A stretch of 64,000 bases of DNA from Mesonia aquimarina (GTDB lineage: Bacteria > Bacteroidota > Bacteroidia > Flavobacteriales > Flavobacteriaceae): contig NZ_RCNV01000001.1 of the NCBI RefSeq assembly GCF_003667275.1, positions 496,001 through 560,000 of the forward strand, in the 5' to 3' direction. A model generated the notes under the pieces. It worked only from the letters and a program-made list of their open reading frames with translations, was not told the DNA's origin and did not search any database. Positions 1-64,000 of this stretch are shown here, piece by piece. The position numbers were made by a program, and so were the translations under genes. Every line of letters starts with the position of its first letter. The stretch's first letter is position 1.

Positions 1-2130
1 GCAGTTTTAGTTTTTTTTCAGATAAAAGCGCAAGAAATAGATTCGTTACGTCAAGATTCGTTGCAATATAACTCCCTTCAAAAAGTAGTTTTAACAGGAC
101 AATACAATCGGCAATCTGTAGATAAATCTGTATTTGAGGTTGAAGTGCTTTCGCAAAAAGACATACAAATGTTGGCGGCTAACAACCTTTCTGATGTTCT
201 AAATCAAACCTTGAATATGAATATTATTCCGCAAGCCGGAGAAGGAAGATCAGGAATTCGGCAATTTGGTTTTAATTCAGAATATGTAAAAATTTTAGTT
301 GACAACGTTCCTATTGTAGGCGATGAAGGTTACGGAAACGCTATAGACATCAGCCAAATAAATCTCGATGATATCGAGCAAATTGAAATTATTGAAGGTT
401 CTATGGGTGTTCAATATGGAGCTAATGCCGTTACCGGTGTAATTAATATTATCACCAAAAAAAGTGGAAAACATGATTGGCAAATCACACCTTTTATTCA
501 AGAAGAAACTATTGGTGATGAATACAGTTGGTTTGATGAAGGTCGCCATATTCAATCTATAAAAATCGGTCATAATTTTTCTGATAAAATTTATGGTAAT
601 ATACTTTTCACTCGCAATGATTTCCAAGGTTTTCTAAATGAAAAAAAAGGAATAAGTTATTATAATCCTAGTCCCGAAATGGAAAACGATAGCTTAAGAG
701 GTTATGAATGGTTGCCTAAAGAGCAAAACAACGTAAAAGCGCTTTTAAATTATAACGATAACAAAAATTTTAAAGCCTTTTATAAATTTGAATATTTTAA
801 TGAAGTAACCAATAAATACGCTAATAATGTAAATTTTAATTACAATCCTTCTACAGAAACTGTAAATCCTACTGCAAATGATGAAGTTTTTACCTCAGAA
901 CGTTTTTATCATCATTTAAATACTTCCGGTAAAATTAAGCAGCAAGTAAATTTTAATATTTCTGCGGCTTATCAAGAACAGATAAAAAATTATAAAGGCT
1001 ATAGTTACCGACTAAAAACAGAAGAAAAAACCAAGTTAGAAGATTACGATTTTAATACAAGAAAAGGCTTTTTCTCGCGGGGAACCTTCAATAACTTTTT
1101 TACTTCAAAAAAAGTAAATGTAGAGTTAGGTTACGAAACTACTATCGATGCAGGAACTGCAAGCGATTTGTCACCTCAAAACATAGAGCAACGCACAAAA
1201 AATAGACAATTAAATTCCTATAGCTTTTTTGTCTCTTCAGAAATAGAAGCTTCAGATAGGCTTTCCATTAGGCCTGGAACTCGTGTAATCGCTACTTCAC
1301 ATTTTAATCCGGCTTATGCGTTTTCGGTAAGTGCAAAATATAGGTTTAAAAATAATTATCAGCTTCGATTAATTGGCGGCTCAGCTCCTAAAATTCCAAA
1401 TTTCGAGCAACTTTACTTCTACATGGTAGATTCTAATCATAATATTCAAGGAGATGAAAATTTAAATCCAGAATATGGTAGGTCTATTTTTCTTCACTTT
1501 AAAAAGAATTTCTGGGGAAAAGATTATGAGTTAAAATTTACTCCAAAATTATCGGCATGGTTTCTTGACGTTCAAGATAAAATTGACTTAGTAATTGTAC
1601 AAAACAATCCGCTAGTTTATCAATATAGCAATATAGATTTACACAGAACAATGGGGGTTTCTTTACGAAACTCTATAAGCTACAAACAATTTAGAGCAAC
1701 TGCAGGAATTGCGCTTAGTGGTGAATCAAAGGTTTTAGAAAGTGCGGGGATTTATAATGATGATTATTTATACGCTGTTCAAGTAAATACAAACATCTCT
1801 TATGATATTCCTAAATGGAATACAACTTTCTCTACCTTTTTCAAATATAACGGTCCGCAACAACAATTTTTTAACGAGATAAATGAAGAAAATGAAACTA
1901 TTATAAAACGTGGCAAAGTTGCAGGCTATGGCTGGTTAAATGCTTCGGTAAGAAAAACATTTTTTAAAGATAATTTTGAAGTCACTTTAGGTGCAAGAAA
2001 CATGCTAGATATTACACGAGTAAACACTTCTGTAATTGGTGGCGGCGCGCATGAAACTTCAACCGGTAACCAATTATTGGGTTACGGTAGATCATATTTT
2101 CTAAAACTATTGTACAACCTTAATTTTTAA
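1..2130 (+). CDS. TonB-dependent outer-membrane receptor (haem/HmuR-like), 5' end outside window
   Basis: Outer-membrane active transporter, probably for haem, energised by TonB. The frame is open from the left edge, and the first residues (AVLVFFQIKAQEIDSL) look like the end of a signal peptide, so the true start lies just outside the window. A plug domain follows (about codons 35-155), with the typical run VLVDNVPIVGDE, DIEQIEIIEG, YGANAVTGVINIITKK. The rest is a beta-barrel ending in an aromatic C-terminus (LLYNLNF). The next two genes encode HmuY-like proteins, which supports haem as the substrate. The substrate is inferred from context; the receptor family is clear. Confidence 0.9.
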   Translation, partial: AVLVFFQIKAQEIDSLRQDSLQYNSLQKVVLTGQYNRQSVDKSVFEVEVLSQKDIQMLAANNLSDVLNQTLNMNIIPQAGEGRSGIRQFGFNSEYVKILVDNVPIVGDEGYGNAIDISQINLDDIEQIEIIEGSMGVQYGANAVTGVINIITKKSGKHDWQITPFIQEETIGDEYSWFDEGRHIQSIKIGHNFSDKIYGNILFTRNDFQGFLNEKKGISYYNPSPEMENDSLRGYEWLPKEQNNVKALLNYNDNKNFKAFYKFEYFNEVTNKYANNVNFNYNPSTETVNPTANDEVFTSERFYHHLNTSGKIKQQVNFNISAAYQEQIKNYKGYSYRLKTEEKTKLEDYDFNTRKGFFSRGTFNNFFTSKKVNVELGYETTIDAGTASDLSPQNIEQRTKNRQLNSYSFFVSSEIEASDRLSIRPGTRVIATSHFNPAYAFSVSAKYRFKNNYQLRLIGGSAPKIPNFEQLYFYMVDSNHNIQGDENLNPEYGRSIFLHFKKNFWGKDYELKFTPKLSAWFLDVQDKIDLVIVQNNPLVYQYSNIDLHRTMGVSLRNSISYKQFRATAGIALSGESKVLESAGIYNDDYLYAVQVNTNISYDIPKWNTTFSTFFKYNGPQQQFFNEINEENETIIKRGKVAGYGWLNASVRKTFFKDNFEVTLGARNMLDITRVNTSVIGGGAHETSTGNQLLGYGRSYFLKLLYNLNF

Positions 2131-2134
2131 TACT

Positions 2135-3541
2135 ATGAAAAAACAACTTAAAAACTTAAGTATATTCATCTTTTTATCGCTTGTATTAATTTCTTGCACT
2201 GAAGATGATTCGGTAAGTCGAGAAGATTTTATCGTAGCTTTTGAAAATCCTTCAGAAAACTTTTCGGCAGAAGTAAACGAAATCAATATAACTATTGTAT
2301 TTGCAAGTGCGGCACCAGAAAATGGGAAAATTACCGTCACTTATAATTTAAACAATGTAGAAGAAAATCAGTTTTCTACAAATCCAACAATTACCGAAGG
2401 AACTATTGTAGTTCCCTTTTCAGCAAATAGTGAACAAACTTCTTTCAGCATCACTAAAGAAAATGCAAATATTTCAGCTGAAGATCCATTTATTGAATTT
2501 TCAATCTCAGAAGTAAGTCTTGAAAATTCATTTCCTCAGGGAAATATTTCAACCAAGGTCAATTTTGCAGAAGCTGCTTCACTAGGTGGAAGCATTTCTC
2601 CTGAAATCGGCGGTCCTAACGAAGGAAACCAAGTTTATGTAGATTTAAGTGGAAAAACTACTACTGAAGTATTCCGTGAAAAATGGGATTTAGGTTTTTT
2701 TTCTGGTGAAGAATTTCGTGTAAAGTTAAACGCTTCGCTTTTTATGATGGCTGCATCGTTAGGAAATGTAGAATTTGATGAAGTGAATGAAACAAATGTT
2801 GAAAGCTTGCAAGGGCAAATGGCTTTTCTCGTTCCGGGATCTGATGAATATGTAGATGCTCCTAGCGGAAATATTAACGAAACCGCTATTGATGAAATTT
2901 CAATTACTGAAGATGAAAATAACGTTTACCTTTTAAAACTCGGTAATAAAGTAGGAACCGAAACTCCCGAAATCGGAAGTATTGCCGTAGCTGGAGAAGC
3001 TCGTGGCTGGAAGAAAATTCAGATTTTACGAGATAACAACGAATACGTTCTACGTTATGCCGATTTAAATTCTAACTCGTATCAAGAAATAACAATCCCC
3101 AAAACACCAAGCCATAATTTTACGTTTTTCAGTTTTAATACAGAAAATATAGTAACAGTTGAACCACAAAAACAAAATTGGGATTTAAACTTCACCGTTT
3201 TTACCGAAGTTTTAGATCTCCCCGAGGGTGGTTTTGGCGCATACGGGTTTTCAGATTATGTAAGCACAAATACCTTAGCAAATGTTGAAGCTTATCAAGT
3301 AAACACTTCAGAAATTTCTTATCAAGATTTTTCAACTTCAACCATACTAGAAGAAAAATTTGAATTAGACCAGCGTGTTATTGGCGCAAATTGGCGTGAT
3401 GTTTTTTCCGGTATGTATACCGATCGGTTTTACATTATAAAAGATACTGAAGGGAATTTTTATAAACTAAGATTTACCGCTTTCCTCAACGAAAATGGGG
3501 TACGCGGTTATCCTTCTTTTGAATATGAACTTTTAAATTAA
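2135..3541 (+). CDS. HmuY family haem-binding lipoprotein
   Basis: Predicted surface or periplasmic lipoprotein of 468 residues that would bind haem and pass it to the upstream TonB receptor. It has a lipoprotein signal (LSLVLISC, lipidated Cys near residue 21), an N-terminal beta-sandwich-like segment (about 25-145), then HmuY-type modules recognisable by the repeated pattern REKWDLGFFSGEEFRVKLN and KQNWDLNFTVF, and the ending YKLRFTAFLNENGVRGYP. It starts four bases after the receptor stop, so the two are co-transcribed. Axial haem ligands were not identified. Confidence 0.82.
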   Translation: MKKQLKNLSIFIFLSLVLISCTEDDSVSREDFIVAFENPSENFSAEVNEINITIVFASAAPENGKITVTYNLNNVEENQFSTNPTITEGTIVVPFSANSEQTSFSITKENANISAEDPFIEFSISEVSLENSFPQGNISTKVNFAEAASLGGSISPEIGGPNEGNQVYVDLSGKTTTEVFREKWDLGFFSGEEFRVKLNASLFMMAASLGNVEFDEVNETNVESLQGQMAFLVPGSDEYVDAPSGNINETAIDEISITEDENNVYLLKLGNKVGTETPEIGSIAVAGEARGWKKIQILRDNNEYVLRYADLNSNSYQEITIPKTPSHNFTFFSFNTENIVTVEPQKQNWDLNFTVFTEVLDLPEGGFGAYGFSDYVSTNTLANVEAYQVNTSEISYQDFSTSTILEEKFELDQRVIGANWRDVFSGMYTDRFYIIKDTEGNFYKLRFTAFLNENGVRGYPSFEYELLN

Positions 3542-3566
3542 TTAAACAACCATAAATATTTTAATC

Positions 3567-4802
3567 ATGAAAAAAATAAGTATTTTATTTATTCTATGCG
3601 GAATTTTTATAGCAAACGCACAAGAAACTACCGTAAACCTGAGCCTTCAATCCAATTATTCAGACGAGGTTTATTATAAAATTTCAACTGACCAAAGCGA
3701 AGCTTATACTGCTACAAACTGGGATTTGGCATTTTTAAGAATTGACAACATTAACAAAGCAATTCGTGTGAACGAAGGCAAAGGAATTGAAGTTTACGAA
3801 GCTTCCAATACTGCTTCAGATTGGGCAAGCATAGACGTAAACAATATTGCAAATTTTACGCAATTGCATAATAGTGATACCGATTGGGGAATCGGAGCAT
3901 TAGATAATGGTTCTGCAACATGGGGCTGGGGAGAATATAATATTAATGGTAATCATAAAGTTACCGGTACTATTATTTTTGTCTTAAAATATGCCGACGG
4001 TTCATTCAAAAAATTATTTATCGAAGAATATTTTGGCGCTTATACATTTAAATATGCAAGCTGGAATGAGACAAATTCTAGCTGGGAAAATGAAACTACA
4101 ACTACCGTATCCAACTCATCTAATCCAAACCAAATTTTCAATTATTACAATTTAGAAACCGATAGCGAAGTGATTGCTTCTCCCGCAACAGAAGATTGGG
4201 ATCTCGTTTTTAAAAAATATAGCACCGATGTTGGCGGCGGAATGATGTACACGGTTACTGGCGTACTTCATCATCCAAACTTAACTGTTGCTGAAAATAT
4301 TGAACCCAACGGAAATGGAGATACCAGCAACCTATCGTATTCAACAGACATTAATACAATTGGCTACGATTGGAAAAGTTTTAACGGAAGTGCTTACGAT
4401 CTTGATCCTGAATTATTCTACTATGTAAAATATGCCGACGGAACAATCTATCGCTTGCATTTTACAGATTTTGAAGGTGGTTCTACAGGAAACCTAAGTT
4501 TTACGACCGAAGATGTAACCAACGCATTATCAACCACTGTTTTTGATGCTGAAAATTCGTTCAGTATTTATCCAAATCCTTCAACTGACAAAAAGATTAC
4601 ACTTTTATACGAAAATAATTCAGCTGAAAATACGCAAGTAGCAATTTATGATATGAGCGGTAAGAAAGTATTTCAACAAAAATTAGCACCAAACGGATTC
4701 TATAATAAAGAAATAAATTTAGCCTCATTAGAATCAGGAGCTTATATTTTAAAGTATGCCACAGGAAATTTTACAACCACCAAAAAGTTAATTTTGAATT
4801 AA
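3567..4802 (+). CDS. HmuY-like protein with T9SS C-terminal sorting domain
   Basis: Secreted protein of 411 residues with a signal peptide (MKKISILFILCGIFIANA), two HmuY-like stretches (TNWDLAFLRIDN near residue 50, EDWDLVFKKYSTD near 210, and YVKYADGTIYRLHFTDFE), and a type IX secretion tail from about residue 335 (FSIYPNPSTDKKI, ending YATGNFTTTKKLILN). It is the third gene of the haem operon, 25 bases after the previous one. The tail implies export across the outer membrane and attachment or release at the surface. It may be a haemophore acting ahead of the lipoprotein, which is inference from domain content. Confidence 0.8.
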   Translation: MKKISILFILCGIFIANAQETTVNLSLQSNYSDEVYYKISTDQSEAYTATNWDLAFLRIDNINKAIRVNEGKGIEVYEASNTASDWASIDVNNIANFTQLHNSDTDWGIGALDNGSATWGWGEYNINGNHKVTGTIIFVLKYADGSFKKLFIEEYFGAYTFKYASWNETNSSWENETTTTVSNSSNPNQIFNYYNLETDSEVIASPATEDWDLVFKKYSTDVGGGMMYTVTGVLHHPNLTVAENIEPNGNGDTSNLSYSTDINTIGYDWKSFNGSAYDLDPELFYYVKYADGTIYRLHFTDFEGGSTGNLSFTTEDVTNALSTTVFDAENSFSIYPNPSTDKKITLLYENNSAENTQVAIYDMSGKKVFQQKLAPNGFYNKEINLASLESGAYILKYATGNFTTTKKLILN

Positions 4803-4825
4803 GATTTAGGTAACCTGATTGTGAT

Positions 4826-4860
4826 AAACGTTTGACAAATTTTGTCAGCCGTTTTTTTTT
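4826..4860 (+). terminator. Rho-independent terminator of the haem operon
   Basis: Perfect inner stem TGACAAA/TTTGTCA (4833-4839 and 4841-4847), an outer AAACG/CGTTT pairing, then nine T residues. It lies 24 bases after the stop codon of the T9SS HmuY-like gene. Confidence 0.65.
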
Positions 4861-4876
4861 ACAATTATAATTTAAA

Positions 4877-4907
4877 TTGAATCGTAGTTTGTTCCTTCTT
4901 ATCTTTA
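4877..4907 (+). promoter_or_regulatory. Candidate flavobacterial promoter for the Cys-rich protein
   Basis: TTG at 4877-4879, a 20-base spacer, then TATCTTTA at 4900-4907. This is one mismatch from the Bacteroidota consensus TTG-N17-23-TAnnTTTG and lies 26 bases before the ATG. It follows a terminator, so an independent promoter is expected here. Confidence 0.45.
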
Positions 4908-4932
4908 AGTGTAATCTTAAAAATTTAAAGCT

Positions 4933-5175
4933 ATGAGTATTCGATTAGGAAACAGCTGTGTAAATTGTAAAAAATATAAAGATCACTTTTGTACATTACA
5001 CGATACCACAGTGGGCATGCAACATACTTGCGACAGTTTTTCAATGCGTGCAAAATTAAAAGATGATCCCAATTGTGTAACCTGTTCTCGTTTTATGAAC
5101 CCAACTTGTGCAAATCCAAAAAAAGCCGCACCGGGAATGTTATGCTCTCACTGGGCTCCACAAGAAGTTGCGTAA
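4933..5175 (+). CDS. Small Cys-rich protein with two tandem four-cysteine modules
   Basis: An 80-residue cytosolic protein (no signal peptide) with eight cysteines. Two modules repeat: C-x2-C-x7-C-x12-C at residues 9-33 and C-x2-C-x7-C-x11-C at 48-71, each with a hydrophobic/aromatic residue shortly after the last Cys (DSF, SHW). The regular spacing suggests two zinc-binding or other metal-binding knuckles made by internal duplication. It sits alone between the haem operon terminator and the convergent HMG-CoA lyase gene. Function not known; metal binding is inferred only from cysteine spacing. Confidence 0.8.
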   Translation: MSIRLGNSCVNCKKYKDHFCTLHDTTVGMQHTCDSFSMRAKLKDDPNCVTCSRFMNPTCANPKKAAPGMLCSHWAPQEVA

Positions 5176-6042
5176 TTAATGATATTGATTAAATATTTTT
5201 GAAGCTTCATTATAAGAAGATTCAAAACTGCCCATTTTAATAGGTGAGCTGACTTTTGCTGAATTAAAGTAAGAAACCATTTTTTCTGTCGGCATATTAC
5301 CGGTTAGTTCATCTTTTGCCATTGGGCAACCACCAAAACCTTGTATAGCACCATCATAACGTGTACAACCGGCTTTGTAAGCAGCATCAATTTTTTCATG
5401 CCAACTCGACGGTGTAGTATGCAAATGTGCGCCGAATTCAATTTCGGGATATGCGGGAATTAAATTAGAAAATAAATACGTAATCGTCTCAGGGTCTGAA
5501 GTTCCTACAGTGTCTGAAAGTGATAAAATTTTCACGCCCATTGCCGAAAGTTTCTCGGTCCACTCGCCTACAATTTCTACATTCCAAGGATCGCCATAAG
5601 GATTTCCAAATCCCATCGATAAATAAGCAACAACTTTTTTGTTGTATTTTTCGGCAATTTCTAAAATGTCTTTCAATAAGTCAACCGACTGTGCTATTGT
5701 TTTATGCGTGTTTCGCATCTGAAAGTTTTCCGAAATAGAAAATGGATAGCCTAAATAATCAATTTCGGGATGCTGTACAGCATCTTGAGCTCCTCGTAAA
5801 TTTGCTACGATTGCCAATAATTTACTGGAAGTTTTGCTTAGATCTAATTGCGCTAAAACTTCTTTTGTATCTGCCATTTGCGGAATGGCTTTAGGCGAAA
5901 CAAAACTCCCGAAATCTATGGTATCAAAACCACAGCGAAGTAAGGACTGGATGTATTGTACTTTTTTTTCTGTCGGAATAAAATCTTTGATTCCCTGCAT
6001 GGCATCACGCGGACACTCGATAAGTTTTATTGGCTCACTCAT
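5176..6042 (-). CDS. Hydroxymethylglutaryl-CoA lyase
   Basis: Cleaves HMG-CoA to acetoacetate and acetyl-CoA, the last step of leucine breakdown. TIM-barrel of the HMGL-like family: substrate-loop ECPRDAMQG near the N-terminus, metal-binding HLHTT, and the family signature GFGGCPMAKDELTGN with the catalytic Cys. Length of 288 residues is normal. I start at the ATG at 6042 rather than the in-frame TTG nine bases upstream, because the ATG gives the usual short leader before the catalytic motif. The stop abuts the convergent Cys-rich gene with no gap. LysE and pyrD lie upstream on the same strand. Confidence 0.9.
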   Translation of the reverse strand: MSEPIKLIECPRDAMQGIKDFIPTEKKVQYIQSLLRCGFDTIDFGSFVSPKAIPQMADTKEVLAQLDLSKTSSKLLAIVANLRGAQDAVQHPEIDYLGYPFSISENFQMRNTHKTIAQSVDLLKDILEIAEKYNKKVVAYLSMGFGNPYGDPWNVEIVGEWTEKLSAMGVKILSLSDTVGTSDPETITYLFSNLIPAYPEIEFGAHLHTTPSSWHEKIDAAYKAGCTRYDGAIQGFGGCPMAKDELTGNMPTEKMVSYFNSAKVSSPIKMGSFESSYNEASKIFNQYH

Positions 6043-6084
6043 AGATTTCAAAGATAAAAAAGAATATGGTGCGGTAAAAGCTTT

Positions 6085-6702
6085 TTAAACCAATATAAAA
6101 ACTGCAATCCCAATAAAAACGACAATTTGTAACCATTTTAAAAACAATCCTGATTTTGGATGTTTTTCAATATAGCTTTTTAAAGATCCTGCTAATAATG
6201 CGATGCTTCCAAAAACTATAAAGGAAACTAAAATAAAAAGTCCGCCTAAAATGAAAAACTGAATCGTTTCAGATAAATTTTCAGCAAATAAAAACCCTGG
6301 AAAAAGTGCTAAAAAAAATAAGGACACCTTCGGGTTTAACACATTCATGATAAAACCTTGCCGAAATAATTTTGCAATAGGTCTTGCTCGTAAATTTTTA
6401 GCTTCAAATTCAATTGAACCAGAAGATTTAAAAACTTTATAAGCTAAGAATAATAAGTAACCCGCTCCAAAAATTTTTAAGACGGTAAAAAGTATTTCAT
6501 TTTTTACAATCAATAACGAAACCCCGAATGCAATTAAAGAAGTATGAATTAAACAACCTGTCATTAAACCGGCAACTACTGCTAAGGCCGGTTTTTTACC
6601 AAAACGAATACTTTGTACCAACACAAAAATATTGTCGGGTCCCGGAGAAATTGCCAAAGCAAAAACCGCAAAACTAAATGATATTAAAATTTCTATATTC
6701 AA
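6085..6702 (-). CDS. LysE/RhtB family amino-acid exporter
   Basis: Inner-membrane exporter of 205 residues with about six hydrophobic segments and the family hallmark SPGPDN near residue 20, followed by GLMTGCLIHT and NVLNPKVSLFFLALFPGF. Substrate (a small amino acid or homoserine derivative) cannot be read from sequence. The only start compatible with the conserved N-terminus is TTG at 6702, two bases beyond the pyrD stop, so translation is probably coupled to pyrD. Confidence 0.88.
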   Translation of the reverse strand: MNIEILISFSFAVFALAISPGPDNIFVLVQSIRFGKKPALAVVAGLMTGCLIHTSLIAFGVSLLIVKNEILFTVLKIFGAGYLLFLAYKVFKSSGSIEFEAKNLRARPIAKLFRQGFIMNVLNPKVSLFFLALFPGFLFAENLSETIQFFILGGLFILVSFIVFGSIALLAGSLKSYIEKHPKSGLFLKWLQIVVFIGIAVFILV

Positions 6703-6704
6703 AA

Positions 6705-7724
6705 TTATTGATCCAAAATAGCCTGATTAATTTCTTTAATCAATTTTGGACCTTCATAAATAAAACCTGTATACAATTGCACTAAACTAGCGCCAGCTTC
6801 TAATTTTTCTAATGCATCTTCGGCTGAATGAATTCCGCCAACACCAATAATCGGAAATGCATGGTTACTATTTTCAGCTAAAAAACGAATCACTTCTGTA
6901 GAACGTTTGGTTAAAGGTTTTCCGCTTAACCCTCCGGTTTCTTCTTTATTTTCAGACTGTAAACCTTCACGAGAAATTGTTGTATTGGTTGCAATAACCC
7001 CGGCAATGTTGGTTTCATTTACAATCTCGATAATATCTAATAATTGTTCATCGGTTAAATCGGGAGCGATTTTTAGAAGAATTGGTTTTGCTTTTTTCTT
7101 TTCCGTGTTTAAATCTTGCAAAGTTTGCAATAATTCAGTCAGTGGTTTTTTATCTTGGAGTGCACGTAAATTTGGTGTGTTTGGTGAACTCACATTTACC
7201 ACAAAATAATCAACGTAGGGAAATAAAGCTTCAAAACAAATTTTGTAATCTTCTACAGCTTTTTCGTTTGGCGTAACTTTATTTTTACCAATATTTCCAC
7301 CGATTAAAACCTCTTCGTTATTTTTCTTTAAGCGCTCAACAGCCGCTTCTACTCCACCATTATTAAATCCCATCCGGTTAATAATCGCTTCATCTTCTTT
7401 TAAGCGGAATAATCTCTTTTTAGGATTTCCGGGTTGCGCTTTTGGTGTTAAGGTTCCTATTTCAACAAAGCCAAAACCTAACGCAGAAAGTTCTTTGTAG
7501 AGTTTTGCATCTTTATCAAAACCGGCTGCCAAACCAACGGGGTTTTTAAATTTTAATCCGAATACTTCTCTCTCCAACTTTTTGTCTTCTACCTGATATT
7601 TTTGTTTCAAAACAGTTAAAACTCCGGGAGTTTTTATCGCTTTTTGAAGAAATGAAAACGTAAAATAATGAACTTTTTCCGGATCAAATTTAAAAAGAAC
7701 CTTACGGATAAGAGATTTGTACAT
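6705..7724 (-). CDS. pyrD: Dihydroorotate dehydrogenase (quinone), class 2
   Basis: Oxidises dihydroorotate to orotate in pyrimidine synthesis and passes electrons to menaquinone at the inner membrane. The 339 residues include the class 2 amphipathic N-terminal extension (residues 1-45), FMN-binding [38 protein letters not shown], catalytic serine loop [11 protein letters not shown], and the C-terminal [19 protein letters not shown] phosphate site. It leads a minus-strand unit with lysE and the HMG-CoA lyase gene. A TATTTTTG -7 element reads on the minus strand at 7741-7748, 17 bases before the ATG. Confidence 0.96.
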
Positions 7725-7788
7725 GCCAATTTAGTTTTGGCAAAAATACTTTAAAATAAAAAAACCTACTACTATAATCAGAAAGACT

Positions 7789-7818
7789 TTGCAACTGCTT
7801 TTCTTATCCGTATTTTTG
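7789..7818 (+). promoter_or_regulatory. Flavobacterial sigma-A promoter of pepT
   Basis: TTG at 7789-7791, a 19-base spacer and TATTTTTG at 7811-7818, an exact match to the Bacteroidota consensus TTG-N19-TAnnTTTG. The pepT ATG is 16 bases downstream, giving a very short leader. Confidence 0.7.
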
Positions 7819-7834
7819 AAAAAAATTAAAAAAA

Positions 7835-9079
7835 ATGATCGATAAAAAACATATCATCAATAGGTTTACAAGTTATGTTACTATTGATACCGAAAGTGAT
7901 CCGAAAAGTGAAAGTACACCAAGTACCGAAAAACAGTGGGATTTAGCCAACAAACTAGCCGAAGAATTAAAACAATTAGGCTTGGCTGATGTTAGCATAG
8001 ACAAGCACGCTTATGTTATGGCTACTATTCCTTCAAACGTAGATCACGATGTTCCTGCAATTGGTTTTGTTTCGCATTTTGACACTTCTCCAGATTTCAC
8101 CGGGAAAAATATTAATCCGCAAATCGTTGAAAAATATGATGGAAAAGATATTGTTTTAAATAAAGAAAAAAACATTGTGCTTTCTCCAGATTATTTTGAA
8201 GATTTATTGCAATACAAAGGGCAAACCCTAATTACTACAGACGGAACAACCTTGTTAGGAGCAGATGACAAAGCCGGAATTACCGAAATTGTTTCCGCAG
8301 CAGAATATTTAATGCAACATCCCGAAATTAAACACGGTCCTATAAAAATTTGCTTTACACCCGATGAAGAAATTGGACGCGGTGCTCACAAGTTTGACGT
8401 AGAAAAATTTGGAGCAGAATGGGCATATACGATGGATGGAAGTCAAATTGGCGAACTAGAATACGAAAATTTTAATGCCGCATCTGCCGATATTAAAGTA
8501 CACGGAAAAATTGTACATCCCGGTTACGCCAAAGGAAAAATGGTAAACAGCATGTATATCGCGCAAGATTTTATCAATTCGTTACCGCGTTTAGAAACGC
8601 CAGAACATACCGAAGACCGACAAGGTTTTTTCCACCTTACCCAAATTGAAGGAAAAGTTGAAGAAACCAATATGCATTACATTATTCGCGATCACGACAA
8701 AGAACATTTTGAAGCACGCAAAAAAGTAATGCTTGATTTAGCAGCAGAAATTAATGGTCAGCACGATAAAGAAGTAATTGAAATTGAAATAAAAGACCAA
8801 TACTTTAATATGCGCGAAAAAGTTGAACCCGTAATACATATTGTAGACATTGCCGAAGAAGCTATGAAAGCGGTAGATGTAAAACCATATATTAAACCAA
8901 TTCGTGGTGGCACCGATGGCTCGCAACTTTCGTATATGGGTTTACCTTGCCCAAACATTTTTGCGGGCGGTCATAATTTTCACGGGCGTTATGAATATGT
9001 TCCGGTAGAAAGTATGATAAAAGCTACTGAAGTAATTGTAAAAATTGCAGAGCTTACGGCTAAAAAATATCAAGATTAA
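7835..9079 (+). CDS. pepT: Peptidase T (tripeptide aminopeptidase)
   Basis: Dinuclear zinc exopeptidase of the M20B family that removes the N-terminal residue of tripeptides in the cytosol. Length of 414 residues is standard. Visible motifs: [12 protein letters not shown] (first metal His/Asp), [15 protein letters not shown] (bridging Asp), [16 protein letters not shown] (catalytic Glu pair), the dimerisation insert after residue 205, and [10 protein letters not shown] with [17 protein letters not shown] at the C-terminus. Single-gene unit with its own promoter and a strong terminator. Confidence 0.95.
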
Positions 9080-9103
9080 TTTTTAAAATTATAGTAAAGC
9101 AAG

Positions 9104-9136
9104 AAAGAGGCCGTCTAGAAAAACGGCCTCTTTTTT
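9104..9136. terminator. Bidirectional terminator between pepT and the convergent FG-GAP gene
   Basis: Perfect 11-bp stem AAAGAGGCCGT/ACGGCCTCTTT (9104-9114 and 9123-9133) with an 8-base loop, followed by T residues on the plus strand. It overlaps the stop region of the convergent gene and can serve both. Confidence 0.8.
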
Positions 9137-11138
9137 ATTTCTTAATAAACTTTCTTTGAAAAGTTTTGCCTTTAGAATATAACTTAAAAAAGTACGTTCC
9201 GCTAGACAAATGATTTACATCTATTTTTTTTGATGAAGAAATTTCTCCACTGATTACAATTTTACCTTGTATTGAAAAAACTTCAAATTTTTCATTGAAA
9301 ATTTCAAATTTACTTTCTATATTGATGTAATCTTCTGTAGGATTGGGGTATATAGATATATTTTTATAAGAAAAATTTGCCACAGCTAAACTTTCTCCTT
9401 CTTCTATAATTAGAGTAGAATTAATATCAGAATTATTAATTTCATCTATTATTCCTGATGGCCAATATACCACAACTTCATTAATTGATGTATCTTCACC
9501 TAAACCAAAATATTCATTTAAGGTATTCATATACTTAAATCCTACTCCACTTTTAACGTCTCTTATTTGAGTTCCTAAATCACTCGAAATTTCAATTCTA
9601 GCTCCAATCCCATTAATATTACTCTCTACCCCTGTCAAGCCTATTTTAACCCAATTATTATCATTACCTGCATTGTAATGTATTTGGTCATTGTTAATTA
9701 TATCTAAAAATCCATCATTATTGAAATCTCCCACAGGGCCATTTAAAATAAAATTACCCGAAGAAGTAAATGTTAAGTCTCCATTATTAATCATTATTTC
9801 TCCTCCCATTCCTAAGACATCTACATAACCATCATTATTAAAATCATATGCTACATTTTCAATCCCTGTAGATACTATATTTTCAAACCCAGATCCTGCC
9901 GTAATATCCGTAAAGGTTCCGTCACCATTATTTTGCATAAGCTTATGTTCTCCATCTGCAAAGGAACTTGCTCCTACAAAAACATCCATAAAACCATCAT
10001 TATTAAAGTCTGCCCAGGCAGAAGACCAAGTTTGAACAGGATCTGCGAGACCACTTTCTGTTCCTACTTCCGTAAAAGTACCATCTCCATTATTACGATG
10101 AAGTTGATTTATTTTTATATCTGCATCTCCTCCTCTACATTTTGCAATAAACACATCTACATCTCCGTCATTATCATAATCTGTCCAAATAGATCCGTAA
10201 TTACCTCCTGTAGGAGAGTCTCCTATACCTCCTTGATTAAATGTGAAATTTCCATTTCCATCATTCAAATAATAGACATTAGGAGCTATATCATGGCATA
10301 CAAAAGCATCCAAATAGCCATCATTATTAATATCTATAAAATTAGTTCTCTGTGAGAAAACGTATTCATCTCCTGCAATTTCCTGATAACTGGTTCCGTC
10401 TGAATTTGCCTTCATAAAAGTAACCCCATTGGAGCCACCGTAGACTAAATCATTATATCCATTTGCGTCATAATCTGCAATAGCCATACTCCACGTAGGG
10501 TTATTAGTGGCATTTCCTGTAGGAATATTATTCTCTACAAAACTACCATCAGCTTGCTGATAAAGAACATTTAAATTATTAAGCTCAATAGATATAATAT
10601 CGTCCAAATAATCATTATTCATATCTACTGCTCCCAATGTATTACCATTAGGCTCTGGAGTTACAGGTTGTGTTGTAAAGCTTAGAAGAGGTTCTATATA
10701 TTCGTTTTCAATAATCTCAAATAAAAATCCGTCGTCATTCCAGTTATTATCAAAAACAATATAATATGTTTCTCCTTGAAAAACATTTATTGTCTCTACA
10801 GACAAATATCCCGACCCAGAATCATCATCTCCTCCATAACAAGTCAAATCAGAGCAAGTACCTGTATATACATGAAAACGGGTATCTCCTTCAGAGTTTT
10901 CAGGCAAATCTGTGGTAATTGTTAACGTATAATCTTGAGAAGCTTCATACTTAAACCATTCGGCTGCATCTCCATTTTCATATTCTCCAATACAATTTGA
11001 TGGTGCTGATTGGCTACCGTTAATTTCGTTAAAAGAATAAATTCCTGCATTTACTATTTCAGCATTTTCACAATTATCTTGAGAAAAAACAGATGAAAAC
11101 AGCAAAAGAAAAAAAAATAATATAGTAGTTTTTTTCAT
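9135..11138 (-). CDS. Secreted FG-GAP/VCBS repeat protein with ASPIC/UnbV domain and T9SS tail
   Basis: Large secreted protein of 667 residues: signal peptide (residues 1-19), an N-terminal beta-sandwich (about 20-145), at least six FG-GAP/VCBS calcium-type repeats with the DxNNDGxxD pattern (DINNDGYLDAFV, DYDNDGDVDVFI, DFNNDGFMDVFV), an ASPIC/UnbV domain (NWVKIGLTGVESNINGIGARIE onward), and a T9SS tail (ISIYPNPTEDYIN). Probably forms a beta-propeller at the surface. It lies 22 bases after the dihaem cytochrome gene on the same strand, so the two are likely co-expressed. Ligand not known. Confidence 0.85.
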   Translation of the reverse strand: MKKTTILFFFLLLFSSVFSQDNCENAEIVNAGIYSFNEINGSQSAPSNCIGEYENGDAAEWFKYEASQDYTLTITTDLPENSEGDTRFHVYTGTCSDLTCYGGDDDSGSGYLSVETINVFQGETYYIVFDNNWNDDGFLFEIIENEYIEPLLSFTTQPVTPEPNGNTLGAVDMNNDYLDDIISIELNNLNVLYQQADGSFVENNIPTGNATNNPTWSMAIADYDANGYNDLVYGGSNGVTFMKANSDGTSYQEIAGDEYVFSQRTNFIDINNDGYLDAFVCHDIAPNVYYLNDGNGNFTFNQGGIGDSPTGGNYGSIWTDYDNDGDVDVFIAKCRGGDADIKINQLHRNNGDGTFTEVGTESGLADPVQTWSSAWADFNNDGFMDVFVGASSFADGEHKLMQNNGDGTFTDITAGSGFENIVSTGIENVAYDFNNDGYVDVLGMGGEIMINNGDLTFTSSGNFILNGPVGDFNNDGFLDIINNDQIHYNAGNDNNWVKIGLTGVESNINGIGARIEISSDLGTQIRDVKSGVGFKYMNTLNEYFGLGEDTSINEVVVYWPSGIIDEINNSDINSTLIIEEGESLAVANFSYKNISIYPNPTEDYINIESKFEIFNEKFEVFSIQGKIVISGEISSSKKIDVNHLSSGTYFFKLYSKGKTFQRKFIKK

Positions 11139-11160
11139 AACTAAAGTTTTAAGTAATATA

Positions 11161-12255
11161 TTAAGGACAGTTTTGATTGATATTATCTATCCATTCCGAA
11201 AGTAAATCAACGCTTTCTTGATGAACTACTGTTCTGCCTAACAATGGCATTTTCACAGCTTCATCTGTTGCATTCATTCTATAAAACATCATGGATCTTT
11301 CATGTTTTCCAGCTGCTACAATATAAGGCAGGCCACTTGCAACATATTGATCTGGCTCAACACAAACACCTAAATTAATATCATCTATAGTTTCACTATA
11401 TGCTAATTTAAGCGGACGATAATCACAATGTGCTCCTTCTGAATGACAATGTGCGCAATTTATATCTAAATAAGATCTAACTCGATTCTTTAAGCTTCCT
11501 GATTCATTTTCCCAATCTACAACGGTTTCTATTTGCCCTGGATAACTATTTAAGTATCCAACATCTACTAATTGTTGTAATTGATTTTTCTCTCCTGTAG
11601 GATAAGTAAATGTTTTATTTAAGTTATGCGGCTTGAGACCTATTGGAATTGGTTTTTCATTAGATTTATGACAAACCATACACTCTGTAGCAGAAGGAAT
11701 CCTGTAATTAACAGAACGATTATTGTTATTTTCATCTGTCCATTCTACTAAAGTTGTACTACCGCTTAAATCTAAATATGCCTCTGTTTGTTGATTATTC
11801 CATATGTAATTTGCAAACTCCCAAACATTATCTTTTTTAAACATGAGGCGTGTTTCTACAATCCTTTTTTGATGGTTTGGTTGTACATTGTTGTAATAAA
11901 AATTTTTAATTAAAATAGTACTATTTGGAAAATCTAAAACTTTATCACTTGAATTATAAGTAGCTGAAACATCTTCTGGCATCCAAACAAATCTCTTCTT
12001 TTTTGCATAATCTGTAAAAAGCGGAGAAATTAACTCATAAGGTACAACTCTATCTATAGGTTTAAGATTTGCTATGTTTTCTTCGTAAAAATTATATTCA
12101 GATAATGTTGTATAAGGAACCTTATCTATTTCAAAAGAAACTTCTTCTCCATTATTATCTGGTGGATTTTCTATCGGTTCATAACTTCCATCATCGTCAG
12201 AAGAACAAGAGAAAATAATAAAAATAATTAAAAAAAATACGATTTTTTTCAACAT
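11161..12255 (-). CDS. Dihaem c-type cytochrome lipoprotein (SO_2930-like)
   Basis: Lipoprotein of 364 residues: signal and lipobox IIFIIFSCSSDDD (Cys near residue 17), a conserved module beginning VPYTTLSEYNFY, PYELISPLFTDYAKKKRFVW, then two covalent haem-binding CxxCH motifs (TECMVCHKSNEKP and NCAHCHSEGAH). The length and overall pattern match the SO_2930 family of dihaem proteins, which often sit beside ASPIC/UnbV or FG-GAP proteins, as here. Likely a periplasmic or surface electron carrier or oxidoreductase; the partner and substrate are unknown. Confidence 0.82.
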   Translation of the reverse strand: MLKKIVFFLIIFIIFSCSSDDDGSYEPIENPPDNNGEEVSFEIDKVPYTTLSEYNFYEENIANLKPIDRVVPYELISPLFTDYAKKKRFVWMPEDVSATYNSSDKVLDFPNSTILIKNFYYNNVQPNHQKRIVETRLMFKKDNVWEFANYIWNNQQTEAYLDLSGSTTLVEWTDENNNNRSVNYRIPSATECMVCHKSNEKPIPIGLKPHNLNKTFTYPTGEKNQLQQLVDVGYLNSYPGQIETVVDWENESGSLKNRVRSYLDINCAHCHSEGAHCDYRPLKLAYSETIDDINLGVCVEPDQYVASGLPYIVAAGKHERSMMFYRMNATDEAVKMPLLGRTVVHQESVDLLSEWIDNINQNCP

Positions 12256-12495
12256 AAATAATTGAATTTACCTCAAATTTAATATAATTTTTAATTATAT
12301 ATTAAAAATATAACCTAAACATTAAATTTTAAACAAAACAACTATTCATTTATTCGTCAAGTTTATTATAAGACATAAGCTCAACAAAACAAACCATATG
12401 AATATATTATAGATCCTCAACTTTAAGCAAAAAACAGTCATCATACATACAATTTCTATATTATCTCGTGAAGCACTATCCAGGTAAAACCACAA

Positions 12496-14850
12496 TTACT
12501 CTTTAATCAATTGTTGATTTAAATTTCCTTGATTAGTTTTAACTTGAAGAATATACATTCCTTCACTTAAGTTTTCAAGGTTAATGGATTTTAAATTCTT
12601 TTTTATAGATAATATTTCTTGTCCTTGAATATTAAAAATATCCACTTGCTCAACTTCTACAGATGAAACTGTTTTAATATTCAGTACACTTTGTGCAGGG
12701 TTTGGATATAAAGAAACACTATCTTTTAAATCATACTTTTTAACCTCTAATGGTTCTATAATTTCAGTAGAAACAGTGTTGGTAATAATTGGTTCGTTAT
12801 AATCAAAGTAAATACTTGCATTGCCACTTATAACATCTCCTACTTCCACATTAGCTTTTGGTTTTATTTTATAAGCTACAAAACCATGACTTCCTGGCTC
12901 ATCTTCACCTTCATAAGGAAGATTGATATCATCAAAAAAGAACTCAACGTGATTTCCGTCGGTTATCTCCACACGATAACCATCACTTGAGCTTAGCATT
13001 TGTATTGTACTCCAATCTAATTTTGCATCAAGATCATCTTCTAATCGTACATTTATAGCACTTGCAGAGCCTGTATTTTGAAAACGGATAATATAAACTA
13101 AATATTCATCAACTTCCTCTAAAAATATCTCTTCACCCTGTAATACTTGCTTATCATTCGGATCAAAAGCATTTACAACTTCTTGTTCAAAATTAAATGC
13201 ATTATCCTCTGGAGTGTATTCATTTTCCTCAGGTGTTACAGTAGTAATAAAATTCAACTCATCTCCTCCATTTACCGTGGGCGGTTCAAAGGTTTGCATT
13301 GTTAAATCGATGGTTTGTGTTCCAAACGGTGGCAAATCTGTTAACTCAAAATTCAATTCACTATCAGTTGATGATGATAAATTTTGGCTTGCACTTATAA
13401 ATGATTGCATTTCATCATCAAAAGTCAAATTCACTTCGGCATCAGTCACTGTTTGTGTCCCTAAATTATTGACCACCAGTTGATAATTTGCTTCAAAACC
13501 AGGTCGGGCTTCGCTGATAGGTAGTAATGTAATATTTAAATCTTCAATAGCTTGGTTAGCGGTGATGCAGAAATCTACTTGTTCTTGACTGCCTGAACCT
13601 GTGAAGTTAAATGTCGTAGTTTCTGGAGTTACTGTAAAGTATTCTGGTAAGTTGATTAATTCAATGGTATAATTACCCTCCAATAAGTTTAAGTTGTAAT
13701 GTCCATCGGATAGACTAAATGATCCAATGTCATAAGTTTCATCATTGGCATTTATAAGGAATCCTTCAGCAGACATATCATCATCGCTACAACCATCATT
13801 ATTTTCATCGTAATGAACATTTCCATAAATATAATTAAACGCGCAATCTTCAGAAATGTTATCTCCAGTTATAGACCAGCCTCGATTATTTATCAATTCA
13901 TTTCTAACACCTTCGTTACAATATTCCTAATTATCGGCTACCAATGTTTTATTTACCAAACCTATTTCTTCAAATCGTTCCAATAAGTTGTCGTAGTTAT
14001 AAATATCCAATCCACTGTCTTCTATAAAACCTGTTTGATAAAAACTATCATCATAAAAATTTACTTCAGCGTTAAAACTCCAACTCGATAAATCTTGATT
14101 AAAACTCGTTGCCTTATAAAACATACCATGCATATCTGTAACATTAGATATATCCCAAGTATCAAGAGGTTGATTAAATGAATCTGCTTCATTAAACATA
14201 TAAATCATACTATCTACATTGGAAACATCCCAATCATTAAGGGGTTGATCAAAGGACTCTGCAAGCCAAAACATAGCTTGCATATTTATAACATTTGATA
14301 CATCCCAATTATTAAGGGGTTGATCAAAGGAAATTGCGTTATGAAACATCGAACTCATATTAGTTACATTGGAAACATCCCAACTATTAATAGTACCATT
14401 AAAATTACTACACTGATAAAACATGAGCTTCATACTACTTACTTGACTTAAATCAGGAGTATCTGTCGCATTAAGAACCATATTGGAACAACCCCAGAAT
14501 ACTCTTTCCATTGATTCCCATTGAATATCTCCTCACTGTTCAATACTTTTTAATTCAAGATCATCAGATAAGGGTATATTAAATACTGGAAAATCCCCAG
14601 ATATACTTACCGTGTAAGTGCCTGATGTGGCATATGTATGAAAAATGTTATCTGTAACATTGTTAACAATTGTTCCATCACCAAAATCAATAGAAAAATC
14701 ATAATCATAACCTGGAGAAGTTATGAATTCAACTGTAAAACCATTAAGTTGACTTGGTGTATTCTCCCAAGTAGTAATAAATGGAGCGCCTTGTGCGTAA
14801 GAAACAATAGTTCCTAAAATAAAGAAAAGAGCTAAGTAAAATTTTTTCAT
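12496..14850 (-). pseudogene. BspA-type (DUF285) surface protein with T9SS tail, interrupted by two in-frame stops
   Basis: One uninterrupted reading frame of about 785 codons except for two stops: TGA at 14533-14535 (after LKSIEQ, where the next residues GDIQWESMERVFWGC continue the protein) and TAG at 13927-13929 (after LVADN, continuing EYCNEGVRNELINNRGW). No frameshift is present. Domains in order: signal peptide, PKD-like segment, five or so DUF285 repeats (xxSFxQPLNxWDVSNVxxMxxMF), a carboxypeptidase-like fold, a DUF11/DUF7619-like C-terminal region (FDPNDKQVLQGEEI) and a T9SS tail (SLYPNPAQSVLN). The first stop could replace a Trp codon (TGG). Probably a decaying adhesin gene; sequencing error or readthrough are alternatives. 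Confidence 0.8.
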
Positions 14851-14965
14851 TGGTATATAGATTTTCAGCAATATAACTATTATATATAAACAACCTATAA
14901 ACTTAATAGTTAAATTTTTAACAGTATGAATTATATCATAATTTTATATATTTTCACAAAAAATT

Positions 14966-15559
14966 ATGGCTACAAAAAAAGTTGAAGATTTTATAGAGAA
15001 ACATTCCCATTTCAAAAATGAACTTTCTCAATTAAGAACATTATTAACTTCATTTAAACAGCTTGAAGAAACTATAAAATGGGGAATACCTACTTATACA
15101 GTCAATAAGAAAAATGTAATTGGTTTAGGTACCTTCAAAAATCATTATGCAATATGGTTTTTTAACGGAGCGCTTTTAAAAGAAAATACCGATTTATTAA
15201 TAAACGCTCAAGAAGGAAAAACAAAAGCGCTTAGGCAGATTAAATTTCATAAAGAAGAAAAACCTGATCTAACTGTTCTAAAAAAATACATTGAAGAAGC
15301 CATTCAGTTACAATTAGCAGGAAAGGAAATAAAAAAAACAAGTAATAAACCACTCCAACTTCCTGAGGAATTAGTCACAGTATTAAAGAAAAATAAAGAG
15401 ACTGAACTTGCTTTCAAAAAATTCACCAAAGGAAAACAACGTGAGTTTGCTACTTATATAAAGGAAGCTAAACAAGAAAAAACCAAGCAAAAAAGATTAG
15501 AGAAAATTATTCCTTTAATAGAAGCTGGAAAAGGATTGCATGATAAATACCGGAAATAA
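14966..15559 (+). CDS. DUF1801 / YdeI-family protein
   Basis: Cytosolic protein of 197 residues with an N-terminal DUF1801 fold (residues about 10-115: LEETIKWGIPTYTVNKKNVIG, HYAIWFFNGALL) and a C-terminal YdeI/OmpD-associated helical tail rich in Lys (ELAFKKFTKGKQREFATYIKEAKQEKTKQKRLEKI). These proteins are widespread in Bacteroidota. A frataxin-like fold has been reported for the family but the cellular role is poorly defined. Monocistronic; it is divergent from the disrupted surface gene and is followed by its own terminator. Confidence 0.82.
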   Translation: MATKKVEDFIEKHSHFKNELSQLRTLLTSFKQLEETIKWGIPTYTVNKKNVIGLGTFKNHYAIWFFNGALLKENTDLLINAQEGKTKALRQIKFHKEEKPDLTVLKKYIEEAIQLQLAGKEIKKTSNKPLQLPEELVTVLKKNKETELAFKKFTKGKQREFATYIKEAKQEKTKQKRLEKIIPLIEAGKGLHDKYRK

Positions 15560-15590
15560 AAAAGGACCTCAACATTGAGATCCTTTTTTA
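15558..15590. terminator. Rho-independent terminator after the DUF1801 gene
   Basis: Stem AAAAGGA-CTCAA / TTGAG-TCCTTTT with one mismatch and a short CAT loop, followed by T residues. It sits between convergent transcription units (DUF1801 plus strand and yajC minus strand). Confidence 0.7.
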
Positions 15591-15611
15591 TATAATTGAA
15601 AAAATAAGTTA

Positions 15612-15914
15612 CTATTTTTTCTCTTCTTTTTTGGGAGCGTTCAGTTGTTTACTCATCTCCATTGATATGGAAGATTTATCAAAAGTAATTTTCCCTGCTC
15701 CGGTTTCTATAATTACTGAATTTAATTTTTCACTAAAATCAATAATTTTACCGTGCATTCCACTTTTGGTAATAACCTTATCTCCTTTTTTTAAGTCTGC
15801 CGCAAATTTCTTTTCATCTTTTTGCTTTTTCATTTGTGGTCTTATCATAAAAAAATAAAACACGATGAATAAGCCCAGAAAAGGCAACAAACTCATTATT
15901 CCATCTGTACTCAT
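15612..15914 (-). CDS. yajC: Preprotein translocase subunit YajC
   Basis: Small inner-membrane accessory subunit of the Sec translocon. The 100 residues have one N-terminal transmembrane helix (LLPFLGLFIVFYFFMIRPQ), the hallmark FMIRPQMKKQKDEKKF, then the cytosolic KKGDKVITKSGMHGKIIDF domain. It is the last gene of a minus-strand set with DUF1573 and nusB, an arrangement usual in Flavobacteriia. Confidence 0.95.
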   Translation of the reverse strand: MSTDGIMSLLPFLGLFIVFYFFMIRPQMKKQKDEKKFAADLKKGDKVITKSGMHGKIIDFSEKLNSVIIETGAGKITFDKSSISMEMSKQLNAPKKEEKK

Positions 15915-15917
15915 AAA

Positions 15918-16397
15918 TTACTTTACTGGATTTCCTGAAGCAGCTTGACCTTTAGGCTGAACAAATGCTTTAATTTTAATCATCTCTTGTCCAGACTCAG
16001 TGTTAGCTGTAATTCTTACAGTCTTCATTTGGTTATTAGGTTTTCCTTTAGAGTTAAACTTTACAGTCATTTCTCCTTTTTCACCTGGAGCAATTTCTTC
16101 TCCTCTTGGCCAAGACGGAACTGTACATCCACAGCTACCTTTTGCATTTGTAATAACTAATGGAGCATCTCCTGTGTTTGTAAATGAGAAAACATGCTCT
16201 ACTACATCTCCTTCTTGAATAGTACCGAAATCATGCATTTCTTCGTTAAACGTCATTGCTGCAAATTCTTCTGATTTTGCATCACGCTCTGCTACTTCTT
16301 TTGCATTTTCTTCTTTCACTTTTTCTGAAGCGTTTTCTTTACAAGAAGTAAATACCATTGCCGCAACAGCAGCTAACATTAATAATCCTTTTTTCAT
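15918..16397 (-). CDS. DUF1573 domain lipoprotein
   Basis: Predicted lipoprotein of 159 residues (AAMVFTSCKENA, Cys near residue 19) with a short charged linker and an ASH/MSP-like beta-sandwich of the DUF1573 type: NEEMHDFGTIQEGDVVEHVF, FTNTGDAPLVITNAKGSCGC, PGEKGEMTVKFNSKGK. The SCGCT motif is characteristic. Three bases separate its stop from yajC, so the two are co-translated. Biochemical role unknown. Confidence 0.88.
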   Translation of the reverse strand: MKKGLLMLAAVAAMVFTSCKENASEKVKEENAKEVAERDAKSEEFAAMTFNEEMHDFGTIQEGDVVEHVFSFTNTGDAPLVITNAKGSCGCTVPSWPRGEEIAPGEKGEMTVKFNSKGKPNNQMKTVRITANTESGQEMIKIKAFVQPKGQAASGNPVK

Positions 16398-16459
16398 TTT
16401 TACGGTTTTAATTGTTTGTAATTAATTTTCAAACGCTAAAAATAAGAAATTTTGCGTTA

Positions 16460-17401
16460 TTACATTAATCCTCGTCCAATTTTATTCAATTTTTCTTGCT
16501 CTTTATACTCTTTGGAAAGTTTATCAAGAATTCCATTAATAAAAATACTACTTTTTGGTGTACTGTATTCTTTTGCAACTTCCAAGTATTCATTGATGGT
16601 AACTTTTACAGGAATAGAAGAGAAATAAAGAAACTCTGCAACAGCCATTCTTAATAAAACAGCGTCAATTTCGGCTATTCTGTCCTTATCCCAATTAGGA
16701 GTTTTCCCCGTAATATCCTGCTCGTATTGTTCCTGATTTAGCAAGGTTTTCTTCAACAAATCAAAAGCAAACTCTTTATCTTCTATATTTTTGTATAAAC
16801 GTGGTAATTTTAATTTTTCGTCTGTAGCTTTTATTTTTTTAAATAATTTTAAAAGTGTCGTATTTACGATGGGTAAATCGTCTAACCAGGTAAGTTTTTT
16901 ATCTTCTAAATAATCGTATAACTTTTCATTTGGAGCTATGATATTTTTAAAAATATCGATAATAAAATCTTTATCTTCTTTAAAAGTAGAAGTTCGTGTT
17001 TCTAGGTAATTTTTATAACTAGTACTTTCTTGAATTTCTCTCCAAATAATTTGAACATATTCGTCGTCTCTTCTCCAATGATTTAACTTTCGATCTTCAA
17101 GCAATTCATTTAATTGATCGTTTTGCTCGATGAGTGCAAAGACTTTATTTTCTACAAATTTTAAATTCGGATTTTTATCCTCTTCTGTGGCTAGAATTTT
17201 TTGCTGAGATTTTTCTATAAAATCTTGTGCTTTGTTTTTTACTTCTACAAATAAAGATAAGTTCAATAGAAAAAGATTATACATCTCTTCCATACTTTTT
17301 TGTAGAAATTTTTCTTCTGCTTGCAGGTTTTCATTTTTAGATTGCTCAAATGCATAAAGGCTCTGCATTACTTTTACCCGAATATGTCTTCTTGTTAACA
17401 T
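16460..17401 (-). CDS. nusB: Transcription antitermination factor NusB (long Bacteroidota form)
   Basis: Binds boxA RNA with NusE (S10) to promote rRNA antitermination. The 313 residues are about twice the usual bacterial length: MLTRRHIRVKVMQSLYAFEQ is the conserved N-terminus, followed by a Bacteroidota-specific helical insert (about residues 30-190), and the NusB core resumes near WDKDRIAEIDAVLLRMAVAEFLY and PVKVTINEYLEVAKEYSTPKSSIFINGILD. It is the promoter-proximal gene of the nusB/DUF1573/yajC set, with the leucine dehydrogenase terminator upstream. Confidence 0.93.
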   Translation of the reverse strand: MLTRRHIRVKVMQSLYAFEQSKNENLQAEEKFLQKSMEEMYNLFLLNLSLFVEVKNKAQDFIEKSQQKILATEEDKNPNLKFVENKVFALIEQNDQLNELLEDRKLNHWRRDDEYVQIIWREIQESTSYKNYLETRTSTFKEDKDFIIDIFKNIIAPNEKLYDYLEDKKLTWLDDLPIVNTTLLKLFKKIKATDEKLKLPRLYKNIEDKEFAFDLLKKTLLNQEQYEQDITGKTPNWDKDRIAEIDAVLLRMAVAEFLYFSSIPVKVTINEYLEVAKEYSTPKSSIFINGILDKLSKEYKEQEKLNKIGRGLM

Positions 17402-17424
17402 AGCTTATTTTAAAAGAACGTTTT

Positions 17425-17457
17425 TAAAAAAATAAAGGGCGAAATTTCTTTCGCCCT
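17425..17457 (-). terminator. Rho-independent terminator of the leucine dehydrogenase gene
   Basis: Perfect 9-bp stem AGGGCGAAA/TTTCGCCCT (17436-17444 and 17449-17457). Read on the minus strand it is followed by TTTATTTTTTT, so it stops transcription from the dehydrogenase before nusB. Confidence 0.75.
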
Positions 17458-17493
17458 GCAAAAATATAATTTTATTTACGGAATATTAACCGC

Positions 17494-18594
17494 TTATTGA
17501 TTTTCTTTTTTACGAGCATCAATTCTATCTTGGGCAATTTTTAACGCAGCTTGGTGTGTTGTAATTTCTGCTTGCTCGGCTTCGGTTAAAATTTCTAGCG
17601 TGGTATTGTAAATATTTTCTGTTTTACGCATTGTTTCAGCTTTATCGTAACCTTCAATTTCTGCGTATACGTTTATAATACCTCCTGCATTAATTAAGAA
17701 ATCAGGCGCGTAAACAATTCCTTTTTGTTTCAATAATTCACCGTGAGTTACCTCTTGCGCTAATTGGTTATTTGCTGCACCGGCAATAACTTTTGCTCTA
17801 AGACGACCAATTGTTTCGTCGTTTACAGTTGCCCCTAATGCACAAGGTGCATAAATATCTACATCTTCTGAATAAAGATCGCTCCCCTCATAAATAGTAG
17901 CACCGTAAGTTTTACTTACTTCTTCTAAACGTTCTTGATTTATATCACTAATGATTACATTTCCACCTTCTTCAGTAATATACTTTACTAAGGTTTCACC
18001 AACGTGACCAATTCCTTGAACGATTACTTTTTTTCCGGCTAGGTTATCTGATCCGAATTTAAATTTAGAAGCTGCTTTCATTCCCATATAAACACCATAT
18101 GCTGTTACGGGTGATGGATTTCCTGAACCTCCTTTACTTTCTGAAATACCGCTTACGTGTTTTGTTACTTCACGAACGGTATCCATATCTGATGTCTCCA
18201 TACCAACATCTTCTGCTGTAATGTATTTTCCGCTAAGTGAATCTACAAATTTCCCAAATCTTCTCATTAATTCGGGTGTTTTTTGTGTTTTTGCATCACC
18301 TATAATCACTGCTTTTCCACCTCCTAAATTAAGTCCTGTAACGGCACTTTTAAAGGTCATCCCGCGTGATAAACGCAATACATCGTTCAGTGCTTCCCAT
18401 TCACTCTGGTAATTCCACATACGTGTTCCGCCTAAAGCCGGACCTAAAACTGTATTATGTATCCCGATAATTGCTTTTAAACCTGTATCTTTGTCGTTGC
18501 AAAAAACCACTTGTTCGTGGTCGTCAAATGAAAGTTGCCCGAAAACCGGAGCAGCTTTTTTTAGTTCATTTGCTTTTAAAATTTCAGCAGTCAT
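17494..18594 (-). CDS. Leucine (branched-chain amino acid) dehydrogenase
   Basis: NAD-dependent oxidative deaminase of the Glu/Leu/Phe/Val dehydrogenase family, 366 residues. Visible motifs: LGPALGGTRMW (substrate glycine loop), SRGMTFKSAVTGLNLGGGKA with the catalytic Lys, TAEDVGMETSDMD, Rossmann loop VQGIGHVGETLVKYI, and APCALGATVNDETI. The length and the short N-terminus fit leucine dehydrogenase better than glutamate dehydrogenase (about 420-450). Together with the HMG-CoA lyase and acyl-CoA carboxylase elsewhere in the window it fits branched-chain amino acid catabolism. Confidence 0.9.
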   Translation of the reverse strand: MTAEILKANELKKAAPVFGQLSFDDHEQVVFCNDKDTGLKAIIGIHNTVLGPALGGTRMWNYQSEWEALNDVLRLSRGMTFKSAVTGLNLGGGKAVIIGDAKTQKTPELMRRFGKFVDSLSGKYITAEDVGMETSDMDTVREVTKHVSGISESKGGSGNPSPVTAYGVYMGMKAASKFKFGSDNLAGKKVIVQGIGHVGETLVKYITEEGGNVIISDINQERLEEVSKTYGATIYEGSDLYSEDVDIYAPCALGATVNDETIGRLRAKVIAGAANNQLAQEVTHGELLKQKGIVYAPDFLINAGGIINVYAEIEGYDKAETMRKTENIYNTTLEILTEAEQAEITTHQAALKIAQDRIDARKKENQ

Positions 18595-18721
18595 AAGCTG
18601 TTTATTTAGTGATTAAGTTTTTCTCAAAATTAAGCACAAAATTAATGAATATTTCAAATATTCTTCTATTTATTGATGTTAAAATGAGAATTTATCAATT
18701 ATTATTAGGTCAACGCCCATT

Positions 18722-20479
18722 ATGAAAGAATTAAAACACCTCAATAAATATTTTTTAAAATACAAAGGCCGACTTTTTATCGGACTCATTATTACGGTTG
18801 CCGCCCGAATTTTTGCGCTGTATGTTCCGCAGTTTATCGGTGACTCTACCAATGTAATTGAAGAATATATCAATGAAGAAGTCACCAGCATATCGGTGGT
18901 GAAATCCGAATTAATAAAGAATATTCTTCTCATTTTAGGAGCTGCATTTTTATCGGGTTTCTTAACTTTTTTAATGCGACAAACTTTTATTGTAGTGTCA
19001 CGCTACATAGAATTTGATCTTAAAAATGAAGTATTTGAGCAATACCAAAACCTATCTTTAAACTTCTATAAAAAAAATAGAACCGGAGATTTAATGAACC
19101 GAATCAGCGAGGACGTTTCTAAAGTAAGAATGTATGCCGGTCCGGCTTTAATGTATAGCGTACAAACCGTTACCCTTTTTGTTGTGGTTTTAGCTTATAT
19201 GATTAGTAAAGCTCCATTACTTACGCTATACACGGTTGCTCCATTACCATTTTTATCTTTTGCTATATACAAACTCAGCAGAGCTATAAATCAGCGAAGT
19301 ACTATTGTTCAGCAATATCTTTCTAAACTAAGCACCTTTACACAAGAAAGTTTCAGCGGAATTTCTGTAATTAAAAGTTATGGCTTAGAGCAACAAATCA
19401 ATAAAGATTTTGTCCAGCTTTCTAATACCAGCAAAGAAAAAAACATCGACTTGGTAAAAGTGCAAGCTTTCTTTTTTCCATTAATGGTTTTATTAATCGG
19501 ATTGAGTAATATTTTGGTGATTTATATTGGCGGAAAACGCTTTATTGATGGTGAAATAGAAAATGTAGGAACCATTGTAGAATTTCTGCTCTATGTAAAT
19601 ATGCTTACTTGGCCAGTGGCTACCGTAGGTTGGGTTGCAGATATGGTTCAGCGTGCGGAAGCTTCCCAAAAAAGAATCAACGAATTTTTAAAGGAAGAAC
19701 CAGAGATTAAAAATAATACCCATAATAATACTCCTGTAAAAGGCAAAATTAGTTTTAAAAATGTCAGTTTCACTTATGATGATACAAATATTACTGCTTT
19801 AAAAAATATTTCATTTGAAGTGAATCCGGGAGAAACACTGGCTATAGTAGGAAAAACAGGTTCCGGTAAATCATCAATATTAGAACTCATTGGTCGTTTA
19901 TACGATGTTTCTCAAGGAACCTTATTTATTGATGAGCAACCTATAACTGAGTTCAACCTCAAACAGCTTAGAAAAAATATTGGTTATGTTCCGCAAGATG
20001 CCTTCTTGTTTAGCGATTCTATAAAAAACAATATTAAATTCGGTAAGGCCGATGCTAGCGATAAAGAAGTAATGGAAGCTGCTAAAAATGCAGCCGTTCA
20101 TAAAAATATAGCTGCATTTAGCAAAGGCTATGATACTGTTTTAGGCGAACGTGGCATCACGCTTTCCGGCGGACAAAAACAACGGGTTTCTATTGCTCGT
20201 GCAATAATTCAAGATCCTAATATTTTGCTTTTTGATGATTGTCTTTCTGCGGTTGACACTGAAACAGAAGAAGAAATTTTAAATAACCTCCATAAAATTT
20301 CTAAGGATAAAACAACCATTATTGTAAGTCACCGAGTTTCTTCGGCCAAAAATGCTGATAAAATTATTGTATTAGAAGACGGAAAAATAATTCAACAAGG
20401 CACTCATAATCAACTTACAAATTCAGCAGGATACTATCAAGAACTCTATTTAAAACAATTAAGCGAAAAAGAAAGTTGA
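18722..20479 (+). CDS. ABC exporter, fused permease and ATPase
   Basis: Type IV (ABCB-like) half transporter of 585 residues in the inner membrane. Six transmembrane helices occupy residues 1-310. The ATPase has Walker A VGKTGSGKSSILEL, Q-loop GYVPQDAFLFSD, signature LSGGQKQR, Walker B ILLFDDCLSAVD and switch VSHRVSSAKNADK. It probably works as a homodimer for lipid or drug export; the substrate is unknown. Divergent from leucine dehydrogenase and followed at 71 bases by the PUR-family gene, which has its own candidate promoter. Confidence 0.9.
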   Translation: MKELKHLNKYFLKYKGRLFIGLIITVAARIFALYVPQFIGDSTNVIEEYINEEVTSISVVKSELIKNILLILGAAFLSGFLTFLMRQTFIVVSRYIEFDLKNEVFEQYQNLSLNFYKKNRTGDLMNRISEDVSKVRMYAGPALMYSVQTVTLFVVVLAYMISKAPLLTLYTVAPLPFLSFAIYKLSRAINQRSTIVQQYLSKLSTFTQESFSGISVIKSYGLEQQINKDFVQLSNTSKEKNIDLVKVQAFFFPLMVLLIGLSNILVIYIGGKRFIDGEIENVGTIVEFLLYVNMLTWPVATVGWVADMVQRAEASQKRINEFLKEEPEIKNNTHNNTPVKGKISFKNVSFTYDDTNITALKNISFEVNPGETLAIVGKTGSGKSSILELIGRLYDVSQGTLFIDEQPITEFNLKQLRKNIGYVPQDAFLFSDSIKNNIKFGKADASDKEVMEAAKNAAVHKNIAAFSKGYDTVLGERGITLSGGQKQRVSIARAIIQDPNILLFDDCLSAVDTETEEEILNNLHKISKDKTTIIVSHRVSSAKNADKIIVLEDGKIIQQGTHNQLTNSAGYYQELYLKQLSEKES

Positions 20480-20485
20480 TTTTTT

Positions 20486-20516
20486 TTGGCAGATGTTAAT
20501 TTTTTTAAGATTTTTG
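20486..20516 (+). promoter_or_regulatory. Candidate promoter of the PUR-family gene
   Basis: TTG at 20486-20488, a 20-base spacer and GATTTTTG at 20509-20516, one mismatch from TAnnTTTG. It lies 34 bases before the ATG. Confidence 0.4.
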
Positions 20517-20550
20517 AAGAAGTAAAACAAAACATTAATAACTTTCGACT

Positions 20551-20934
20551 ATGAGCGATAAAGGAACGATGCAGCGAGAAGAAATATTTTCTAAAGTATT
20601 AAGAGCCGGAAGGCGTACATATTTCTTTGATGTAAGAGCCACAAAAGCAGATGACTACTACCTAACCATTACGGAAAGTAAAAAATTTACCAACGAAGAT
20701 GGTTCTTTCTACTACAAAAAACACAAAATTTACCTTTATAAAGAAGATTTTGCTGGTTTTGAAGAAATCTTAAAAGAAATGACAGATTACATTGTCGAAG
20801 AAAAAGGCGAAGAAGTAATTAGTGAACGTCATCAGAAAAATTTCAAAAAAGAATACGAAACTGTTTCAGAAAACGGTGAAAGTAATTCTGATTCTACAGG
20901 AGATTTTACCGATGTAAGTTTTGATGATATATAG
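20551..20934 (+). CDS. PUR-family DNA/RNA-binding protein (DUF3276)
   Basis: Cytosolic protein of 127 residues with a single PUR repeat: EIFSKVLRAGRRTYFFDVRATKADDYYLTITESKK, then FYYKKHKIYLYKEDF and FEEILKEMTDYI, which form a beta-beta-beta-beta-alpha unit. The C-terminal 35 residues are acidic and serine-rich. PUR proteins bind single-stranded nucleic acid as dimers; the role in Bacteroidota is not established. Followed by a bidirectional terminator. Confidence 0.92.
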   Translation: MSDKGTMQREEIFSKVLRAGRRTYFFDVRATKADDYYLTITESKKFTNEDGSFYYKKHKIYLYKEDFAGFEEILKEMTDYIVEEKGEEVISERHQKNFKKEYETVSENGESNSDSTGDFTDVSFDDI

Positions 20935-20967
20935 AAATACATTAAAACCTACTTGTTTAGCTTTAAA

Positions 20968-20998
20968 AAACTCGTTTTATACAATACAAAACGAGTTT
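20968..20998. terminator. Bidirectional terminator between PUR and S24 repressor genes
   Basis: Perfect 11-bp stem AAACTCGTTTT/AAAACGAGTTT (20968-20978 and 20988-20998) with a 9-base loop, placed between convergent stop codons. Confidence 0.75.
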
Positions 20999-21760
20999 CT
21001 ACCTTTTAATAGAGCTCAGTTGCGCTTTCAATTCATCCATAGATTGTTGCAATTGTTTTAGCATACTATTTTCAGAATTGGCGTCTAAACTAAATGTTAG
21101 CTTACTAGTAACTTGCCAAATTTCCTGAATATTTGAAACTTTAACTTCAAATGGCGCATATTCTTCATTTAAAGAAACTAATCTAATTTTTGAAGGCTCA
21201 ATTAATTTATGTAGCTTTTTTACCACAACCGTATCGTACATTACTATTACATAAATTTTATGATCGGTAGCTTCCGCTAAACTCGGGATCGCTTTTGCCA
21301 AAACCCAATCGTCCGGACGTAAATTAGGCAACATACTATCACCTTCTACTTGAAAACCACGATAGGTTGCATTTCTGTATTGGGGTAACGGAAAGTCGAA
21401 AGCAGGCAATTGTTTATACCACTCTACATCTTGAATATTATGCGGGTATCCTGCTGCTGCACGTTGATTTACCATCATAATATTTTCATCTTCTTCAGAA
21501 TTTACCGTAATCACTTTTGGCATCGTATCTACTTGATGAATATTTAAATGTTTTTGATGACTTTGCCCAAACAACCACATTGGGTTAATGCTAAATTGTT
21601 TCAAAAGTTCCATGACGACTGTTCCGGCAAGTTTTGTTCTGCCGCGTTCAATATCTGCAGTTGAACTTTTTATACCTAATTTTTCAGCAAATTCAGCTTG
21701 TGTAAACTGATTTTCCTCCCGAACTTCTTTAAATCGTTTTATTTCAATAGCTGTTTCCAT
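20999..21760 (-). CDS. XRE-family transcriptional repressor with LexA-like S24 peptidase domain
   Basis: Helix-turn-helix DNA-binding domain (residues about 5-65: FTQAEFAEKLGIKSSTADIERGR) joined to a S24 self-cleaving domain. Numbering from the ATG at 21760 (253 residues), a likely Ala-Gly cleavage site is at 103-104 (QRAAAGYP), the catalytic Ser is in VEGDSMLPNLRPDD (142) and the general-base Lys in TVVVKKLHK (181 or 182). This is the architecture of SOS and prophage-type repressors. The frame extends to ATGs at 21775 and 21817, but the 21817 start would place two of the three operator-like sites inside the gene, so I prefer 21760. Divergent from the radical SAM repair gene. Confidence 0.88.
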   Translation of the reverse strand: METAIEIKRFKEVREENQFTQAEFAEKLGIKSSTADIERGRTKLAGTVVMELLKQFSINPMWLFGQSHQKHLNIHQVDTMPKVITVNSEEDENIMMVNQRAAAGYPHNIQDVEWYKQLPAFDFPLPQYRNATYRGFQVEGDSMLPNLRPDDWVLAKAIPSLAEATDHKIYVIVMYDTVVVKKLHKLIEPSKIRLVSLNEEYAPFEVKVSNIQEIWQVTSKLTFSLDANSENSMLKQLQQSMDELKAQLSSIKR

Positions 21761-21781
21761 ATCCCAAATATACATTTTAAC

Positions 21782-21834
21782 GGAATATTTCCGAAATAAT
21801 TTTAGGAATAAATCCATTTAAAAGGAATTAATCC
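21782..21834. promoter_or_regulatory. Three copies of an 11-bp operator-like site GGAATWWWTCC
   Basis: GGAATATTTCC (21782-21792), GGAATAAATCC (21805-21815) and GGAATTAATCC (21824-21834), centres 23 and 19 bp apart. Each is palindromic or nearly so. They sit in the divergent promoter region between the S24 repressor and the radical SAM gene, where an auto-regulated repressor would bind. A related half site appears at 21843-21853 on the other strand. Confidence 0.6.
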
Positions 21835-21864
21835 GTAATTTCGTATAAATTCCAAAATGAAGAT

Positions 21865-23148
21865 ATGAATTTTGATCGAATAAAAGAAAAACTTACTATT
21901 CTTGCCGATGCTGCTAAATATGATGTTTCTTGCTCTAGCAGCGGAAGCAAACGTCAAAATACCACAAAAGGTTTGGGAGATTCCAGCGGAATGGGAATTT
22001 GCCATAGTTATACCGAAGATGGGCGCTGTATTTCGTTACTAAAAATTTTATTGACCAACCATTGCATTTTCGATTGTGCGTATTGCGTAACCCGAAAAAG
22101 TAATGACATAAAACGCGCGGCATTTAAAGTGCAAGAAGTAGTTGATTTAACGATTAATTTTTACCGAAGAAATTATATTGAAGGGCTTTTTTTAAGTTCA
22201 GGAATTTTTAAAAGTCCCGATGCTACAATGGAACGCTTGGTGGAAGTAGCTAAAAAATTACGCCTAGAAGAAAATTTTAACGGTTATATTCATTTAAAAT
22301 CTATTCCCGGAGCGAGTGATGAGTTAATGCACGAAGCAGGTTTATATGCCGATCGGCTTTCGGTAAATATAGAAATTCCCACAAAAGAAGGACTCAAATT
22401 ATTAGCACCCGATAAAGAGCGAAAGGATTTTTTACAACCGATGAAAAAAGTAAAAAATGAAATTATAAAATATAAGGCTGAAAAAAAATTGATAAAAAGC
22501 ACGCCAAAATTTGCTCCGGCGGGACAAAGCACGCAAATGATTGTCGGCGCCACACAAGAAACCGATGCGCAAATTATGTACACCGCGGCATATTTTTATA
22601 AAAAATACCAAATGAAGCGCGTTTATTATTCAGGTTATATTCCTATAAGTTACGATCCGCGTTTGCCTTCTATCGAAACAGAAGTACCAATGTTACGCGA
22701 AAACAGACTGTACCAAACCGATTGGCTAATGCGTTTTTACGGATTTTCTATTGAAGAATTACTGAATAAAGAGCACCCGAATTTAGATAGCGATATTGAT
22801 CCGAAATTGAGTTGGGCGCTACGAAATTTACATTTATTTCCTGTGGATGTAAATAAAGCAGAAAAAGAGATGTTAGCGAGAATTCCTGGATTAGGTATGA
22901 AATCGGTTTATAAAATTTTAGGCGCCAGAAAATATAGAAATCTTAATTGGGAACACCTTAAAAAAATTGGCGTCGCTTTAAACAGAGCGCGCTATTTTAT
23001 GGTTTGTAATTCTAGCGATTATGAAAAAAGAGATTTATCGGCGGCTTCAATTAAAAGTTTAATTCTTCAAAATTCGGCGAGTAAATTTAGAAACACCTAT
23101 TCTAATCAGTTGAATTTATTTGATAAAGCTGATGCGTTAATTAAATAG
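21865..23148 (+). CDS. Putative DNA modification/repair radical SAM protein (TIGR03916-like)
   Basis: Protein of 427 residues. The radical SAM cluster motif is CIFDCAYC at residues 67-74 (C-x3-C-x2-C), preceded by the family-typical SGSKRQNTTKGLGDSSGMGICHSYTEDGRC region with three more cysteines. The C-terminal part (about 335-375) carries a helix-hairpin-helix, RIPGLGMKSVYKILGARKYR, which implies DNA binding. This domain pair defines the radical SAM family linked to uracil-DNA-glycosylase-like partners. The actual reaction is unknown. Divergent from an S24 repressor and followed by its usual partner gene, so damage-inducible expression is likely. Confidence 0.88.
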   Translation: MNFDRIKEKLTILADAAKYDVSCSSSGSKRQNTTKGLGDSSGMGICHSYTEDGRCISLLKILLTNHCIFDCAYCVTRKSNDIKRAAFKVQEVVDLTINFYRRNYIEGLFLSSGIFKSPDATMERLVEVAKKLRLEENFNGYIHLKSIPGASDELMHEAGLYADRLSVNIEIPTKEGLKLLAPDKERKDFLQPMKKVKNEIIKYKAEKKLIKSTPKFAPAGQSTQMIVGATQETDAQIMYTAAYFYKKYQMKRVYYSGYIPISYDPRLPSIETEVPMLRENRLYQTDWLMRFYGFSIEELLNKEHPNLDSDIDPKLSWALRNLHLFPVDVNKAEKEMLARIPGLGMKSVYKILGARKYRNLNWEHLKKIGVALNRARYFMVCNSSDYEKRDLSAASIKSLILQNSASKFRNTYSNQLNLFDKADALIK

Positions 23149-23199
23149 TAAAACTTCGATAAGCTGGGTTTAACAAACTCTGATTGATATTTATTTTTA

Positions 23200-23239
23200 A
23201 TCTCACCGTAATAATGAGATGCTGAAACAAGTTCAGCAT
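23200..23239. repeat. Intergenic palindromic repeat (GCTGAA-CAAG-TTCAGC type)
   Basis: Two inverted repeats: ATCTCA/TGAGAT (23200-23205, 23215-23220) and ATGCTGAA-ACAAG-TTCAGCAT (23219-23239, perfect 8-bp stem). The second unit is nearly identical to one at 54021-54039, so this is a dispersed element. Confidence 0.65.
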
Positions 23240-23265
23240 GACGATACTAAAAGATTTATTTAACT

Positions 23266-24021
23266 ATGATTTTTAAATACGATGGCTCTTTTGAAGGTTT
23301 TTTAACCGCAGTATTTTCTGTTTATGAGTTTAAATGTGAAAATGTCACGATTATTAAGGAAACTCAACACGTTGAAAGTTTATTTGAAGAAACAGAAGTG
23401 GTCATAACTTCGGAAGAAAAAGCAAATCGTGTTTGGAAAAAAATTCAGCAAAAAACCGGCTCAAAAGGAAGCCGACAAATTTATTGGGCTTTTTTAAGTG
23501 AATTATCCGGCGTAGAAAATACATTGTTTCAATATATTCAACACGCGATTAATTCAACTAAAAATATCACTACCGATTATTCTAATCAAGCGGTTTTAGA
23601 AGTTTCACAAATCGTTAAAAAAGTGGGTCGAGAAAAACATAGAATGGATGCCTTTGTTCGTTTCAGAAAAACGAAAGACAATATTTATTTTGCTACTATT
23701 GAACCCGATTTTAATGTCTTGCCGCTAAATGCCAAACATTTTAAAAATCGTTACGCCGACCAACATTGGTGTATTTACGATCTAAAACGAAATTATGGAA
23801 TTTATTATGATTTAGATTCAGTTGAAATAATTCAGTTAGAACTTCCGAATTCTATTTTAAATACCTCAACCGATTTTTTTACTGCTGAAGAAATGCAATT
23901 TCAACAACTTTGGAAAAATTATTTTGACAGCACGAATATTAAATCTCGAAAAAACACTAAACTTCACCAACAACACGTTCCGAAACGTTATTGGAAATAT
24001 TTAAGTGAGAAGTATTTATAA
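23266..24021 (+). CDS. TIGR03915-like putative DNA repair partner protein (DUF4130)
   Basis: Protein of 251 residues matching the partner that is usually encoded next to the radical SAM repair protein: N-terminal MIFKYDGSFEGFLTAVFSVYE, central RVWKKIQQKTGS and AVLEVSQIVKKVGREKHRMDAFVRF, GIYYDLDSVEIIQLELP, and C-terminal QQHVPKRYWKYLSEK. In other organisms this domain can be fused to a uracil-DNA glycosylase domain; here the protein ends without one. No catalytic residues can be assigned with confidence. Expected to act with the upstream radical SAM protein. Confidence 0.85.
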   Translation: MIFKYDGSFEGFLTAVFSVYEFKCENVTIIKETQHVESLFEETEVVITSEEKANRVWKKIQQKTGSKGSRQIYWAFLSELSGVENTLFQYIQHAINSTKNITTDYSNQAVLEVSQIVKKVGREKHRMDAFVRFRKTKDNIYFATIEPDFNVLPLNAKHFKNRYADQHWCIYDLKRNYGIYYDLDSVEIIQLELPNSILNTSTDFFTAEEMQFQQLWKNYFDSTNIKSRKNTKLHQQHVPKRYWKYLSEKYL

Positions 24022-24145
24022 GCCTGTAACAGTCGAAAAGTGTTAAATATATCTTAAATTACTACTTTGTTATACCTAGTACTGTAACAAAACTAAAAGT
24101 TGAGCGTCTTTTAAGTAAGACATCAAATCAAAAAAACGATACATT

Positions 24146-24256
24146 ATGAAAACTACAAAAACTGTTTTAAACGAAATGAGCGTAAAAACGCTAGAAACGC
24201 AAACTGACGATAACCACTATTCTACCGTGAATAGCCGAAAAAAATTCTGGAATAGT
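24146..24256 (+). CDS. Small ORF (36 aa) or small-RNA transcript ending in a strong terminator
   Basis: ATG at 24146 opens 36 codons (MKTTKTVLNEMSVKTLETQT...SRKKILE). It is a Lys/Thr-rich, soluble-looking peptide with no signal or membrane segment. It lies in a 329-base gap between the repair partner gene and the methyltransferase. A perfect 20-base palindromic terminator follows 57 bases after the stop, so the region probably makes its own short transcript. It may be a genuine peptide, a small RNA, or both. No family recognised. Confidence 0.4.
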
Positions 24257-24308
24257 AAACGCCGATATTTAATTAGTTAGTTGTTCTCATTCATCAATCA
24301 AAAGGCGT

Positions 24309-24338
24309 AAAAGACTGGCAAATTTGCCAGTCTTTTTT
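24309..24338 (+). terminator. Strong Rho-independent terminator
   Basis: Perfect palindrome GACTGGCAAATTTGCCAGTC (24313-24332) flanked by AAAA and TTTTTT. It lies just 13 bases before the methyltransferase ATG, so it ends the short upstream transcript and argues that the methyltransferase is transcribed from a separate start or by read-through. Confidence 0.85.
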
Positions 24339-24350
24339 GTATTTTTAAAA

Positions 24351-25088
24351 ATGAAAGATAATTTCTCAAAAGATTCAGATAACTACGCGAAATACCGACC
24401 GCAATATCCCACCGATCTTTACGAATATTTATTTTCACTTTGTAATAATTTTGAAAAAGCTTGGGATTGTGGCACCGGAAATGGACAAATTGCTAAAACT
24501 CTCGCTGAAAAATTTAAGCAAGTTGAAGCGACTGATATTAGTGAAAATCAATTAAAACAAGCACCTGAGTTAGCTAATATTAATTATTCTATTCAACAAG
24601 CAGAAAAAACCAATTTTCCAGATCATCAATTTAATTTAATTACCGTAGCGCAAGCAATCCATTGGTTTGAATTCAACGATTTTTATAAAGAAGTAAAACG
24701 CACGCTTCAACCTAATGGGATTTTAGCCGTTATTGGTTACGGTTTGTTAACTATCAATCCCGAAATCGATAAAATTATTCATCATTTTTATGAAAATATT
24801 ATCAGTGAATATTGGGATAAAGAACGAAAATATATTGAAGAAAATTACCAAACTATTCCATTTCCGTTTAAAGAATTAGAAACGCCATCTTTTGAAATAA
24901 ACTATAAGTGGAACGCCGAAGATCTTTTAAATTACCTCAATACCTGGTCGGCTGTTAAACATTATCAAGAAAAAAATAATGAAAATCCCATACAATTAAT
25001 AATAAATGAAATACAAGAAACTTGGGGAAATAAAAAAAGAGAAGTAAAATTTCCTATCCTCTTGCGAATAGGAAAAAATTTCTCTTAA
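24351..25088 (+). CDS. Class I SAM-dependent methyltransferase
   Basis: Cytosolic methyltransferase of 245 residues. FSKDSDNYAKYRPQYP at the N-terminus and motif I AWDCGTGNGQIAKTL mark the family; ATDIS follows in the second strand and VAQAIHWF in motif II/III. Similar to yeast TMT1 or UbiE-type enzymes of broad substrate range. I start at the ATG at 24351; an upstream in-frame TTG at 24324 falls inside the terminator. Substrate unknown. It converges on clpS with a 19-base gap. Confidence 0.88.
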   Translation: MKDNFSKDSDNYAKYRPQYPTDLYEYLFSLCNNFEKAWDCGTGNGQIAKTLAEKFKQVEATDISENQLKQAPELANINYSIQQAEKTNFPDHQFNLITVAQAIHWFEFNDFYKEVKRTLQPNGILAVIGYGLLTINPEIDKIIHHFYENIISEYWDKERKYIEENYQTIPFPFKELETPSFEINYKWNAEDLLNYLNTWSAVKHYQEKNNENPIQLIINEIQETWGNKKREVKFPILLRIGKNFS

Positions 25089-25107
25089 TAGATTTATGTA
25101 ATAATTA

Positions 25108-25383
25108 CTACTGAATTTCAGCGCTAATTCCAGCTTCCAGCAATTTTGTACATCGCGGCTGTAAATCTTCAAAGTCACCGGTTTTCACCCCGCATTTTCC
25201 TTTATAGTGAATTAATAATGTGCATTGCTCGGCTTGTAACATATCGTGTTCACAAGCATCCATAAGCATTTCTATAACATGATCAAACGTGTTTACATCG
25301 TCGTTAAAAACCACGATTTCGTTTTGCTTTTCTTCTTTGGTTTCGGTAAGAACTTCTTCTAAAACTTCTTCTTGAACACTCAT
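25108..25383 (-). CDS. clpS: ATP-dependent Clp protease adaptor ClpS
   Basis: N-end-rule adaptor that delivers substrates with bulky N-terminal residues to ClpAP. The 91 residues contain the core VVFNDDVNTFDHVIEMLMDACEHD, AEQCTLLIHYKGKCGVKTG and the C-terminal EAGISAEI. The acidic N-terminal tail is typical. Last gene of a minus-strand group (prmA upstream). Confidence 0.94.
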   Translation of the reverse strand: MSVQEEVLEEVLTETKEEKQNEIVVFNDDVNTFDHVIEMLMDACEHDMLQAEQCTLLIHYKGKCGVKTGDFEDLQPRCTKLLEAGISAEIQ

Positions 25384-25433
25384 GATATTTTTATTTAAAA
25401 GATAAAATTAATAAATAAGATACTTTCAATCAA

Positions 25434-26267
25434 CTATTTAACAAATTTAACAGCTACCCAATCTTCTCGTTCTAAATGACTTTCATATTTCAACGCTAAT
25501 TTTTTACACGCTTCCAAAATAACAGGTAAATCATCTTTATAAAATCCGCTTAAAAATAACGCTCCATTTTTATTTAAAGCTTCACAATAATCTCCCATAT
25601 CATTAAGCAAGATATTTCGATTGATATTGGCAATAATAACATCGAAATTTTTGTCTTTTAATAAACCAACATCTCCCTCATGAACTGAAATTTCTGTACA
25701 ATTATTGCGCTCGATATTTTCAAGTGTATTTAAATAACACCAATTATCTATATCGATTGCTTCTACCGGTTTGGCTCCTTTCATTGCAGTGAGAATTGCT
25801 AAAACGCCGGTTCCGCAACCCATATCCAAAACCGATTTTTGATTCCAATTTTCATTTAAAATATGTTGAATCATCATATGTGTAGTGGCGTGATGACCGG
25901 TACCAAAACTCATTTTTGGTTCGATAACAATATCAAACTCTGTATCTAATTTTGGATGAAACGGTGCTCTAACTTGACATTTTTCTGCTACTAGAATTGG
26001 TGAAAAATTCTTTTCCCATTCTGAATTCCAATTGACTTGCTCGATATCTTCTGAAGTAAATTCTATTTTAAAATCTTCTGAATTTAAAATCTGGATATCT
26101 TCTAATTGGTCAAGTTGAAATTCTGACGAAAGAATAAATGCTTCAAGTCCATTCTCCGTTTCAACAAAACTTTCAAAACCAATTTCACCCAATTGGGCAA
26201 TTAAGATTTCAGTTCCAGGTTGAAGCGGACTTACTTTAAAATAAAATCCTTTATAGGCTTGACTCAT
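25434..26267 (-). CDS. prmA: Ribosomal protein L11 methyltransferase
   Basis: Trimethylates lysines and the N-terminus of ribosomal protein L11. The 277 residues show an N-terminal L11-recognition domain and the methyltransferase core: FGTGHHATTHMMI, VLDMGCGTGVLAILTAMKGA, AIDIDNWCYLNTLENIERNN, and IIANINRNILLND. It is followed by clpS at 50 bases. A TATTTTTG element on the minus strand (26282-26289) lies about 14 bases before the ATG. Confidence 0.94.
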   Translation of the reverse strand: MSQAYKGFYFKVSPLQPGTEILIAQLGEIGFESFVETENGLEAFILSSEFQLDQLEDIQILNSEDFKIEFTSEDIEQVNWNSEWEKNFSPILVAEKCQVRAPFHPKLDTEFDIVIEPKMSFGTGHHATTHMMIQHILNENWNQKSVLDMGCGTGVLAILTAMKGAKPVEAIDIDNWCYLNTLENIERNNCTEISVHEGDVGLLKDKNFDVIIANINRNILLNDMGDYCEALNKNGALFLSGFYKDDLPVILEACKKLALKYESHLEREDWVAVKFVK

Positions 26268-26281
26268 TTCTTATTTTTTTT

Positions 26282-26318
26282 GCAAAAATAAAACATCCTG
26301 CTAGAGAACAGGATGTTT
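26282..26318 (-). terminator. Rho-independent terminator downstream of tpiA (minus strand)
   Basis: Perfect 10-bp stem AAACATCCTG/CAGGATGTTT (26291-26300 and 26309-26318). Read on the minus strand it is followed by TTTTATTTTT. The T-tract overlaps the candidate prmA -7 element, so termination and re-initiation are packed together. Confidence 0.65.
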
Positions 26319-26342
26319 AAAAGATATTTTTATTTATTTCTC

Positions 26343-26451
26343 GCGCAAGGGATTTAATGGTGTGTTTGAGCTCTTTTTAAATTTCTGCGACAGCTGAAAT
26401 TTTAAAAAGCGAGTAATGAAAGCCCGACCACACTTTTTTGTGGGGTTGCGC
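26343..26451 (+). repeat. Structured intergenic element, copy A
   Basis: A 109-base element closed by GCGCAA/TTGCGC (26343-26348 and 26446-26451). It has a long central hairpin CTCTTTTTAAATTT...AAATTTTAAAAAGCGAG (26371-26413) and a small CAC-T6-GTG hairpin near its end. A second copy at 42506-42598 keeps the central hairpin sequence and the GTA(A/G)TGAAAGCC block but has a different closing stem that still pairs. Here it lies between tpiA and prmA, opposite in orientation to both. Could be a conserved non-coding RNA or a non-autonomous repeat. Confidence 0.65.
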
Positions 26452-26459
26452 CCATTTTT

Positions 26460-27215
26460 TTAGAAAGAGTTAGCAATCGCTAAAAAATCATCTGCTTTTA
26501 AAGAAGCACCGCCAATTAGACCGCCATCAACATCCTTCTTTGAGAAAATTTCTTTTGCGTTTGCAGGTTTTACACTTCCGCCGTACAGAATAGAAACTTC
26601 ATCTGCTATAGCGGAATTATATTGATCTGCAATCATTTTTCTGATTTCAGCATGCATTTCTTGCGCTTGCTCTGGCGTTGCAGTTTCACCTGTACCTATT
26701 GCCCAAACCGGTTCGTAAGCAATAACCACATTTTTAAAATTCTCAGCCTTAATATGAAAAAGTCCTTTTTCTAATTGCTCCTTGACAACCTCTATATGCT
26801 TAGCTTCTTTTCTACTTTTCAACTCTTCACCTACGCAAAAAATAATATTCATTTTTTTTGCTAAGGCAGTATTTACTTTTTCGGCTAATAAAGCGTTGGT
26901 TTCATGAAATATGCTACGACGCTCACTGTGACCTAAAATTACATTTTTAACACCTACTCCTTTTAACATCTCAACAGAAACTTCTCCGGTAAAAGCCCCA
27001 TTCTGTTCTTGATGCATGTTCTGTGCTGCAACATGAATATTAGTTTCACGCAATGATTGAAAAGCCGGATACAAATTAGTAAATGATGGCGCTACCATTA
27101 AGTGTACATCATTACTAACACTATCTAATTGATTTTTTATTTCTCCTAATAAATCTTCCATTTCTGCAAGGTCACAATTCATTTTCCAATTTCCGGCTAC
27201 TATTTTTGTTCTCAT
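26460..27215 (-). CDS. tpiA: Triose-phosphate isomerase
   Basis: Interconverts dihydroxyacetone phosphate and glyceraldehyde 3-phosphate in glycolysis. Full TIM-barrel of 251 residues: VAGNWKMN (substrate Asn/Lys), ILGHSERR (catalytic His), VIAYEPVWAIGTG (catalytic Glu and loop 6), and ILYGGSVKPANA with GLIGGASLKADDF (phosphate loop). Upstream on the same strand are a permease and DoxX protein genes at short spacing. Confidence 0.97.
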   Translation of the reverse strand: MRTKIVAGNWKMNCDLAEMEDLLGEIKNQLDSVSNDVHLMVAPSFTNLYPAFQSLRETNIHVAAQNMHQEQNGAFTGEVSVEMLKGVGVKNVILGHSERRSIFHETNALLAEKVNTALAKKMNIIFCVGEELKSRKEAKHIEVVKEQLEKGLFHIKAENFKNVVIAYEPVWAIGTGETATPEQAQEMHAEIRKMIADQYNSAIADEVSILYGGSVKPANAKEIFSKKDVDGGLIGGASLKADDFLAIANSF

Positions 27216-27232
27216 TTGTTAAAAATTTAAAG

Positions 27233-28309
27233 TTAAGAATGGGCTATTTTGGGATCTAACCATCCGTAAATAATATCGACTAAAATATTAATAATGATAA
27301 ATAAAAGGGCAATTATTAAGACTGCACCCATAATAATGGGCAAATCTAAGGTATTTAAAGCATCTACAATTTCCTTTCCGAGTCCGTTCCAACCAAAAAT
27401 ATATTCAACAAAAACAGCTCCGGCCAACATCGAGGCAAACCAACCTGAAATTGCAGTAATTACAGGGTTTAATGAATTTTTCAATGCATGACGCAAAATT
27501 ATTTGCTGTGTAGAAAGTCCTTTTGCACGTGCAGTTCTAATATAATCTTGTTGTAAAACTTCTAAGAGAGAATTTCGCATTAATTGAATAACCACCGCTA
27601 ATGGACGGATTCCTAAAACGATTGCTGGTAAAATTAAATTTTTAAGTTTCAATTGGTTTTCTTCTCCAAAATCATCTAATTCATATAAACTTCCGGTCAT
27701 ATTTAAATTTGTGTATTCGTGTAAAACATAACCAAATAACCATGCGAATAAAATGGCACTAAAAAACGAGGGAACGCTCATCCCAAATGTGCTGAAAACC
27801 TGAATAGCTTTATCGACTGGTTTATCTTTTTGCAAAGCAGAAATAACGCCCAAAAAAATCCCGATTATTAAAGCTATTGTTATTGCTGAAATTGCTAAAA
27901 CCGCAGTATTTGGTAAGGTCTCGGCAATAATACTAGACACTTTTTTCCCATTTTGCTGAAATGATTCTCGTAAATACGGGAATTTTAATGCGACTTTAAT
28001 TTCCGCTATTTGAAAAAGTGAAGTTGCAGTATATTTGTTTTCTTCTAAATAGGTATAATCGGCTGGTTTTGTTGAATGAAAAGAAACAGGCGACAAATCA
28101 TTTACGTAATAAAAATATTGCGTGGTTAATGATTTATCAAAGCCATATTTAGCGCCGACTGCTTTTAATTGTTCTTCACTTTCGTTTTGCCCTAACATCA
28201 TTTGCGCAGGATCGCCCGGAAGAATATTAAACAACAAAAAAATGACCGTAATTACTCCTAAAATAGTTAGTAATGAATAACCTAATTTTTGAAGAATATA
28301 CCTGACCAA
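27233..28309 (-). CDS. Peptide-type ABC transporter permease (DppB/OppB family)
   Basis: Inner-membrane permease of 358 residues. N-terminal helix (LGYSLLTILGVITVIFLLFNILPGDPAQMMLG) is the OppB-type signature; the EAA-like loop is LLEVLQQDYIRTARAKGLSTQQIILRHALKNSLNPVI. The large periplasmic loop (about residues 60-130) is longer than in E. coli DppB. No partner permease, ATPase or binding protein lies nearby, so the remaining subunits must be encoded elsewhere. Sits 17 bases upstream of tpiA. Confidence 0.9.
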   Translation of the reverse strand: MVRYILQKLGYSLLTILGVITVIFLLFNILPGDPAQMMLGQNESEEQLKAVGAKYGFDKSLTTQYFYYVNDLSPVSFHSTKPADYTYLEENKYTATSLFQIAEIKVALKFPYLRESFQQNGKKVSSIIAETLPNTAVLAISAITIALIIGIFLGVISALQKDKPVDKAIQVFSTFGMSVPSFFSAILFAWLFGYVLHEYTNLNMTGSLYELDDFGEENQLKLKNLILPAIVLGIRPLAVVIQLMRNSLLEVLQQDYIRTARAKGLSTQQIILRHALKNSLNPVITAISGWFASMLAGAVFVEYIFGWNGLGKEIVDALNTLDLPIIMGAVLIIALLFIIINILVDIIYGWLDPKIAHS

Positions 28310-28321
28310 AAAAGTTAGTTT

Positions 28322-28555
28322 TTAAATGAATTTAGGTTTTGAAAATAAAAACCATTTTACTTGAATTTTTGTTCCACTTTGAGTTTCTACGGAATTAAAC
28401 TTCGGACTCAACACTCCTAATAACAATGCTAAAACAATAGTTATCCAATGTGTAAATTCTATATTAAAAACAAACTCTGTTAAAAAAAGCATCAGAGCTA
28501 TTAATAGCAACGAGCAAGCTACATGATATATATATGGTAAGACTTTCTTCATCAT
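28322..28555 (-). CDS. Small two-helix membrane protein, unknown function
   Basis: A 77-residue protein with two hydrophobic helices (residues about 7-28 and 36-50) and a basic C-terminus. Start ATG overlaps the end of the upstream DoxX-family gene by spacing of only two bases, and the permease starts 12 bases downstream, so it is part of this operon. No family recognised. Confidence 0.7.
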   Translation of the reverse strand: MMKKVLPYIYHVACSLLLIALMLFLTEFVFNIEFTHWITIVLALLLGVLSPKFNSVETQSGTKIQVKWFLFSKPKFI

Positions 28556-28557
28556 TT

Positions 28558-29526
28558 CTAATTAAGCGTTAAATCTTTAGCATCATTCCAATGTTCTTTT
28601 TGGATAATGGTTCCATTTTCAAGCGTCATTAAACCTGGGTTAGACCGCACAATTGTTTTGATAGCGGTTTCATCAGTAAAATAAAAATTGAAATCATATC
28701 CATAAGTATCCTTTATTTCTTTGATTTCTTGTGGTCCTGAAGCTGAAAGCCCAACCACTCGATAACCTTTTTCTTGAGCTTGTTTTACGGCATTTTTTAT
28801 AGCTGACCAACCTTGTTTTTCAGATTTTGATAAATTATAAGCAACGACAACCAAAACTTTTTCTTCATTTAAAATCTCATCAGTAGCATCGCCTTCTTGG
28901 TTAAAAAAGCCAAAGTCATGAATAGGCGGAATTATTTTTCCGTCCGGAACTTGCATTCCTTCTTCAATTTTCACGCCTTCTTTATAAGCTCTAAAATCTA
29001 TTAACGGTAAATGCATTAATACATAATAACCAAAACCTAAACAAGCTGTAAATGTTATAAAAACAATCCATTTATGTGAAGAGGCCGGTTGAAATAAAGG
29101 GGTATAATATTTCTTCTGAAAAAATAACAAAAGAATTAAAACGAGTAAAACTACGTCTTTACTAAAAGACTCCCAAGGAGTTAGTGGTAAAGCATCACCA
29201 AAACAACCACAATCGGTTACTTTATTAAAATAAGCTGAGTAAAAGGTAAGAAAGGTAAAGAAAATAATCATTAAGAGTAAGCTCCACAAGGTGAATCGTT
29301 TAGCATAACCCAAGATTAACATAACGCCTAAAAGCAATTCAAAAATCACTAAAAAAACGGCTAAACCTAAAGCAAAAGGTTGTAAAAATTCTAAGCCTAA
29401 AACACCTTCACTAAAATATTCTTTTAGCTTATACGAAAATCCTAAAGGATCGTTCAGCTTGATAAAACCACTGATGATAAATAATATCCCGACAAAAATT
29501 CTAGCAACTCCAACAATATATTTCAT
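28558..29526 (-). CDS. DoxX-family membrane protein (BT_3928-like)
   Basis: Protein of 322 residues: four-helix DoxX domain (residues 1-140; RIFVGILFIISGFIKLNDPLGFSYKL, FGDALPLTPWESFSKDVVLL), then a further helix and a soluble domain with a thioredoxin-like layout but no CxxC. A TDCGCFGD motif sits between helices 3 and 4, as in MauE/DoxX redox proteins. Widespread in Bacteroidota upstream of tpiA. Function unproven; quinone-linked redox is a reasonable guess. Confidence 0.85.
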   Translation of the reverse strand: MKYIVGVARIFVGILFIISGFIKLNDPLGFSYKLKEYFSEGVLGLEFLQPFALGLAVFLVIFELLLGVMLILGYAKRFTLWSLLLMIIFFTFLTFYSAYFNKVTDCGCFGDALPLTPWESFSKDVVLLVLILLLFFQKKYYTPLFQPASSHKWIVFITFTACLGFGYYVLMHLPLIDFRAYKEGVKIEEGMQVPDGKIIPPIHDFGFFNQEGDATDEILNEEKVLVVVAYNLSKSEKQGWSAIKNAVKQAQEKGYRVVGLSASGPQEIKEIKDTYGYDFNFYFTDETAIKTIVRSNPGLMTLENGTIIQKEHWNDAKDLTLN

Positions 29527-29541
29527 AAATAAAATTTATTT

Positions 29542-30084
29542 TTATTGATCTTCTTTTAATAAAATTAATGCAAAGACGGCATAATTTATCATATCTTGAT
29601 AATTTGCATCTATTCCTTCGCTAACTAAAGTTTTTCCTTTATTATTTTCTATTTGCTTAACGCGTAATAACTTCTGTAATATTAAATCGGTAAGCGAACT
29701 GATACGCATTTCTCGCCAAGCTTCACTGTAATCATGATTTTTATTCTCCATTAATGTCTTGGTTTCGCTCACCAATTCATCATATAAAGTTAAGGCTTCC
29801 TCTAAGGCTAAATCAGGTTGATCTACCACTCCTTTTTTTAGCTGTATTAAAGCCATTAACGAATAATTTATGATCCCTATAAATTCTGGTATTTCATTTT
29901 CGTCTATTTTCTGCACCTCATTTTCCTGTAACCCACGAATACGTTGTGCTTTAATAAAAATTTGATCGGTTAAGGAAGGAAGCCGTAAAATACGCCAAGC
30001 ACTTCCGTAATCGCTCATTTTTTTTGAAAATAAATCGCGGCACTTTTTTATAACCGCATCATATTGGGTAGAGGTATTTTGCAT
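29542..30084 (-). CDS. DUF1599 protein
   Basis: Cytosolic protein of 180 residues made of two copies of a nucleotide-pyrophosphohydrolase-like motif: LFSKKMSDYGSAWRILRLPSLTDQIFIKAQRI and LMENKNHDYSEAWREMRISSLTDLILQKLLRV. The internal duplication is the family hallmark. First gene of the minus-strand operon leading to DoxX, permease and tpiA; divergent from folP with its start 66 bases from the folP ATG. Confidence 0.9.
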   Translation of the reverse strand: MQNTSTQYDAVIKKCRDLFSKKMSDYGSAWRILRLPSLTDQIFIKAQRIRGLQENEVQKIDENEIPEFIGIINYSLMALIQLKKGVVDQPDLALEEALTLYDELVSETKTLMENKNHDYSEAWREMRISSLTDLILQKLLRVKQIENNKGKTLVSEGIDANYQDMINYAVFALILLKEDQ

Positions 30085-30150
30085 GAAAACGCTGTATTTT
30101 GCGTAAATTTCGGAGAAAATTTTAAAATATTCAAAGTAATTTTATTCTTT

Positions 30151-30975
30151 ATGACAATCAATTGCCACGGAAAGCTCATTAATCTTGATTCACCCAAAAT
30201 TATGGGCATTTTAAATCTTACTCCTGATTCATTTTACGATGGCGGAAGATACAAAAATGAACAAGATTTTTTACAACAAACAGAAAAAATGCTCAGTGAA
30301 GGAGCTACTTTTATAGATCTTGGCGCATACAGTTCTCGACCGGGTGCTAAAAATATTTCAGAAGAAGAAGAATTACAACGGATTATTCCTGTCGTCGAAT
30401 TGTTAATCAAAGAATTTCCTGAAATCATTCTTTCTATCGATACCTTCAGAAGTAAAATTGCGCAACAAACTATAGAAGCCGGCGCCGCAATAATCAATGA
30501 TATTTCTGCTGGAAATTTAGATGATACAATGTTTGAAAAAATAGCACATTTACAAGTACCATACATTATGATGCATATGAAAGGGAATCCGCAAACCATG
30601 CAAAAACAAACGGATTACAAAAATATGCTACAAGAAATCACCTATTATTTCAGTCAAAAAATTAAAGAAGCTAGAGCATTTGGAATAAACGATATTATTA
30701 TAGATCCAGGCTTTGGGTTTTCTAAAACAAATCAGCAAAATTTTTCTTTGCTCCGTGAAATGAAATTTTTTGAGCATATAAATTGCCCCACATTAGCTGG
30801 GCTTTCTAGAAAATCCATGATTTACAAAACCTTAAACACCAGCCCTGATCAAGCTTTAAACGGCACCAGTGTTTTAAACACGATAGCACTGCTAAACGGT
30901 GCTTCTATTTTGCGTGTTCATGACGTAAAACCCGCAAAAGAATGTATAAGTCTATTTGAACAACTTAACAACTAA
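30151..30975 (+). CDS. folP: Dihydropteroate synthase
   Basis: Joins p-aminobenzoate to dihydropterin pyrophosphate in folate synthesis; the target of sulfonamides. 274 residues from the ATG at 30151; the open frame runs further upstream but the family N-terminus is PKIMGILNLTPDSFYDGG. Other motifs: ATFIDLGAYSSRPGA, LSIDTFRS, IINDIS, IIIDPGFGFSKT, PTLAGLSRKSMIYKTL, and LRVHDVKP at the end. Followed by cdaA, probably in one operon. Confidence 0.95.
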   Translation: MTINCHGKLINLDSPKIMGILNLTPDSFYDGGRYKNEQDFLQQTEKMLSEGATFIDLGAYSSRPGAKNISEEEELQRIIPVVELLIKEFPEIILSIDTFRSKIAQQTIEAGAAIINDISAGNLDDTMFEKIAHLQVPYIMMHMKGNPQTMQKQTDYKNMLQEITYYFSQKIKEARAFGINDIIIDPGFGFSKTNQQNFSLLREMKFFEHINCPTLAGLSRKSMIYKTLNTSPDQALNGTSVLNTIALLNGASILRVHDVKPAKECISLFEQLNN

Positions 30976-31003
30976 ATTTATACATTTACAAAAAAGACCA
31001 ATT

Positions 31004-31789
31004 TTGGATTCATTTGACTTTCTAGATTTACGCATTCTCGATATTGTCGATATTGTTTTAGTCGCCGTTCTACTTTACTACATCTATAAATTAGTAAAAG
31101 GAAGTGCCGCCATCAATATTTTCATAGGAATTGTGATTATTTATTTGGTTTGGAAACTTACCCAATTATTGAAAATGGAAATGCTCTCCAGCGTTTTAGG
31201 TGAATTTATTGGAGTAGGGATGTTTGCGCTGATTGTCGTTTTTCAACAAGAAATAAGAAAGTTTTTATTAATGGTGGGTTCTACAAATTTCACCAATAAA
31301 CGAAGTTTTTTACGTCAGATTAAATTTATGCGTGACGATACAGAAGAAACCAGTAATGATATTGCTGCCATTGTTCGCGCTTGTAATAAAATGGGAGAAA
31401 CAAATACCGGAGCACTTATCGTTATAAAACGAAATACACGCTTAGATTTTGTTAAAAATTCTGGCGACACGATGGATATTGAAGTTAACCAACCTATTAT
31501 TGAATCTATTTTTTATAAAAACAGTACGCTTCACGATGGCGCAATTGTTATTGAAGATAACAGAGTTACTGCTACGCGAGTAATTTTACCGGTTTCTAAT
31601 GATAGAAACATTCCATTACGATTTGGACTTAGACACCGTGCTGCTGTTGGAATTACAGAAAAAACCGATGCGCTTGCCCTCGTTGTTAGCGAAGAAACCG
31701 GACAAACTTCTTATATTAAAAATGGTGGATTTGAAATTTATGATTCCCCGGAAGATTTAATCAATAAATTAAAAGAAGATTTGGAGTAA
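31004..31789 (+). CDS. cdaA: Diadenylate cyclase CdaA
   Basis: Membrane-bound enzyme making cyclic di-AMP from two ATP. Three N-terminal helices (ILDIVDIVLVAVLLYYIYKL, INIFIGIVIIYLVWKLT, MFALIVVFQQEIRKFLL), then the DAC domain with STLHDGAIVI (DGA motif) and RLPRHRAA-type loop LRFGLRHRAAVG. There is no ATG in frame near the conserved N-terminus. I use TTG at 31004 (261 residues); TTG at 30956 inside folP is the alternative. The folP-cdaA order suggests translational coupling. Confidence 0.9.
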   Translation: MDSFDFLDLRILDIVDIVLVAVLLYYIYKLVKGSAAINIFIGIVIIYLVWKLTQLLKMEMLSSVLGEFIGVGMFALIVVFQQEIRKFLLMVGSTNFTNKRSFLRQIKFMRDDTEETSNDIAAIVRACNKMGETNTGALIVIKRNTRLDFVKNSGDTMDIEVNQPIIESIFYKNSTLHDGAIVIEDNRVTATRVILPVSNDRNIPLRFGLRHRAAVGITEKTDALALVVSEETGQTSYIKNGGFEIYDSPEDLINKLKEDLE

Positions 31790-31804
31790 ATAGCATCAGA
31801 TAAA

Positions 31805-32588
31805 ATGAATTGTAAAAATTGTGAAAAACAATTGCTGGGAGCAGACAGTTACTGTAATCAATGTGGAGCTAAAGTAATCCGACAGCGTTTAACATTAAGA
31901 AATGTAGGAGAAGAATTTGTTAATATTTTTTTAAATGTAGACAATACATTTCTAAAGACTTTTTTACAAATGTTAATCAATCCACATTTGGTGATCCTAG
32001 ATTATATTTCGGGAATAAGAAAAAAGTACTTAAATGTAATAAGTTACTTTACCATCGCATTAACTTTAGCAGGATTACAGCTCTTTATTCTTAGAAAATT
32101 TTATCCTGAAGCTTTAGCAATGCCAGAGTTTTATCAAAGTGCAACTGTTGTTATGGACCTAAACTGGCTATTTTGACTATTACTCTATGCTTATCCTTTT
32201 ATGCTTACCTATTTATGCGTTAATCGCAAAATTAACTTTTATTAAGTACAAAAAATTTAATTATACCGAACATTTAGTCACGATGACTTATCTAATGGCT
32301 CATTATACCATTATTAGTGTATTAATAATATTACCGGTAGCGATTTTAGGAGGAAATTATATGGAAGTGGGAATGTTTTTAAATCTACTTCTCTTTTTTA
32401 TGACTTGTTATACTTATAAAAAAATGTATCCGCTTTCAGTTAAACAATTACTGTTTTCCGTTTTTTTATTTTTTGTGTTTGCCGCTGTTATTTTTATAAT
32501 TCTGGAAATAATATTTGTAGCATATTTATTTTTAACCGGTGATTTGCAGGAATTAATTGAAGCTAGTAAAGCCTCACAAGGACTCTAA
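31805..32588 (+). pseudogene. DUF3667 membrane protein, frameshifted
   Basis: The first part (31805-32176) has a zinc-ribbon N-terminus (NCKNCEKQ...YCNQCGAK) and one or two helices; the second (from about 32172, frame +1) continues DYYSMLILLCLPIYALIAKLTF with four more helices. Together they make one DUF3667 protein of about 260 residues. The break is at TTTTGAC (32171-32177): one extra T places TGA in frame. Either a single-base indel, a sequencing error in a T run, or a +1 slip at UUU UGA C. The regions on both sides still read as protein. Confidence 0.78.
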
Positions 32589-34357
32589 ATTTCCTCTTCC
32601 TGCATAAATTGCACTTCATACAGGCTTTTGTAATAACCGCCTTCTTGTTGCAATAATTGCTGATGTGTACCAATTTCAACAATATTTCCTTGATCCATGA
32701 CTATAATTTTATCGGCCTTTTTTATAGTCGCTAAACGGTGGGCAATAACAATAGAAGTTCTTCCCTTGGTAATTTTCTCGGTAGCATCTTGCATGAGTTG
32801 TTCGCTGTAACTATCTACTGAAGAGGTTGCCTCATCTAAAACCAGAATACTAGGATTGCTAACATAAGCCCGCAAAAATGCAATTAATTGTCGCTGACCA
32901 GAGGAAAGCATCACGCCACGCTCTTTAACATTGTAATAATATTGATTAGGTAAACTGCTAATAAACTCGTGTACCCCGATTCGCTTGGCAGCCTCTATAA
33001 CTTCTTCCTCCTTAATCTCTGGGTGATTAAGTGTTATGTTATTCATAATTGTATCCGCAAACAAAAATACATCTTGTAAAACCACAGCAATTTCATTTCG
33101 TAGTGACTTTAAAGTAAAATCTTTTACATCAATAGTATCAATTGAAATTTTACCGCTATCTATTTCATAAAAACGGCTCAATAAATTAATAATAGTACTT
33201 TTTCCGGCTCCAGTAGCTCCAACAATAGCAACGGTTTCTCCGGCTTTTACTTCAAACGAAATCCCTTTTAAGACTTCTTCATTTTCTATATAACTAAAGC
33301 GAACATCTTTAAATTGAATTTCTCCAACTAAATTTTCGGCTTTTATTTTTCCGGTATTTTTTATGGTAGATTTGGTATCTAAAATTCCGAATACGCGATT
33401 AGCAGCCACCATTCCCATTTGCAGCGTATTAAATTTATCAGCTATTTGGCGCAAAGGTCTAAACAACATTTGTATTAACTGAATAAACATAATAATAACT
33501 CCAAGCGAAAGTGCTTCGCCATTAGTTTCTACAACGCGTAAACCACCAAACCAAACTACTAAACCAATAGTAATTGAACTGGACATTTCGGCTATGGGGA
33601 AGAATATAGAATTGTACCAAACAGTTTTTACCCACGCCTTTTTATGCTTTTCATTAATCGATTTAAAATGATCATATTCTGTTTGCTCACGCCCAAAAAT
33701 CTGAACAATTTTCATTCCCGTTAAGCGTTCCTGAACAAAGGAATTTAAATTAGAAACTTGCGTTCGAACTTCCTCAAAAGCAATTTTCATTTTTTTCTGA
33801 AAAACTCGTGTTGCATATAACACAAATGGGAGAACAAGTAAAACCAACAATGTCATTCTCCAACTCTGTACAAACATAAACCCAAGTACAACAAGCATTT
33901 TTAGCAAATCACTAATAATCATAAAAAGCCCTTGACTAAAAATACTGGCAATAGTTTCTATATCACTTACGGCACGAGTCACCAATCGACCTACAGCAGA
34001 TTGATCATAATATTGCTTTTTAAAATTAAGCATGTGTTCAAACAAATTCACCCGTAAATCACGAATTACTTCTTGTCCAAGCCAGTTGGCAAAGTAGATA
34101 AATAAAAACTGAAAAACCACTTCTAAGACTAATGCAGCAAGCATTAAGCAAATATAAAGGACCAAATTATCATTATCTTTTGGCACTATACTTTCATCAA
34201 CAGTAACTTTGGTAAGATAAGGTCTTACAACACCAAAAACAGAAAGCAGAACTGCTGCAATACCCACAAAATAAAACGTCCATTTATATGGATTGGTATA
34301 ACGTATCAGTCGTTTAAAAAGACCAAAATTAAATGCGTTCCCGGTATTGCTTGCCAT
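32585..34357 (-). CDS. ABC exporter, fused permease and ATPase (MsbA-like)
   Basis: Type IV half transporter of 590 residues. Six helices in residues 1-320; ATPase with Walker A VGATGAGKSTIINLL, Q-loop IAVVLQDVFLF, an unusual signature LSSGQRQL instead of LSGGQ, Walker B ILVLDEATSSVD and switch IAHRLATIK. Overlaps the end of the DUF3667 gene by four bases (convergent). The next upstream gene truA ends exactly where it begins, so they are likely co-transcribed. Substrate unknown. Confidence 0.9.
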   Translation of the reverse strand: MASNTGNAFNFGLFKRLIRYTNPYKWTFYFVGIAAVLLSVFGVVRPYLTKVTVDESIVPKDNDNLVLYICLMLAALVLEVVFQFLFIYFANWLGQEVIRDLRVNLFEHMLNFKKQYYDQSAVGRLVTRAVSDIETIASIFSQGLFMIISDLLKMLVVLGFMFVQSWRMTLLVLLVLPFVLYATRVFQKKMKIAFEEVRTQVSNLNSFVQERLTGMKIVQIFGREQTEYDHFKSINEKHKKAWVKTVWYNSIFFPIAEMSSSITIGLVVWFGGLRVVETNGEALSLGVIIMFIQLIQMLFRPLRQIADKFNTLQMGMVAANRVFGILDTKSTIKNTGKIKAENLVGEIQFKDVRFSYIENEEVLKGISFEVKAGETVAIVGATGAGKSTIINLLSRFYEIDSGKISIDTIDVKDFTLKSLRNEIAVVLQDVFLFADTIMNNITLNHPEIKEEEVIEAAKRIGVHEFISSLPNQYYYNVKERGVMLSSGQRQLIAFLRAYVSNPSILVLDEATSSVDSYSEQLMQDATEKITKGRTSIVIAHRLATIKKADKIIVMDQGNIVEIGTHQQLLQQEGGYYKSLYEVQFMQEEEI

Positions 34358-35107
34358 TTAGTTTTTAATTATTGTATTTGGATATTCTACCTCTGTTAAA
34401 AATAAGCCTTTTGCATCTACAGATTTCCCGGCTTTTCCCCGATCTCTGCTCTCCAAAATTAAACGAAAATCATCAAGACTTATTTTTTTTAAGCCAATTT
34501 CTATAAGCGTTCCTACAATTGCCCGTACCATATTTCGTAAAAAGCGATCGGCTTTAATTGTAAAAATTAATTGATGCTCTTTTTGTTCCCAAAAAGCTTT
34601 TTCAATCTTGCAATTATACGTTTTTACATCGGTTTTAGATTTAGAAAAACATTTAAAATCTCTATAGTCTAATAAGATTTTTGATGCTTCATTCATTAAA
34701 TCTACATCTAAACTTTTTTTTACATAACATGAAAAATCTTCTAAAAATGGATCTTTTCGGGTAGTGATATAATAATTATATGTTCTTCCAATTGCATCAA
34801 AACGCGCATGAGCATCAGCCTTAACCTCATAAATAGCATTTATAGAAATATCATTTGGTAAAATTGTATTCAGCTTAAATAGAAGTTGCTGAAAATCAAT
34901 TTCAGATTGATCAACATCTGCATGCGCTAATAATTGCTTTGCATGAACGCCCGTATCTGTTCTCCCCGCTCCTACTACAGCTACTTTTTGTTGAAAAGCT
35001 ACAGCAAGACTTTTTTCTACCATTTCTTGAACAGAAATTGCATTCGGCTGGATTTGCCAACCGTGGTAGGCTTTTCCATTGTAAGATAAATCAAGAAAAA
35101 AACGCAA
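34358..35107 (-). CDS. truA: tRNA pseudouridine(38-40) synthase
   Basis: Converts U38-40 of tRNA anticodon stems to pseudouridine. LRFFLDLSYNGKAYHGWQIQ is the canonical N-terminus, GAGRTDTGVHA holds the catalytic Asp, with RTYNYYI, FLRNMVRAIVGTLIEIG at the C-terminal domain. I start at TTG 35107 (249 residues), because this puts the initiator directly before RFFLDLSYNG as in the family; the frame runs upstream to 35143 without an ATG. Confidence 0.92.
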   Translation of the reverse strand: MRFFLDLSYNGKAYHGWQIQPNAISVQEMVEKSLAVAFQQKVAVVGAGRTDTGVHAKQLLAHADVDQSEIDFQQLLFKLNTILPNDISINAIYEVKADAHARFDAIGRTYNYYITTRKDPFLEDFSCYVKKSLDVDLMNEASKILLDYRDFKCFSKSKTDVKTYNCKIEKAFWEQKEHQLIFTIKADRFLRNMVRAIVGTLIEIGLKKISLDDFRLILESRDRGKAGKSVDAKGLFLTEVEYPNTIIKN

Positions 35108-35184
35108 CTTATTTTTTTTACATTTGGAACTGCAAAGATACAAGAAACTATCAGTTCAAAACCCTAATTTAAAATCATCTTATT

Positions 35185-35679
35185 TTGAAAAAAATTCTTC
35201 TTTTAAGCGACACGCACAGTTATATTGATGATCGAATTTTAACTTATGCAACCAAAGCCGATGAAGTATGGCATGCAGGCGATATTGGAAATTTAAAGAT
35301 TACCGATAAATTAGCTGAGGTTGCTCGAGTAAGAGCAGTTTACGGGAATATTGATGATGAAAAAATTAGAAAAGAATTTCCACTTAACAATCGTTTTTTT
35401 TGTGAAGAAGTGGATGTTTTAATTACACATATTGGCGGTTATCCTAAAAAATACAACGCGAGGATTAGGGAAGAATTGAAAAGAAATCCCCCCAAATTAT
35501 ATATCTGTGGGCACTCACATATTTTAAAAGTCATGCACGATAAGCAATTTGATTTACTGCATATGAATCCGGGAGCATGCGGCAAACACGGATTTCATCA
35601 AGTAAGAACTATGCTTCGGTTTGAAATTGATAAAAAAGAGATTAAAAATTTAGAAGTTATTGAACTTGGAAAGCGCTAG
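35185..35679 (+). CDS. YfcE/MJ0936-family metallophosphoesterase
   Basis: Calcineurin-like phosphodiesterase of 164 residues. Metal-binding motifs in order: LLSDTHSYIDD, EVWHAGDIGN, VYGNIDDEK, LITHIGGYP, ICGHSHILKVMH. The start is TTG (35185), immediately before KKILLLSDTHS; no ATG is available. Divergent from truA. Physiological substrate unknown. Confidence 0.9.
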   Translation: MKKILLLSDTHSYIDDRILTYATKADEVWHAGDIGNLKITDKLAEVARVRAVYGNIDDEKIRKEFPLNNRFFCEEVDVLITHIGGYPKKYNARIREELKRNPPKLYICGHSHILKVMHDKQFDLLHMNPGACGKHGFHQVRTMLRFEIDKKEIKNLEVIELGKR

Positions 35680-35680
35680 T

Positions 35681-36748
35681 TTAAAAAGATTCACCAATTC
35701 TAAAATAAACACCAAAGTCATCTTTCCCGACAGCAACATCTAAGCCTATATTAAATTTCACCTTTTTAAAAGCCTTATAACGATAGCCTACTCCTGCTCC
35801 AGGATAAAGATCCCAATCAAAAGATTCGTTTTCTGAACCATAAAGTGTAGATAACCCACCAAAACCTACTAGTCCCATTTTTGAAGAAAAATTCCAACGG
35901 TATTCTCCTTGTAAAGCTAAAAGACCATTACCTCTAAATTTTCCTTCAGAATAACCTCTTATATCTTTTCCGCCGATAGAAATTTGACGTTCAAACGGAA
36001 CTTCACCTAAACCAATTTTACCGCTAAGTCGAGCGGCAAGTACATCCTTATTTTCACGCATACTTAAATAATGATCTAAACTAGCAATTATTCTGTCAGA
36101 AGCTAATTCATTACCTAACCATTCCGGGGATGTTTCTAGTTTTAATTTTGCTCTATAGCCTTGGGTTGGATAGTAAATATCATTTCGCTTATCTAATAAT
36201 AGACTTCCCTCTAAACTATTCAATTCGGTTGTTGAAGGAAGCTTTCCATTAAAATAATCCGTTTCATAATAAGCGTGTGTTAGCGAAATTCCTGCAAATA
36301 AATCATTCACAATTTTTCGCTGTGCATCTACACTAATTATTTTAGCCTTAGTGGCATAATCATAAAAACCCGGAACTTCAGCATCAGTTACATAAAATTG
36401 AGAATTATAATCTCCTAATACCACAAAAGCACTCAAGCGCCAATGATCTTCTTGCAAATAAATTTTTGTGAATCCTGTAAAAAAATACGACTTATTGGTT
36501 GTATAAACACCGGCTACACCGGAAATTGAGGGAGGAGAAATGGTATCGGTTTTATCTACATCGTACATCAACATCGGAATAACACCAAACATTGCTTTTA
36601 GATTTCTATTATAACTAACATAAGGCATTACCGTAAACTCAACTGAATTCTCAGAAACACTATCTTTTTTAACCGAAACATCCACCTCTTGCTGCGCAAA
36701 ACTGTTTTCTGTTAATATACATAATAAAATGAGCAGAATTTTTTTCAT
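35681..36748 (-). CDS. BamA/TamA-type outer-membrane beta-barrel protein
   Basis: Outer-membrane protein of 355 residues: signal peptide (MKKILLILLCILTENSFAQQ) then a barrel with the surface-antigen motif RYKAFKKVKFNIGLDVAVGKDDFGVYFRIGESF at the end and RQISIGGKDIRGYSEGKFRG (an RGF-like lid motif) near residue 265. No POTRA domain fits before the barrel, so this is a short barrel-only member. Its stop is one base from the convergent phosphoesterase stop. Function unknown. Confidence 0.82.
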   Translation of the reverse strand: MKKILLILLCILTENSFAQQEVDVSVKKDSVSENSVEFTVMPYVSYNRNLKAMFGVIPMLMYDVDKTDTISPPSISGVAGVYTTNKSYFFTGFTKIYLQEDHWRLSAFVVLGDYNSQFYVTDAEVPGFYDYATKAKIISVDAQRKIVNDLFAGISLTHAYYETDYFNGKLPSTTELNSLEGSLLLDKRNDIYYPTQGYRAKLKLETSPEWLGNELASDRIIASLDHYLSMRENKDVLAARLSGKIGLGEVPFERQISIGGKDIRGYSEGKFRGNGLLALQGEYRWNFSSKMGLVGFGGLSTLYGSENESFDWDLYPGAGVGYRYKAFKKVKFNIGLDVAVGKDDFGVYFRIGESF

Positions 36749-36819
36749 AAATTCTATTTTACTTAAAAATAGTATTTTTTTGGTTTCCTTTTGAAAAACT
36801 GACTGTACAAAAATTCAAT

Positions 36820-36847
36820 AAAAAAACCCGAAAGTAAAACTTCCGGG
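36820..36847 (-). terminator. Rho-independent terminator of the DUF4293 gene (minus strand)
   Basis: Stem CCCGAAAGT/ACTTCCGGG (36827-36835 and 36839-36847, one mismatch) followed on the minus strand by TTTTTTT. Confidence 0.65.
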
Positions 36848-36881
36848 CTTTTCACGCACTAATACTACTAAGATGTTAGGT

Positions 36882-37292
36882 TTATCGCAATCGATCTACA
36901 GATTTTACGAGTGCTTCATCCTTTTTGATAGCCTTATTGGCTAAAACTAGAAAAACGATAGAAATAATCGGAATTAGCATCCCAATACCTTTCTCTGAGA
37001 TTTGCATCTCTCCAGGTACGATTAGTGACCAATACACAAAAAATCCTAGTAAAATAAAGTTTAATATTATATTAAGTCGCCCCATTACAAATTGAAGCTT
37101 TCTGTTTTTAAACAAAAATATAGTTACTAAAGCTAAAATTGCAGATAACAAAAAACCACCTGATACTAATATTTTATCGTTTGCAAAAATTTCTTCTCCA
37201 TTTTCTGTAGTCCAAATAGACACAAAAAAAGGCAATATAGCAGCAAGAAGAGCAACAATTAGTAAATAAATGCTTTGTATTCTTTGTAACAT
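36882..37292 (-). CDS. DUF4293 membrane protein
   Basis: Inner-membrane protein of 136 residues with four helices and the N-terminus MLQRIQSIYLLIVALLAAILPFF, characteristic of this Bacteroidota family. The C-terminal cytosolic tail is KKDEALVKSVDRLR. It stands divergent to rho, which is its usual neighbour. Function unknown. Confidence 0.88.
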   Translation of the reverse strand: MLQRIQSIYLLIVALLAAILPFFVSIWTTENGEEIFANDKILVSGGFLLSAILALVTIFLFKNRKLQFVMGRLNIILNFILLGFFVYWSLIVPGEMQISEKGIGMLIPIISIVFLVLANKAIKKDEALVKSVDRLR

Positions 37293-37498
37293 AATTTTGC
37301 TTAAGTGGTCACAAAAATAAGGGATTATTTTTTAAAATGCATCTCAAAATTTAAAATAAAGTCGTATAATTGCAATAACAATTCGTAACCACTTCAATAA
37401 AGGTTACTTATAACTTCAATTTTTTTTCAGTTTCCTTCTTCTTTGATTGAAACCTAAATTTCATTAAGAAAACCAATTATTATATATTTTTGAATTAA

Positions 37499-39148
37499 AT
37501 GTTAGAAATTTCAGAATTAAAAGCCAAAAAGCTTCCTGAATTACAGGAAATTGCAAAATCATTAAACGTTCCAAAATTTAGAACACTTAAAAAACTAGAT
37601 TTGGTTTATCAGATTTTAGATTACCAAGCTGCAAATCCTCATAAAGTAAAAGAAGTTTTAAGTGACGACTCTTCTACTTCAAAAAAAACTTCCTCACAAC
37701 CACCAGAGAAGCCTAAACGAACGAGAGCTCCAAAACCAAAAACAAATTCACCAGAGCAAAAAGATAAAAAAACTTCTTCTGAATCTGTTAACGAAAAACC
37801 ACAAAAAAAACAACCGAGCTCTCATAAAAAGAAAGAAGCGGTCAGCAATAAACCACAAGAAGAAAAACAACATTCTAACAAGAATACTACCCACAAAAAG
37901 AATAACGCTTCTTCTTCAAAAAACAGCCCGAAAAAAGAAAATACAAAAAACGATTCTCGCAATAATAATAAGAACCATAAAAACAACGGGAACCGCGATA
38001 ATCGAAATCGATACCGCGAACCTGATTATGAGTTTGATGCGATTATTGAAAGCGAAGGCGTTTTAGATATTATTCAAGATGGTTATGGATTTTTAAGATC
38101 ATCAGATTACAATTATTTATCATCACCAGATGATATTTACGTATCACAATCTCAAATACGTTTATTTGGCTTAAAAACTGGAGATACAGTTCTTGGCCAA
38201 GTTCGTCCACCAAAAGAAGGAGAAAAATATTTCCCGCTTATAAAAATTAATAAGATAAACGGTTTAGACCCGCAAGTAGTTAGAGATCGTGTTTCATTCG
38301 AGCATTTAACTCCGCTTTTTCCGCAAGAAAAGTTCAATATTGCTGAAAGACAAAGTACGGTTTCTACCCGAATTATGGATTTATTTAGTCCTATCGGAAA
38401 AGGTCAACGTGGTATGATTGTATCACAACCAAAAACCGGGAAAACAATGTTACTAAAAGACATTGCTAATGCAATCGCTGCTAATCACCCGGAGGTTTAT
38501 CAAATTGTTTTATTAATTGATGAACGCCCGGAGGAAGTTACAGATATGCAACGTAATGTTCAAGGAGAGGTTGTAGCTTCCACTTTTGACAAAGAAGCAC
38601 ATGAACACGTTCGTGTAGCCAATATTGTGTTAGATAAAGCAAAACGCTTAGTAGAATGCGGACACGATGTAGTAATTCTACTAGACTCAATTACACGTCT
38701 TGCCAGAGCCTACAATACTGTACAACCGGCCAGTGGTAAAGTATTAAGTGGTGGTGTTGATGCCAACGCTTTACACAAACCAAAACGTTTCTTTGGTGCA
38801 GCCAGAAATATAGAAGGTGGAGGTTCACTTTCTATCATTGCAACTGCCCTAACGGATACTGGATCCAAAATGGATGAAGTGATTTTTGAAGAATTTAAAG
38901 GAACAGGAAACATGGAACTTCAACTGGATAGAAAAATATCAAATAGAAGAATTTTCCCTGCAATAGATCTAACTTCTTCAAGTACCCGAAGAGATGACTT
39001 ACTATTAGATGAAACCACCGTACAACGTATGTGGATTATGCGTAAATACTTAGCCGATATGAATCCGGTTGAAGCCATGGAGTTCATAAACGACAAAGTA
39101 AAACAAACTAGAAATAACGAAGAATTTCTTATTTCAATGAATGGATAA
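37499..39148 (+). CDS. rho: Transcription termination factor Rho
   Basis: Hexameric RNA helicase that ends transcription. 549 residues: Rho_N domain ([17 protein letters not shown]), a low-complexity basic linker about residues 58-175 (Lys/Asn/Ser/Pro rich), cold-shock-like RNA site ([20 protein letters not shown]), and ATPase core with Walker [45 protein letters not shown] and [23 protein letters not shown] at 37485-37492 lies seven bases before ATG, so a very short or leaderless message is possible. Confidence 0.97.
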
Positions 39149-39170
39149 AAATCATTCGCCTTTATATATC

Positions 39171-39208
39171 AAAAAACCTCGAGAATAATTTCTCGAGGTT
39201 TTTTTATC
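39171..39208. terminator. Bidirectional terminator between rho and ettA
   Basis: Perfect 15-bp stem AAAAAACCTCGAGAA/TTCTCGAGGTTTTTT (39171-39185 and 39190-39204) with a four-base loop, between convergent genes. Confidence 0.88.
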
Positions 39209-39246
39209 GGTGATTGTTATTACAATAATATTTTTTTACTAAAAAT

Positions 39247-40938
39247 TTATCTTGTTAATTTCTTATATTTTATTCGTTTAGGCATGGTATCCCCACCAAG
39301 ACGTTTTTTCTTATTCTCTTCGTAATCAGAAAAGCTGCCTTCAAAGAAATAGACTTGAGAATCTCCTTCAAAAGCAAGAATATGCGTACAAATTCTATCT
39401 AAAAACCAACGGTCGTGAGAAATAACAACGGCACATCCGGCAAAGTTCTCTAAACCTTCTTCTAACGCACGAAGTGTATTTACATCTAAATCGTTAGTTG
39501 GCTCATCCAGTAAAAGTACGTTGCCTTCTTCTTTTAGCGTCATTGCTAAATGAAGTCGGTTACGCTCTCCCCCAGAAAGCATATTCACTTTTTTATTTTG
39601 TTCGCTTCCGCTGAAGTTAAATCGGCTTAAGTAAGCTCTAGAATTCACTTCACGGCCACCCATCATCACTAGATCTTGTTCGTCGCTAAAGTTTTGCCAG
39701 ATGGTTTTTTCAGGATCAATATTGCTATGACTTTGATCAACGTAAGCGATTTTTGCTGTTTCTCCTACTTTAAATTCTCCTTTGTCCGGATTCTCTTCTC
39801 CCATAATCATTTTAAAAATGGTGGTTTTACCGGCTCCGTTTGGACCAATAATTCCTACAATTCCTGCTTGTGGAAGTTTAAAGTTAAGGTCTTCATATAA
39901 TAATTTATCATCAAAAGCTTTGCTAACGCCATCTGCTTCAATAACATTTGTTCCTAAGCGCGGACCATTGGGAATGTAGATTTCCAATTTCTCGTCCATT
40001 TGCTTTTGATCTTGACTTAATAATTTATCGTAATTATTTAAACGTGCTTTTTGCTTAGCTTGTCTTCCTTTAGGTGCCATTTTAACCCATTCTAATTCTC
40101 GCTCTAAGGTTTTTTGACGTTTGGAAGCTGCCTTTTGTTCTTGTGCCATTCGTTTAGATTTTTGATCTAACCAAGAAGAGTAATTCCCTTTCCATGGAAT
40201 ACCTTCTCCTCTATCAAGTTCTAAAATCCATCCGGCAACGTTGTCTAAGAAATAACGGTCGTGCGTTACAGCAATTACCGTACCTTTATACTGCTGCAAA
40301 TGATGTTCTAACCAATGTACAGATTCTGCATCTAAGTGGTTGGTAGGCTCATCGAGCAACAGAATATCCGGTTCTTGTAACAGTAAACGACATAAAGCTA
40401 CACGACGACGCTCACCTCCTGAAAGTACACTTATTTTTTTATCAGGATCTGGCGTACGCAAAGCATCCATAGCGATTTCTAATTTCGTGTCTATTTCCCA
40501 TGCGTTAGAAGCGTCAATCTCGTCTTGTAATTTTGCTTGACGATCCATCAATTTTTGCATTTTATCGGCATCTTCATACACTTCCGGTAAGGCAAACTGA
40601 TCGTTTATAGAATTATATTCATCTAAAACAGCCATAGTTTCAGAAACACCTTCCTTCACCACCTCTAATACTGTTTTTTCTTCATCTAATTCTGGCTCTT
40701 GTTCTAACATTCCTACAGAATATCCGGGTGAGAAAACTACATCACCTTGGTAGTTCTTTTCTTTCCCAGCGATAATTTTCATCAAGGTAGATTTACCCGA
40801 ACCATTAAGTCCTAAAATTCCAATTTTTGCTCCATAAAAAAAGCTTAAATAAATATTCTTTAAAACAGGAGTATTCGCATTTTTATACGTTTTTGTAACC
40901 CCTGACATGGAAAAAATCACTTTCTTATCGTCTGCCAT
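39247..40938 (-). CDS. ettA: Energy-dependent translational throttle protein EttA
   Basis: ABC-F ATPase of 563 residues that binds the ribosomal E site. Two ATPase domains: Walker A GLNGSGKSTLMKIIAG and GPNGAGKTTIFKMIMG, signatures LSGGERRRVALC and LSGGERNRLHLA, Walker B LLLDEPTNHLD and LLLDEPTNDLD. The EttA arm insertion is present in the first domain and the C-terminus is GGDTMPKRIKYKKLTR. Single-gene unit. Confidence 0.95.
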   Translation of the reverse strand: MADDKKVIFSMSGVTKTYKNANTPVLKNIYLSFFYGAKIGILGLNGSGKSTLMKIIAGKEKNYQGDVVFSPGYSVGMLEQEPELDEEKTVLEVVKEGVSETMAVLDEYNSINDQFALPEVYEDADKMQKLMDRQAKLQDEIDASNAWEIDTKLEIAMDALRTPDPDKKISVLSGGERRRVALCRLLLQEPDILLLDEPTNHLDAESVHWLEHHLQQYKGTVIAVTHDRYFLDNVAGWILELDRGEGIPWKGNYSSWLDQKSKRMAQEQKAASKRQKTLERELEWVKMAPKGRQAKQKARLNNYDKLLSQDQKQMDEKLEIYIPNGPRLGTNVIEADGVSKAFDDKLLYEDLNFKLPQAGIVGIIGPNGAGKTTIFKMIMGEENPDKGEFKVGETAKIAYVDQSHSNIDPEKTIWQNFSDEQDLVMMGGREVNSRAYLSRFNFSGSEQNKKVNMLSGGERNRLHLAMTLKEEGNVLLLDEPTNDLDVNTLRALEEGLENFAGCAVVISHDRWFLDRICTHILAFEGDSQVYFFEGSFSDYEENKKKRLGGDTMPKRIKYKKLTR

Positions 40939-41032
40939 TCGTCTATTTTTTTATTGAATTTGTATTCTTGTCGTCTTCAAAAATACGGAAAAGTTATGGT
41001 TTATTATTTATAATATGCTGAATGAAATTTAC

Positions 41033-41710
41033 CTAGTCTATTTTTTTAAACTGAAGTACTTTTTCATCATTTTTATCGAAAAAATAAAGGCTTAATTTAT
41101 CTTTTTTATAATATTTAGTTTCTTGTAATGCTTGCGTATAAGCTTGTGCTAACTTTATATTGCTACACATTTTTTTTGTGGAACCAATTCTTACAAATGT
41201 AATTTCATCAGCTGAAAATTTTTCAATTTTGCCGGCGTAATTATTACAGCCGTCAAATCCAAAAATTTGCATTTTTGAAAGATTAACCTCTAAACGCGGT
41301 CTTTTAGTTTCTTCTCCAATTACTTTATCGCCTATCTTTTCTACTGCCCAAATATCATTTAAACTAAAACGCTCATCACGTTTTTCTTCCATAACTTCAA
41401 CCAATTCATATGAAATTGAAGAAGCATCTGCTGGTACTTTTTTTGCATCTAATTTGGTTTCTTTCACCTTTATTTGCTGAAAATAGCCCGGCTTATATTC
41501 AAACCCTTTAATTGAATTATAGAAGAATTCCCATTCTATTTCACTACTTAGTTTTTTTTCATCTGAAGTTAGCAAACACATTTTTTTTCCTGCACCGGCA
41601 TCACATTGTTTTTTGTAACTATTTACCCAAAGAGTTTTTAGGTCATTATTTTTCTTAGCGCAAGAAAAACTAACAGCAATAACTGAAAATAATAAGAGTA
41701 TTTTTTTCAT
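41033..41710 (-). CDS. Lipoprotein with DUF4377 and META domains
   Basis: Lipoprotein of 225 residues (VIAVSFSCAKKN, Cys near residue 17). N-terminal DUF4377 (about 25-105: LWVNSYKKQCDAGAGKKMCLL) and C-terminal META/HslJ-like domain (about 115-225: FSLNDIWAVEKIGD, IFGFDGCNNYAGKI, TKKMCSNIKLAQAYTQAL). META domains occur in heat-shock or motility-related envelope proteins; no specific function. The DinB gene ends six bases upstream. Confidence 0.85.
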   Translation of the reverse strand: MKKILLLFSVIAVSFSCAKKNNDLKTLWVNSYKKQCDAGAGKKMCLLTSDEKKLSSEIEWEFFYNSIKGFEYKPGYFQQIKVKETKLDAKKVPADASSISYELVEVMEEKRDERFSLNDIWAVEKIGDKVIGEETKRPRLEVNLSKMQIFGFDGCNNYAGKIEKFSADEITFVRIGSTKKMCSNIKLAQAYTQALQETKYYKKDKLSLYFFDKNDEKVLQFKKID

Positions 41711-41716
41711 GGTATT

Positions 41717-42181
41717 TTATTTTTTGTCGTATAAATTTAATTCTCGTAAAATAAGAACTAATTGTCCGGTATGATAAGCTTTATGTTCTATCAGTAATAG
41801 TATTTCTCTTAACAAGCTATGTGTGTCACTATTTTTTACGGGTTTATTCAGTTCATTTTTTTCATCTTCCAAAAAATGGATTATGTTTTCTAAACTTTGT
41901 TGATATTCTTGTTGAATATTTTCCCATTCACTTTCAGATTCTGGAGATCTGTGTTCTGGCCAATAATCTTCAGGCCAATTTGGTGCTTTATAAGTATTGT
42001 TTAAACAATAAGCGACAATATCTTTTTGAGCGTAGGTAATATGATAAAAAACTTCGTAAAAAGAATAAGGTATCTTTTGAGGACGCTCTCCTAATTTTTT
42101 GAATGGAATTTTCGGCAATAATTTTTCTAAAGGAACAAATGCCTCTCCACTTAAAAGATGTCTAGCTAATTGGTTGCGCAT
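41717..42181 (-). CDS. DinB-family protein
   Basis: Four-helix-bundle protein of 154 residues with a likely metal triad: His in FYHITYAQ, His in EIL-LIEHKAYHTGQLVLILREL near the C-terminus. DinB-like folds include thiol-dependent transferases and other metal enzymes; activity here unknown. Its ATG overlaps the stop codon of the upstream 60-aa gene by one base (TAATG type), so translation is coupled. Confidence 0.85.
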   Translation of the reverse strand: MRNQLARHLLSGEAFVPLEKLLPKIPFKKLGERPQKIPYSFYEVFYHITYAQKDIVAYCLNNTYKAPNWPEDYWPEHRSPESESEWENIQQEYQQSLENIIHFLEDEKNELNKPVKNSDTHSLLREILLLIEHKAYHTGQLVLILRELNLYDKK

Positions 42182-42363
42182 TAAACTCTACCTTTTAAAG
42201 CATTAAAAACCCAAGCAATAGCAAAAAAACCAATCCCCACAGCAGCAAAACCATACCCGGCAATTTCTCTATATTTAAATGCACCTAAAGCAATTAAACC
42301 AACGCCAACTAAAATCATAATAAATGTGGCCCAAGCCAACACTGTATTTTTATTCATTCCCAT
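42181..42363 (-). CDS. Small membrane protein, CAL67264-type
   Basis: A 60-residue protein with two transmembrane helices (VLAWATFIMILVGVGLIALGAF and GYGFAAVGIGFFAIAWVFNAL) joined by KYREIA. Belongs to the CAL67264 set of tiny membrane proteins found in Flavobacteriia. Start could be M1 or M3 (MNKNTV). Function unknown. Confidence 0.8.
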   Translation of the reverse strand: MGMNKNTVLAWATFIMILVGVGLIALGAFKYREIAGYGFAAVGIGFFAIAWVFNALKGRV

Positions 42364-42505
42364 GTTTAAATTTCTTTTTTCTGTGGATTTACGTTAACTT
42401 TAAAATTCTTTAAAAGCTGCATAATTACAAATATCTAGCTTTTCTACCAGCTTTTTAGTTATTAAAATTATAAGGTTTTTGTATTTTCGTTGCAAAAATA
42501 ATGAA

Positions 42506-42598
42506 GCGTGAAGGATTGAACGGCTTGTTTAAGCTCTTTTTATGACTGAAAGAAATAAAAAAGCGAGTAGTGAAAGCCTGAACCTGAAAGGGACACGC
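42506..42598 (+). repeat. Structured intergenic element, copy B
   Basis: A 93-base element closed by GCGTG/CACGC (42506-42510 and 42594-42598). Central hairpin CTCTTTTTAT...ATAAAAAAGCGAG (42534-42567) and a small CCT-GAA-AGG hairpin (42583-42591). Related to copy A at 26343-26451 with different but still complementary closing bases. Lies in the leader of the carboxylase gene, ending 17 bases before its ATG. Confidence 0.65.
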
Positions 42599-42615
42599 CA
42601 AAATAAATTTACAAA

Positions 42616-44259
42616 ATGGATATAAAATTTAATAAAAACGAAGACCATAACAAGCTTTTGGTTGCTGATTTAAACAGTAAACTTAAAAAAGTACATTTAG
42701 GTGGTGGTGAAAAAAGAATTGAAAAACACCATGCCAAAGGAAAAATGACCGCACGCGAACGCATAGATTTTTTATTAGACGAGCCAAAAAATGCTGTTGA
42801 AATTGGTGCTTTTGCCGGCGATGGTATGTACGAAGAACACGGCGGTTGCCCAAGTGGTGGTGTTGTGGTTAAAATCGGAAAGGTCTCTGGAAAGCAAGTA
42901 ATTGTTGTAGCCAATGATGCAACTGTAAAAGCAGGAGCTTGGTTCCCTATTACCGGAAAAAAGAATTTGAGAGCGCAAGAAATTTCTATTGAAAATAAAT
43001 TACCAATTATTTATTTGGTAGACAGCGCCGGTGTTTACTTACCCATGCAAGATGAAATTTTTCCTGATAAAGAACATTTCGGACGTATATTTAGAAATAA
43101 TGCCGTAATGAGCAGTATGGGAATAACCCAAATTGCCGCTGTAATGGGGAGTTGTGTTGCCGGTGGTGCCTATTTACCAATTATGAGTGACGAGGCAATT
43201 ATCGTTGAAAAAACAGGAAGCATTTTCTTAGCGGGAAGCTATTTAGTAAAAGCTGCTATCGGAGAAAGTATTGACAACGAATCGCTTGGTGGAGCAACTA
43301 CACATTCTGAAATTAGTGGCGTAACCGACTATAAAGCAAAAGATGATAAAGATGCATTAACCAAAATCCAGAATATTATGGATAAAATTGGTGATGTAGA
43401 TTCTGCTGGGTTTAACCGTAAAAAACCTGCTGCTCCAAAATTAGATCCTGAAGAAATTTTTGGTCACTTACCGGCAAAACGAAGCGACCAATACGATATG
43501 ATGGAAATCATTAACCGCTTGGTTGATAATTCTGAATTTGAAGAATACAAAGCCGGTTATGGACAAACTATTATTACCGGTTATGCCAGAATAGATGGTT
43601 GGGCTGTAGGAATTGTAGCCAATCAACGTAAAATTGTAAAAACAACGGCTTCTAAAACCAAACCTACCGAAATGCAATTTGGTGGCGTTATTTATTCAGA
43701 TTCTGCAGATAAAGCAACTCGTTTTATTGCCAATTGTAATCAGAAAAAAATTCCGTTGGTATTTTTACAAGACGTGACCGGCTTTATGGTTGGAAGTAAA
43801 AGCGAACACGGCGGAATTATAAAAGATGGTGCTAAAATGGTAAATGCTGTAAGTAATTCAGTTGTGCCAAAATTTACAGTCGTAATAGGAAATTCTTATG
43901 GAGCTGGAAATTACGCTATGTGCGGAAAAGCTTACGACCCTAGATTAATTGTTGCTTGGCCTAGTGCAGAATTAGCAGTAATGAGCGGAAATTCTGCTGC
44001 AAAAGTTTTATTACAAATTGAAACTGCCGCATTAAAGAAAAAAGGTGAAGAAATTACCGAAGAGAAAGAAAAAGAACTTTACGATAAAATTAAAGCAGAC
44101 TACGATAGACAAGTAAGTCCGTATTATGCAGCTTCTAGAATTTGGACCGATGCAGTTATCAACCCGTTAGATACCAGAAAATGGATCTCTACAGGTATTG
44201 AAGCAGCTGACCACGCTCCTATTGAAAAAGATTTTAATTTAGGTGTTATTCAAACCTAA
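42616..44259 (+). CDS. Acyl-CoA carboxylase beta subunit (carboxyltransferase)
   Basis: Carboxyltransferase of the propionyl-, methylcrotonyl- or methylmalonyl-CoA type, 547 residues. Crotonase-fold halves: GGGEKRIEKHHAKGKMTARERIDFLLD, FPITGKKNLRAQEISIENKLPIIYLVDSAGVYLPMQDEIFPD, GSCVAGGAYLPIMSDEAIIV in the N-half; GYARIDGWAVGIVANQRK, FLQDVTGFMVGSKSEHGGIIKDGAKMV, GNSYGAGNYAMCGKAYDPR in the C-half. FLQDVTGFMVG with a following Ala/Gly favours methylcrotonyl-type enzymes. No biotin carboxylase subunit is adjacent. With HMG-CoA lyase and leucine dehydrogenase in the window, a role in leucine catabolism is likely. Confidence 0.88.
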   Translation: MDIKFNKNEDHNKLLVADLNSKLKKVHLGGGEKRIEKHHAKGKMTARERIDFLLDEPKNAVEIGAFAGDGMYEEHGGCPSGGVVVKIGKVSGKQVIVVANDATVKAGAWFPITGKKNLRAQEISIENKLPIIYLVDSAGVYLPMQDEIFPDKEHFGRIFRNNAVMSSMGITQIAAVMGSCVAGGAYLPIMSDEAIIVEKTGSIFLAGSYLVKAAIGESIDNESLGGATTHSEISGVTDYKAKDDKDALTKIQNIMDKIGDVDSAGFNRKKPAAPKLDPEEIFGHLPAKRSDQYDMMEIINRLVDNSEFEEYKAGYGQTIITGYARIDGWAVGIVANQRKIVKTTASKTKPTEMQFGGVIYSDSADKATRFIANCNQKKIPLVFLQDVTGFMVGSKSEHGGIIKDGAKMVNAVSNSVVPKFTVVIGNSYGAGNYAMCGKAYDPRLIVAWPSAELAVMSGNSAAKVLLQIETAALKKKGEEITEEKEKELYDKIKADYDRQVSPYYAASRIWTDAVINPLDTRKWISTGIEAADHAPIEKDFNLGVIQT

Positions 44260-44280
44260 TCGAAAAATAATTTATATTTA

Positions 44281-44317
44281 CAAAGCGGTTGTTTTAAAAG
44301 ATAGCCGCTTTTTTTAT
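44281..44317 (+). terminator. Rho-independent terminator of the carboxylase gene
   Basis: Stem AAAGCGG/CCGCTTT (44282-44288 and 44305-44311) with a 16-base loop and a run of T residues, 22 bases after the stop codon. Confidence 0.75.
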
Positions 44318-44338
44318 AATCAATTCTAAATAAAAATC

Positions 44339-44370
44339 TTGTAAAATCTATATGATATTTTTTATATTCG
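44339..44370 (+). promoter_or_regulatory. Candidate promoter of the secreted FG-GAP gene
   Basis: TTG at 44339-44341, a 21-base spacer and TATATTCG at 44363-44370, one mismatch from TAnnTTTG. It follows the carboxylase terminator and lies 19 bases before the ATG. Confidence 0.4.
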
Positions 44371-44388
44371 GTTAAAATTCAATTATTT

Positions 44389-45744
44389 ATGAAATTACAA
44401 TTACTTTTTTTAACAAGTTTATTTAGCTCAGTTTGCTTGGCTCAATTTAATCCTGCCCAAGTAATTGATGATGATGCAACTTCTGGTGGAATTAAACATA
44501 TTTATGCTGAAGATCTCAACAACGACGGTCTTAAAGAAGTGGTTGTAGCCAGAGGTTATAATTTTGATAATATCACAGTTTATCAAAATAACGGCAACGG
44601 AAACTTTTCAGAAAATTTAATCGATAACTTGGCAGAAGCAGAATACGTAACCTCAGCAGATCTTAACGAAAATGGTTTTCAAGACCTAATTGCGCTATCA
44701 GAAAGCGGCGGAAATCTACTTTGGTATCCAAACAACAACGGAAATATAGGCTCGGCAATCCCTATTGATAGTGAAGTCTCTTTCGGTAAAAGTATTGTTT
44801 CTGCAGACTTCAATAATGATTCTCATACAGATTTAGTGGTTATTTGGCAGCACGCAATCAACTTTTATGAAAATGATGGAAATGGCAATTTTACCAAAAA
44901 CGAAATTTTAACGACTTCAACTTCACCAAATATTTTAGAGTGCTGGACACTCACCAAAGCAGATGTAAATAACGATGGGAATATGGATGTTATAACCGGC
45001 GAAACCATTGGCGGTGTAATTTATGTAAACGATGGCAATGCAAATTTCACCCCTCAAACCTTTACAGACAGTAGTCATTCTACAATTACATCCTTAGCCA
45101 TTTTTGATGTTAATAACGATACTTTTTTAGATGCTGTAATTCATAGAGCAACTGGAGACATTAGCCTATATATAAATCAAGGTAATAATTCAATGAATTT
45201 CAATTTTCATTCAGATCTTATGCAAGTCAATTCCTCTTCCATTAAATTAATAGAGTATACTGATGTTAATGATGATGGAAATATGGATCTCTATACTGCT
45301 TTTGATGGAAAACCACGTGTTTTTGTAAACGATGGAAATCTAGATTTTTCTAATGAAATAATTCTAGATGATAACCAGAATATTTTTGTTGATGAAGTTT
45401 TTGTGTCAGATTTAAACAACGATGCTAACAAAGAGTTTTTCTGGTCTGCTGCAGGAAACACGCTGGCTTTTCAAACATTTGGTAATTTATCCACGGAAAA
45501 ATTCGGTCAGTCAAAATTGAAAATATTTCCAAATCCGACGAAAAATTTCATTCAAATTCAACAGGAAAAAAATCAACTTTTTAGCGCAAACATTTATTCA
45601 CTTCTAGGAAAAAAACTAGTACCAGAATTTAAGCTGAAATCGAACACCAAAATTGATGTGAGTTTTCTATCTCCCGGAATTTATTTATTGCAAACAACTA
45701 CCGAAAACGGAAAAAGTAACTTTCAAAAATTTATTAAAAAATAA
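44389..45744 (+). CDS. FG-GAP repeat protein with T9SS sorting domain
   Basis: Secreted protein of 451 residues: signal peptide (LLFLTSLFSSVCLA), about seven FG-GAP/VCBS repeats covering residues 25-360 with acidic Ca-type loops (DLNNDGLKEVVVA, DVNNDGNMDVITG, DVNDDGNMDLYTA), and a T9SS tail (KLKIFPNPTKNFIQIQ). Probably a seven-bladed propeller exported to the surface. Resembles the FG-GAP protein at 9135-11138 but lacks the ASPIC domain. Ligand unknown. Confidence 0.85.
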   Translation: MKLQLLFLTSLFSSVCLAQFNPAQVIDDDATSGGIKHIYAEDLNNDGLKEVVVARGYNFDNITVYQNNGNGNFSENLIDNLAEAEYVTSADLNENGFQDLIALSESGGNLLWYPNNNGNIGSAIPIDSEVSFGKSIVSADFNNDSHTDLVVIWQHAINFYENDGNGNFTKNEILTTSTSPNILECWTLTKADVNNDGNMDVITGETIGGVIYVNDGNANFTPQTFTDSSHSTITSLAIFDVNNDTFLDAVIHRATGDISLYINQGNNSMNFNFHSDLMQVNSSSIKLIEYTDVNDDGNMDLYTAFDGKPRVFVNDGNLDFSNEIILDDNQNIFVDEVFVSDLNNDANKEFFWSAAGNTLAFQTFGNLSTEKFGQSKLKIFPNPTKNFIQIQQEKNQLFSANIYSLLGKKLVPEFKLKSNTKIDVSFLSPGIYLLQTTTENGKSNFQKFIKK

Positions 45745-45846
45745 ATTTTTGAAATTAGAACCTTTAAAATTTAAAACCGTTTAGAAAGCTTTCACGAAAT
45801 AAGTTTTATTGCTATTTTTATAAACATCTACTTAAAACTCGTTTTC

Positions 45847-46386
45847 ATGAAACTCTTTACGAAAAGCCATTTACATCATTTTATTATTGTTTTATTATTT
45901 TCATCAGCAAGCTTTTCTGCTTCTGCACAATTTCAAAACACTGCTAACAACAATTCCTTTATGGATAATGTACGGTTTGGTGGCGGACTCGGACTGAGTT
46001 TTGGCAACGACTTTTTTAGTGGTTCCATAACACCAAGTGCCCTTTATCAAGTCAATCAATATTTTGCAACTGGTGTTGGTTTAAACTTTACCTACTCTAG
46101 TTTTGATAATGATGAAGCCTTTGTTTATGGTGGAAGTATTATCGGTATTGTTAGCCCGTTAAGAGAAATACAACTTTCAGCAGAATTTGAGCAATTAAGA
46201 GTAAACCGAACGTATAGATTTAATGGGAATTCTTTAGAAGACGATTATTGGTATCCCGCCTTATTTTTAGGTGCAGGCTATAATACCGGCCCGGTTACCA
46301 TTGGAGTTCGATATGATGTTTTATATGATGATGAGGATAGTATTTATGCTAGTCCGTTTATGCCATTTGTCCGAGTTTATTTTTAA
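45847..46386 (+). CDS. Outer-membrane beta-barrel protein (OmpA-like fold)
   Basis: Protein of 179 residues: signal peptide (residues about 10-27, ending ASAQ), then alternating strands of an eight-stranded barrel: GGGLGLSFGNDFFSGSITPS, VGLNFTYSS, ALFLGAGYNTGPVTIGVRYD and the C-terminal aromatic FVRVYF. Function unknown. The AIM24-like gene starts 20 bases downstream and may be in the same operon. Confidence 0.83.
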   Translation: MKLFTKSHLHHFIIVLLFSSASFSASAQFQNTANNNSFMDNVRFGGGLGLSFGNDFFSGSITPSALYQVNQYFATGVGLNFTYSSFDNDEAFVYGGSIIGIVSPLREIQLSAEFEQLRVNRTYRFNGNSLEDDYWYPALFLGAGYNTGPVTIGVRYDVLYDDEDSIYASPFMPFVRVYF

Positions 46387-46406
46387 AAACTTATTAAAAA
46401 AAAATT

Positions 46407-47207
46407 ATGAATGCACACGAAATAGATTACAAAATTTTTGGAGAAGAAATGCAATATGTCGAAATAGAGCTCGACCCAAACGAAGGTGTTATTGCTGAAG
46501 CTGGTTCGTTTATGATGATGGACCAAGGAATAAAAATGGAAACCATCTTTGGCGACGGCTCCGCAACTGACAGCGGTTTTTTTAATAAAATTTTAGGCGC
46601 AGGAAAACGCTTACTTACAGGAGAAAGTTTATTTATGACTGCCTTTTACAATCAACAGCAAGGTAAAAAACACGTTAGTTTTGCGTCTCCATATCCCGGA
46701 AAAATAATCCCGATAGATTTAGAAAAATTTAATGGTAAATTTATATGTCAAAAAGATGCCTTTTTATGTGCTGCAAAAGGAGTTTCTATAGGAATTGAAT
46801 TTTCTAAACGAATAGGTAGAGGCTTTTTTGGCGGTGAAGGTTTTATAATGCAAAAATTAGAAGGAGATGGAATGGCCTTTGTTCATGCCGGCGGAACAAC
46901 AGCAGTAAAAGAACTTGCCCCTGGAGAGCAATTGCGCGTAGATACCGGCTGTATTATTGGTTTTGATGCAAGCGTAGATTACAACATACAATTTGTTGGC
47001 GGTATAAAAAATACACTTTTTGGTGGAGAAGGAATGGTTTTCGCAACCTTAACCGGACCGGGAACCGTTTATATACAATCGCTTCCATTTAGTCGTTTAG
47101 CAAGTCGTGTATTTGCAGCAGCACCTAGCGGAGGAGGTAAAGATAAAGGGGAAAGAAGTATTCTCGGAGGCTTAGGAAATCTACTCGATGGTGACAATCG
47201 GTTTTAA
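46407..47207 (+). CDS. TIGR00266/AIM24 family protein
   Basis: Cytosolic protein of 266 residues. [42 protein letters not shown] begins the family, followed by [27 protein letters not shown]-type loop ([17 protein letters not shown]) and [26 protein letters not shown] at the end. Forms trimeric beta-structure in characterised homologues; function unknown. Confidence 0.9.
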
Positions 47208-47333
47208 CAGTTTTATGATATAAGAATTGAATTCTTTGTAACTGAAAAAATCTAATCAAAAAAATACTTATCTTTATAAATAACGTACTTCTTAACTCTT
47301 CTATTTTATAACAACTGATAAAATCAACTTTTT

Positions 47334-48062
47334 ATGAAAAAAACAGTTCTTAGTATTTTTTTATTTTGTTGCTTTTGTCACTATGCAAATGGACAGGTTC
47401 TTATTTCATTAATTTTTGGCGATAAATTAAATTCAGATAAAATTGAATTTGGCTTAGAGGGTGGTTTAGTAAACTCTAATATAGGTGAGATAGATAACGC
47501 TAAAAGATCTAATGGTTTTAACCTGGGCTTTTATTTTGATTTTAAATTAACCGAAAAAAGTTATATTCATACAGGGGTGATTGTTAAATCACCACTCGGA
47601 ACCAAAAATATTAGTCCATATTCTTTAGGTAATGAAAATTTAGACATCCTATTACAAGAAGCTTCGATTAAACGTAAACTACGCTATTTTAATGTTCCCG
47701 CACTTTTTAAGTACAAACTTCACAAACAATTTTTTATTGAAGGAGGTGTGCAAACTGGATTATTAGTAAAAGCTTTTGATGAATTTTCTGCTTCAGTTCA
47801 AAAAGAAGATGATTTAGTTTTTAAAAATGATATTAAAGATGAAATAACAACCTTAGATTTTGGACTGGTGGCTGGCTTGGGTTATCGGCTAATTAAAGGA
47901 AATGGAATTACAATTGGTGTTAGGTATTACGGTGGCCTTGTTGACATTCAAAAAAATATAAACGGAATGCAGCAAAACAATGCCTTTTATTTTTACGCCG
48001 GTATTCCTATTGGTGTAAAAAAAGCTCAAAAAAATAATACGAAAAAAAAATCTGAACTATGA
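47334..48062 (+). CDS. Porin-family outer-membrane beta-barrel protein
   Basis: Protein of 242 residues with a signal peptide (LSIFLFCCFCHYANG) and strands typical of the OMP_b-brl family: GFNLGFYFDFKL, SYIHTGVIVKSP, LRYFNVPALFKYKLHKQFFIEGGVQTGLL, LDFGLVAGLGYRL, GVRYYGGLVDI, AFYFYAGIPIGV. The ATG of the next gene overlaps its stop by four bases, so the two are coupled. Confidence 0.85.
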   Translation: MKKTVLSIFLFCCFCHYANGQVLISLIFGDKLNSDKIEFGLEGGLVNSNIGEIDNAKRSNGFNLGFYFDFKLTEKSYIHTGVIVKSPLGTKNISPYSLGNENLDILLQEASIKRKLRYFNVPALFKYKLHKQFFIEGGVQTGLLVKAFDEFSASVQKEDDLVFKNDIKDEITTLDFGLVAGLGYRLIKGNGITIGVRYYGGLVDIQKNINGMQQNNAFYFYAGIPIGVKKAQKNNTKKKSEL

Positions 48063-49118
48063 AAAATTTTCGTGCACTACCCTCGTCAAAAAGTAAAAGT
48101 CTTTTAGTTATAATTATACTTAGTTTTTTTACTTTCATATCTTCAGAGAAAATACAAGCTCAAGGCTTCGGAAAATCAGATCTTCCTGTATATAAAAAGT
48201 ACTACGATAGTTTAAAAAAAATGGATTATCCATATATTTTTCCAATTTTGGGAAAAAAAGCCTACAAAAAAGGATACGATTTACCTTTTGCTTGGGGAGC
48301 TAGCGGAGTATATTTCACACAACGACAAGAAATTACAATCAACAGAACCTTAATTGGATTTAATGGCAGTAGTAAAGTAGACATTAGTAATTTTATAAAT
48401 TTCGGACCTACAATAGCCACTACCAATGCATATACATTTAGACCCGATTTATGGGTATTTCCTTTTTTAAATATCTATGGTGTTATTGGAGGCGGTACAA
48501 CCGAAACCGAAGTGAATTTACTAGCTCCAATTGGTTTGCAGACCTCGCAACGTTTTGCAGTTTCTTCCTTTGGTTTGGGAGCTACATTAACCGGAGCCGT
48601 TGGACCTATTTGGATTGCCTGGGATAACAATTACAACTTTGCAGACATAGAAGTAATCGTTGAACCCGTTCCTGCATTTAACAGTAGCATTCGCTTTGGT
48701 CACGCAATTATGAATCCATCTAAACCCACAAATTCGCTTTCAGTATTGGGTAGGCGCCTTTTATCAAGCTATCCAAAATGATACAGAAGGCAGTATTCCC
48801 CTACAAGATATATTTCCCGATATAGGAAATGGTAATGCCATAAATAGTTTAAAAAACTGGGCTGAAAATTTACCTCCTGCTCAACGTATTGTCGTTAACC
48901 AAATAATTTCGAAATTAGAAGAAGCTAATAACGGAGGTGATATTTCAGATAGCACTATTGACTATAAATTAGATAAAGAAGTTGCTGCTCCTTTTAATAT
49001 GATCTTAGGTGCACAATATCAATTTAATAAACGCTGGATGTTACGAACTGAATTTGGAGTATTTGGAAAAAGAAGTCAGTTTTTACTGAACTTAAATTAT
49101 AGATTTCAAGGGTTTTAG
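48059..49118 (+). pseudogene. Outer-membrane protein gene with a single-base frameshift
   Basis: Frame 48059-48781 encodes a signal peptide and barrel strands (GASGVYFTQRQEITINRTLIG, DLWVFPFLNIYGVIGGG) then degenerates into GRRLLSSYPK. From about 48738 the +1 frame continues with QYWVGAFYQAIQND, an intact helix-rich stretch, and the ending YQFNKRWMLRTEFGVFGKRSQFLLNLNYRFQGF, clearly the barrel C-terminus. Removing one T at 48738-48740 gives a single gene of about 352 residues. Either a recent indel or a base-calling error. Confidence 0.8.
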
Positions 49119-49130
49119 AAAAAAATCGCT

Positions 49131-49715
49131 TTATTTATTCATAAAAAAATTTCCATCTCTTCCAAAACTGCTTAACGATTTCATTGCTTCTTTCATAGAG
49201 ATAAAAATAAAATCGCAGTCATCTTTTGCAATATAACGTAATTCTCCGGCGTCTATTTTTGGAGCATCCGGTATGTAAATACTATTGTAGTTCTCTTTTA
49301 AACCTGTTATAAAAGCAATGTTATAATGATTATCTTCTTTCAGTAAAATTGCTTTCCAATTATCGTCTTCTACTGTACTGGGCTTATCACCTAACAATCG
49401 ATATTTAAGCATTTGTAAACTAGGAAACATCAAAAAAAGATGATCTTCCATTTGCTGTCCCCAATCATTTATCAAACCTTTTTGTACTAAATAACCACTT
49501 AAATAACAAAAAACCAAAAGTAAAAATAGAGTAACTATTGTTACAGTGGTGGCTCCAAAAACAGAATGAATTTCTAATATATCAACTAGCTCTCTTCCCA
49601 GTGGAAGTAAAATTTTTATGGCATGAGTTAATAGAAAAATAATTATCAATAAAGGAATTAAAAAAAATATTCCTCCTAAAATTACTGTACGAGATGAATT
49701 ACTAATAATTTTCAT
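49131..49715 (-). CDS. DUF502 membrane protein
   Basis: Inner-membrane protein of 194 residues with two N-terminal helices (ILGGIFFLIPLLIIIFLLTHAIK and ATTVTIVTLFLLLVFCYLSGYLV), then a soluble domain (FPSLQMLKYRLLGDKP, IAFITGLKENYNSIYIPDAPKIDAGELRYI). The conserved PTGxxPNP-like loop is IYIPDAPKID here. Function unknown. Convergent with the frameshifted barrel gene. Confidence 0.86.
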   Translation of the reverse strand: MKIISNSSRTVILGGIFFLIPLLIIIFLLTHAIKILLPLGRELVDILEIHSVFGATTVTIVTLFLLLVFCYLSGYLVQKGLINDWGQQMEDHLFLMFPSLQMLKYRLLGDKPSTVEDDNWKAILLKEDNHYNIAFITGLKENYNSIYIPDAPKIDAGELRYIAKDDCDFIFISMKEAMKSLSSFGRDGNFFMNK

Positions 49716-49792
49716 AAATGCAGTTTTAAAATAATCAAGCTAGTTAGTAATTACTAAATATAACTATTTTTAGAATGCCATTTAATAACAAA

Positions 49793-49825
49793 AAAAGCTT
49801 GATTTTTATAAAAAATCAAGCTTTT
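49793..49825 (-). terminator. Rho-independent terminator of the transketolase pair (minus strand)
   Basis: Long stem AAAAGCTTGATTTTT/AAAAATCAAGCTTTT with a three-base loop, followed on the minus strand by T residues, 24 bases after the stop. Confidence 0.8.
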
Positions 49826-49848
49826 AAAAATTTATAAGAATACTTATT

Positions 49849-50802
49849 CTATTTTCTACTCATCACTTTTTCTGAAGCTTTTACAATTGAAGCTGCATTT
49901 AAACCGTATTTCTCCATTAATTGAGCTGGTGTACCGCTTTCTCCAAAAGTATCTTTTGTGGCAACAAATTCTTGTGGAGTTGGATTATTTTCAGCCAACA
50001 CTCGCGAAACACTTTCGCCTAAACCTCCTAAGAAATTATGTTCTTCTGCAGTCACTACACAACCTGTTTTTTTAACAGATGCTAAAATTGCTTCGGCGTC
50101 TAAAGGTTTTATAGTGTGAATGTTAATCACTTCTGCTGTAATTCCTTTTTCTTCTAATTGTTCTGCGGCTTGTAAAGCTTCCCAAACTAAATGTCCGGTT
50201 GCTACTATTGTAACATCATTTCCTTCAGTTAATTGAACAGCTTTTCCTATTTCAAATGTCTGATCTTCTGGTGTGAAATTAGCTACTTTTGGTCTTCCAA
50301 AACGTAAATAAACCGGACCATCGTATTCAGCAACTGCTAGTGTAGCAGCTTTAGTTTGGTTATAGTCGCACGTATTAATTACAGTCATTCCCGGTAACAT
50401 TTTCATCAAACCTAAATCTTCTAAAATTTGATGTGTTGCGCCGTCTTCGCCTAGGGTTAAACCAGCATGAGAAGCACAAATTTTTACATTTTTACCAGAG
50501 TAAGCTACACTTTGTCTAATTTGATCGTAAACTCTACCTGTAGAAAAATTAGCAAAAGTTCCAGTGAAAGGAATTTTTCCGCCAATTGTCATTCCTGCAG
50601 CCATACCAATCATATTAGCTTCGGCAATTCCTACTTGAAAAAATCGTTCCGGATGATTTTTTTTGAAAGCATCCATTTTTAAAGAACCGGTAAGATCTGC
50701 ACAAAGTGCCACTACATTTTCATTCTTTTTACCTAATTCTTCTAAACCGGCTCCAAATCCAGATCGTGTATCTTTTTTTCCTGTATCTATATATTTTTTC
50801 AT
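49849..50802 (-). CDS. Transketolase, C-terminal subunit
   Basis: Pyrimidine-binding and C-terminal half of a split transketolase, 317 residues: RSGFGAGLEELGKKNENVVALCADLTGSLKMDAF, FQVGIAEANMIGMAAGMTIGGKIPFTGTFANF, the transketolase signature GEDGATHQILEDLGLMKMLPGM, and the lipoamide-type end. Must pair with the N-terminal subunit encoded 30 bases upstream. Acts in the non-oxidative pentose phosphate pathway. Confidence 0.93.
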   Translation of the reverse strand: MKKYIDTGKKDTRSGFGAGLEELGKKNENVVALCADLTGSLKMDAFKKNHPERFFQVGIAEANMIGMAAGMTIGGKIPFTGTFANFSTGRVYDQIRQSVAYSGKNVKICASHAGLTLGEDGATHQILEDLGLMKMLPGMTVINTCDYNQTKAATLAVAEYDGPVYLRFGRPKVANFTPEDQTFEIGKAVQLTEGNDVTIVATGHLVWEALQAAEQLEEKGITAEVINIHTIKPLDAEAILASVKKTGCVVTAEEHNFLGGLGESVSRVLAENNPTPQEFVATKDTFGESGTPAQLMEKYGLNAASIVKASEKVMSRK

Positions 50803-50832
50803 CGCTTTAATTTCTAAATTTTAAACTTTTCT

Positions 50833-51678
50833 TTAGTAATCACCTAAGGTTTCCGGATTTTGCTTCAAACCAATTTCTAGTTGTTCATCGTTTGGTGCTT
50901 TTCCGTGCCAAGCGTGTGTATGCATCATAAAATCAACACCATTACCCATAACAGTATTTAAAATAACACAAACTGGTTTTCCTTTTCCTGTTTTGGTTTT
51001 TGCTTGCTTTAAACCTTCAATTACAGCAGAAATATCGTTTCCTTTTTCTATGGTTAAAACTTCCCATCCAAAGGCTAAAAATTTATCTTTTACATTTCCA
51101 AGCGGTAGAACATCATCGGTAGAACCATCAATTTGTTGACCGTTTAAATCTACACTTGCTATAAGATTATCTACTTTATTACTTGCGGCGTACATAATTG
51201 CTTCCCAATTTTGGCCTTCTTGTAATTCACCATCTCCGTGAAGAGAATAAACTAGATGAGAATCGCCATTTAGCTTTTTAGCTTCAGCAGCACCAATAGC
51301 AACAGACATTCCTTGACCCAAAGATCCCGATGCTACTCTAATTCCCGGTAAACCTTCGTGGGTTGTTGGATGACCTTGCAATCTAGAATTTATATGTCTA
51401 AAAGTTTGTAATTCTTCTACAGGAAAAAATCCGCTCCGTGCTAATACGCTGTAAAAAACCGGTGAAATATGACCGTTGGACAAGAAAAAAAGATCTTCAT
51501 TTTTTCCGTCCATTGTAAAATCAGTAGAGTAATCCATAACTTCTTGGTAAAGTGCAGTAAAAAACTCTGCACAACCTAGAGAACCTCCCGGATGCCCTGA
51601 GTTTACTTTGTGTACTTGCCTAAGAATATCTCTTCGCACTTGCGTGACAAAATCTTCTAATTGTGTTGTGTTTGGCAT
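50833..51678 (-). CDS. Transketolase, N-terminal subunit
   Basis: Thiamine-diphosphate-binding half of the split transketolase. SGHPGGSLGCAEFFTALY (His and Gly for cofactor), SLGQGMSVAIGAAEAKKL, and the ThDP motif GDGELQEGQNWEAIMYAASNKVDNLIASVDLNGQ. I start at the ATG at 51678 (281 residues), which leads directly into PNTTQLEDFVTQVRRDIL; the upstream extension to 51711 is not typical of the family. Confidence 0.93.
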   Translation of the reverse strand: MPNTTQLEDFVTQVRRDILRQVHKVNSGHPGGSLGCAEFFTALYQEVMDYSTDFTMDGKNEDLFFLSNGHISPVFYSVLARSGFFPVEELQTFRHINSRLQGHPTTHEGLPGIRVASGSLGQGMSVAIGAAEAKKLNGDSHLVYSLHGDGELQEGQNWEAIMYAASNKVDNLIASVDLNGQQIDGSTDDVLPLGNVKDKFLAFGWEVLTIEKGNDISAVIEGLKQAKTKTGKGKPVCVILNTVMGNGVDFMMHTHAWHGKAPNDEQLEIGLKQNPETLGDY

Positions 51679-51835
51679 GATGTAAATAGCGTTAAATTCA
51701 GTTTGGTGCAAAAGTAATTTTTAATTATAAGGTTTTAAAGGAAATATGCCAGCAATTTTATTTTTTGAAGTCAATTTAACTAACCGTAATATATTTTTTA
51801 AAATGTAGAAACGCTTCGGTTAGCTATAAACTTTG

Positions 51836-51843
51836 TATTTTTG
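51836..51843 (+). promoter_or_regulatory. Candidate -7 element of the M1 peptidase gene
   Basis: TATTTTTG (51836-51843), an exact -7 match, 21 bases before the ATG. The -33 position carries only a weak TTC match. Confidence 0.35.
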
Positions 51844-51864
51844 ATATAAACTTTCGTTTTCAAT

Positions 51865-53499
51865 ATGAAAAAAATCACGCTTCTTTTTTGTCTTTTTTTA
51901 TTTAGTACAACGCTTCAAGCACAAATTTTACATCAGCATAAAAATTATACCAAAGCTGATACTTTAAGAGGTTCGCTAAGACCGGAGCGTTCTAATTTTG
52001 ATGTTTTAAAATATAATCTTTCTGTAAAAGTAATTCCTGACAAAAAATATATTGAAGGGGTTAACAGCATCACTTTTAAAGTTTTAGACAAACTACCGGT
52101 AATGCAATTGGATCTTTTTGAAAACATGAAAATTGATTCGATTATTTTTCAAGGTAAAAAACTGACTTATAGACGCGAGTTTAATGCTGTTTTCATCAAT
52201 TTTGAAAATCCGCTACAAAAAAAACAACAGAAAAAACTTGATTTTTATTATTCAGGAAAACCTGTTATTGCAAAAAACCCTCCGTGGGATGGCGGCTTTA
52301 TTTTTACTAAAGATAAAAACGGAAAAGATTGGGTAAGTGTTGCCGTACAAGGTACCGGCGCTAGTTTATGGTATCCTAATAAGGATCACCAAAGTGATGA
52401 ACCCGAAGAAACCGAAATACATATTAGTGCTCCATCAAATTTAATGGCAGTTTCTAATGGGCGATTGATCGACAAAAAAATTATTGACGAAAAATTTACC
52501 CAATGGAATTGGAAAGTCAAAAACCCCATTAACAATTATAATATCATTTTAAATATTGGTGATTACATTCATTTTTCTGAAACTTATAATGATCTAGACC
52601 TCAACTATTACGTTCTTTCTTATAACAAAGAAAAAGCTAAAAAACAGTTTGAACAAGTACAACCGATGATGGACTGTTTTTATGAAAAATTTGGCGCTTA
52701 TCCCTTTGCCGAAGACTCTTATAAATTAGTTGAAACTCCATTTTTAGGAATGGAACACCAAAGTGCAGTTGCTTATGGTAATTATTACAAAAATGGCTAC
52801 TTAGGCAACGATCTTTCAGGAACAGGTGTAGGTTTAAAATGGGATTTTATTATTATACACGAGTCGGCACATGAATGGTTTGGTAATAGCATTACTGCTT
52901 CTGACATTGCCGATATGTGGATTCACGAATCTTTTACTTCGTACGCAGAATCGGTTTTTGTAGAATGCGAATGGGGTAAAAAAGAGGCATTAACGTATTT
53001 AAAAGGTTTACAAAGAACAGTCAGTAATGATGCGCCAATTATTGGAGATTACGGCGTTAATAAAGAAGGTTCTGGAGATATGTATTATAAAGGCGCTAAT
53101 ATGCTGAACACCATTAGAAGTGTTATTAATGATGATAAAAAATGGTGGAGTTTACTGAAAGACTTTAGTTTAAGTTTCAAACATAAAATCACCAATACAG
53201 CAGAAGTTGTGAGCTTTTTTGATACAAGGACTGAAGAAAATTTAACGCCAATATTTAATCAATATTTGCGGTACGCAAAATTACCTGCAATTGAATTTAA
53301 AGCAGAAGGGAAAAGCATTTTTTACCGCTGGAATGTTGATGCTAAAAATTTTGAAATGCCCATAGATGTTTTTATAGTCGAAGAAAAACAACGCCTCTAC
53401 CCTACTTCTGAATGGAAAAAACTAAAGGGGAAAATAGAATTAAGCAATATTAATATTGATGACAGAAATTTTTATGTCAATACAAAAAAGCTTCGGTAA
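51865..53499 (+). CDS. M1-family metallopeptidase
   Basis: Exported zinc aminopeptidase-like enzyme of 544 residues. Signal peptide (FCLFLFSTTLQA), N-terminal beta domain (VIPDKKYIEGVNSITFKVLD), GMEHQSAVAYGN (the GAMEN-like exopeptidase loop), zinc motif HESAHEWFGNS and the third ligand Glu in WIHESFTSYAE. It lacks the long C-terminal helical domain of full M1 enzymes, as in many Bacteroidota paralogues. Probably periplasmic peptide turnover. The next gene starts on its stop codon. Confidence 0.93.
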   Translation: MKKITLLFCLFLFSTTLQAQILHQHKNYTKADTLRGSLRPERSNFDVLKYNLSVKVIPDKKYIEGVNSITFKVLDKLPVMQLDLFENMKIDSIIFQGKKLTYRREFNAVFINFENPLQKKQQKKLDFYYSGKPVIAKNPPWDGGFIFTKDKNGKDWVSVAVQGTGASLWYPNKDHQSDEPEETEIHISAPSNLMAVSNGRLIDKKIIDEKFTQWNWKVKNPINNYNIILNIGDYIHFSETYNDLDLNYYVLSYNKEKAKKQFEQVQPMMDCFYEKFGAYPFAEDSYKLVETPFLGMEHQSAVAYGNYYKNGYLGNDLSGTGVGLKWDFIIIHESAHEWFGNSITASDIADMWIHESFTSYAESVFVECEWGKKEALTYLKGLQRTVSNDAPIIGDYGVNKEGSGDMYYKGANMLNTIRSVINDDKKWWSLLKDFSLSFKHKITNTAEVVSFFDTRTEENLTPIFNQYLRYAKLPAIEFKAEGKSIFYRWNVDAKNFEMPIDVFIVEEKQRLYPTSEWKKLKGKIELSNINIDDRNFYVNTKKLR

Positions 53500-53963
53500 T
53501 GAAAGACAATGTTATTTTTGAAGAAGTACAGCATAGCTGGTGGATTCGTCTTTTGTTTTGGGTAATTATTATTGCGCTAGGCTGTTCTTATTATTTTCAA
53601 TGGGGAGAAAATCCCATATCCTTAGCGGTATTCTTAGGAATTGGCGCCCTTTTATTAGTCACCTCTTTTGTGTTTAGTACGCTTCGAATTCAATTAACAG
53701 CAACAGAGCTAAAAGCAAGTTTTGGTATAAAATGGTTAACACAAAAAGTAAACGTTTCTGAAATTGATTTCTCAACGGTGAAAGTAGAAAATGCTCCAAT
53801 TCTATACGGAATTGGTTTACGATTAACCCCAAAAGGAACACTTTATAACACGAAACCCGGAAAAGCAATTTGGCTAAAGTCAATTAATGGAAAGACTTTT
53901 TTTGTAGGGACTGAAAAAGCAGAGGAATTAAAAACTCTAATTTTGAGTTTAAAGCAGTTATAA
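53499..53963 (+). CDS. Membrane protein with PH-like domain, unknown function
   Basis: Protein of 154 residues with two N-terminal helices (IRLLFWVIIIALGCSYYF and LAVFLGIGALLLVTSFVF) and a C-terminal beta-rich domain (RIQLTATELKASFG, TGLRLTPKG-like segment IGLRLTPKGTLYNTKPGKAIWLK, GKTFFVGTEKAEELKTLI) of the PH/YdbT type. ATG overlaps the peptidase stop (TAATG), so it is translationally coupled. Confidence 0.75.
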   Translation: MKDNVIFEEVQHSWWIRLLFWVIIIALGCSYYFQWGENPISLAVFLGIGALLLVTSFVFSTLRIQLTATELKASFGIKWLTQKVNVSEIDFSTVKVENAPILYGIGLRLTPKGTLYNTKPGKAIWLKSINGKTFFVGTEKAEELKTLILSLKQL

Positions 53964-53978
53964 TATCTGATTTACGTC

Positions 53979-54039
53979 ACCCTGAACTTGCTTCAGGGTC
54001 TCATCTTTTTGTGAGTGTAATGCTGAATCAAGTTCAGCA
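53979..54039. repeat. Intergenic palindromic repeat pair
   Basis: Two adjacent inverted repeats: ACCCTGAA-CTTGC-TTCAGGGT (53979-53999) and TGCTGAA-TCAAG-TTCAGCA (54021-54039), with perfect 8- and 7-bp stems. The second matches the unit at 23219-23239. It could also act as a terminator-like hairpin for the upstream gene, though no T-tract follows. Confidence 0.65.
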
Positions 54040-54079
54040 AACGTTTTCTAATTAAAGAATCCTATAGGATAAATTTATT

Positions 54080-55186
54080 TTAAGCCAAACGAGCCTTCAA
54101 CGTGTTTACTCGATTGATTTTCCCGGTGTGCGTTTCTTCAAATTTTTCAACAAAATAAATTTTCTTCGGAATTTCGTACTTATCTAAACTATCGAGTTTT
54201 TTTAATTGCTTTTTTATTTCTGCTAAGGCTTCTTCAGAAAAATCTCTTTCTATAAATAGAACTACTTTTTCTCCCAAAGAATCATCTTGCAGAGCGGTTA
54301 TAAAAAAACGTTGTAAAATAGTAGTCTGCAACTTTCGTTCAACCTGTTCTGGATGAATTTTTATTCCACCAGAATTTATCACATTATCAAATCTACCTTT
54401 TAAAATAAATTTTTTATAGGTGATTAATTCAACTACATCATTGGTTGTAATTGTATTTGAGGCAACTTTTGGAGCATTTATAACCAAGCAATTTCTATCA
54501 TCAACAGAAATTTGAACATCAGGTAAAGTTTTAAAAGGAACAAAAGTTTTCTTTTTATTTTTTTTACCGTTTACTTTTCTAGCCGCAATATGCGTAACGG
54601 TTTCGGTCATTCCATAAGTTTCGTAAATTTTGGTATTAATTCCTTGTACTAATTTTTTAAGATAGACAGAAACCGCTCCACCGCCAACTATTAATTTTTT
54701 AATTAAATGTAATCGACCCAACGAATTATCAAGTTGAAACGGCGTCATTGCACAAAAATCATAACGTTTATACAATAAATCTAACGGATTAGATTTTGGC
54801 TGCACGCAATCGATATGCCAGCCTAAGACCATGGCTCTAACCAACATCATTTTTCCGGCAATATAACTTACCGGTAAACATAAAAGCGCCGTGGTTTCTT
54901 CAGGAAGTTTAAAAAATCTTCCGGTAGCTAATGCGCTATTTACCATATGCTTTTTTAAAACCTTAATTTCTTTTGGAGTACCTGTAGATCCTGAAGTTTT
55001 TACAATTACATAATCCTTTTGGTTTAGCCATTCTTGTAAAAAATCGCCTATTTCTTGCTCAAATACTTCTCCTTCTTGTTGATATTTATGCGCAATTTTA
55101 ACCAAAGAAAATTCATCAGCTTGAAATTTATTCAACTTAAAAGAAGGATGAATCCCTTGTATATATTGATCAAAATTTTGAATCAT
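54080..55186 (-). CDS. menE: o-Succinylbenzoate-CoA ligase
   Basis: AMP-binding enzyme of menaquinone synthesis. 368 residues, the short form usual in Flavobacteriia: P-loop KTSGSTGTPKEI, YETYGMTETVTHIA, LKGRFDNVINSGGIKIHPEQVE, and the end KYEIPKKIYFVEKFEETHTGKINR. I start at the ATG at 55186 rather than the TTG six bases upstream. It is last in the men gene group here, behind CPBP and menC. Confidence 0.9.
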   Translation of the reverse strand: MIQNFDQYIQGIHPSFKLNKFQADEFSLVKIAHKYQQEGEVFEQEIGDFLQEWLNQKDYVIVKTSGSTGTPKEIKVLKKHMVNSALATGRFFKLPEETTALLCLPVSYIAGKMMLVRAMVLGWHIDCVQPKSNPLDLLYKRYDFCAMTPFQLDNSLGRLHLIKKLIVGGGAVSVYLKKLVQGINTKIYETYGMTETVTHIAARKVNGKKNKKKTFVPFKTLPDVQISVDDRNCLVINAPKVASNTITTNDVVELITYKKFILKGRFDNVINSGGIKIHPEQVERKLQTTILQRFFITALQDDSLGEKVVLFIERDFSEEALAEIKKQLKKLDSLDKYEIPKKIYFVEKFEETHTGKINRVNTLKARLA

Positions 55187-55241
55187 AAACAAATATCAGC
55201 AACAACTTGTAGTTAATTGTTACTAAAATAACAAGATATTT

Positions 55242-56189
55242 TTAATTCTCAGCATTTGAAGATATTTCTGACACTTCAATTTTCCCGAAAAGCTTTTCTT
55301 TCCAATTATTCCAACGATATACTTTTGCCATAATCAGTAAAAAAATCGGGTAAATAATTAATACCGGAAATAAAACATCTAAGCCCTCACTCGGTTTTGA
55401 AATATCTTTCAAAATAGATTCTGATTGAAAAGCGGTCCAATCTGCCGTTACCAGCAAAACCCCAATTAGGTTATTGCCTGCGTGAAAACCTAAGGAAAGT
55501 TCCATCCCTTCGTCCATTAACGTGATAATACCCAGAAATAAACCGGTACCAATGTAATAAACCATAATAATATTCCCCATTTGACCGACTTCTGGATTAA
55601 AAAAATGTAAACCGCCAAAAATTAACGAAGTCATAAGTAGTGGAAACCATCTATTTTTGGCAAATAAACCAAAGCCTTGCATTAAATAGCCTCTAAAAAC
55701 ATATTCTTCTAAACTAGTTTGAATGGGTACCATAACTATAGCAATACAAAAGAGTATAAGAAAAGGAATAGGCTGAAAATTAAATATATAATCACCGGGA
55801 TTCGTTTTAAAATCAATAATTGTTACTACAATTGTAAAAACTGCTACTAGTGAAAATCCAAAAAATATGCGTTTCCAATCTATTTTTCTACGAGTCGTGG
55901 TAAGCAATTTAAAAGGTTGCTGATGTAATCCTTTTAAAGCACCATATAAACCAACAAAACCAACTGCAAAAGAAAACAACATTAAAAATGTAAGCCAGTT
56001 AGTGTTTAATAAATTCATGGCCTCTTGCATGCTTGTTTCCCCCTTTGCTAATTTTTCAATACCTCCTTCAAAAACCATAGCAATAACTAAAGGGATTTGA
56101 CCAATAACTGAGGCTATTATAACTAAAACTGATCCTATTAAATATCTCCAAAAATCATGTGGATATTTAACTGCTTGTGCTATAAACAT
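55242..56189 (-). CDS. CPBP-family intramembrane glutamic endopeptidase
   Basis: Polytopic membrane protein of 315 residues with about eight helices. Catalytic motifs: SLEEYVFRGYLMQGF (EExxxR), SLIFGGLHFFNPEVG (second His) and LGFHAGNN (third His/Asn). Family members process prenylated or cell-surface proteins, or act in bacteriocin immunity; here it sits between menC and menE in the same orientation. Confidence 0.9.
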   Translation of the reverse strand: MFIAQAVKYPHDFWRYLIGSVLVIIASVIGQIPLVIAMVFEGGIEKLAKGETSMQEAMNLLNTNWLTFLMLFSFAVGFVGLYGALKGLHQQPFKLLTTTRRKIDWKRIFFGFSLVAVFTIVVTIIDFKTNPGDYIFNFQPIPFLILFCIAIVMVPIQTSLEEYVFRGYLMQGFGLFAKNRWFPLLMTSLIFGGLHFFNPEVGQMGNIIMVYYIGTGLFLGIITLMDEGMELSLGFHAGNNLIGVLLVTADWTAFQSESILKDISKPSEGLDVLFPVLIIYPIFLLIMAKVYRWNNWKEKLFGKIEVSEISSNAEN

Positions 56190-56193
56190 AAAC

Positions 56194-57234
56194 TTATTTT
56201 AAGATTATTGTATCCCAACTTTTTTTGGGGTTGTAGGTTAAAAATTCTTTTTTTACGGTTAAAGGACTATCAATATTATTGGTATATAAACTACCTGTGC
56301 CTAAGCCTTGCGGTAATTTTGTTTTATGTGTATATGTCCATTGTGCAATTGCATTTAGGCCCAAATTACTTTCTAATGCACTGGTAATCCACCAGTCTAT
56401 TTCATTTTGTTCTGCTGCGCTAATCCAATCTTGGCTTGCTTGAAAACCACCAAGTAAACTAGGTTTTAAAATGATGTATTGTGGCTGTATGGTTTGTAGT
56501 AATTCTTCTTTTTTTGTTACGGAGAAAACACCTATTAATTCTTCATCTAAAGCAATGGGCAAAGGAGTTTTTTTACATAAAGTTTTCATAGCTTCAAATT
56601 GCCCTTGCTTTATTGGTTGTTCTATGCTATGTAAATCTAACTTACTCAATTTTTCTAATTTCAACAAAGCTTCATCCGGATGAAAAGCACCATTGGCATC
56701 TACGCGAAGTTCTATGGTTTCTGAAGAAAACTCTTTTCTGATATAGCTCAACAAGTCCAGTTCTTGTTGAAAGTCTATAGCTCCTATTTTTAATTTGATA
56801 CAAGAAAACCCTTGTTCAATTTTTTCTTCAATTTGCTTTTTCATAAAAGATTTCTCTCCCATCCAAATCAATCCATTGATAGGAATTTTGCCCGAACCTA
56901 AGGTAAAATCAGAGGGAAATAATTCAAACGGATTTTTTACTGATAAGGATTGAATTGCCATTTCTAATCCAAATAAAATGGCTGGAAATTCTTCTAATTG
57001 ATCTCGTAAAAAAGAATAGTCTTTATTAATATTTTTACACAACCATTTTAATTTTTCTTCAAAATCTGGACGATCATCTATACTTAAGCCTCTTAAAATA
57101 CCGCATTCGCCTACTCCAATTTTACTTTGATCTTCTATTATTAAAAACCAAGTTTCTTTAGTATGAAGAACGCCCCGCGAAGTTCCACTGGGGCGTTTAA
57201 AATTTAAAATATGCCTTTTATATTTTGCTTTCAT
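56194..57234 (-). CDS. menC: o-Succinylbenzoate synthase
   Basis: Enolase-superfamily dehydratase of menaquinone synthesis, 346 residues. Catalytic acid-base Lys in CIKLKIG, metal ligands in RVDANGAF, HSIEQPI and ALDEEL, and second catalytic Lys in ILKPSLLGG. Divergent members with this fold can also be dipeptide epimerases, but the menE neighbour supports menC. It starts on the stop codon of the upstream UPF0173 gene. Confidence 0.9.
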   Translation of the reverse strand: MKAKYKRHILNFKRPSGTSRGVLHTKETWFLIIEDQSKIGVGECGILRGLSIDDRPDFEEKLKWLCKNINKDYSFLRDQLEEFPAILFGLEMAIQSLSVKNPFELFPSDFTLGSGKIPINGLIWMGEKSFMKKQIEEKIEQGFSCIKLKIGAIDFQQELDLLSYIRKEFSSETIELRVDANGAFHPDEALLKLEKLSKLDLHSIEQPIKQGQFEAMKTLCKKTPLPIALDEELIGVFSVTKKEELLQTIQPQYIILKPSLLGGFQASQDWISAAEQNEIDWWITSALESNLGLNAIAQWTYTHKTKLPQGLGTGSLYTNNIDSPLTVKKEFLTYNPKKSWDTIILK

Positions 57235-57914
57235 TATATTTCTATACTTTCTCCGATTGGCAGCAAAATTAACTCTTTATTTTTCATCCTAAACTTTTCT
57301 TTAGCCACTTTATGATCAATTTTTATATAACCAAAAGTATCATAATGGCATCCTAAAATTTTATTACATTCAATATAATCGCTGGCTACAATGGCATCGT
57401 CTACTCCCATCGTAAAATTATCTCCAATCGGTAAAACAGCTAAATCTAGTTTTGTTCGCATTGGGATTAGCTTCATATCCATCGTTAAGGCTGTATCTCC
57501 CGCAATGTATATATTTTTTTCGGCAGCCTCAATCACAAATCCTCCAGGTTGTCCTCCATAACTTCCATCAGGAAAAGAACTGGTATGAATTGCATTTACA
57601 TATTTTACTTTACCAAAATCAAATTGCCATTTTCCTCCATGATTCATCGGGTGAACTTCAAACCCTTTGTCTGCGTAATGATTTGCTATTTCATAATTAC
57701 TAACAATCGTAGCATCTGTATTTTTTGCTATGGTTTCTGCATCTAAAATATGGTCTTGATGCGCATGAGTAAGCAAGATGTAATCTGCCTTTAATTTATT
57801 GATATCAATTTTATCTTTTGCTAAATCATTTCCTGTAATAAATGGATCAACAATAATATGCTTTCCGGATACTTCTATCCCTAAAGAATTTTGACCGTAG
57901 AATGATATTTTCAT
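57234..57914 (-). CDS. UPF0173 metal-dependent hydrolase
   Basis: Metallo-beta-lactamase-fold protein of 226 residues. Zinc motif LLTHAHQDHILDAE, middle His in NAIHTSSFPDG, Asp in IAGDTALTMDMKLI, and C-terminal ILGCHYDTFGYIKID. First gene of the men-linked minus-strand set. The substrate is unknown; the operon suggests a link to menaquinone synthesis. Confidence 0.9.
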   Translation of the reverse strand: MKISFYGQNSLGIEVSGKHIIVDPFITGNDLAKDKIDINKLKADYILLTHAHQDHILDAETIAKNTDATIVSNYEIANHYADKGFEVHPMNHGGKWQFDFGKVKYVNAIHTSSFPDGSYGGQPGGFVIEAAEKNIYIAGDTALTMDMKLIPMRTKLDLAVLPIGDNFTMGVDDAIVASDYIECNKILGCHYDTFGYIKIDHKVAKEKFRMKNKELILLPIGESIEI

Positions 57915-58095
57915 AAGTAATAGCTTTTTATTTTTTACTCCCTGAAATTATAAAAAGTATTACTGTAACACTATAAATTCACAATAAAATAACATTTTGA
58001 TCAATTGTTAAAAATAAAATATACCCAGAATCAGGTATTTACTTGAACGCTTCTAAATGTGATCTTTGGTAAACAAAACAAACCGTATTTAGATC

Positions 58096-58575
58096 ATGAA
58101 AAATTACAATCATTTTATGAAAATTATCATCTGCATAAATGTAATGATGAGTTTATTTTCTTGCGACCAAAGCGATGAAACTGAAGTTGATCTAATTGGA
58201 AACGAAGGAAACCCTCGCTTTAACTTAGAATTTGATAGAAGTGATGGAGCCGATTTAGATTTGTATGTAAAAACACCTAATGGTGTAATGATGTATTTTG
58301 CAAACCCAAGTTATGAAGGCGGAAAAGTAGATGTAGATTGCCTTTGTGGAGATTGCCCCGATGGTCCTAATGAAAATATTTACTGGAAAGAAGGCACAGC
58401 ACCTACCGGTAAATATGAGTATTGGGTTGAATATTATGACAGTTGTGGTAATATCCATAAACCAACAGATTTCACCTTAAGAGTAACACAAAACGGAAAA
58501 CTATTAAGTTTACAAAATGGAAAAATAAGAAAAGGAATTAGCGAAAAATTTGTACATACACAAAAAAAGCCTTAA
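58096..58575 (+). CDS. Lipoprotein with DUF2135/YfaP-like domain
   Basis: Lipoprotein of 159 residues; lipobox MMSLFSCDQ (Cys near residue 23). The beta-sandwich motif FDRSDGADLDLYVKTPNG matches DUF2135/YfaP-type domains, with a cysteine cluster DCLCGDCPDGP (C-x-C-x2-C) and another Cys in YYDSCGNIHKP. Start could be M1 or M8 (MKIIICINVMMS). Single-gene unit, convergent with the DUF6029 gene. Function unknown. Confidence 0.78.
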   Translation: MKNYNHFMKIIICINVMMSLFSCDQSDETEVDLIGNEGNPRFNLEFDRSDGADLDLYVKTPNGVMMYFANPSYEGGKVDVDCLCGDCPDGPNENIYWKEGTAPTGKYEYWVEYYDSCGNIHKPTDFTLRVTQNGKLLSLQNGKIRKGISEKFVHTQKKP

Positions 58576-58596
58576 AACCGACTGGCATTAAGGCTT
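58567..58596 (-). terminator. Rho-independent terminator of the DUF6029/TlpA genes (minus strand)
   Basis: Stem AAGCCTTAA/TTAAGGCTT (58567-58575 and 58588-58596). Read on the minus strand it is followed by TTTTT. It overlaps the 3' end of the convergent lipoprotein gene. Confidence 0.7.
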
Positions 58597-58617
58597 CGCT
58601 AAAAAAACAATTTTACT

Positions 58618-60270
58618 TTAAAAAGTTGTGGTAATATTTAATGTAAGCCCAGTATTTTCAGGAACAAAACGGCAAACACCTCCAACACAGATTAAACCAC
58701 CACGCTGTCTTCCATAATTTAAAGCTACACGTGTTCTGCCTTCGGTATAACTTCCGCCTACATTATAATAATGTATTTTTCCCTCACCGCCATAATTCCA
58801 AGAGTCGGCAACGTAAAGACCAAAACTTGAAGAAAAATTATATTCGGCAACAGCTGCTGCCCAGTTTTTTCGATCTTGTTTTGTCCATAAATGCTGTAAT
58901 TCTAAACGAGCAGATTTTCCGCCACCTAAACGATAAGTATGCTCAGCTACCGCAACGTTTGACTTAATATCTGTAAATCCAAGCGGACTACCATCGGTAA
59001 TTCCTTTATCTATAATTGAATTAGTATAATAATAAATTGCACTCAATTCTTTTGTCCATCTCTTTTTAATTTCCAATGTTGCCTCTCTAAAATAGCGGTC
59101 TCCTCCAGAACCTATAAATTCTGAAGAGTAACTATCGGTTTCAACATCAAACTCAGCATCTAAACCACCCCAGTATGCAAAATTTCCTGATAATTTTGTT
59201 CCATATTTTCCGCCTAGAGCCGTACCTTTTTCCAAGGTATAGTAAATATCAAACTGTCCGCCCATTTCACCGGCTTGTTGCTGAAAGTCTAAAATTAATA
59301 ACCTTGATTGTGGATTATATACATAAATATTTGAAAGTAAATAATCGTGTTGTTTTGTTAATGCAGGAACAAAGTTTATACGTTGCTGGTTAAACTGATT
59401 TCCTTCAGCTAAACGATCTGAATAAAAACTAAAGTTTTCCATTCTTCTTACCGTACCATTGATACCTAAGCCACTTTGTGCATACCCCAAAGTAAGCAAT
59501 AAAGCATTTCCTTTATAGACATTGGCATTATTGGTGATTTGCCCTTCATTTACTAATACATCAGGTTCTTTATGAACAGCTTCAAAATTAGCATAGAAGG
59601 TTTTATAAAATAAATCTACTCTACCCGAATAAGCATTTACAGTAGTAGGAACTTTTGCATTTCCCATATTGTCTTGATAACGTCCTACATAACTCCCGCC
59701 TAAATCTAAAAATAAATTATCTACATCTAATAATTGTCCTACATCAATATTAGTATCTAATCCTTGCACTACTCCATCTGAAGTTTCAAAACCTACACGT
59801 TGTTCTCCATAAACAGCAGTTAAATCCCAAAAATCTGTTGGAGAAAACTTTACTCGAGCCCCTTTTAGTGCTGTATTAACTCCTAATTGCCGATCTTCCC
59901 AAGATCTTAAAATAAGACCATTACCGAATTGCTCATAAAAATATCCTGCAGTAATATCTAAAGATTCGTGTTCAAAATTCAAGTAGTAATTAGCAACTCC
60001 ATTTCCTTCTAAAACCGGATCGTAACCTAAAAGTGGAGTTGGTAAATAAGCTTCATATTGAATTCCGGCAGTAAATTTACCGACTTCGTAATTTAAAAGA
60101 AAATAATTATTAGAACGGAATTGATCATCGGGGGCTAAAACTCCTAATTCTGAATCGTCTTGCAACCATTGCGAATTAGATTCAAAGCCACCTGAAAAGT
60201 TTCCTAATTCTTGTGCATTACTTGTTACGCTGATGAAAATCAGCACATATAAAATTTTATAAAATTTCAT
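58618..60270 (-). CDS. DUF6029 outer-membrane protein
   Basis: Predicted outer-membrane barrel of 550 residues: signal peptide (LYVLIFISVTSNA), N-terminal GNFSGGFESNSQWLQDD, repeated amphipathic strands (YFLLNYEVGKFTAGIQYEAYLP, DFWDLTAVYGEQRVGF) and the end RVALNYGRQRGGLICVGGVCRFVPENTGLTLNITTTF. The CVGGVCRF motif near the C-terminus is characteristic. It follows a TlpA-type gene by 15 bases. Function unknown; co-occurrence with thioredoxin-fold and T9SS proteins is common in Flavobacteriia. Confidence 0.86.
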   Translation of the reverse strand: MKFYKILYVLIFISVTSNAQELGNFSGGFESNSQWLQDDSELGVLAPDDQFRSNNYFLLNYEVGKFTAGIQYEAYLPTPLLGYDPVLEGNGVANYYLNFEHESLDITAGYFYEQFGNGLILRSWEDRQLGVNTALKGARVKFSPTDFWDLTAVYGEQRVGFETSDGVVQGLDTNIDVGQLLDVDNLFLDLGGSYVGRYQDNMGNAKVPTTVNAYSGRVDLFYKTFYANFEAVHKEPDVLVNEGQITNNANVYKGNALLLTLGYAQSGLGINGTVRRMENFSFYSDRLAEGNQFNQQRINFVPALTKQHDYLLSNIYVYNPQSRLLILDFQQQAGEMGGQFDIYYTLEKGTALGGKYGTKLSGNFAYWGGLDAEFDVETDSYSSEFIGSGGDRYFREATLEIKKRWTKELSAIYYYTNSIIDKGITDGSPLGFTDIKSNVAVAEHTYRLGGGKSARLELQHLWTKQDRKNWAAAVAEYNFSSSFGLYVADSWNYGGEGKIHYYNVGGSYTEGRTRVALNYGRQRGGLICVGGVCRFVPENTGLTLNITTTF

Positions 60271-60285
60271 CTACTTGATATTCTC

Positions 60286-60606
60286 TTAGTTAGCGTATTC
60301 TTTTATTTTCTCATACAATTCATCTTCAGCTCCGGGAGAATAACCAGAATGCCTGTAGACAATTTTATTATTTTTCACTAACAATGTTAGTGGAACTGAT
60401 GAGGCACCTAATGCACGCTTAAAATCATTATTTGTATCTAATAAAATAGTGTATTCCCAGCCTTTCCCACTAATTAATGGTCTAACTCTTTTAACGGTTC
60501 TAGCATCATCTACAGAAACTGCATATAACTCTATACCTGTCTCTTCTTGCCAATCCACATAAACATCATTAATAGCGTCTAACTCCTTTAAACAAGGAAC
60601 ACACCA
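60286..60606 (-). pseudogene. TlpA-type thioredoxin, N-terminal part missing
   Basis: The frame holds the thioredoxin motif WCVPC and what follows (LKELDAINDVYVDWQEE, VSVDDARTVKRVRPLI, ILLDTNNDFKRALG, VPLTLLVKNNKIVYRHSGY). Upstream of the Trp the frame gives Tyr then a TAA stop, where TlpA proteins have about 60 more residues with a signal peptide and the FWAxWC strand. The 5' end is lost at a junction shared with the divergent gene. About 107 codons remain. Either a deletion or a chimeric join. Confidence 0.72.
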
Positions 60607-61554
60607 ATATTAGAACGTTTTACAAGCGCAACTTGCGGACCCTGTGCATCATTTAACAATCAGGTTTTTAATAATTTTCATCAGCAACGAAATGGAGATT
60701 ATGTTTATATCGCTTATCATATGGATTTCCCAGATTATTCAAGTCAAGGTGGAGCAGCTGGAGATCCCTATTACATTGAAGCTGCTGGAACAAGATTTAG
60801 CTATTATGGTTTAAGCGGAGTTCCTAGTTTAGTAGAAGGAGGTAATATTTTTGATATTTTTGCTCCTGGAAACACAAGCACAAATCTTGGCAATACTGTA
60901 GATGCAGCTTTAAATAGAAATGCTTATTTTGAAATTACTTCTGCAAATGCTACAATCGAAAACAATGAGGTTTCTTTAGATTTAGATATACTTCCATACT
61001 TAAATGGTGAATTTACCATTTTTGCAGCAGTAAAAGAGAATGAAACTGTCGGAAATGTTTTACCTCCTAATGTAGGAGGAAATGGAGAAAATGAATTTGT
61101 AGATGTTATGATGAAAATGATTCCTAACGCAGAAGGCACCACGATAGATTTCACATCAGGAACTTCTTATCAAACGACTTTGACAGCCGATTTATCCAAT
61201 ACTTTTATTGAAGATTATACTGATTTAAATGTAGTTGTATTTATACAACATATGCCTTCTAAAACAATTATGCAAGCGGCAAATGCTGACACTACATTAG
61301 GAACAGAAGATTTTATATCTGATAGTACATTTAAAATCTATCCTAACCCTGCTAATAATGGATTTGTAAATATAACAATGCAACAAGCAGGAACTATTGA
61401 AGTTTATGATTTAACCGGAAGATTAGTTGTTAAATCCATTGATTTAAAAGTCGGTGATAATAAATTAAATATTAATGAATTATCGAATGGTGTTTATATC
61501 ACTAAAATTAATTCTAATAATAAAACTTCAAGTCAAAAATTAATTATTAATTAA
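60604..61554 (+). pseudogene. Thioredoxin-like T9SS protein, N-terminal part missing
   Basis: The frame opens near the junction and reads PILERFTSATCGPCASFN, a CxxC thioredoxin-like site, then YVYIAYHMDFPDYSSQGGAAG, GLSGVPSLVEGG (cis-Pro loop), an Ig-like segment, and a T9SS tail (FKIYPNPANNGFVN). No signal peptide or start codon precedes the CGPC motif; the next ATG (60721) is inside the fold. The gene is missing its first 20-60 codons. Related T9SS thioredoxin-like proteins are common beside Omp28-type lipoproteins, as here. Confidence 0.75.
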
Positions 61555-61570
61555 TAACAAAAAAAGTTAT

Positions 61571-62293
61571 ATGAAAAAGATTATATCGAGTATTATCTGT
61601 TTATTTATTACTATTAGCATGAGTGCACAATTAGTGATATTAGATAAAGATGATAATGTTATTCAAGATAATCAAACTTTTACTTTCGGCACAACGGATA
61701 TTGGTACTGCCAAGTTAAGTTTGCACATTCAAAACAATTCTTCTCAAATTATAAGAGTTAAAGGAGAAGTTATTTCTTTTTCGGGTACTGATGGAAAAAA
61801 TGTCAAATTTTGCTTAGGAGAATGTCCTACATTTATTAATGTAGGTACGGTGGTTCCTGAAATGGGAGGTTATAATATAGAACCTAATGAAACAACCGAC
61901 GGTATTGGTACTTATTTCTTGAATTTAGATAACTCTAACAATTATATTGAGTACAAATTTAAAATTTATCAAATAGACAATTCTGGAAATCAAGTTGGTA
62001 ATGCTATTACTATTAATTATGTATACGACGCTAATCTAAGTACTTCAACAGAAGAATTAGCTCAAATGGGAGTTGATATTGAAAATACTATTGCTTCAGA
62101 AGAAATTAGACTTCAAACAAGTGAAAATATTTTTGCTTCTATTTATGATTTAAACGGAAAAAAAGTTTTCGAAAAATCATTACAGAACGGAAATCAATCA
62201 ATAAATATTTCTATGCTTAATGCAGGTGTTTACCTTGTTCGATTCAATAATCAATCAGGAAATACAGCTACAGCAAAAATCATAAAAAAGTAA
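61571..62293 (+). CDS. Secreted protein with T9SS sorting domain, unknown function
   Basis: Protein of 240 residues: signal peptide (IICLFITISMSAQ), a beta-sandwich domain (about 20-160: GTAKLSLHIQNNSSQIIRVKGEV, CLGECPTFINVG) and a T9SS tail (ENIFASIYDLNGKKVFEKSL, ending SGNTATAKIIKK). The two Cys in FCLGECP may form a disulfide. Located 16 bases after the thioredoxin-like gene, so probably co-transcribed with it. Function unknown. Confidence 0.78.
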   Translation: MKKIISSIICLFITISMSAQLVILDKDDNVIQDNQTFTFGTTDIGTAKLSLHIQNNSSQIIRVKGEVISFSGTDGKNVKFCLGECPTFINVGTVVPEMGGYNIEPNETTDGIGTYFLNLDNSNNYIEYKFKIYQIDNSGNQVGNAITINYVYDANLSTSTEELAQMGVDIENTIASEEIRLQTSENIFASIYDLNGKKVFEKSLQNGNQSINISMLNAGVYLVRFNNQSGNTATAKIIKK

Positions 62294-62322
62294 ACTATTA
62301 TAACTTTTTATTTGAATTCATT

Positions 62323-62352
62323 AAAAGCGGTATCAAATTTGATCCGCTTTTA
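62323..62352 (+). terminator. Probable terminator after the T9SS gene
   Basis: Stem AAAAGCGG-ATCAAA / TTTGAT-CCGCTTTT with one bulged T (62323-62351). The T-tract is only the TTTT of the stem, so strength is moderate. Confidence 0.5.
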
Positions 62353-62374
62353 GTGGTTTATAAAACTTAACTTT

Positions 62375-63691
62375 ATGTCGAAAATATTAAAATATAGCTT
62401 ATCACTTTTTATATTAGTTATGTTTGCTTGTAGTTCAGAATATGACTATAGTGTAAATGTAGATACAGAAAACCTAAGTTTTGTTACACTAAACACAAAT
62501 CTTACTGAAAAAAGTACTGTAGGCTTAGAAGAACTAGTAAGCTTTAACTTAACCAATGATGTAACCGGAGAAAATATAAGTGAAGCCGCTACATTCTTTA
62601 TTAATGAAGAAGCCATTTCAGGAAATAGTTATGAGCTTCAAGAAGCTGGAACTTATGAAATTTATGCTACTATAGAAGACATAACCAGTAACACTATACA
62701 GCTTGATGTTGTTGATGGCAAATATGTTTCTGTTAATCTAAAAGTAGCGATGAAAGGGCAAACAGTTTTATTCAAAGCTTTTGATACTGATGGAACAGAA
62801 ATTACAGATGAAAGTGCATTTATAGTTAATGATAATCCTATTAACGGAAATGAATTTTCTAGCGAACAATCAGGAACTTACTCTGTAGTTGCTCAACATC
62901 AGGGAACCACAACAGCAATAACAACTTTTGAAATTTATACGGCAAAAAGAAAAGTTGCCCTAGAAGATTACACTGGAGGTTGGTGTGGTTGGTGTCCTCG
63001 TGTTTTATTAGTTATTGAAGAAGTTGAAAAAGTAACAGAAGATGTTGTGACTCTAGCTGTTCATAATAATGATGAAATGGAGTTTGAACAAGAAGAAGTC
63101 CTTAGAAATTCTTTTGATGTAGGAAGCAGTTTACCTAAACTTCGTGCTAATAGAACAGATAATATTAACGTTATTCAAGATAGTCAAATTCCTAATGCAG
63201 TAGATTATATTGCTTCAATGGCAGGTGCTGAGATAAATAATGCTATTGCTATTAATACGAAGTTATATAATGACCAGTTAAAAGTTAATGTTGAATTAAT
63301 TTCAGAAGAATCTTTGCCGAGTTCATATAAATTAGCTGTTTATCTTTATCAAGATGGTTTAGCTTACGAACAAACCAATTATTACAATAACTCAGAAGGT
63401 AGCAAATGGTATCAGCAAGGAAACCCTATACCGGATTTTGTCCATAACCATGTTTTAGAAGCTAGCTTAACTGAAAACCTTTTAGGCGATAACATTGAAA
63501 ATATTTCTGCTTTCGAAACTCTTAATAGAAATATTGGCACATTTAATTTGTCACGTTATTCTCATACAGATAATGGGAACACCTTTGACCCAAGTAGATT
63601 CGGTGTTGCTGTATTTTTAGTTGATGAAAATAACAACGCAATTAATGCACAATCTGTTAAAGCTGGAAAAAATGTTAGTTTTAATGAGTAA
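62375..63691 (+). CDS. Omp28-related outer-membrane lipoprotein
   Basis: Lipoprotein of 438 residues (LFILVMFACSSEYD). Two tandem Ig-like modules (about 35-115 and 118-190), then the Omp28 domain with a thioredoxin-like motif LEDYTGGWCGWCPRVLL, AVHNNDEMEF and a C-terminal beta region (RFGVAVFLVDENNNAIN). Omp28 of Porphyromonas is a surface protein of unclear function. Third thioredoxin-fold gene in this cluster. Converges with menA with a seven-base gap. Confidence 0.85.
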   Translation: MSKILKYSLSLFILVMFACSSEYDYSVNVDTENLSFVTLNTNLTEKSTVGLEELVSFNLTNDVTGENISEAATFFINEEAISGNSYELQEAGTYEIYATIEDITSNTIQLDVVDGKYVSVNLKVAMKGQTVLFKAFDTDGTEITDESAFIVNDNPINGNEFSSEQSGTYSVVAQHQGTTTAITTFEIYTAKRKVALEDYTGGWCGWCPRVLLVIEEVEKVTEDVVTLAVHNNDEMEFEQEEVLRNSFDVGSSLPKLRANRTDNINVIQDSQIPNAVDYIASMAGAEINNAIAINTKLYNDQLKVNVELISEESLPSSYKLAVYLYQDGLAYEQTNYYNNSEGSKWYQQGNPIPDFVHNHVLEASLTENLLGDNIENISAFETLNRNIGTFNLSRYSHTDNGNTFDPSRFGVAVFLVDENNNAINAQSVKAGKNVSFNE

Positions 63692-63698
63692 TTTCTTA

Positions 63699-64000
63699 CT
63701 ATATAAAAACACTAATTAAAAGCAAAACAGAAAACAAAAATGTGCTTAAAGCAACCTTTTTTAATTCCGGATCTAATTGGTCCGGAATTTTTATTTTTAA
63801 TACTTTACGTAAATGAATAAACAAAGGAATAAATGCTATTAAACTTAAAAATAGCCTATAGTCTTTTTTTAAAAGAATAAAAAACAGCATACAAAATAAT
63901 GGAATAACAACTAAAGCTAAATGATAGATCTTGGCTTTTTTACCTCCTAATTTAACAACTAAAGTGATTTTTCCTGCACGTTCATCACTTTTCCGATCGC
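63699..64000 (-). CDS. menA: 1,4-Dihydroxy-2-naphthoate polyprenyltransferase, 3' part (5' end outside window)
   Basis: Membrane prenyltransferase of menaquinone synthesis. The frame is open from the right edge: DRKSDERAGKITLVVKLGG is the second Asp-rich motif region with its conserved GKxTL, followed by KKAKIYHLALVVIPLFCMLFF and two further helices ending LLISVFI. Only the last 100 residues are inside the window. In related genomes menA lies with UPF0173-menC-CPBP-menE; here 5.8 kb of secreted-protein genes separates them. Confidence 0.85.
   Translation of the reverse strand, partial: DRKSDERAGKITLVVKLGGKKAKIYHLALVVIPLFCMLFFILLKKDYRLFLSLIAFIPLFIHLRKVLKIKIPDQLDPELKKVALSTFLFSVLLLISVFI

Follow-up and report, generated by a model that had tools for sequence, protein, structure and literature searches.

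The locus described here is probably an SOS switch flanked on one side by a repair operon: a damage-sensing repressor acting on three operators would control both its own gene and a radical SAM-DUF4130 gene pair. It lies in the window, the whole 64,000-nucleotide stretch of Mesonia aquimarina DNA that was analysed, and consists of an S24/CI-type repressor gene (20999..21760, minus strand) and, transcribed away from it, a TIGR03916 radical SAM gene, putatively for DNA modification or repair (21865..23148, plus strand), and a TIGR03915/DUF4130 partner (23266..24021, plus strand). The sequence-only reading had seen a LexA-like repressor facing a C-x3-C-x2-C radical SAM protein and its small TIGR03915-like partner, and profile scores and invariant motif residues confirm this observation. 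The radical SAM protein scores 678.9 bits (cut-off 343.5), and its cluster motif C67-x3-C71-x2-C74 (22063..22086, plus strand) is present without exception in the 79 aligned sequences (alignment A4, which leaves out L136 and L137, where the ORF begins at an internal Met). The partner passes the cut-offs of both TIGR03915 (286.8 bits against 112.25) and DUF4130 (188.5 against 27). The repressor ORF (20999-21817, minus strand) passes the cut-offs of the Pfam models Peptidase_S24 (49.3 bits), HTH_19 and HTH_3. In an alignment of 43 homologues, which leaves out the weak, same-strand L203, at least 95% keep each of Ala122-Gly123, Ser161 and Lys200/201 (numbered along the ORF). Translation probably starts at the inner Met at 21760, since alignments with homologues begin at ORF residues 8 to 24.

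The 104-bp gap between the repressor and radical SAM genes contains three exact GGA-N5-TCC sites, none assigned to a strand: operator 1, GGAATATTTCC (21782..21792), operator 2, GGAATAAATCC (21805..21815), and operator 3, GGAATTAATCC (21824..21834). These three sites fall inside 53 bp, and the window has 13 in total against 5.97 expected. Two such sites 5-14 bp apart are found at no more than three distinct places of the entire 3.28-Mb genome, and nowhere for the backwards pattern. Across 26 loci the operators are phased, with spacings mostly of 23 and 18/19 bp, and divergent -7-like boxes flank them. TAnnTTTG is the Bacteroidetes -7 consensus, and in 24 of the 26 loci an operator precedes it by exactly 1 nt; the exceptions are the window itself, where the candidate radical SAM box TAATTTCG (21836..21843, plus strand) follows operator 3 by 1 nt with one mismatch, and L010, where the box is 19 nt away. 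On the leftward side, for which there is no shuffle control, CAAAnnTA precedes the first operator by 8-11 bp at 23 of these loci and is missing at the other three; the window's candidate for the repressor promoter is TATATTTG (21765..21772, minus strand). The outermost GGA site of L020 was included in the spacing and consensus counts and excluded from the -7 box analysis. With three operators in a shared promoter that are kept in relatives, the earlier suggestion that the repressor controls the pair is almost certainly correct.

The signal is likely to be DNA damage, as the sequence-only reading proposed. GGA-N5-TCC is the operator shown for the non-canonical LexA of Flavobacteriaceae, and the portions of Sanchez-Osuna et al. 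(2021, PMC8565304) cited here report, in relatives, operator binding by this repressor class and mitomycin C induction of the repressor gene and predicted targets; the same portions state that the phylum has no canonical LexA. In the Mesonia aquimarina genome the same site recurs at umuDC and an SplB-like gene. The only other intergenic tandem operator pair lies just before a radical SAM gene of the PA0069 family (SplB-like), and a single GGAATATTTCC is found 14 bp ahead of the start of the gene that precedes umuC (umuC was assigned by PF00817 and umuD by eye). There is no GGA-N5-TCC at the dinB locus L302. The pattern GGAATNNNTCC has at least 126 matches on both genome strands, against 47 for its backwards control, and further targets may be among them. 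Damage control of the pair is already known in kind, because the regulon predicted in PMC8565304, as far as the cited portions go, includes a COG1573-COG4277 (UDG + COG4277) operon. What is new here is the operator phasing with its flanking boxes, the linkage counts in the family, the SOS boxes that other lineages supply themselves, and the misfit of the uracil-DNA-glycosylase label. Thus control of the pair and the damage signal stand from the earlier interpretation, while novelty in kind, a dedicated repressor and the uracil-DNA-glycosylase link do not.

We propose that in undamaged cells S24 repressor dimers would occupy the three phased operators between the two divergent promoters and hold down the repressor gene together with the radical SAM-DUF4130 genes. 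Self-cleavage of the repressor at the Ala-Gly bond, triggered by RecA filaments on single-stranded DNA and presumably also taking place in Mesonia aquimarina, would then release the operators and let both arms be transcribed; very probably the three operators switch on all three genes after DNA damage. DUF4130 would be co-transcribed with the enzyme across the 117-bp gap between their genes. This gap holds a short inverted repeat (23218..23242, plus strand; single copy in the window) that is terminator-like only on the minus strand, and the gap shows no stronger folding than its shuffled versions (z -0.94). The radical SAM enzyme would act on damaged DNA, its likely substrate, brought there by its own putative C-terminal helix-hairpin-helix region and by DUF4130. 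That region, at about residues 327-369 (22843..22971, plus strand), is a weak match both by profile (PF12836, 21.8 bits, below the cut-off of 27) and among PDB sequences (ComEA-type chain 2duy, E 0.0061).

As for its chemistry, the enzyme has three cysteines beyond the core motif, C23, C46 and C55, and all six are invariant in 79 of 79 sequences, the extra three also in 15 of 15. A possibility compatible with the SOS switch, to which we give somewhat less than even weight, is that these three residues hold a second iron-sulfur cluster, which might serve, for instance, as an electron relay or sulfur donor in a radical reaction on a nucleobase. In lipoyl synthase the cysteines of the second cluster are likewise placed before the core motif, and lipoyl synthase 4u0o is among the best fold matches of the enzyme model (Z 11.5, rmsd 3.9, 218 residues aligned), tied with HydE and others. 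Consistent with this, a Gemmatirosa relative, 30% identical and without an adjacent DUF4130, has no equivalents of C23, C46 and C55. However, the model is poor exactly in the cysteine region (residues 11-30 and 41-80, block pLDDT 35-58), and the three cysteines could instead bind zinc or act as a hydrogen donor. The enzyme profile also aligned poorly by hhalign with LipA (4.5%), BioB (5.1%) and the PA0069-type protein (2.7%); since the LipA-BioB control reached 98%, this failure is informative and argues against close kinship at the sequence level. Spore photoproduct lyase is absent among the best 50 fold matches listed for the enzyme, and a missing row excludes nothing.

The predicted fold of the partner resembles a degenerate DHH-DHHA1 protein of the RecJ/Cdc45 kind lacking the catalytic motif. 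Its best fold match is the PAP phosphatase 8a8k (Z 8.9), followed by RecJ (up to 8.0) and Cdc45 (about 7), most Z values being 5-8, a range that the tool calls common; rows 1-45 of the 50 matches are DHH proteins. Only two Foldseek matches fall under E 0.001, both to 8a8k (E 4.9e-4, TM 0.42/0.35, rmsd 7.0, from one model only). The catalytic motifs of DHH-DHHA1 proteins are DHH and DxD, and neither is among the invariant or nearly invariant DUF4130 columns (alignment A3, which excludes the near-duplicates L147, L164, L166, L168 and L170 and, for length, L192 and L210); D6 and G11 of the N-terminal stretch are kept. The DUF4130 profile found nothing in RecJ or NrnA, with a RecJ-NrnA positive control that was itself weak (24%), and a PDB sequence search with its alignment returned only S100 proteins (E 0.05-0.7). 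Pfam matches other than DUF4130 are scattered over single family members. Going by the model, DUF4130 may have a degenerate DHH fold and serve the enzyme as a partner that binds nucleic acid without being catalytic. A bolder speculation, which we consider rather doubtful, is that a catalytically dead RecJ/Cdc45-like DUF4130 acts as the loader that puts a radical SAM enzyme with two clusters onto damaged single-stranded DNA, forming an SOS-induced direct-repair machine across several phyla in which UdgX is optional; after loss of the enzyme, DUF4130 would tend to lose a C-terminal RxNxKLHxxHVPKRYWK contact motif and keep SOS control and a job of its own. No paper in the open-licence PubMed Central literature was found to join UdgX with radical SAM, or DHH with Cdc45 and DUF4130; nor did that literature yield a substrate for the pair or a mention of TIGR03916 by name. 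A gene of this annotation is up in desiccated Acinetobacter Tol 5, according to the cited part of PMC13130816.

The radical SAM-DUF4130 pair occurs in several phyla, and enzyme copies in other lineages carry that lineage's own SOS box in many cases and none in many others. The named loci are the best 80 of 591 confirmed, so that close relatives weigh heavily in their proportions. A divergent repressor is present at 12 of the first 17, at 11 of these 12 with 3-4 operators; one culturable relative with this arrangement is Zobellia russellii KMM 3677 (locus L135). Another 18 named loci have CTAA-N5-TTAG instead, a pattern whose backwards control occurs in 0 of 87 loci. In a set of 13 loci hand-picked from 158 plasmid records, GAAC-N7-GAAC lies upstream in 11 of 11 alphaproteobacterial loci and CTGT-N8-ACAG in 2 of 2 Caballeronia loci, and the backwards controls of both are absent from these 13. 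None of the SOS boxes tried was found at 6 of the first 17 named loci, at the Chryseobacterium and Acinetobacter/Psychrobacter loci or at nearly all Bacteroidales loci. Six other named loci have a stray single GGA-N5-TCC, either no more than 400 bp away or at the start, and stray GTTC-N7-GTTC-type repeats are present at three Chryseobacterium loci and one Parabacteroides locus. The boxes in several unrelated lineages, together with the fusion of the partner elsewhere to a uracil-DNA-binding domain, speak against the suggestion that the enzyme modifies DNA or another polymer for a purpose other than repair, such as phage defence or RNA modification under stress. That suggestion, which draws on the patchy distribution of the enzyme in the family, on its presence in the 158 plasmid records and on the family name TIGR03916 itself, which says modification/repair, seems to us unlikely.

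Less credible still is the view that the pair forms a uracil-DNA-glycosylase base-excision system that removes uracil or wrong bases left by error-prone polymerases. The COG1573-COG4277 operon is interpreted in this way in the cited portions of PMC8565304. The gene next to the enzyme is annotated UdgX in 11 of the 13 proteobacterial records, and the two of these genes that were scanned each contain both TIGR03915 and TIGR03914. However, profile searches found no UDG domain in the partner, and the genome has no match to UdgX (TIGR03914, the UDG family that the search covered). Moreover, a DUF4130 ORF of standalone size (169-307 aa) is present in 76 of the 80 named loci (best 80 of 591 confirmed), and therefore the UdgX fusion is an accessory of some lineages. 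Uracil-glycosylase repair is rejected for this genome on the absence of a UDG domain from the partner and of a TIGR03914 match from the genome, and the uracil-DNA-glycosylase link of the sequence-only reading belongs to the fused proteobacterial version.

How often such a repressor flanks the pair, a question raised by the sequence-only reading, was surveyed in 80 Flavobacteriaceae genomes, a set that may share species with the named loci. The enzyme is in 23 of the 80 and missing from 57. Both genes occur in 18 genomes and adjoin in 15 of these, where the repressor is divergent and at least two operators are present in 15 of 15. In the three genomes with unlinked copies, G074 has two operators at the enzyme with the repressor about 275 kb away, and L006 and L011 have none there; the five enzyme-bearing genomes without the repressor likewise have none. 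The repressor itself is in 33 genomes, 15 of which lack the enzyme, so that a repressor dedicated to the pair is ruled out. Opposite the repressor in 13 fetched enzyme-less loci we found DUF4130 alone (6), a DinB-like gene (1; DNA polymerase IV models all under their cut-offs), and other genes or nothing clear (6). Repressors unlinked to the pair in relatives, which the sequence-only reading had taken as grounds for rejection, do literally exist; they do not refute control of the pair, since the repressor regulates the SOS response globally and has no exclusive tie to it. The notion that repressor and pair are mere neighbours, with operators serving only autoregulation, could appeal to the 15 enzyme-less genomes and to L006 and L011, but it is the least plausible of all, given the exact 1-nt placement of operators at the enzyme's -7-like box, the G074 promoter, and the SOS boxes at the enzyme in many lineages without an adjacent repressor. 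As to the SOS switch itself, the loci without an SOS box, the two of three unlinked genomes without an operator, the many family genomes without the enzyme, the stray boxes and the imperfect rightward -7 box count against it.

Compared with known systems, the repressor shares with the Bacteroidetes non-canonical LexA described in the cited portions of PMC8565304 the S24 and CI-type HTH (HTH_3) domains, the Ala-Gly site, the Ser/Lys dyad and GGA-N5-TCC in its own promoter, as well as the regulon members umuDC, an SplB-like gene and COG4277; the tested protein of that class, WP_075324850.1, is likened to the window repressor through these features. Proteobacterial TIGR03916 systems with TIGR03915/TIGR03914 have the same families, the same order of radical SAM gene then partner, and, at each of the 13 loci covered, an SOS box upstream, but they are linked to UdgX, whereas the partner here is standalone. 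CAC3343-CAC3344 of Clostridium acetobutylicum is under putative control of canonical LexA, in the cited part of PMC3828012, unlike the window locus. Spore photoproduct lyase and SplB-like enzymes are likewise radical SAM proteins assigned to the SOS regulon, and the PA0069-family gene of this genome has the same operators as the enzyme; however, they form a different radical SAM family, and with the PA0069-type protein only the core motif aligns. The likeness to RecJ, NrnA and Cdc45 is one of predicted partner fold, and the partner lacks the DHH motif and sequence-profile support and is much smaller than RecJ and Cdc45. A vague annotation becomes testable, freed from the uracil-glycosylase label and provided with a candidate fold for DUF4130 and three extra invariant cysteines. 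In phage lambda, the right operator is a set of three operators lying between divergent promoters, and one of the two promoters drives the gene of the repressor itself, an S24 protein. The window locus, whose layout is known here from sequence, has this three-operator divergent layout and an S24 repressor in common with lambda, but it has no cro-like gene and carries a repair operon where lambda has lytic genes, so that an SOS repressor here comes with a three-operator switch resembling that of a phage.

Profile matches bear out the three genes that the sequence-only reading had placed here, an S24 repressor divergent from a radical SAM protein and its small partner. The repressor, which joins an HTH at its N terminus to an S24 peptidase domain, lies in an ORF at 20999-21817 on the minus strand; translation probably starts at the inner Met (21760), because homologues align from ORF residue 8-24. 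The Ala-Gly site and Ser/Lys dyad claimed for it also stand, as Ala122-Gly123, Ser161 and Lys200/201 (ORF numbering) are each kept in at least 95% of 43 repressor homologues. On the plus strand, a TIGR03916 radical SAM enzyme (21865-23148), scoring nearly twice the profile cut-off, is followed by a TIGR03915/DUF4130 partner (23266-24021). The plus strand of the 117 bp separating these two genes was scanned and no terminator-like site was found; the two genes are probably co-transcribed. Such a long gap is not unusual, since among the first 17 of the named loci (the best 80 of 591 confirmed) it is 12 bp or less in nine and 48-404 bp in eight. An inverted repeat lies within the gap at 23218-23242. 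A DUF3276 protein gene, recognized by profile match, lies at 20551-20934, convergent with the repressor.

A motif scan identifies three exact GGA-N5-TCC palindromes, at 21782, 21805 and 21824, between 21760 and 21865, a density to be met in a 104-bp gap about once in several million tries (Poisson; 5.97 sites expected in 64 kb). EMSA and mutagenesis in PMC8565304 identified this site as the operator of the S. agarivorans repressor, and its repressor group belongs primarily to Flavobacteriaceae. Pairs of these sites 5-14 bp apart occur at only three distinct places in the 3.28-Mb genome, and the motif read backwards gives no such place. One is the promoter shared by repressor and enzyme. The only other intergenic pair found lies directly before a PA0069-family SplB-like radical SAM gene (locus L115, gene 5391-6491, genome C18:172506), while the third, inside a coding region that is ClpB-like by eye, is presumably due to chance. 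In a umuDC-like pair (locus L303, 688-2351), one GGAATATTTCC starts 14 bp before the first ORF, which is UmuD-like by eye and is followed by umuC as identified by PF00817; two more sites at this locus are both in coding regions. The motif scan found no operator at the dinB locus of the same genome (L302). Single GGAATNNNTCC matches on both strands of the genome are in excess, with 126 against 47 for the backwards control. The promoter, SplB-like and umuDC sites thus make it likely that the repressor has several targets in this genome.

We sampled 80 Flavobacteriaceae genomes evenly from a larger set, counting our own among the 80; the repressor (E 1e-30 or better) is present in 33 and the enzyme in 23. 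The neighbourhood survey proposed in the sequence-only reading, run over these genomes, finds the repressor divergent beside the enzyme in 15 of the 18 that have both, and all 15 carry at least two operators between them. In the remaining three the genes are about 6 kb apart (G009), on different contigs (G056) or separated by about 275 kb (G074). Two operators are still present at the enzyme in G074, and G009 and G056 have none there. The five enzyme-bearing genomes without the repressor (G012, G013, G020, G042 and G077) show no operator in the enzyme promoter and serve as a control. Of the first 17 named loci, which judged by their genera are nearly all Flavobacteriaceae, 12 also have a divergent repressor, 11 of these 12 having three or four operators. 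In a set of 26 promoters (15 family genomes and 11 named loci), operators are spaced by 23 bp 21 times, 18 bp 15 times, 19 bp seven times and 22 bp four times, with five others. In 24 of the 26, TAnnTTTG, which we take to be the Bacteroidetes -7 consensus, follows an operator at a distance of exactly 1 nt, and it appears in 86 of 5200 shuffled rightward flanks; the window's own rightward box, TAATTTCG, differs from it by one mismatch. In 23 of 26 promoters a mirror box, CAAAnnTA, precedes the first operator by 8-11 bp, the shuffle control covering only the rightward side. With three operators in the shared promoter and an arrangement kept in relatives, the proposed control of the pair by the repressor is well supported.

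In 18 of the 80 best named loci, from Sphingobacteriales, Hymenobacter, Pontibacter and others, no repressor stands beside the pair and CTAA-N5-TTAG, the other published Bacteroidetes SOS box, lies within 130 bp of the enzyme start. Read backwards, this box occurs in none of 87 loci and GGA-N5-TCC once each in five of the 87. In proteobacterial plasmid records chosen by hand, GAAC-N7-GAAC is found upstream of the enzyme in all 11 alphaproteobacterial loci (ten at -17 to -39, one at -108) and CTGT-N8-ACAG at -29 in both Caballeronia loci, and the backwards controls give no match upstream of either group. CGAAC-N4-GTTY or GAAC-N4-GTTC sites occur in three clostridial loci; the one in L206 is upstream only with the start set at 3986, which was our choice, and the one in L212 is weak, as another two of the kind occur in the same 9 kb. 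Among the motifs tried, no fitting SOS box was found in Chryseobacterium, Acinetobacter and Psychrobacter loci or, apart from stray sites, in Bacteroidales loci. Published pointers agree with SOS control of the pair: putative LexA control of CAC3343-CAC3344 (PMC3828012), earlier reports in Verrucomicrobia and Alphaproteobacteria (cited in PMC8565304) and a gene annotated in this way that desiccated Acinetobacter Tol 5 expresses more strongly (PMC13130816).

The enzyme is absent from 15 of the 33 repressor-bearing family genomes. In six of 13 enzyme-less repressor loci examined (L063, L064, L066, L071, L073 and L079, in genomes without a TIGR03916 match), DUF4130 alone stands opposite the repressor with operators between. 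The TIGR03915 match ends early in five of these six, at position 195, 196 or 223 of 243, and reaches the profile end in all 30 retrieved comparison matches; of those not retrieved, G112 ends at 242, and the matches in G208 and G029 are either broken or short. The part lost is C-terminal and holds the motif RxNxKLHxxHVPKRYWK, which, on our reading of the sequences, may be a contact with the enzyme that decays after enzyme loss; the same truncation could alternatively mean that a gene no longer of use is decaying. In L071 and L073 the ORF after DUF4130 is, by eye, UvrA-like. In five genomes (L055, L060, L061, L077 and L078), a short ORF opposite the repressor has, by eye, a lipoprotein-like signal and an Ala/Glu/Asp-rich tail, and is a candidate SOS-induced envelope or division factor; the L077 repressor (G038) has one in-frame stop. 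At L080 (G068), three operators lie between the repressor and a DinB-like gene opposite it.

PMC8565304 interprets the operon as a putative base-excision system based on UDG, a reading that we reject for this genome, where profile searches find no UDG domain in the partner and a TIGR03914 search gives no match. The link with UDG domains given in the sequence-only reading holds in the proteobacterial records examined, with the next gene annotated UdgX in 11 of 13 records (of the other two, one ends at that point and one is unannotated), and both UdgX-annotated proteins scanned match TIGR03915 and TIGR03914. In 76 of the 80 best named loci the DUF4130 ORF, at 169-307 aa, is too short for a fusion. 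The core is radical SAM plus DUF4130, and UdgX is an addition. The single mention of DUF4130 in PMC3765255, in a legend, presents it as an enzyme predicted to be mutagenesis-related and to be associated with SplB-like proteins and UDGs.

The enzyme model is moderate, with a mean pLDDT of 72.8 and a poor stretch around residues 41-80. Its best structural matches are radical SAM enzymes, headed by lipoyl synthase 4u0o at Z 11.5, with which HydE and biotin synthase are tied. Comparison of sequence profiles gives the enzyme no tie to lipoyl synthase (4.5%, against 98% for a LipA-BioB control). Three cysteines outside the core motif, C23, C46 and C55, are also kept in every aligned enzyme sequence, 79 of 79 and 15 of 15, and the enzyme may carry a second cluster. 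A 30%-identical radical SAM relative on a Gemmatirosa plasmid (L131) keeps CX3CX2C and an HhH-like region, has none of C23, C46 and C55 and no DUF4130 in its locus, and perhaps represents a sister family. For the DUF4130 model (mean pLDDT 92), the best Foldseek PDB match is the DHH-family PAP phosphatase 8a8k (E 4.9e-4, probability 1.00; TM 0.42/0.35, rmsd 7.0), whose two chains are the only matches under E 0.001, the next twenty being mostly DHH proteins. In VIA-align, 8a8k reaches Z 8.9 with 191 aligned at rmsd 5.2, S. aureus RecJ 8.0 and Cdc45 about 7, a Z under 8 being possibly a common arrangement; rows 1-45 of the 50 shown are DHH proteins, and several replication chains among the matches we take, from their range, to be Cdc45 or GAN. 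The predicted fold resembles these DHH proteins, but the conserved DUF4130 columns lack the catalytic DHH and DxD motifs. Pfam and profile comparison found no support for kinship, in a test whose profile positive control was also weak, and the DHH-like assignment stays provisional.

Most likely, DNA damage would lead to cleavage of the repressor, cleavage would induce both arms (the repressor on one side, the enzyme and DUF4130 on the other), and the enzyme, guided by its putative HhH and by DUF4130, would act on a DNA lesion by radical chemistry. The regulatory half of this mechanism is well supported and known in kind, and the enzymatic half we infer. We regard the locus as a good new instance of an SOS unit already known, to which it adds several testable points, rather than as a new kind of system.
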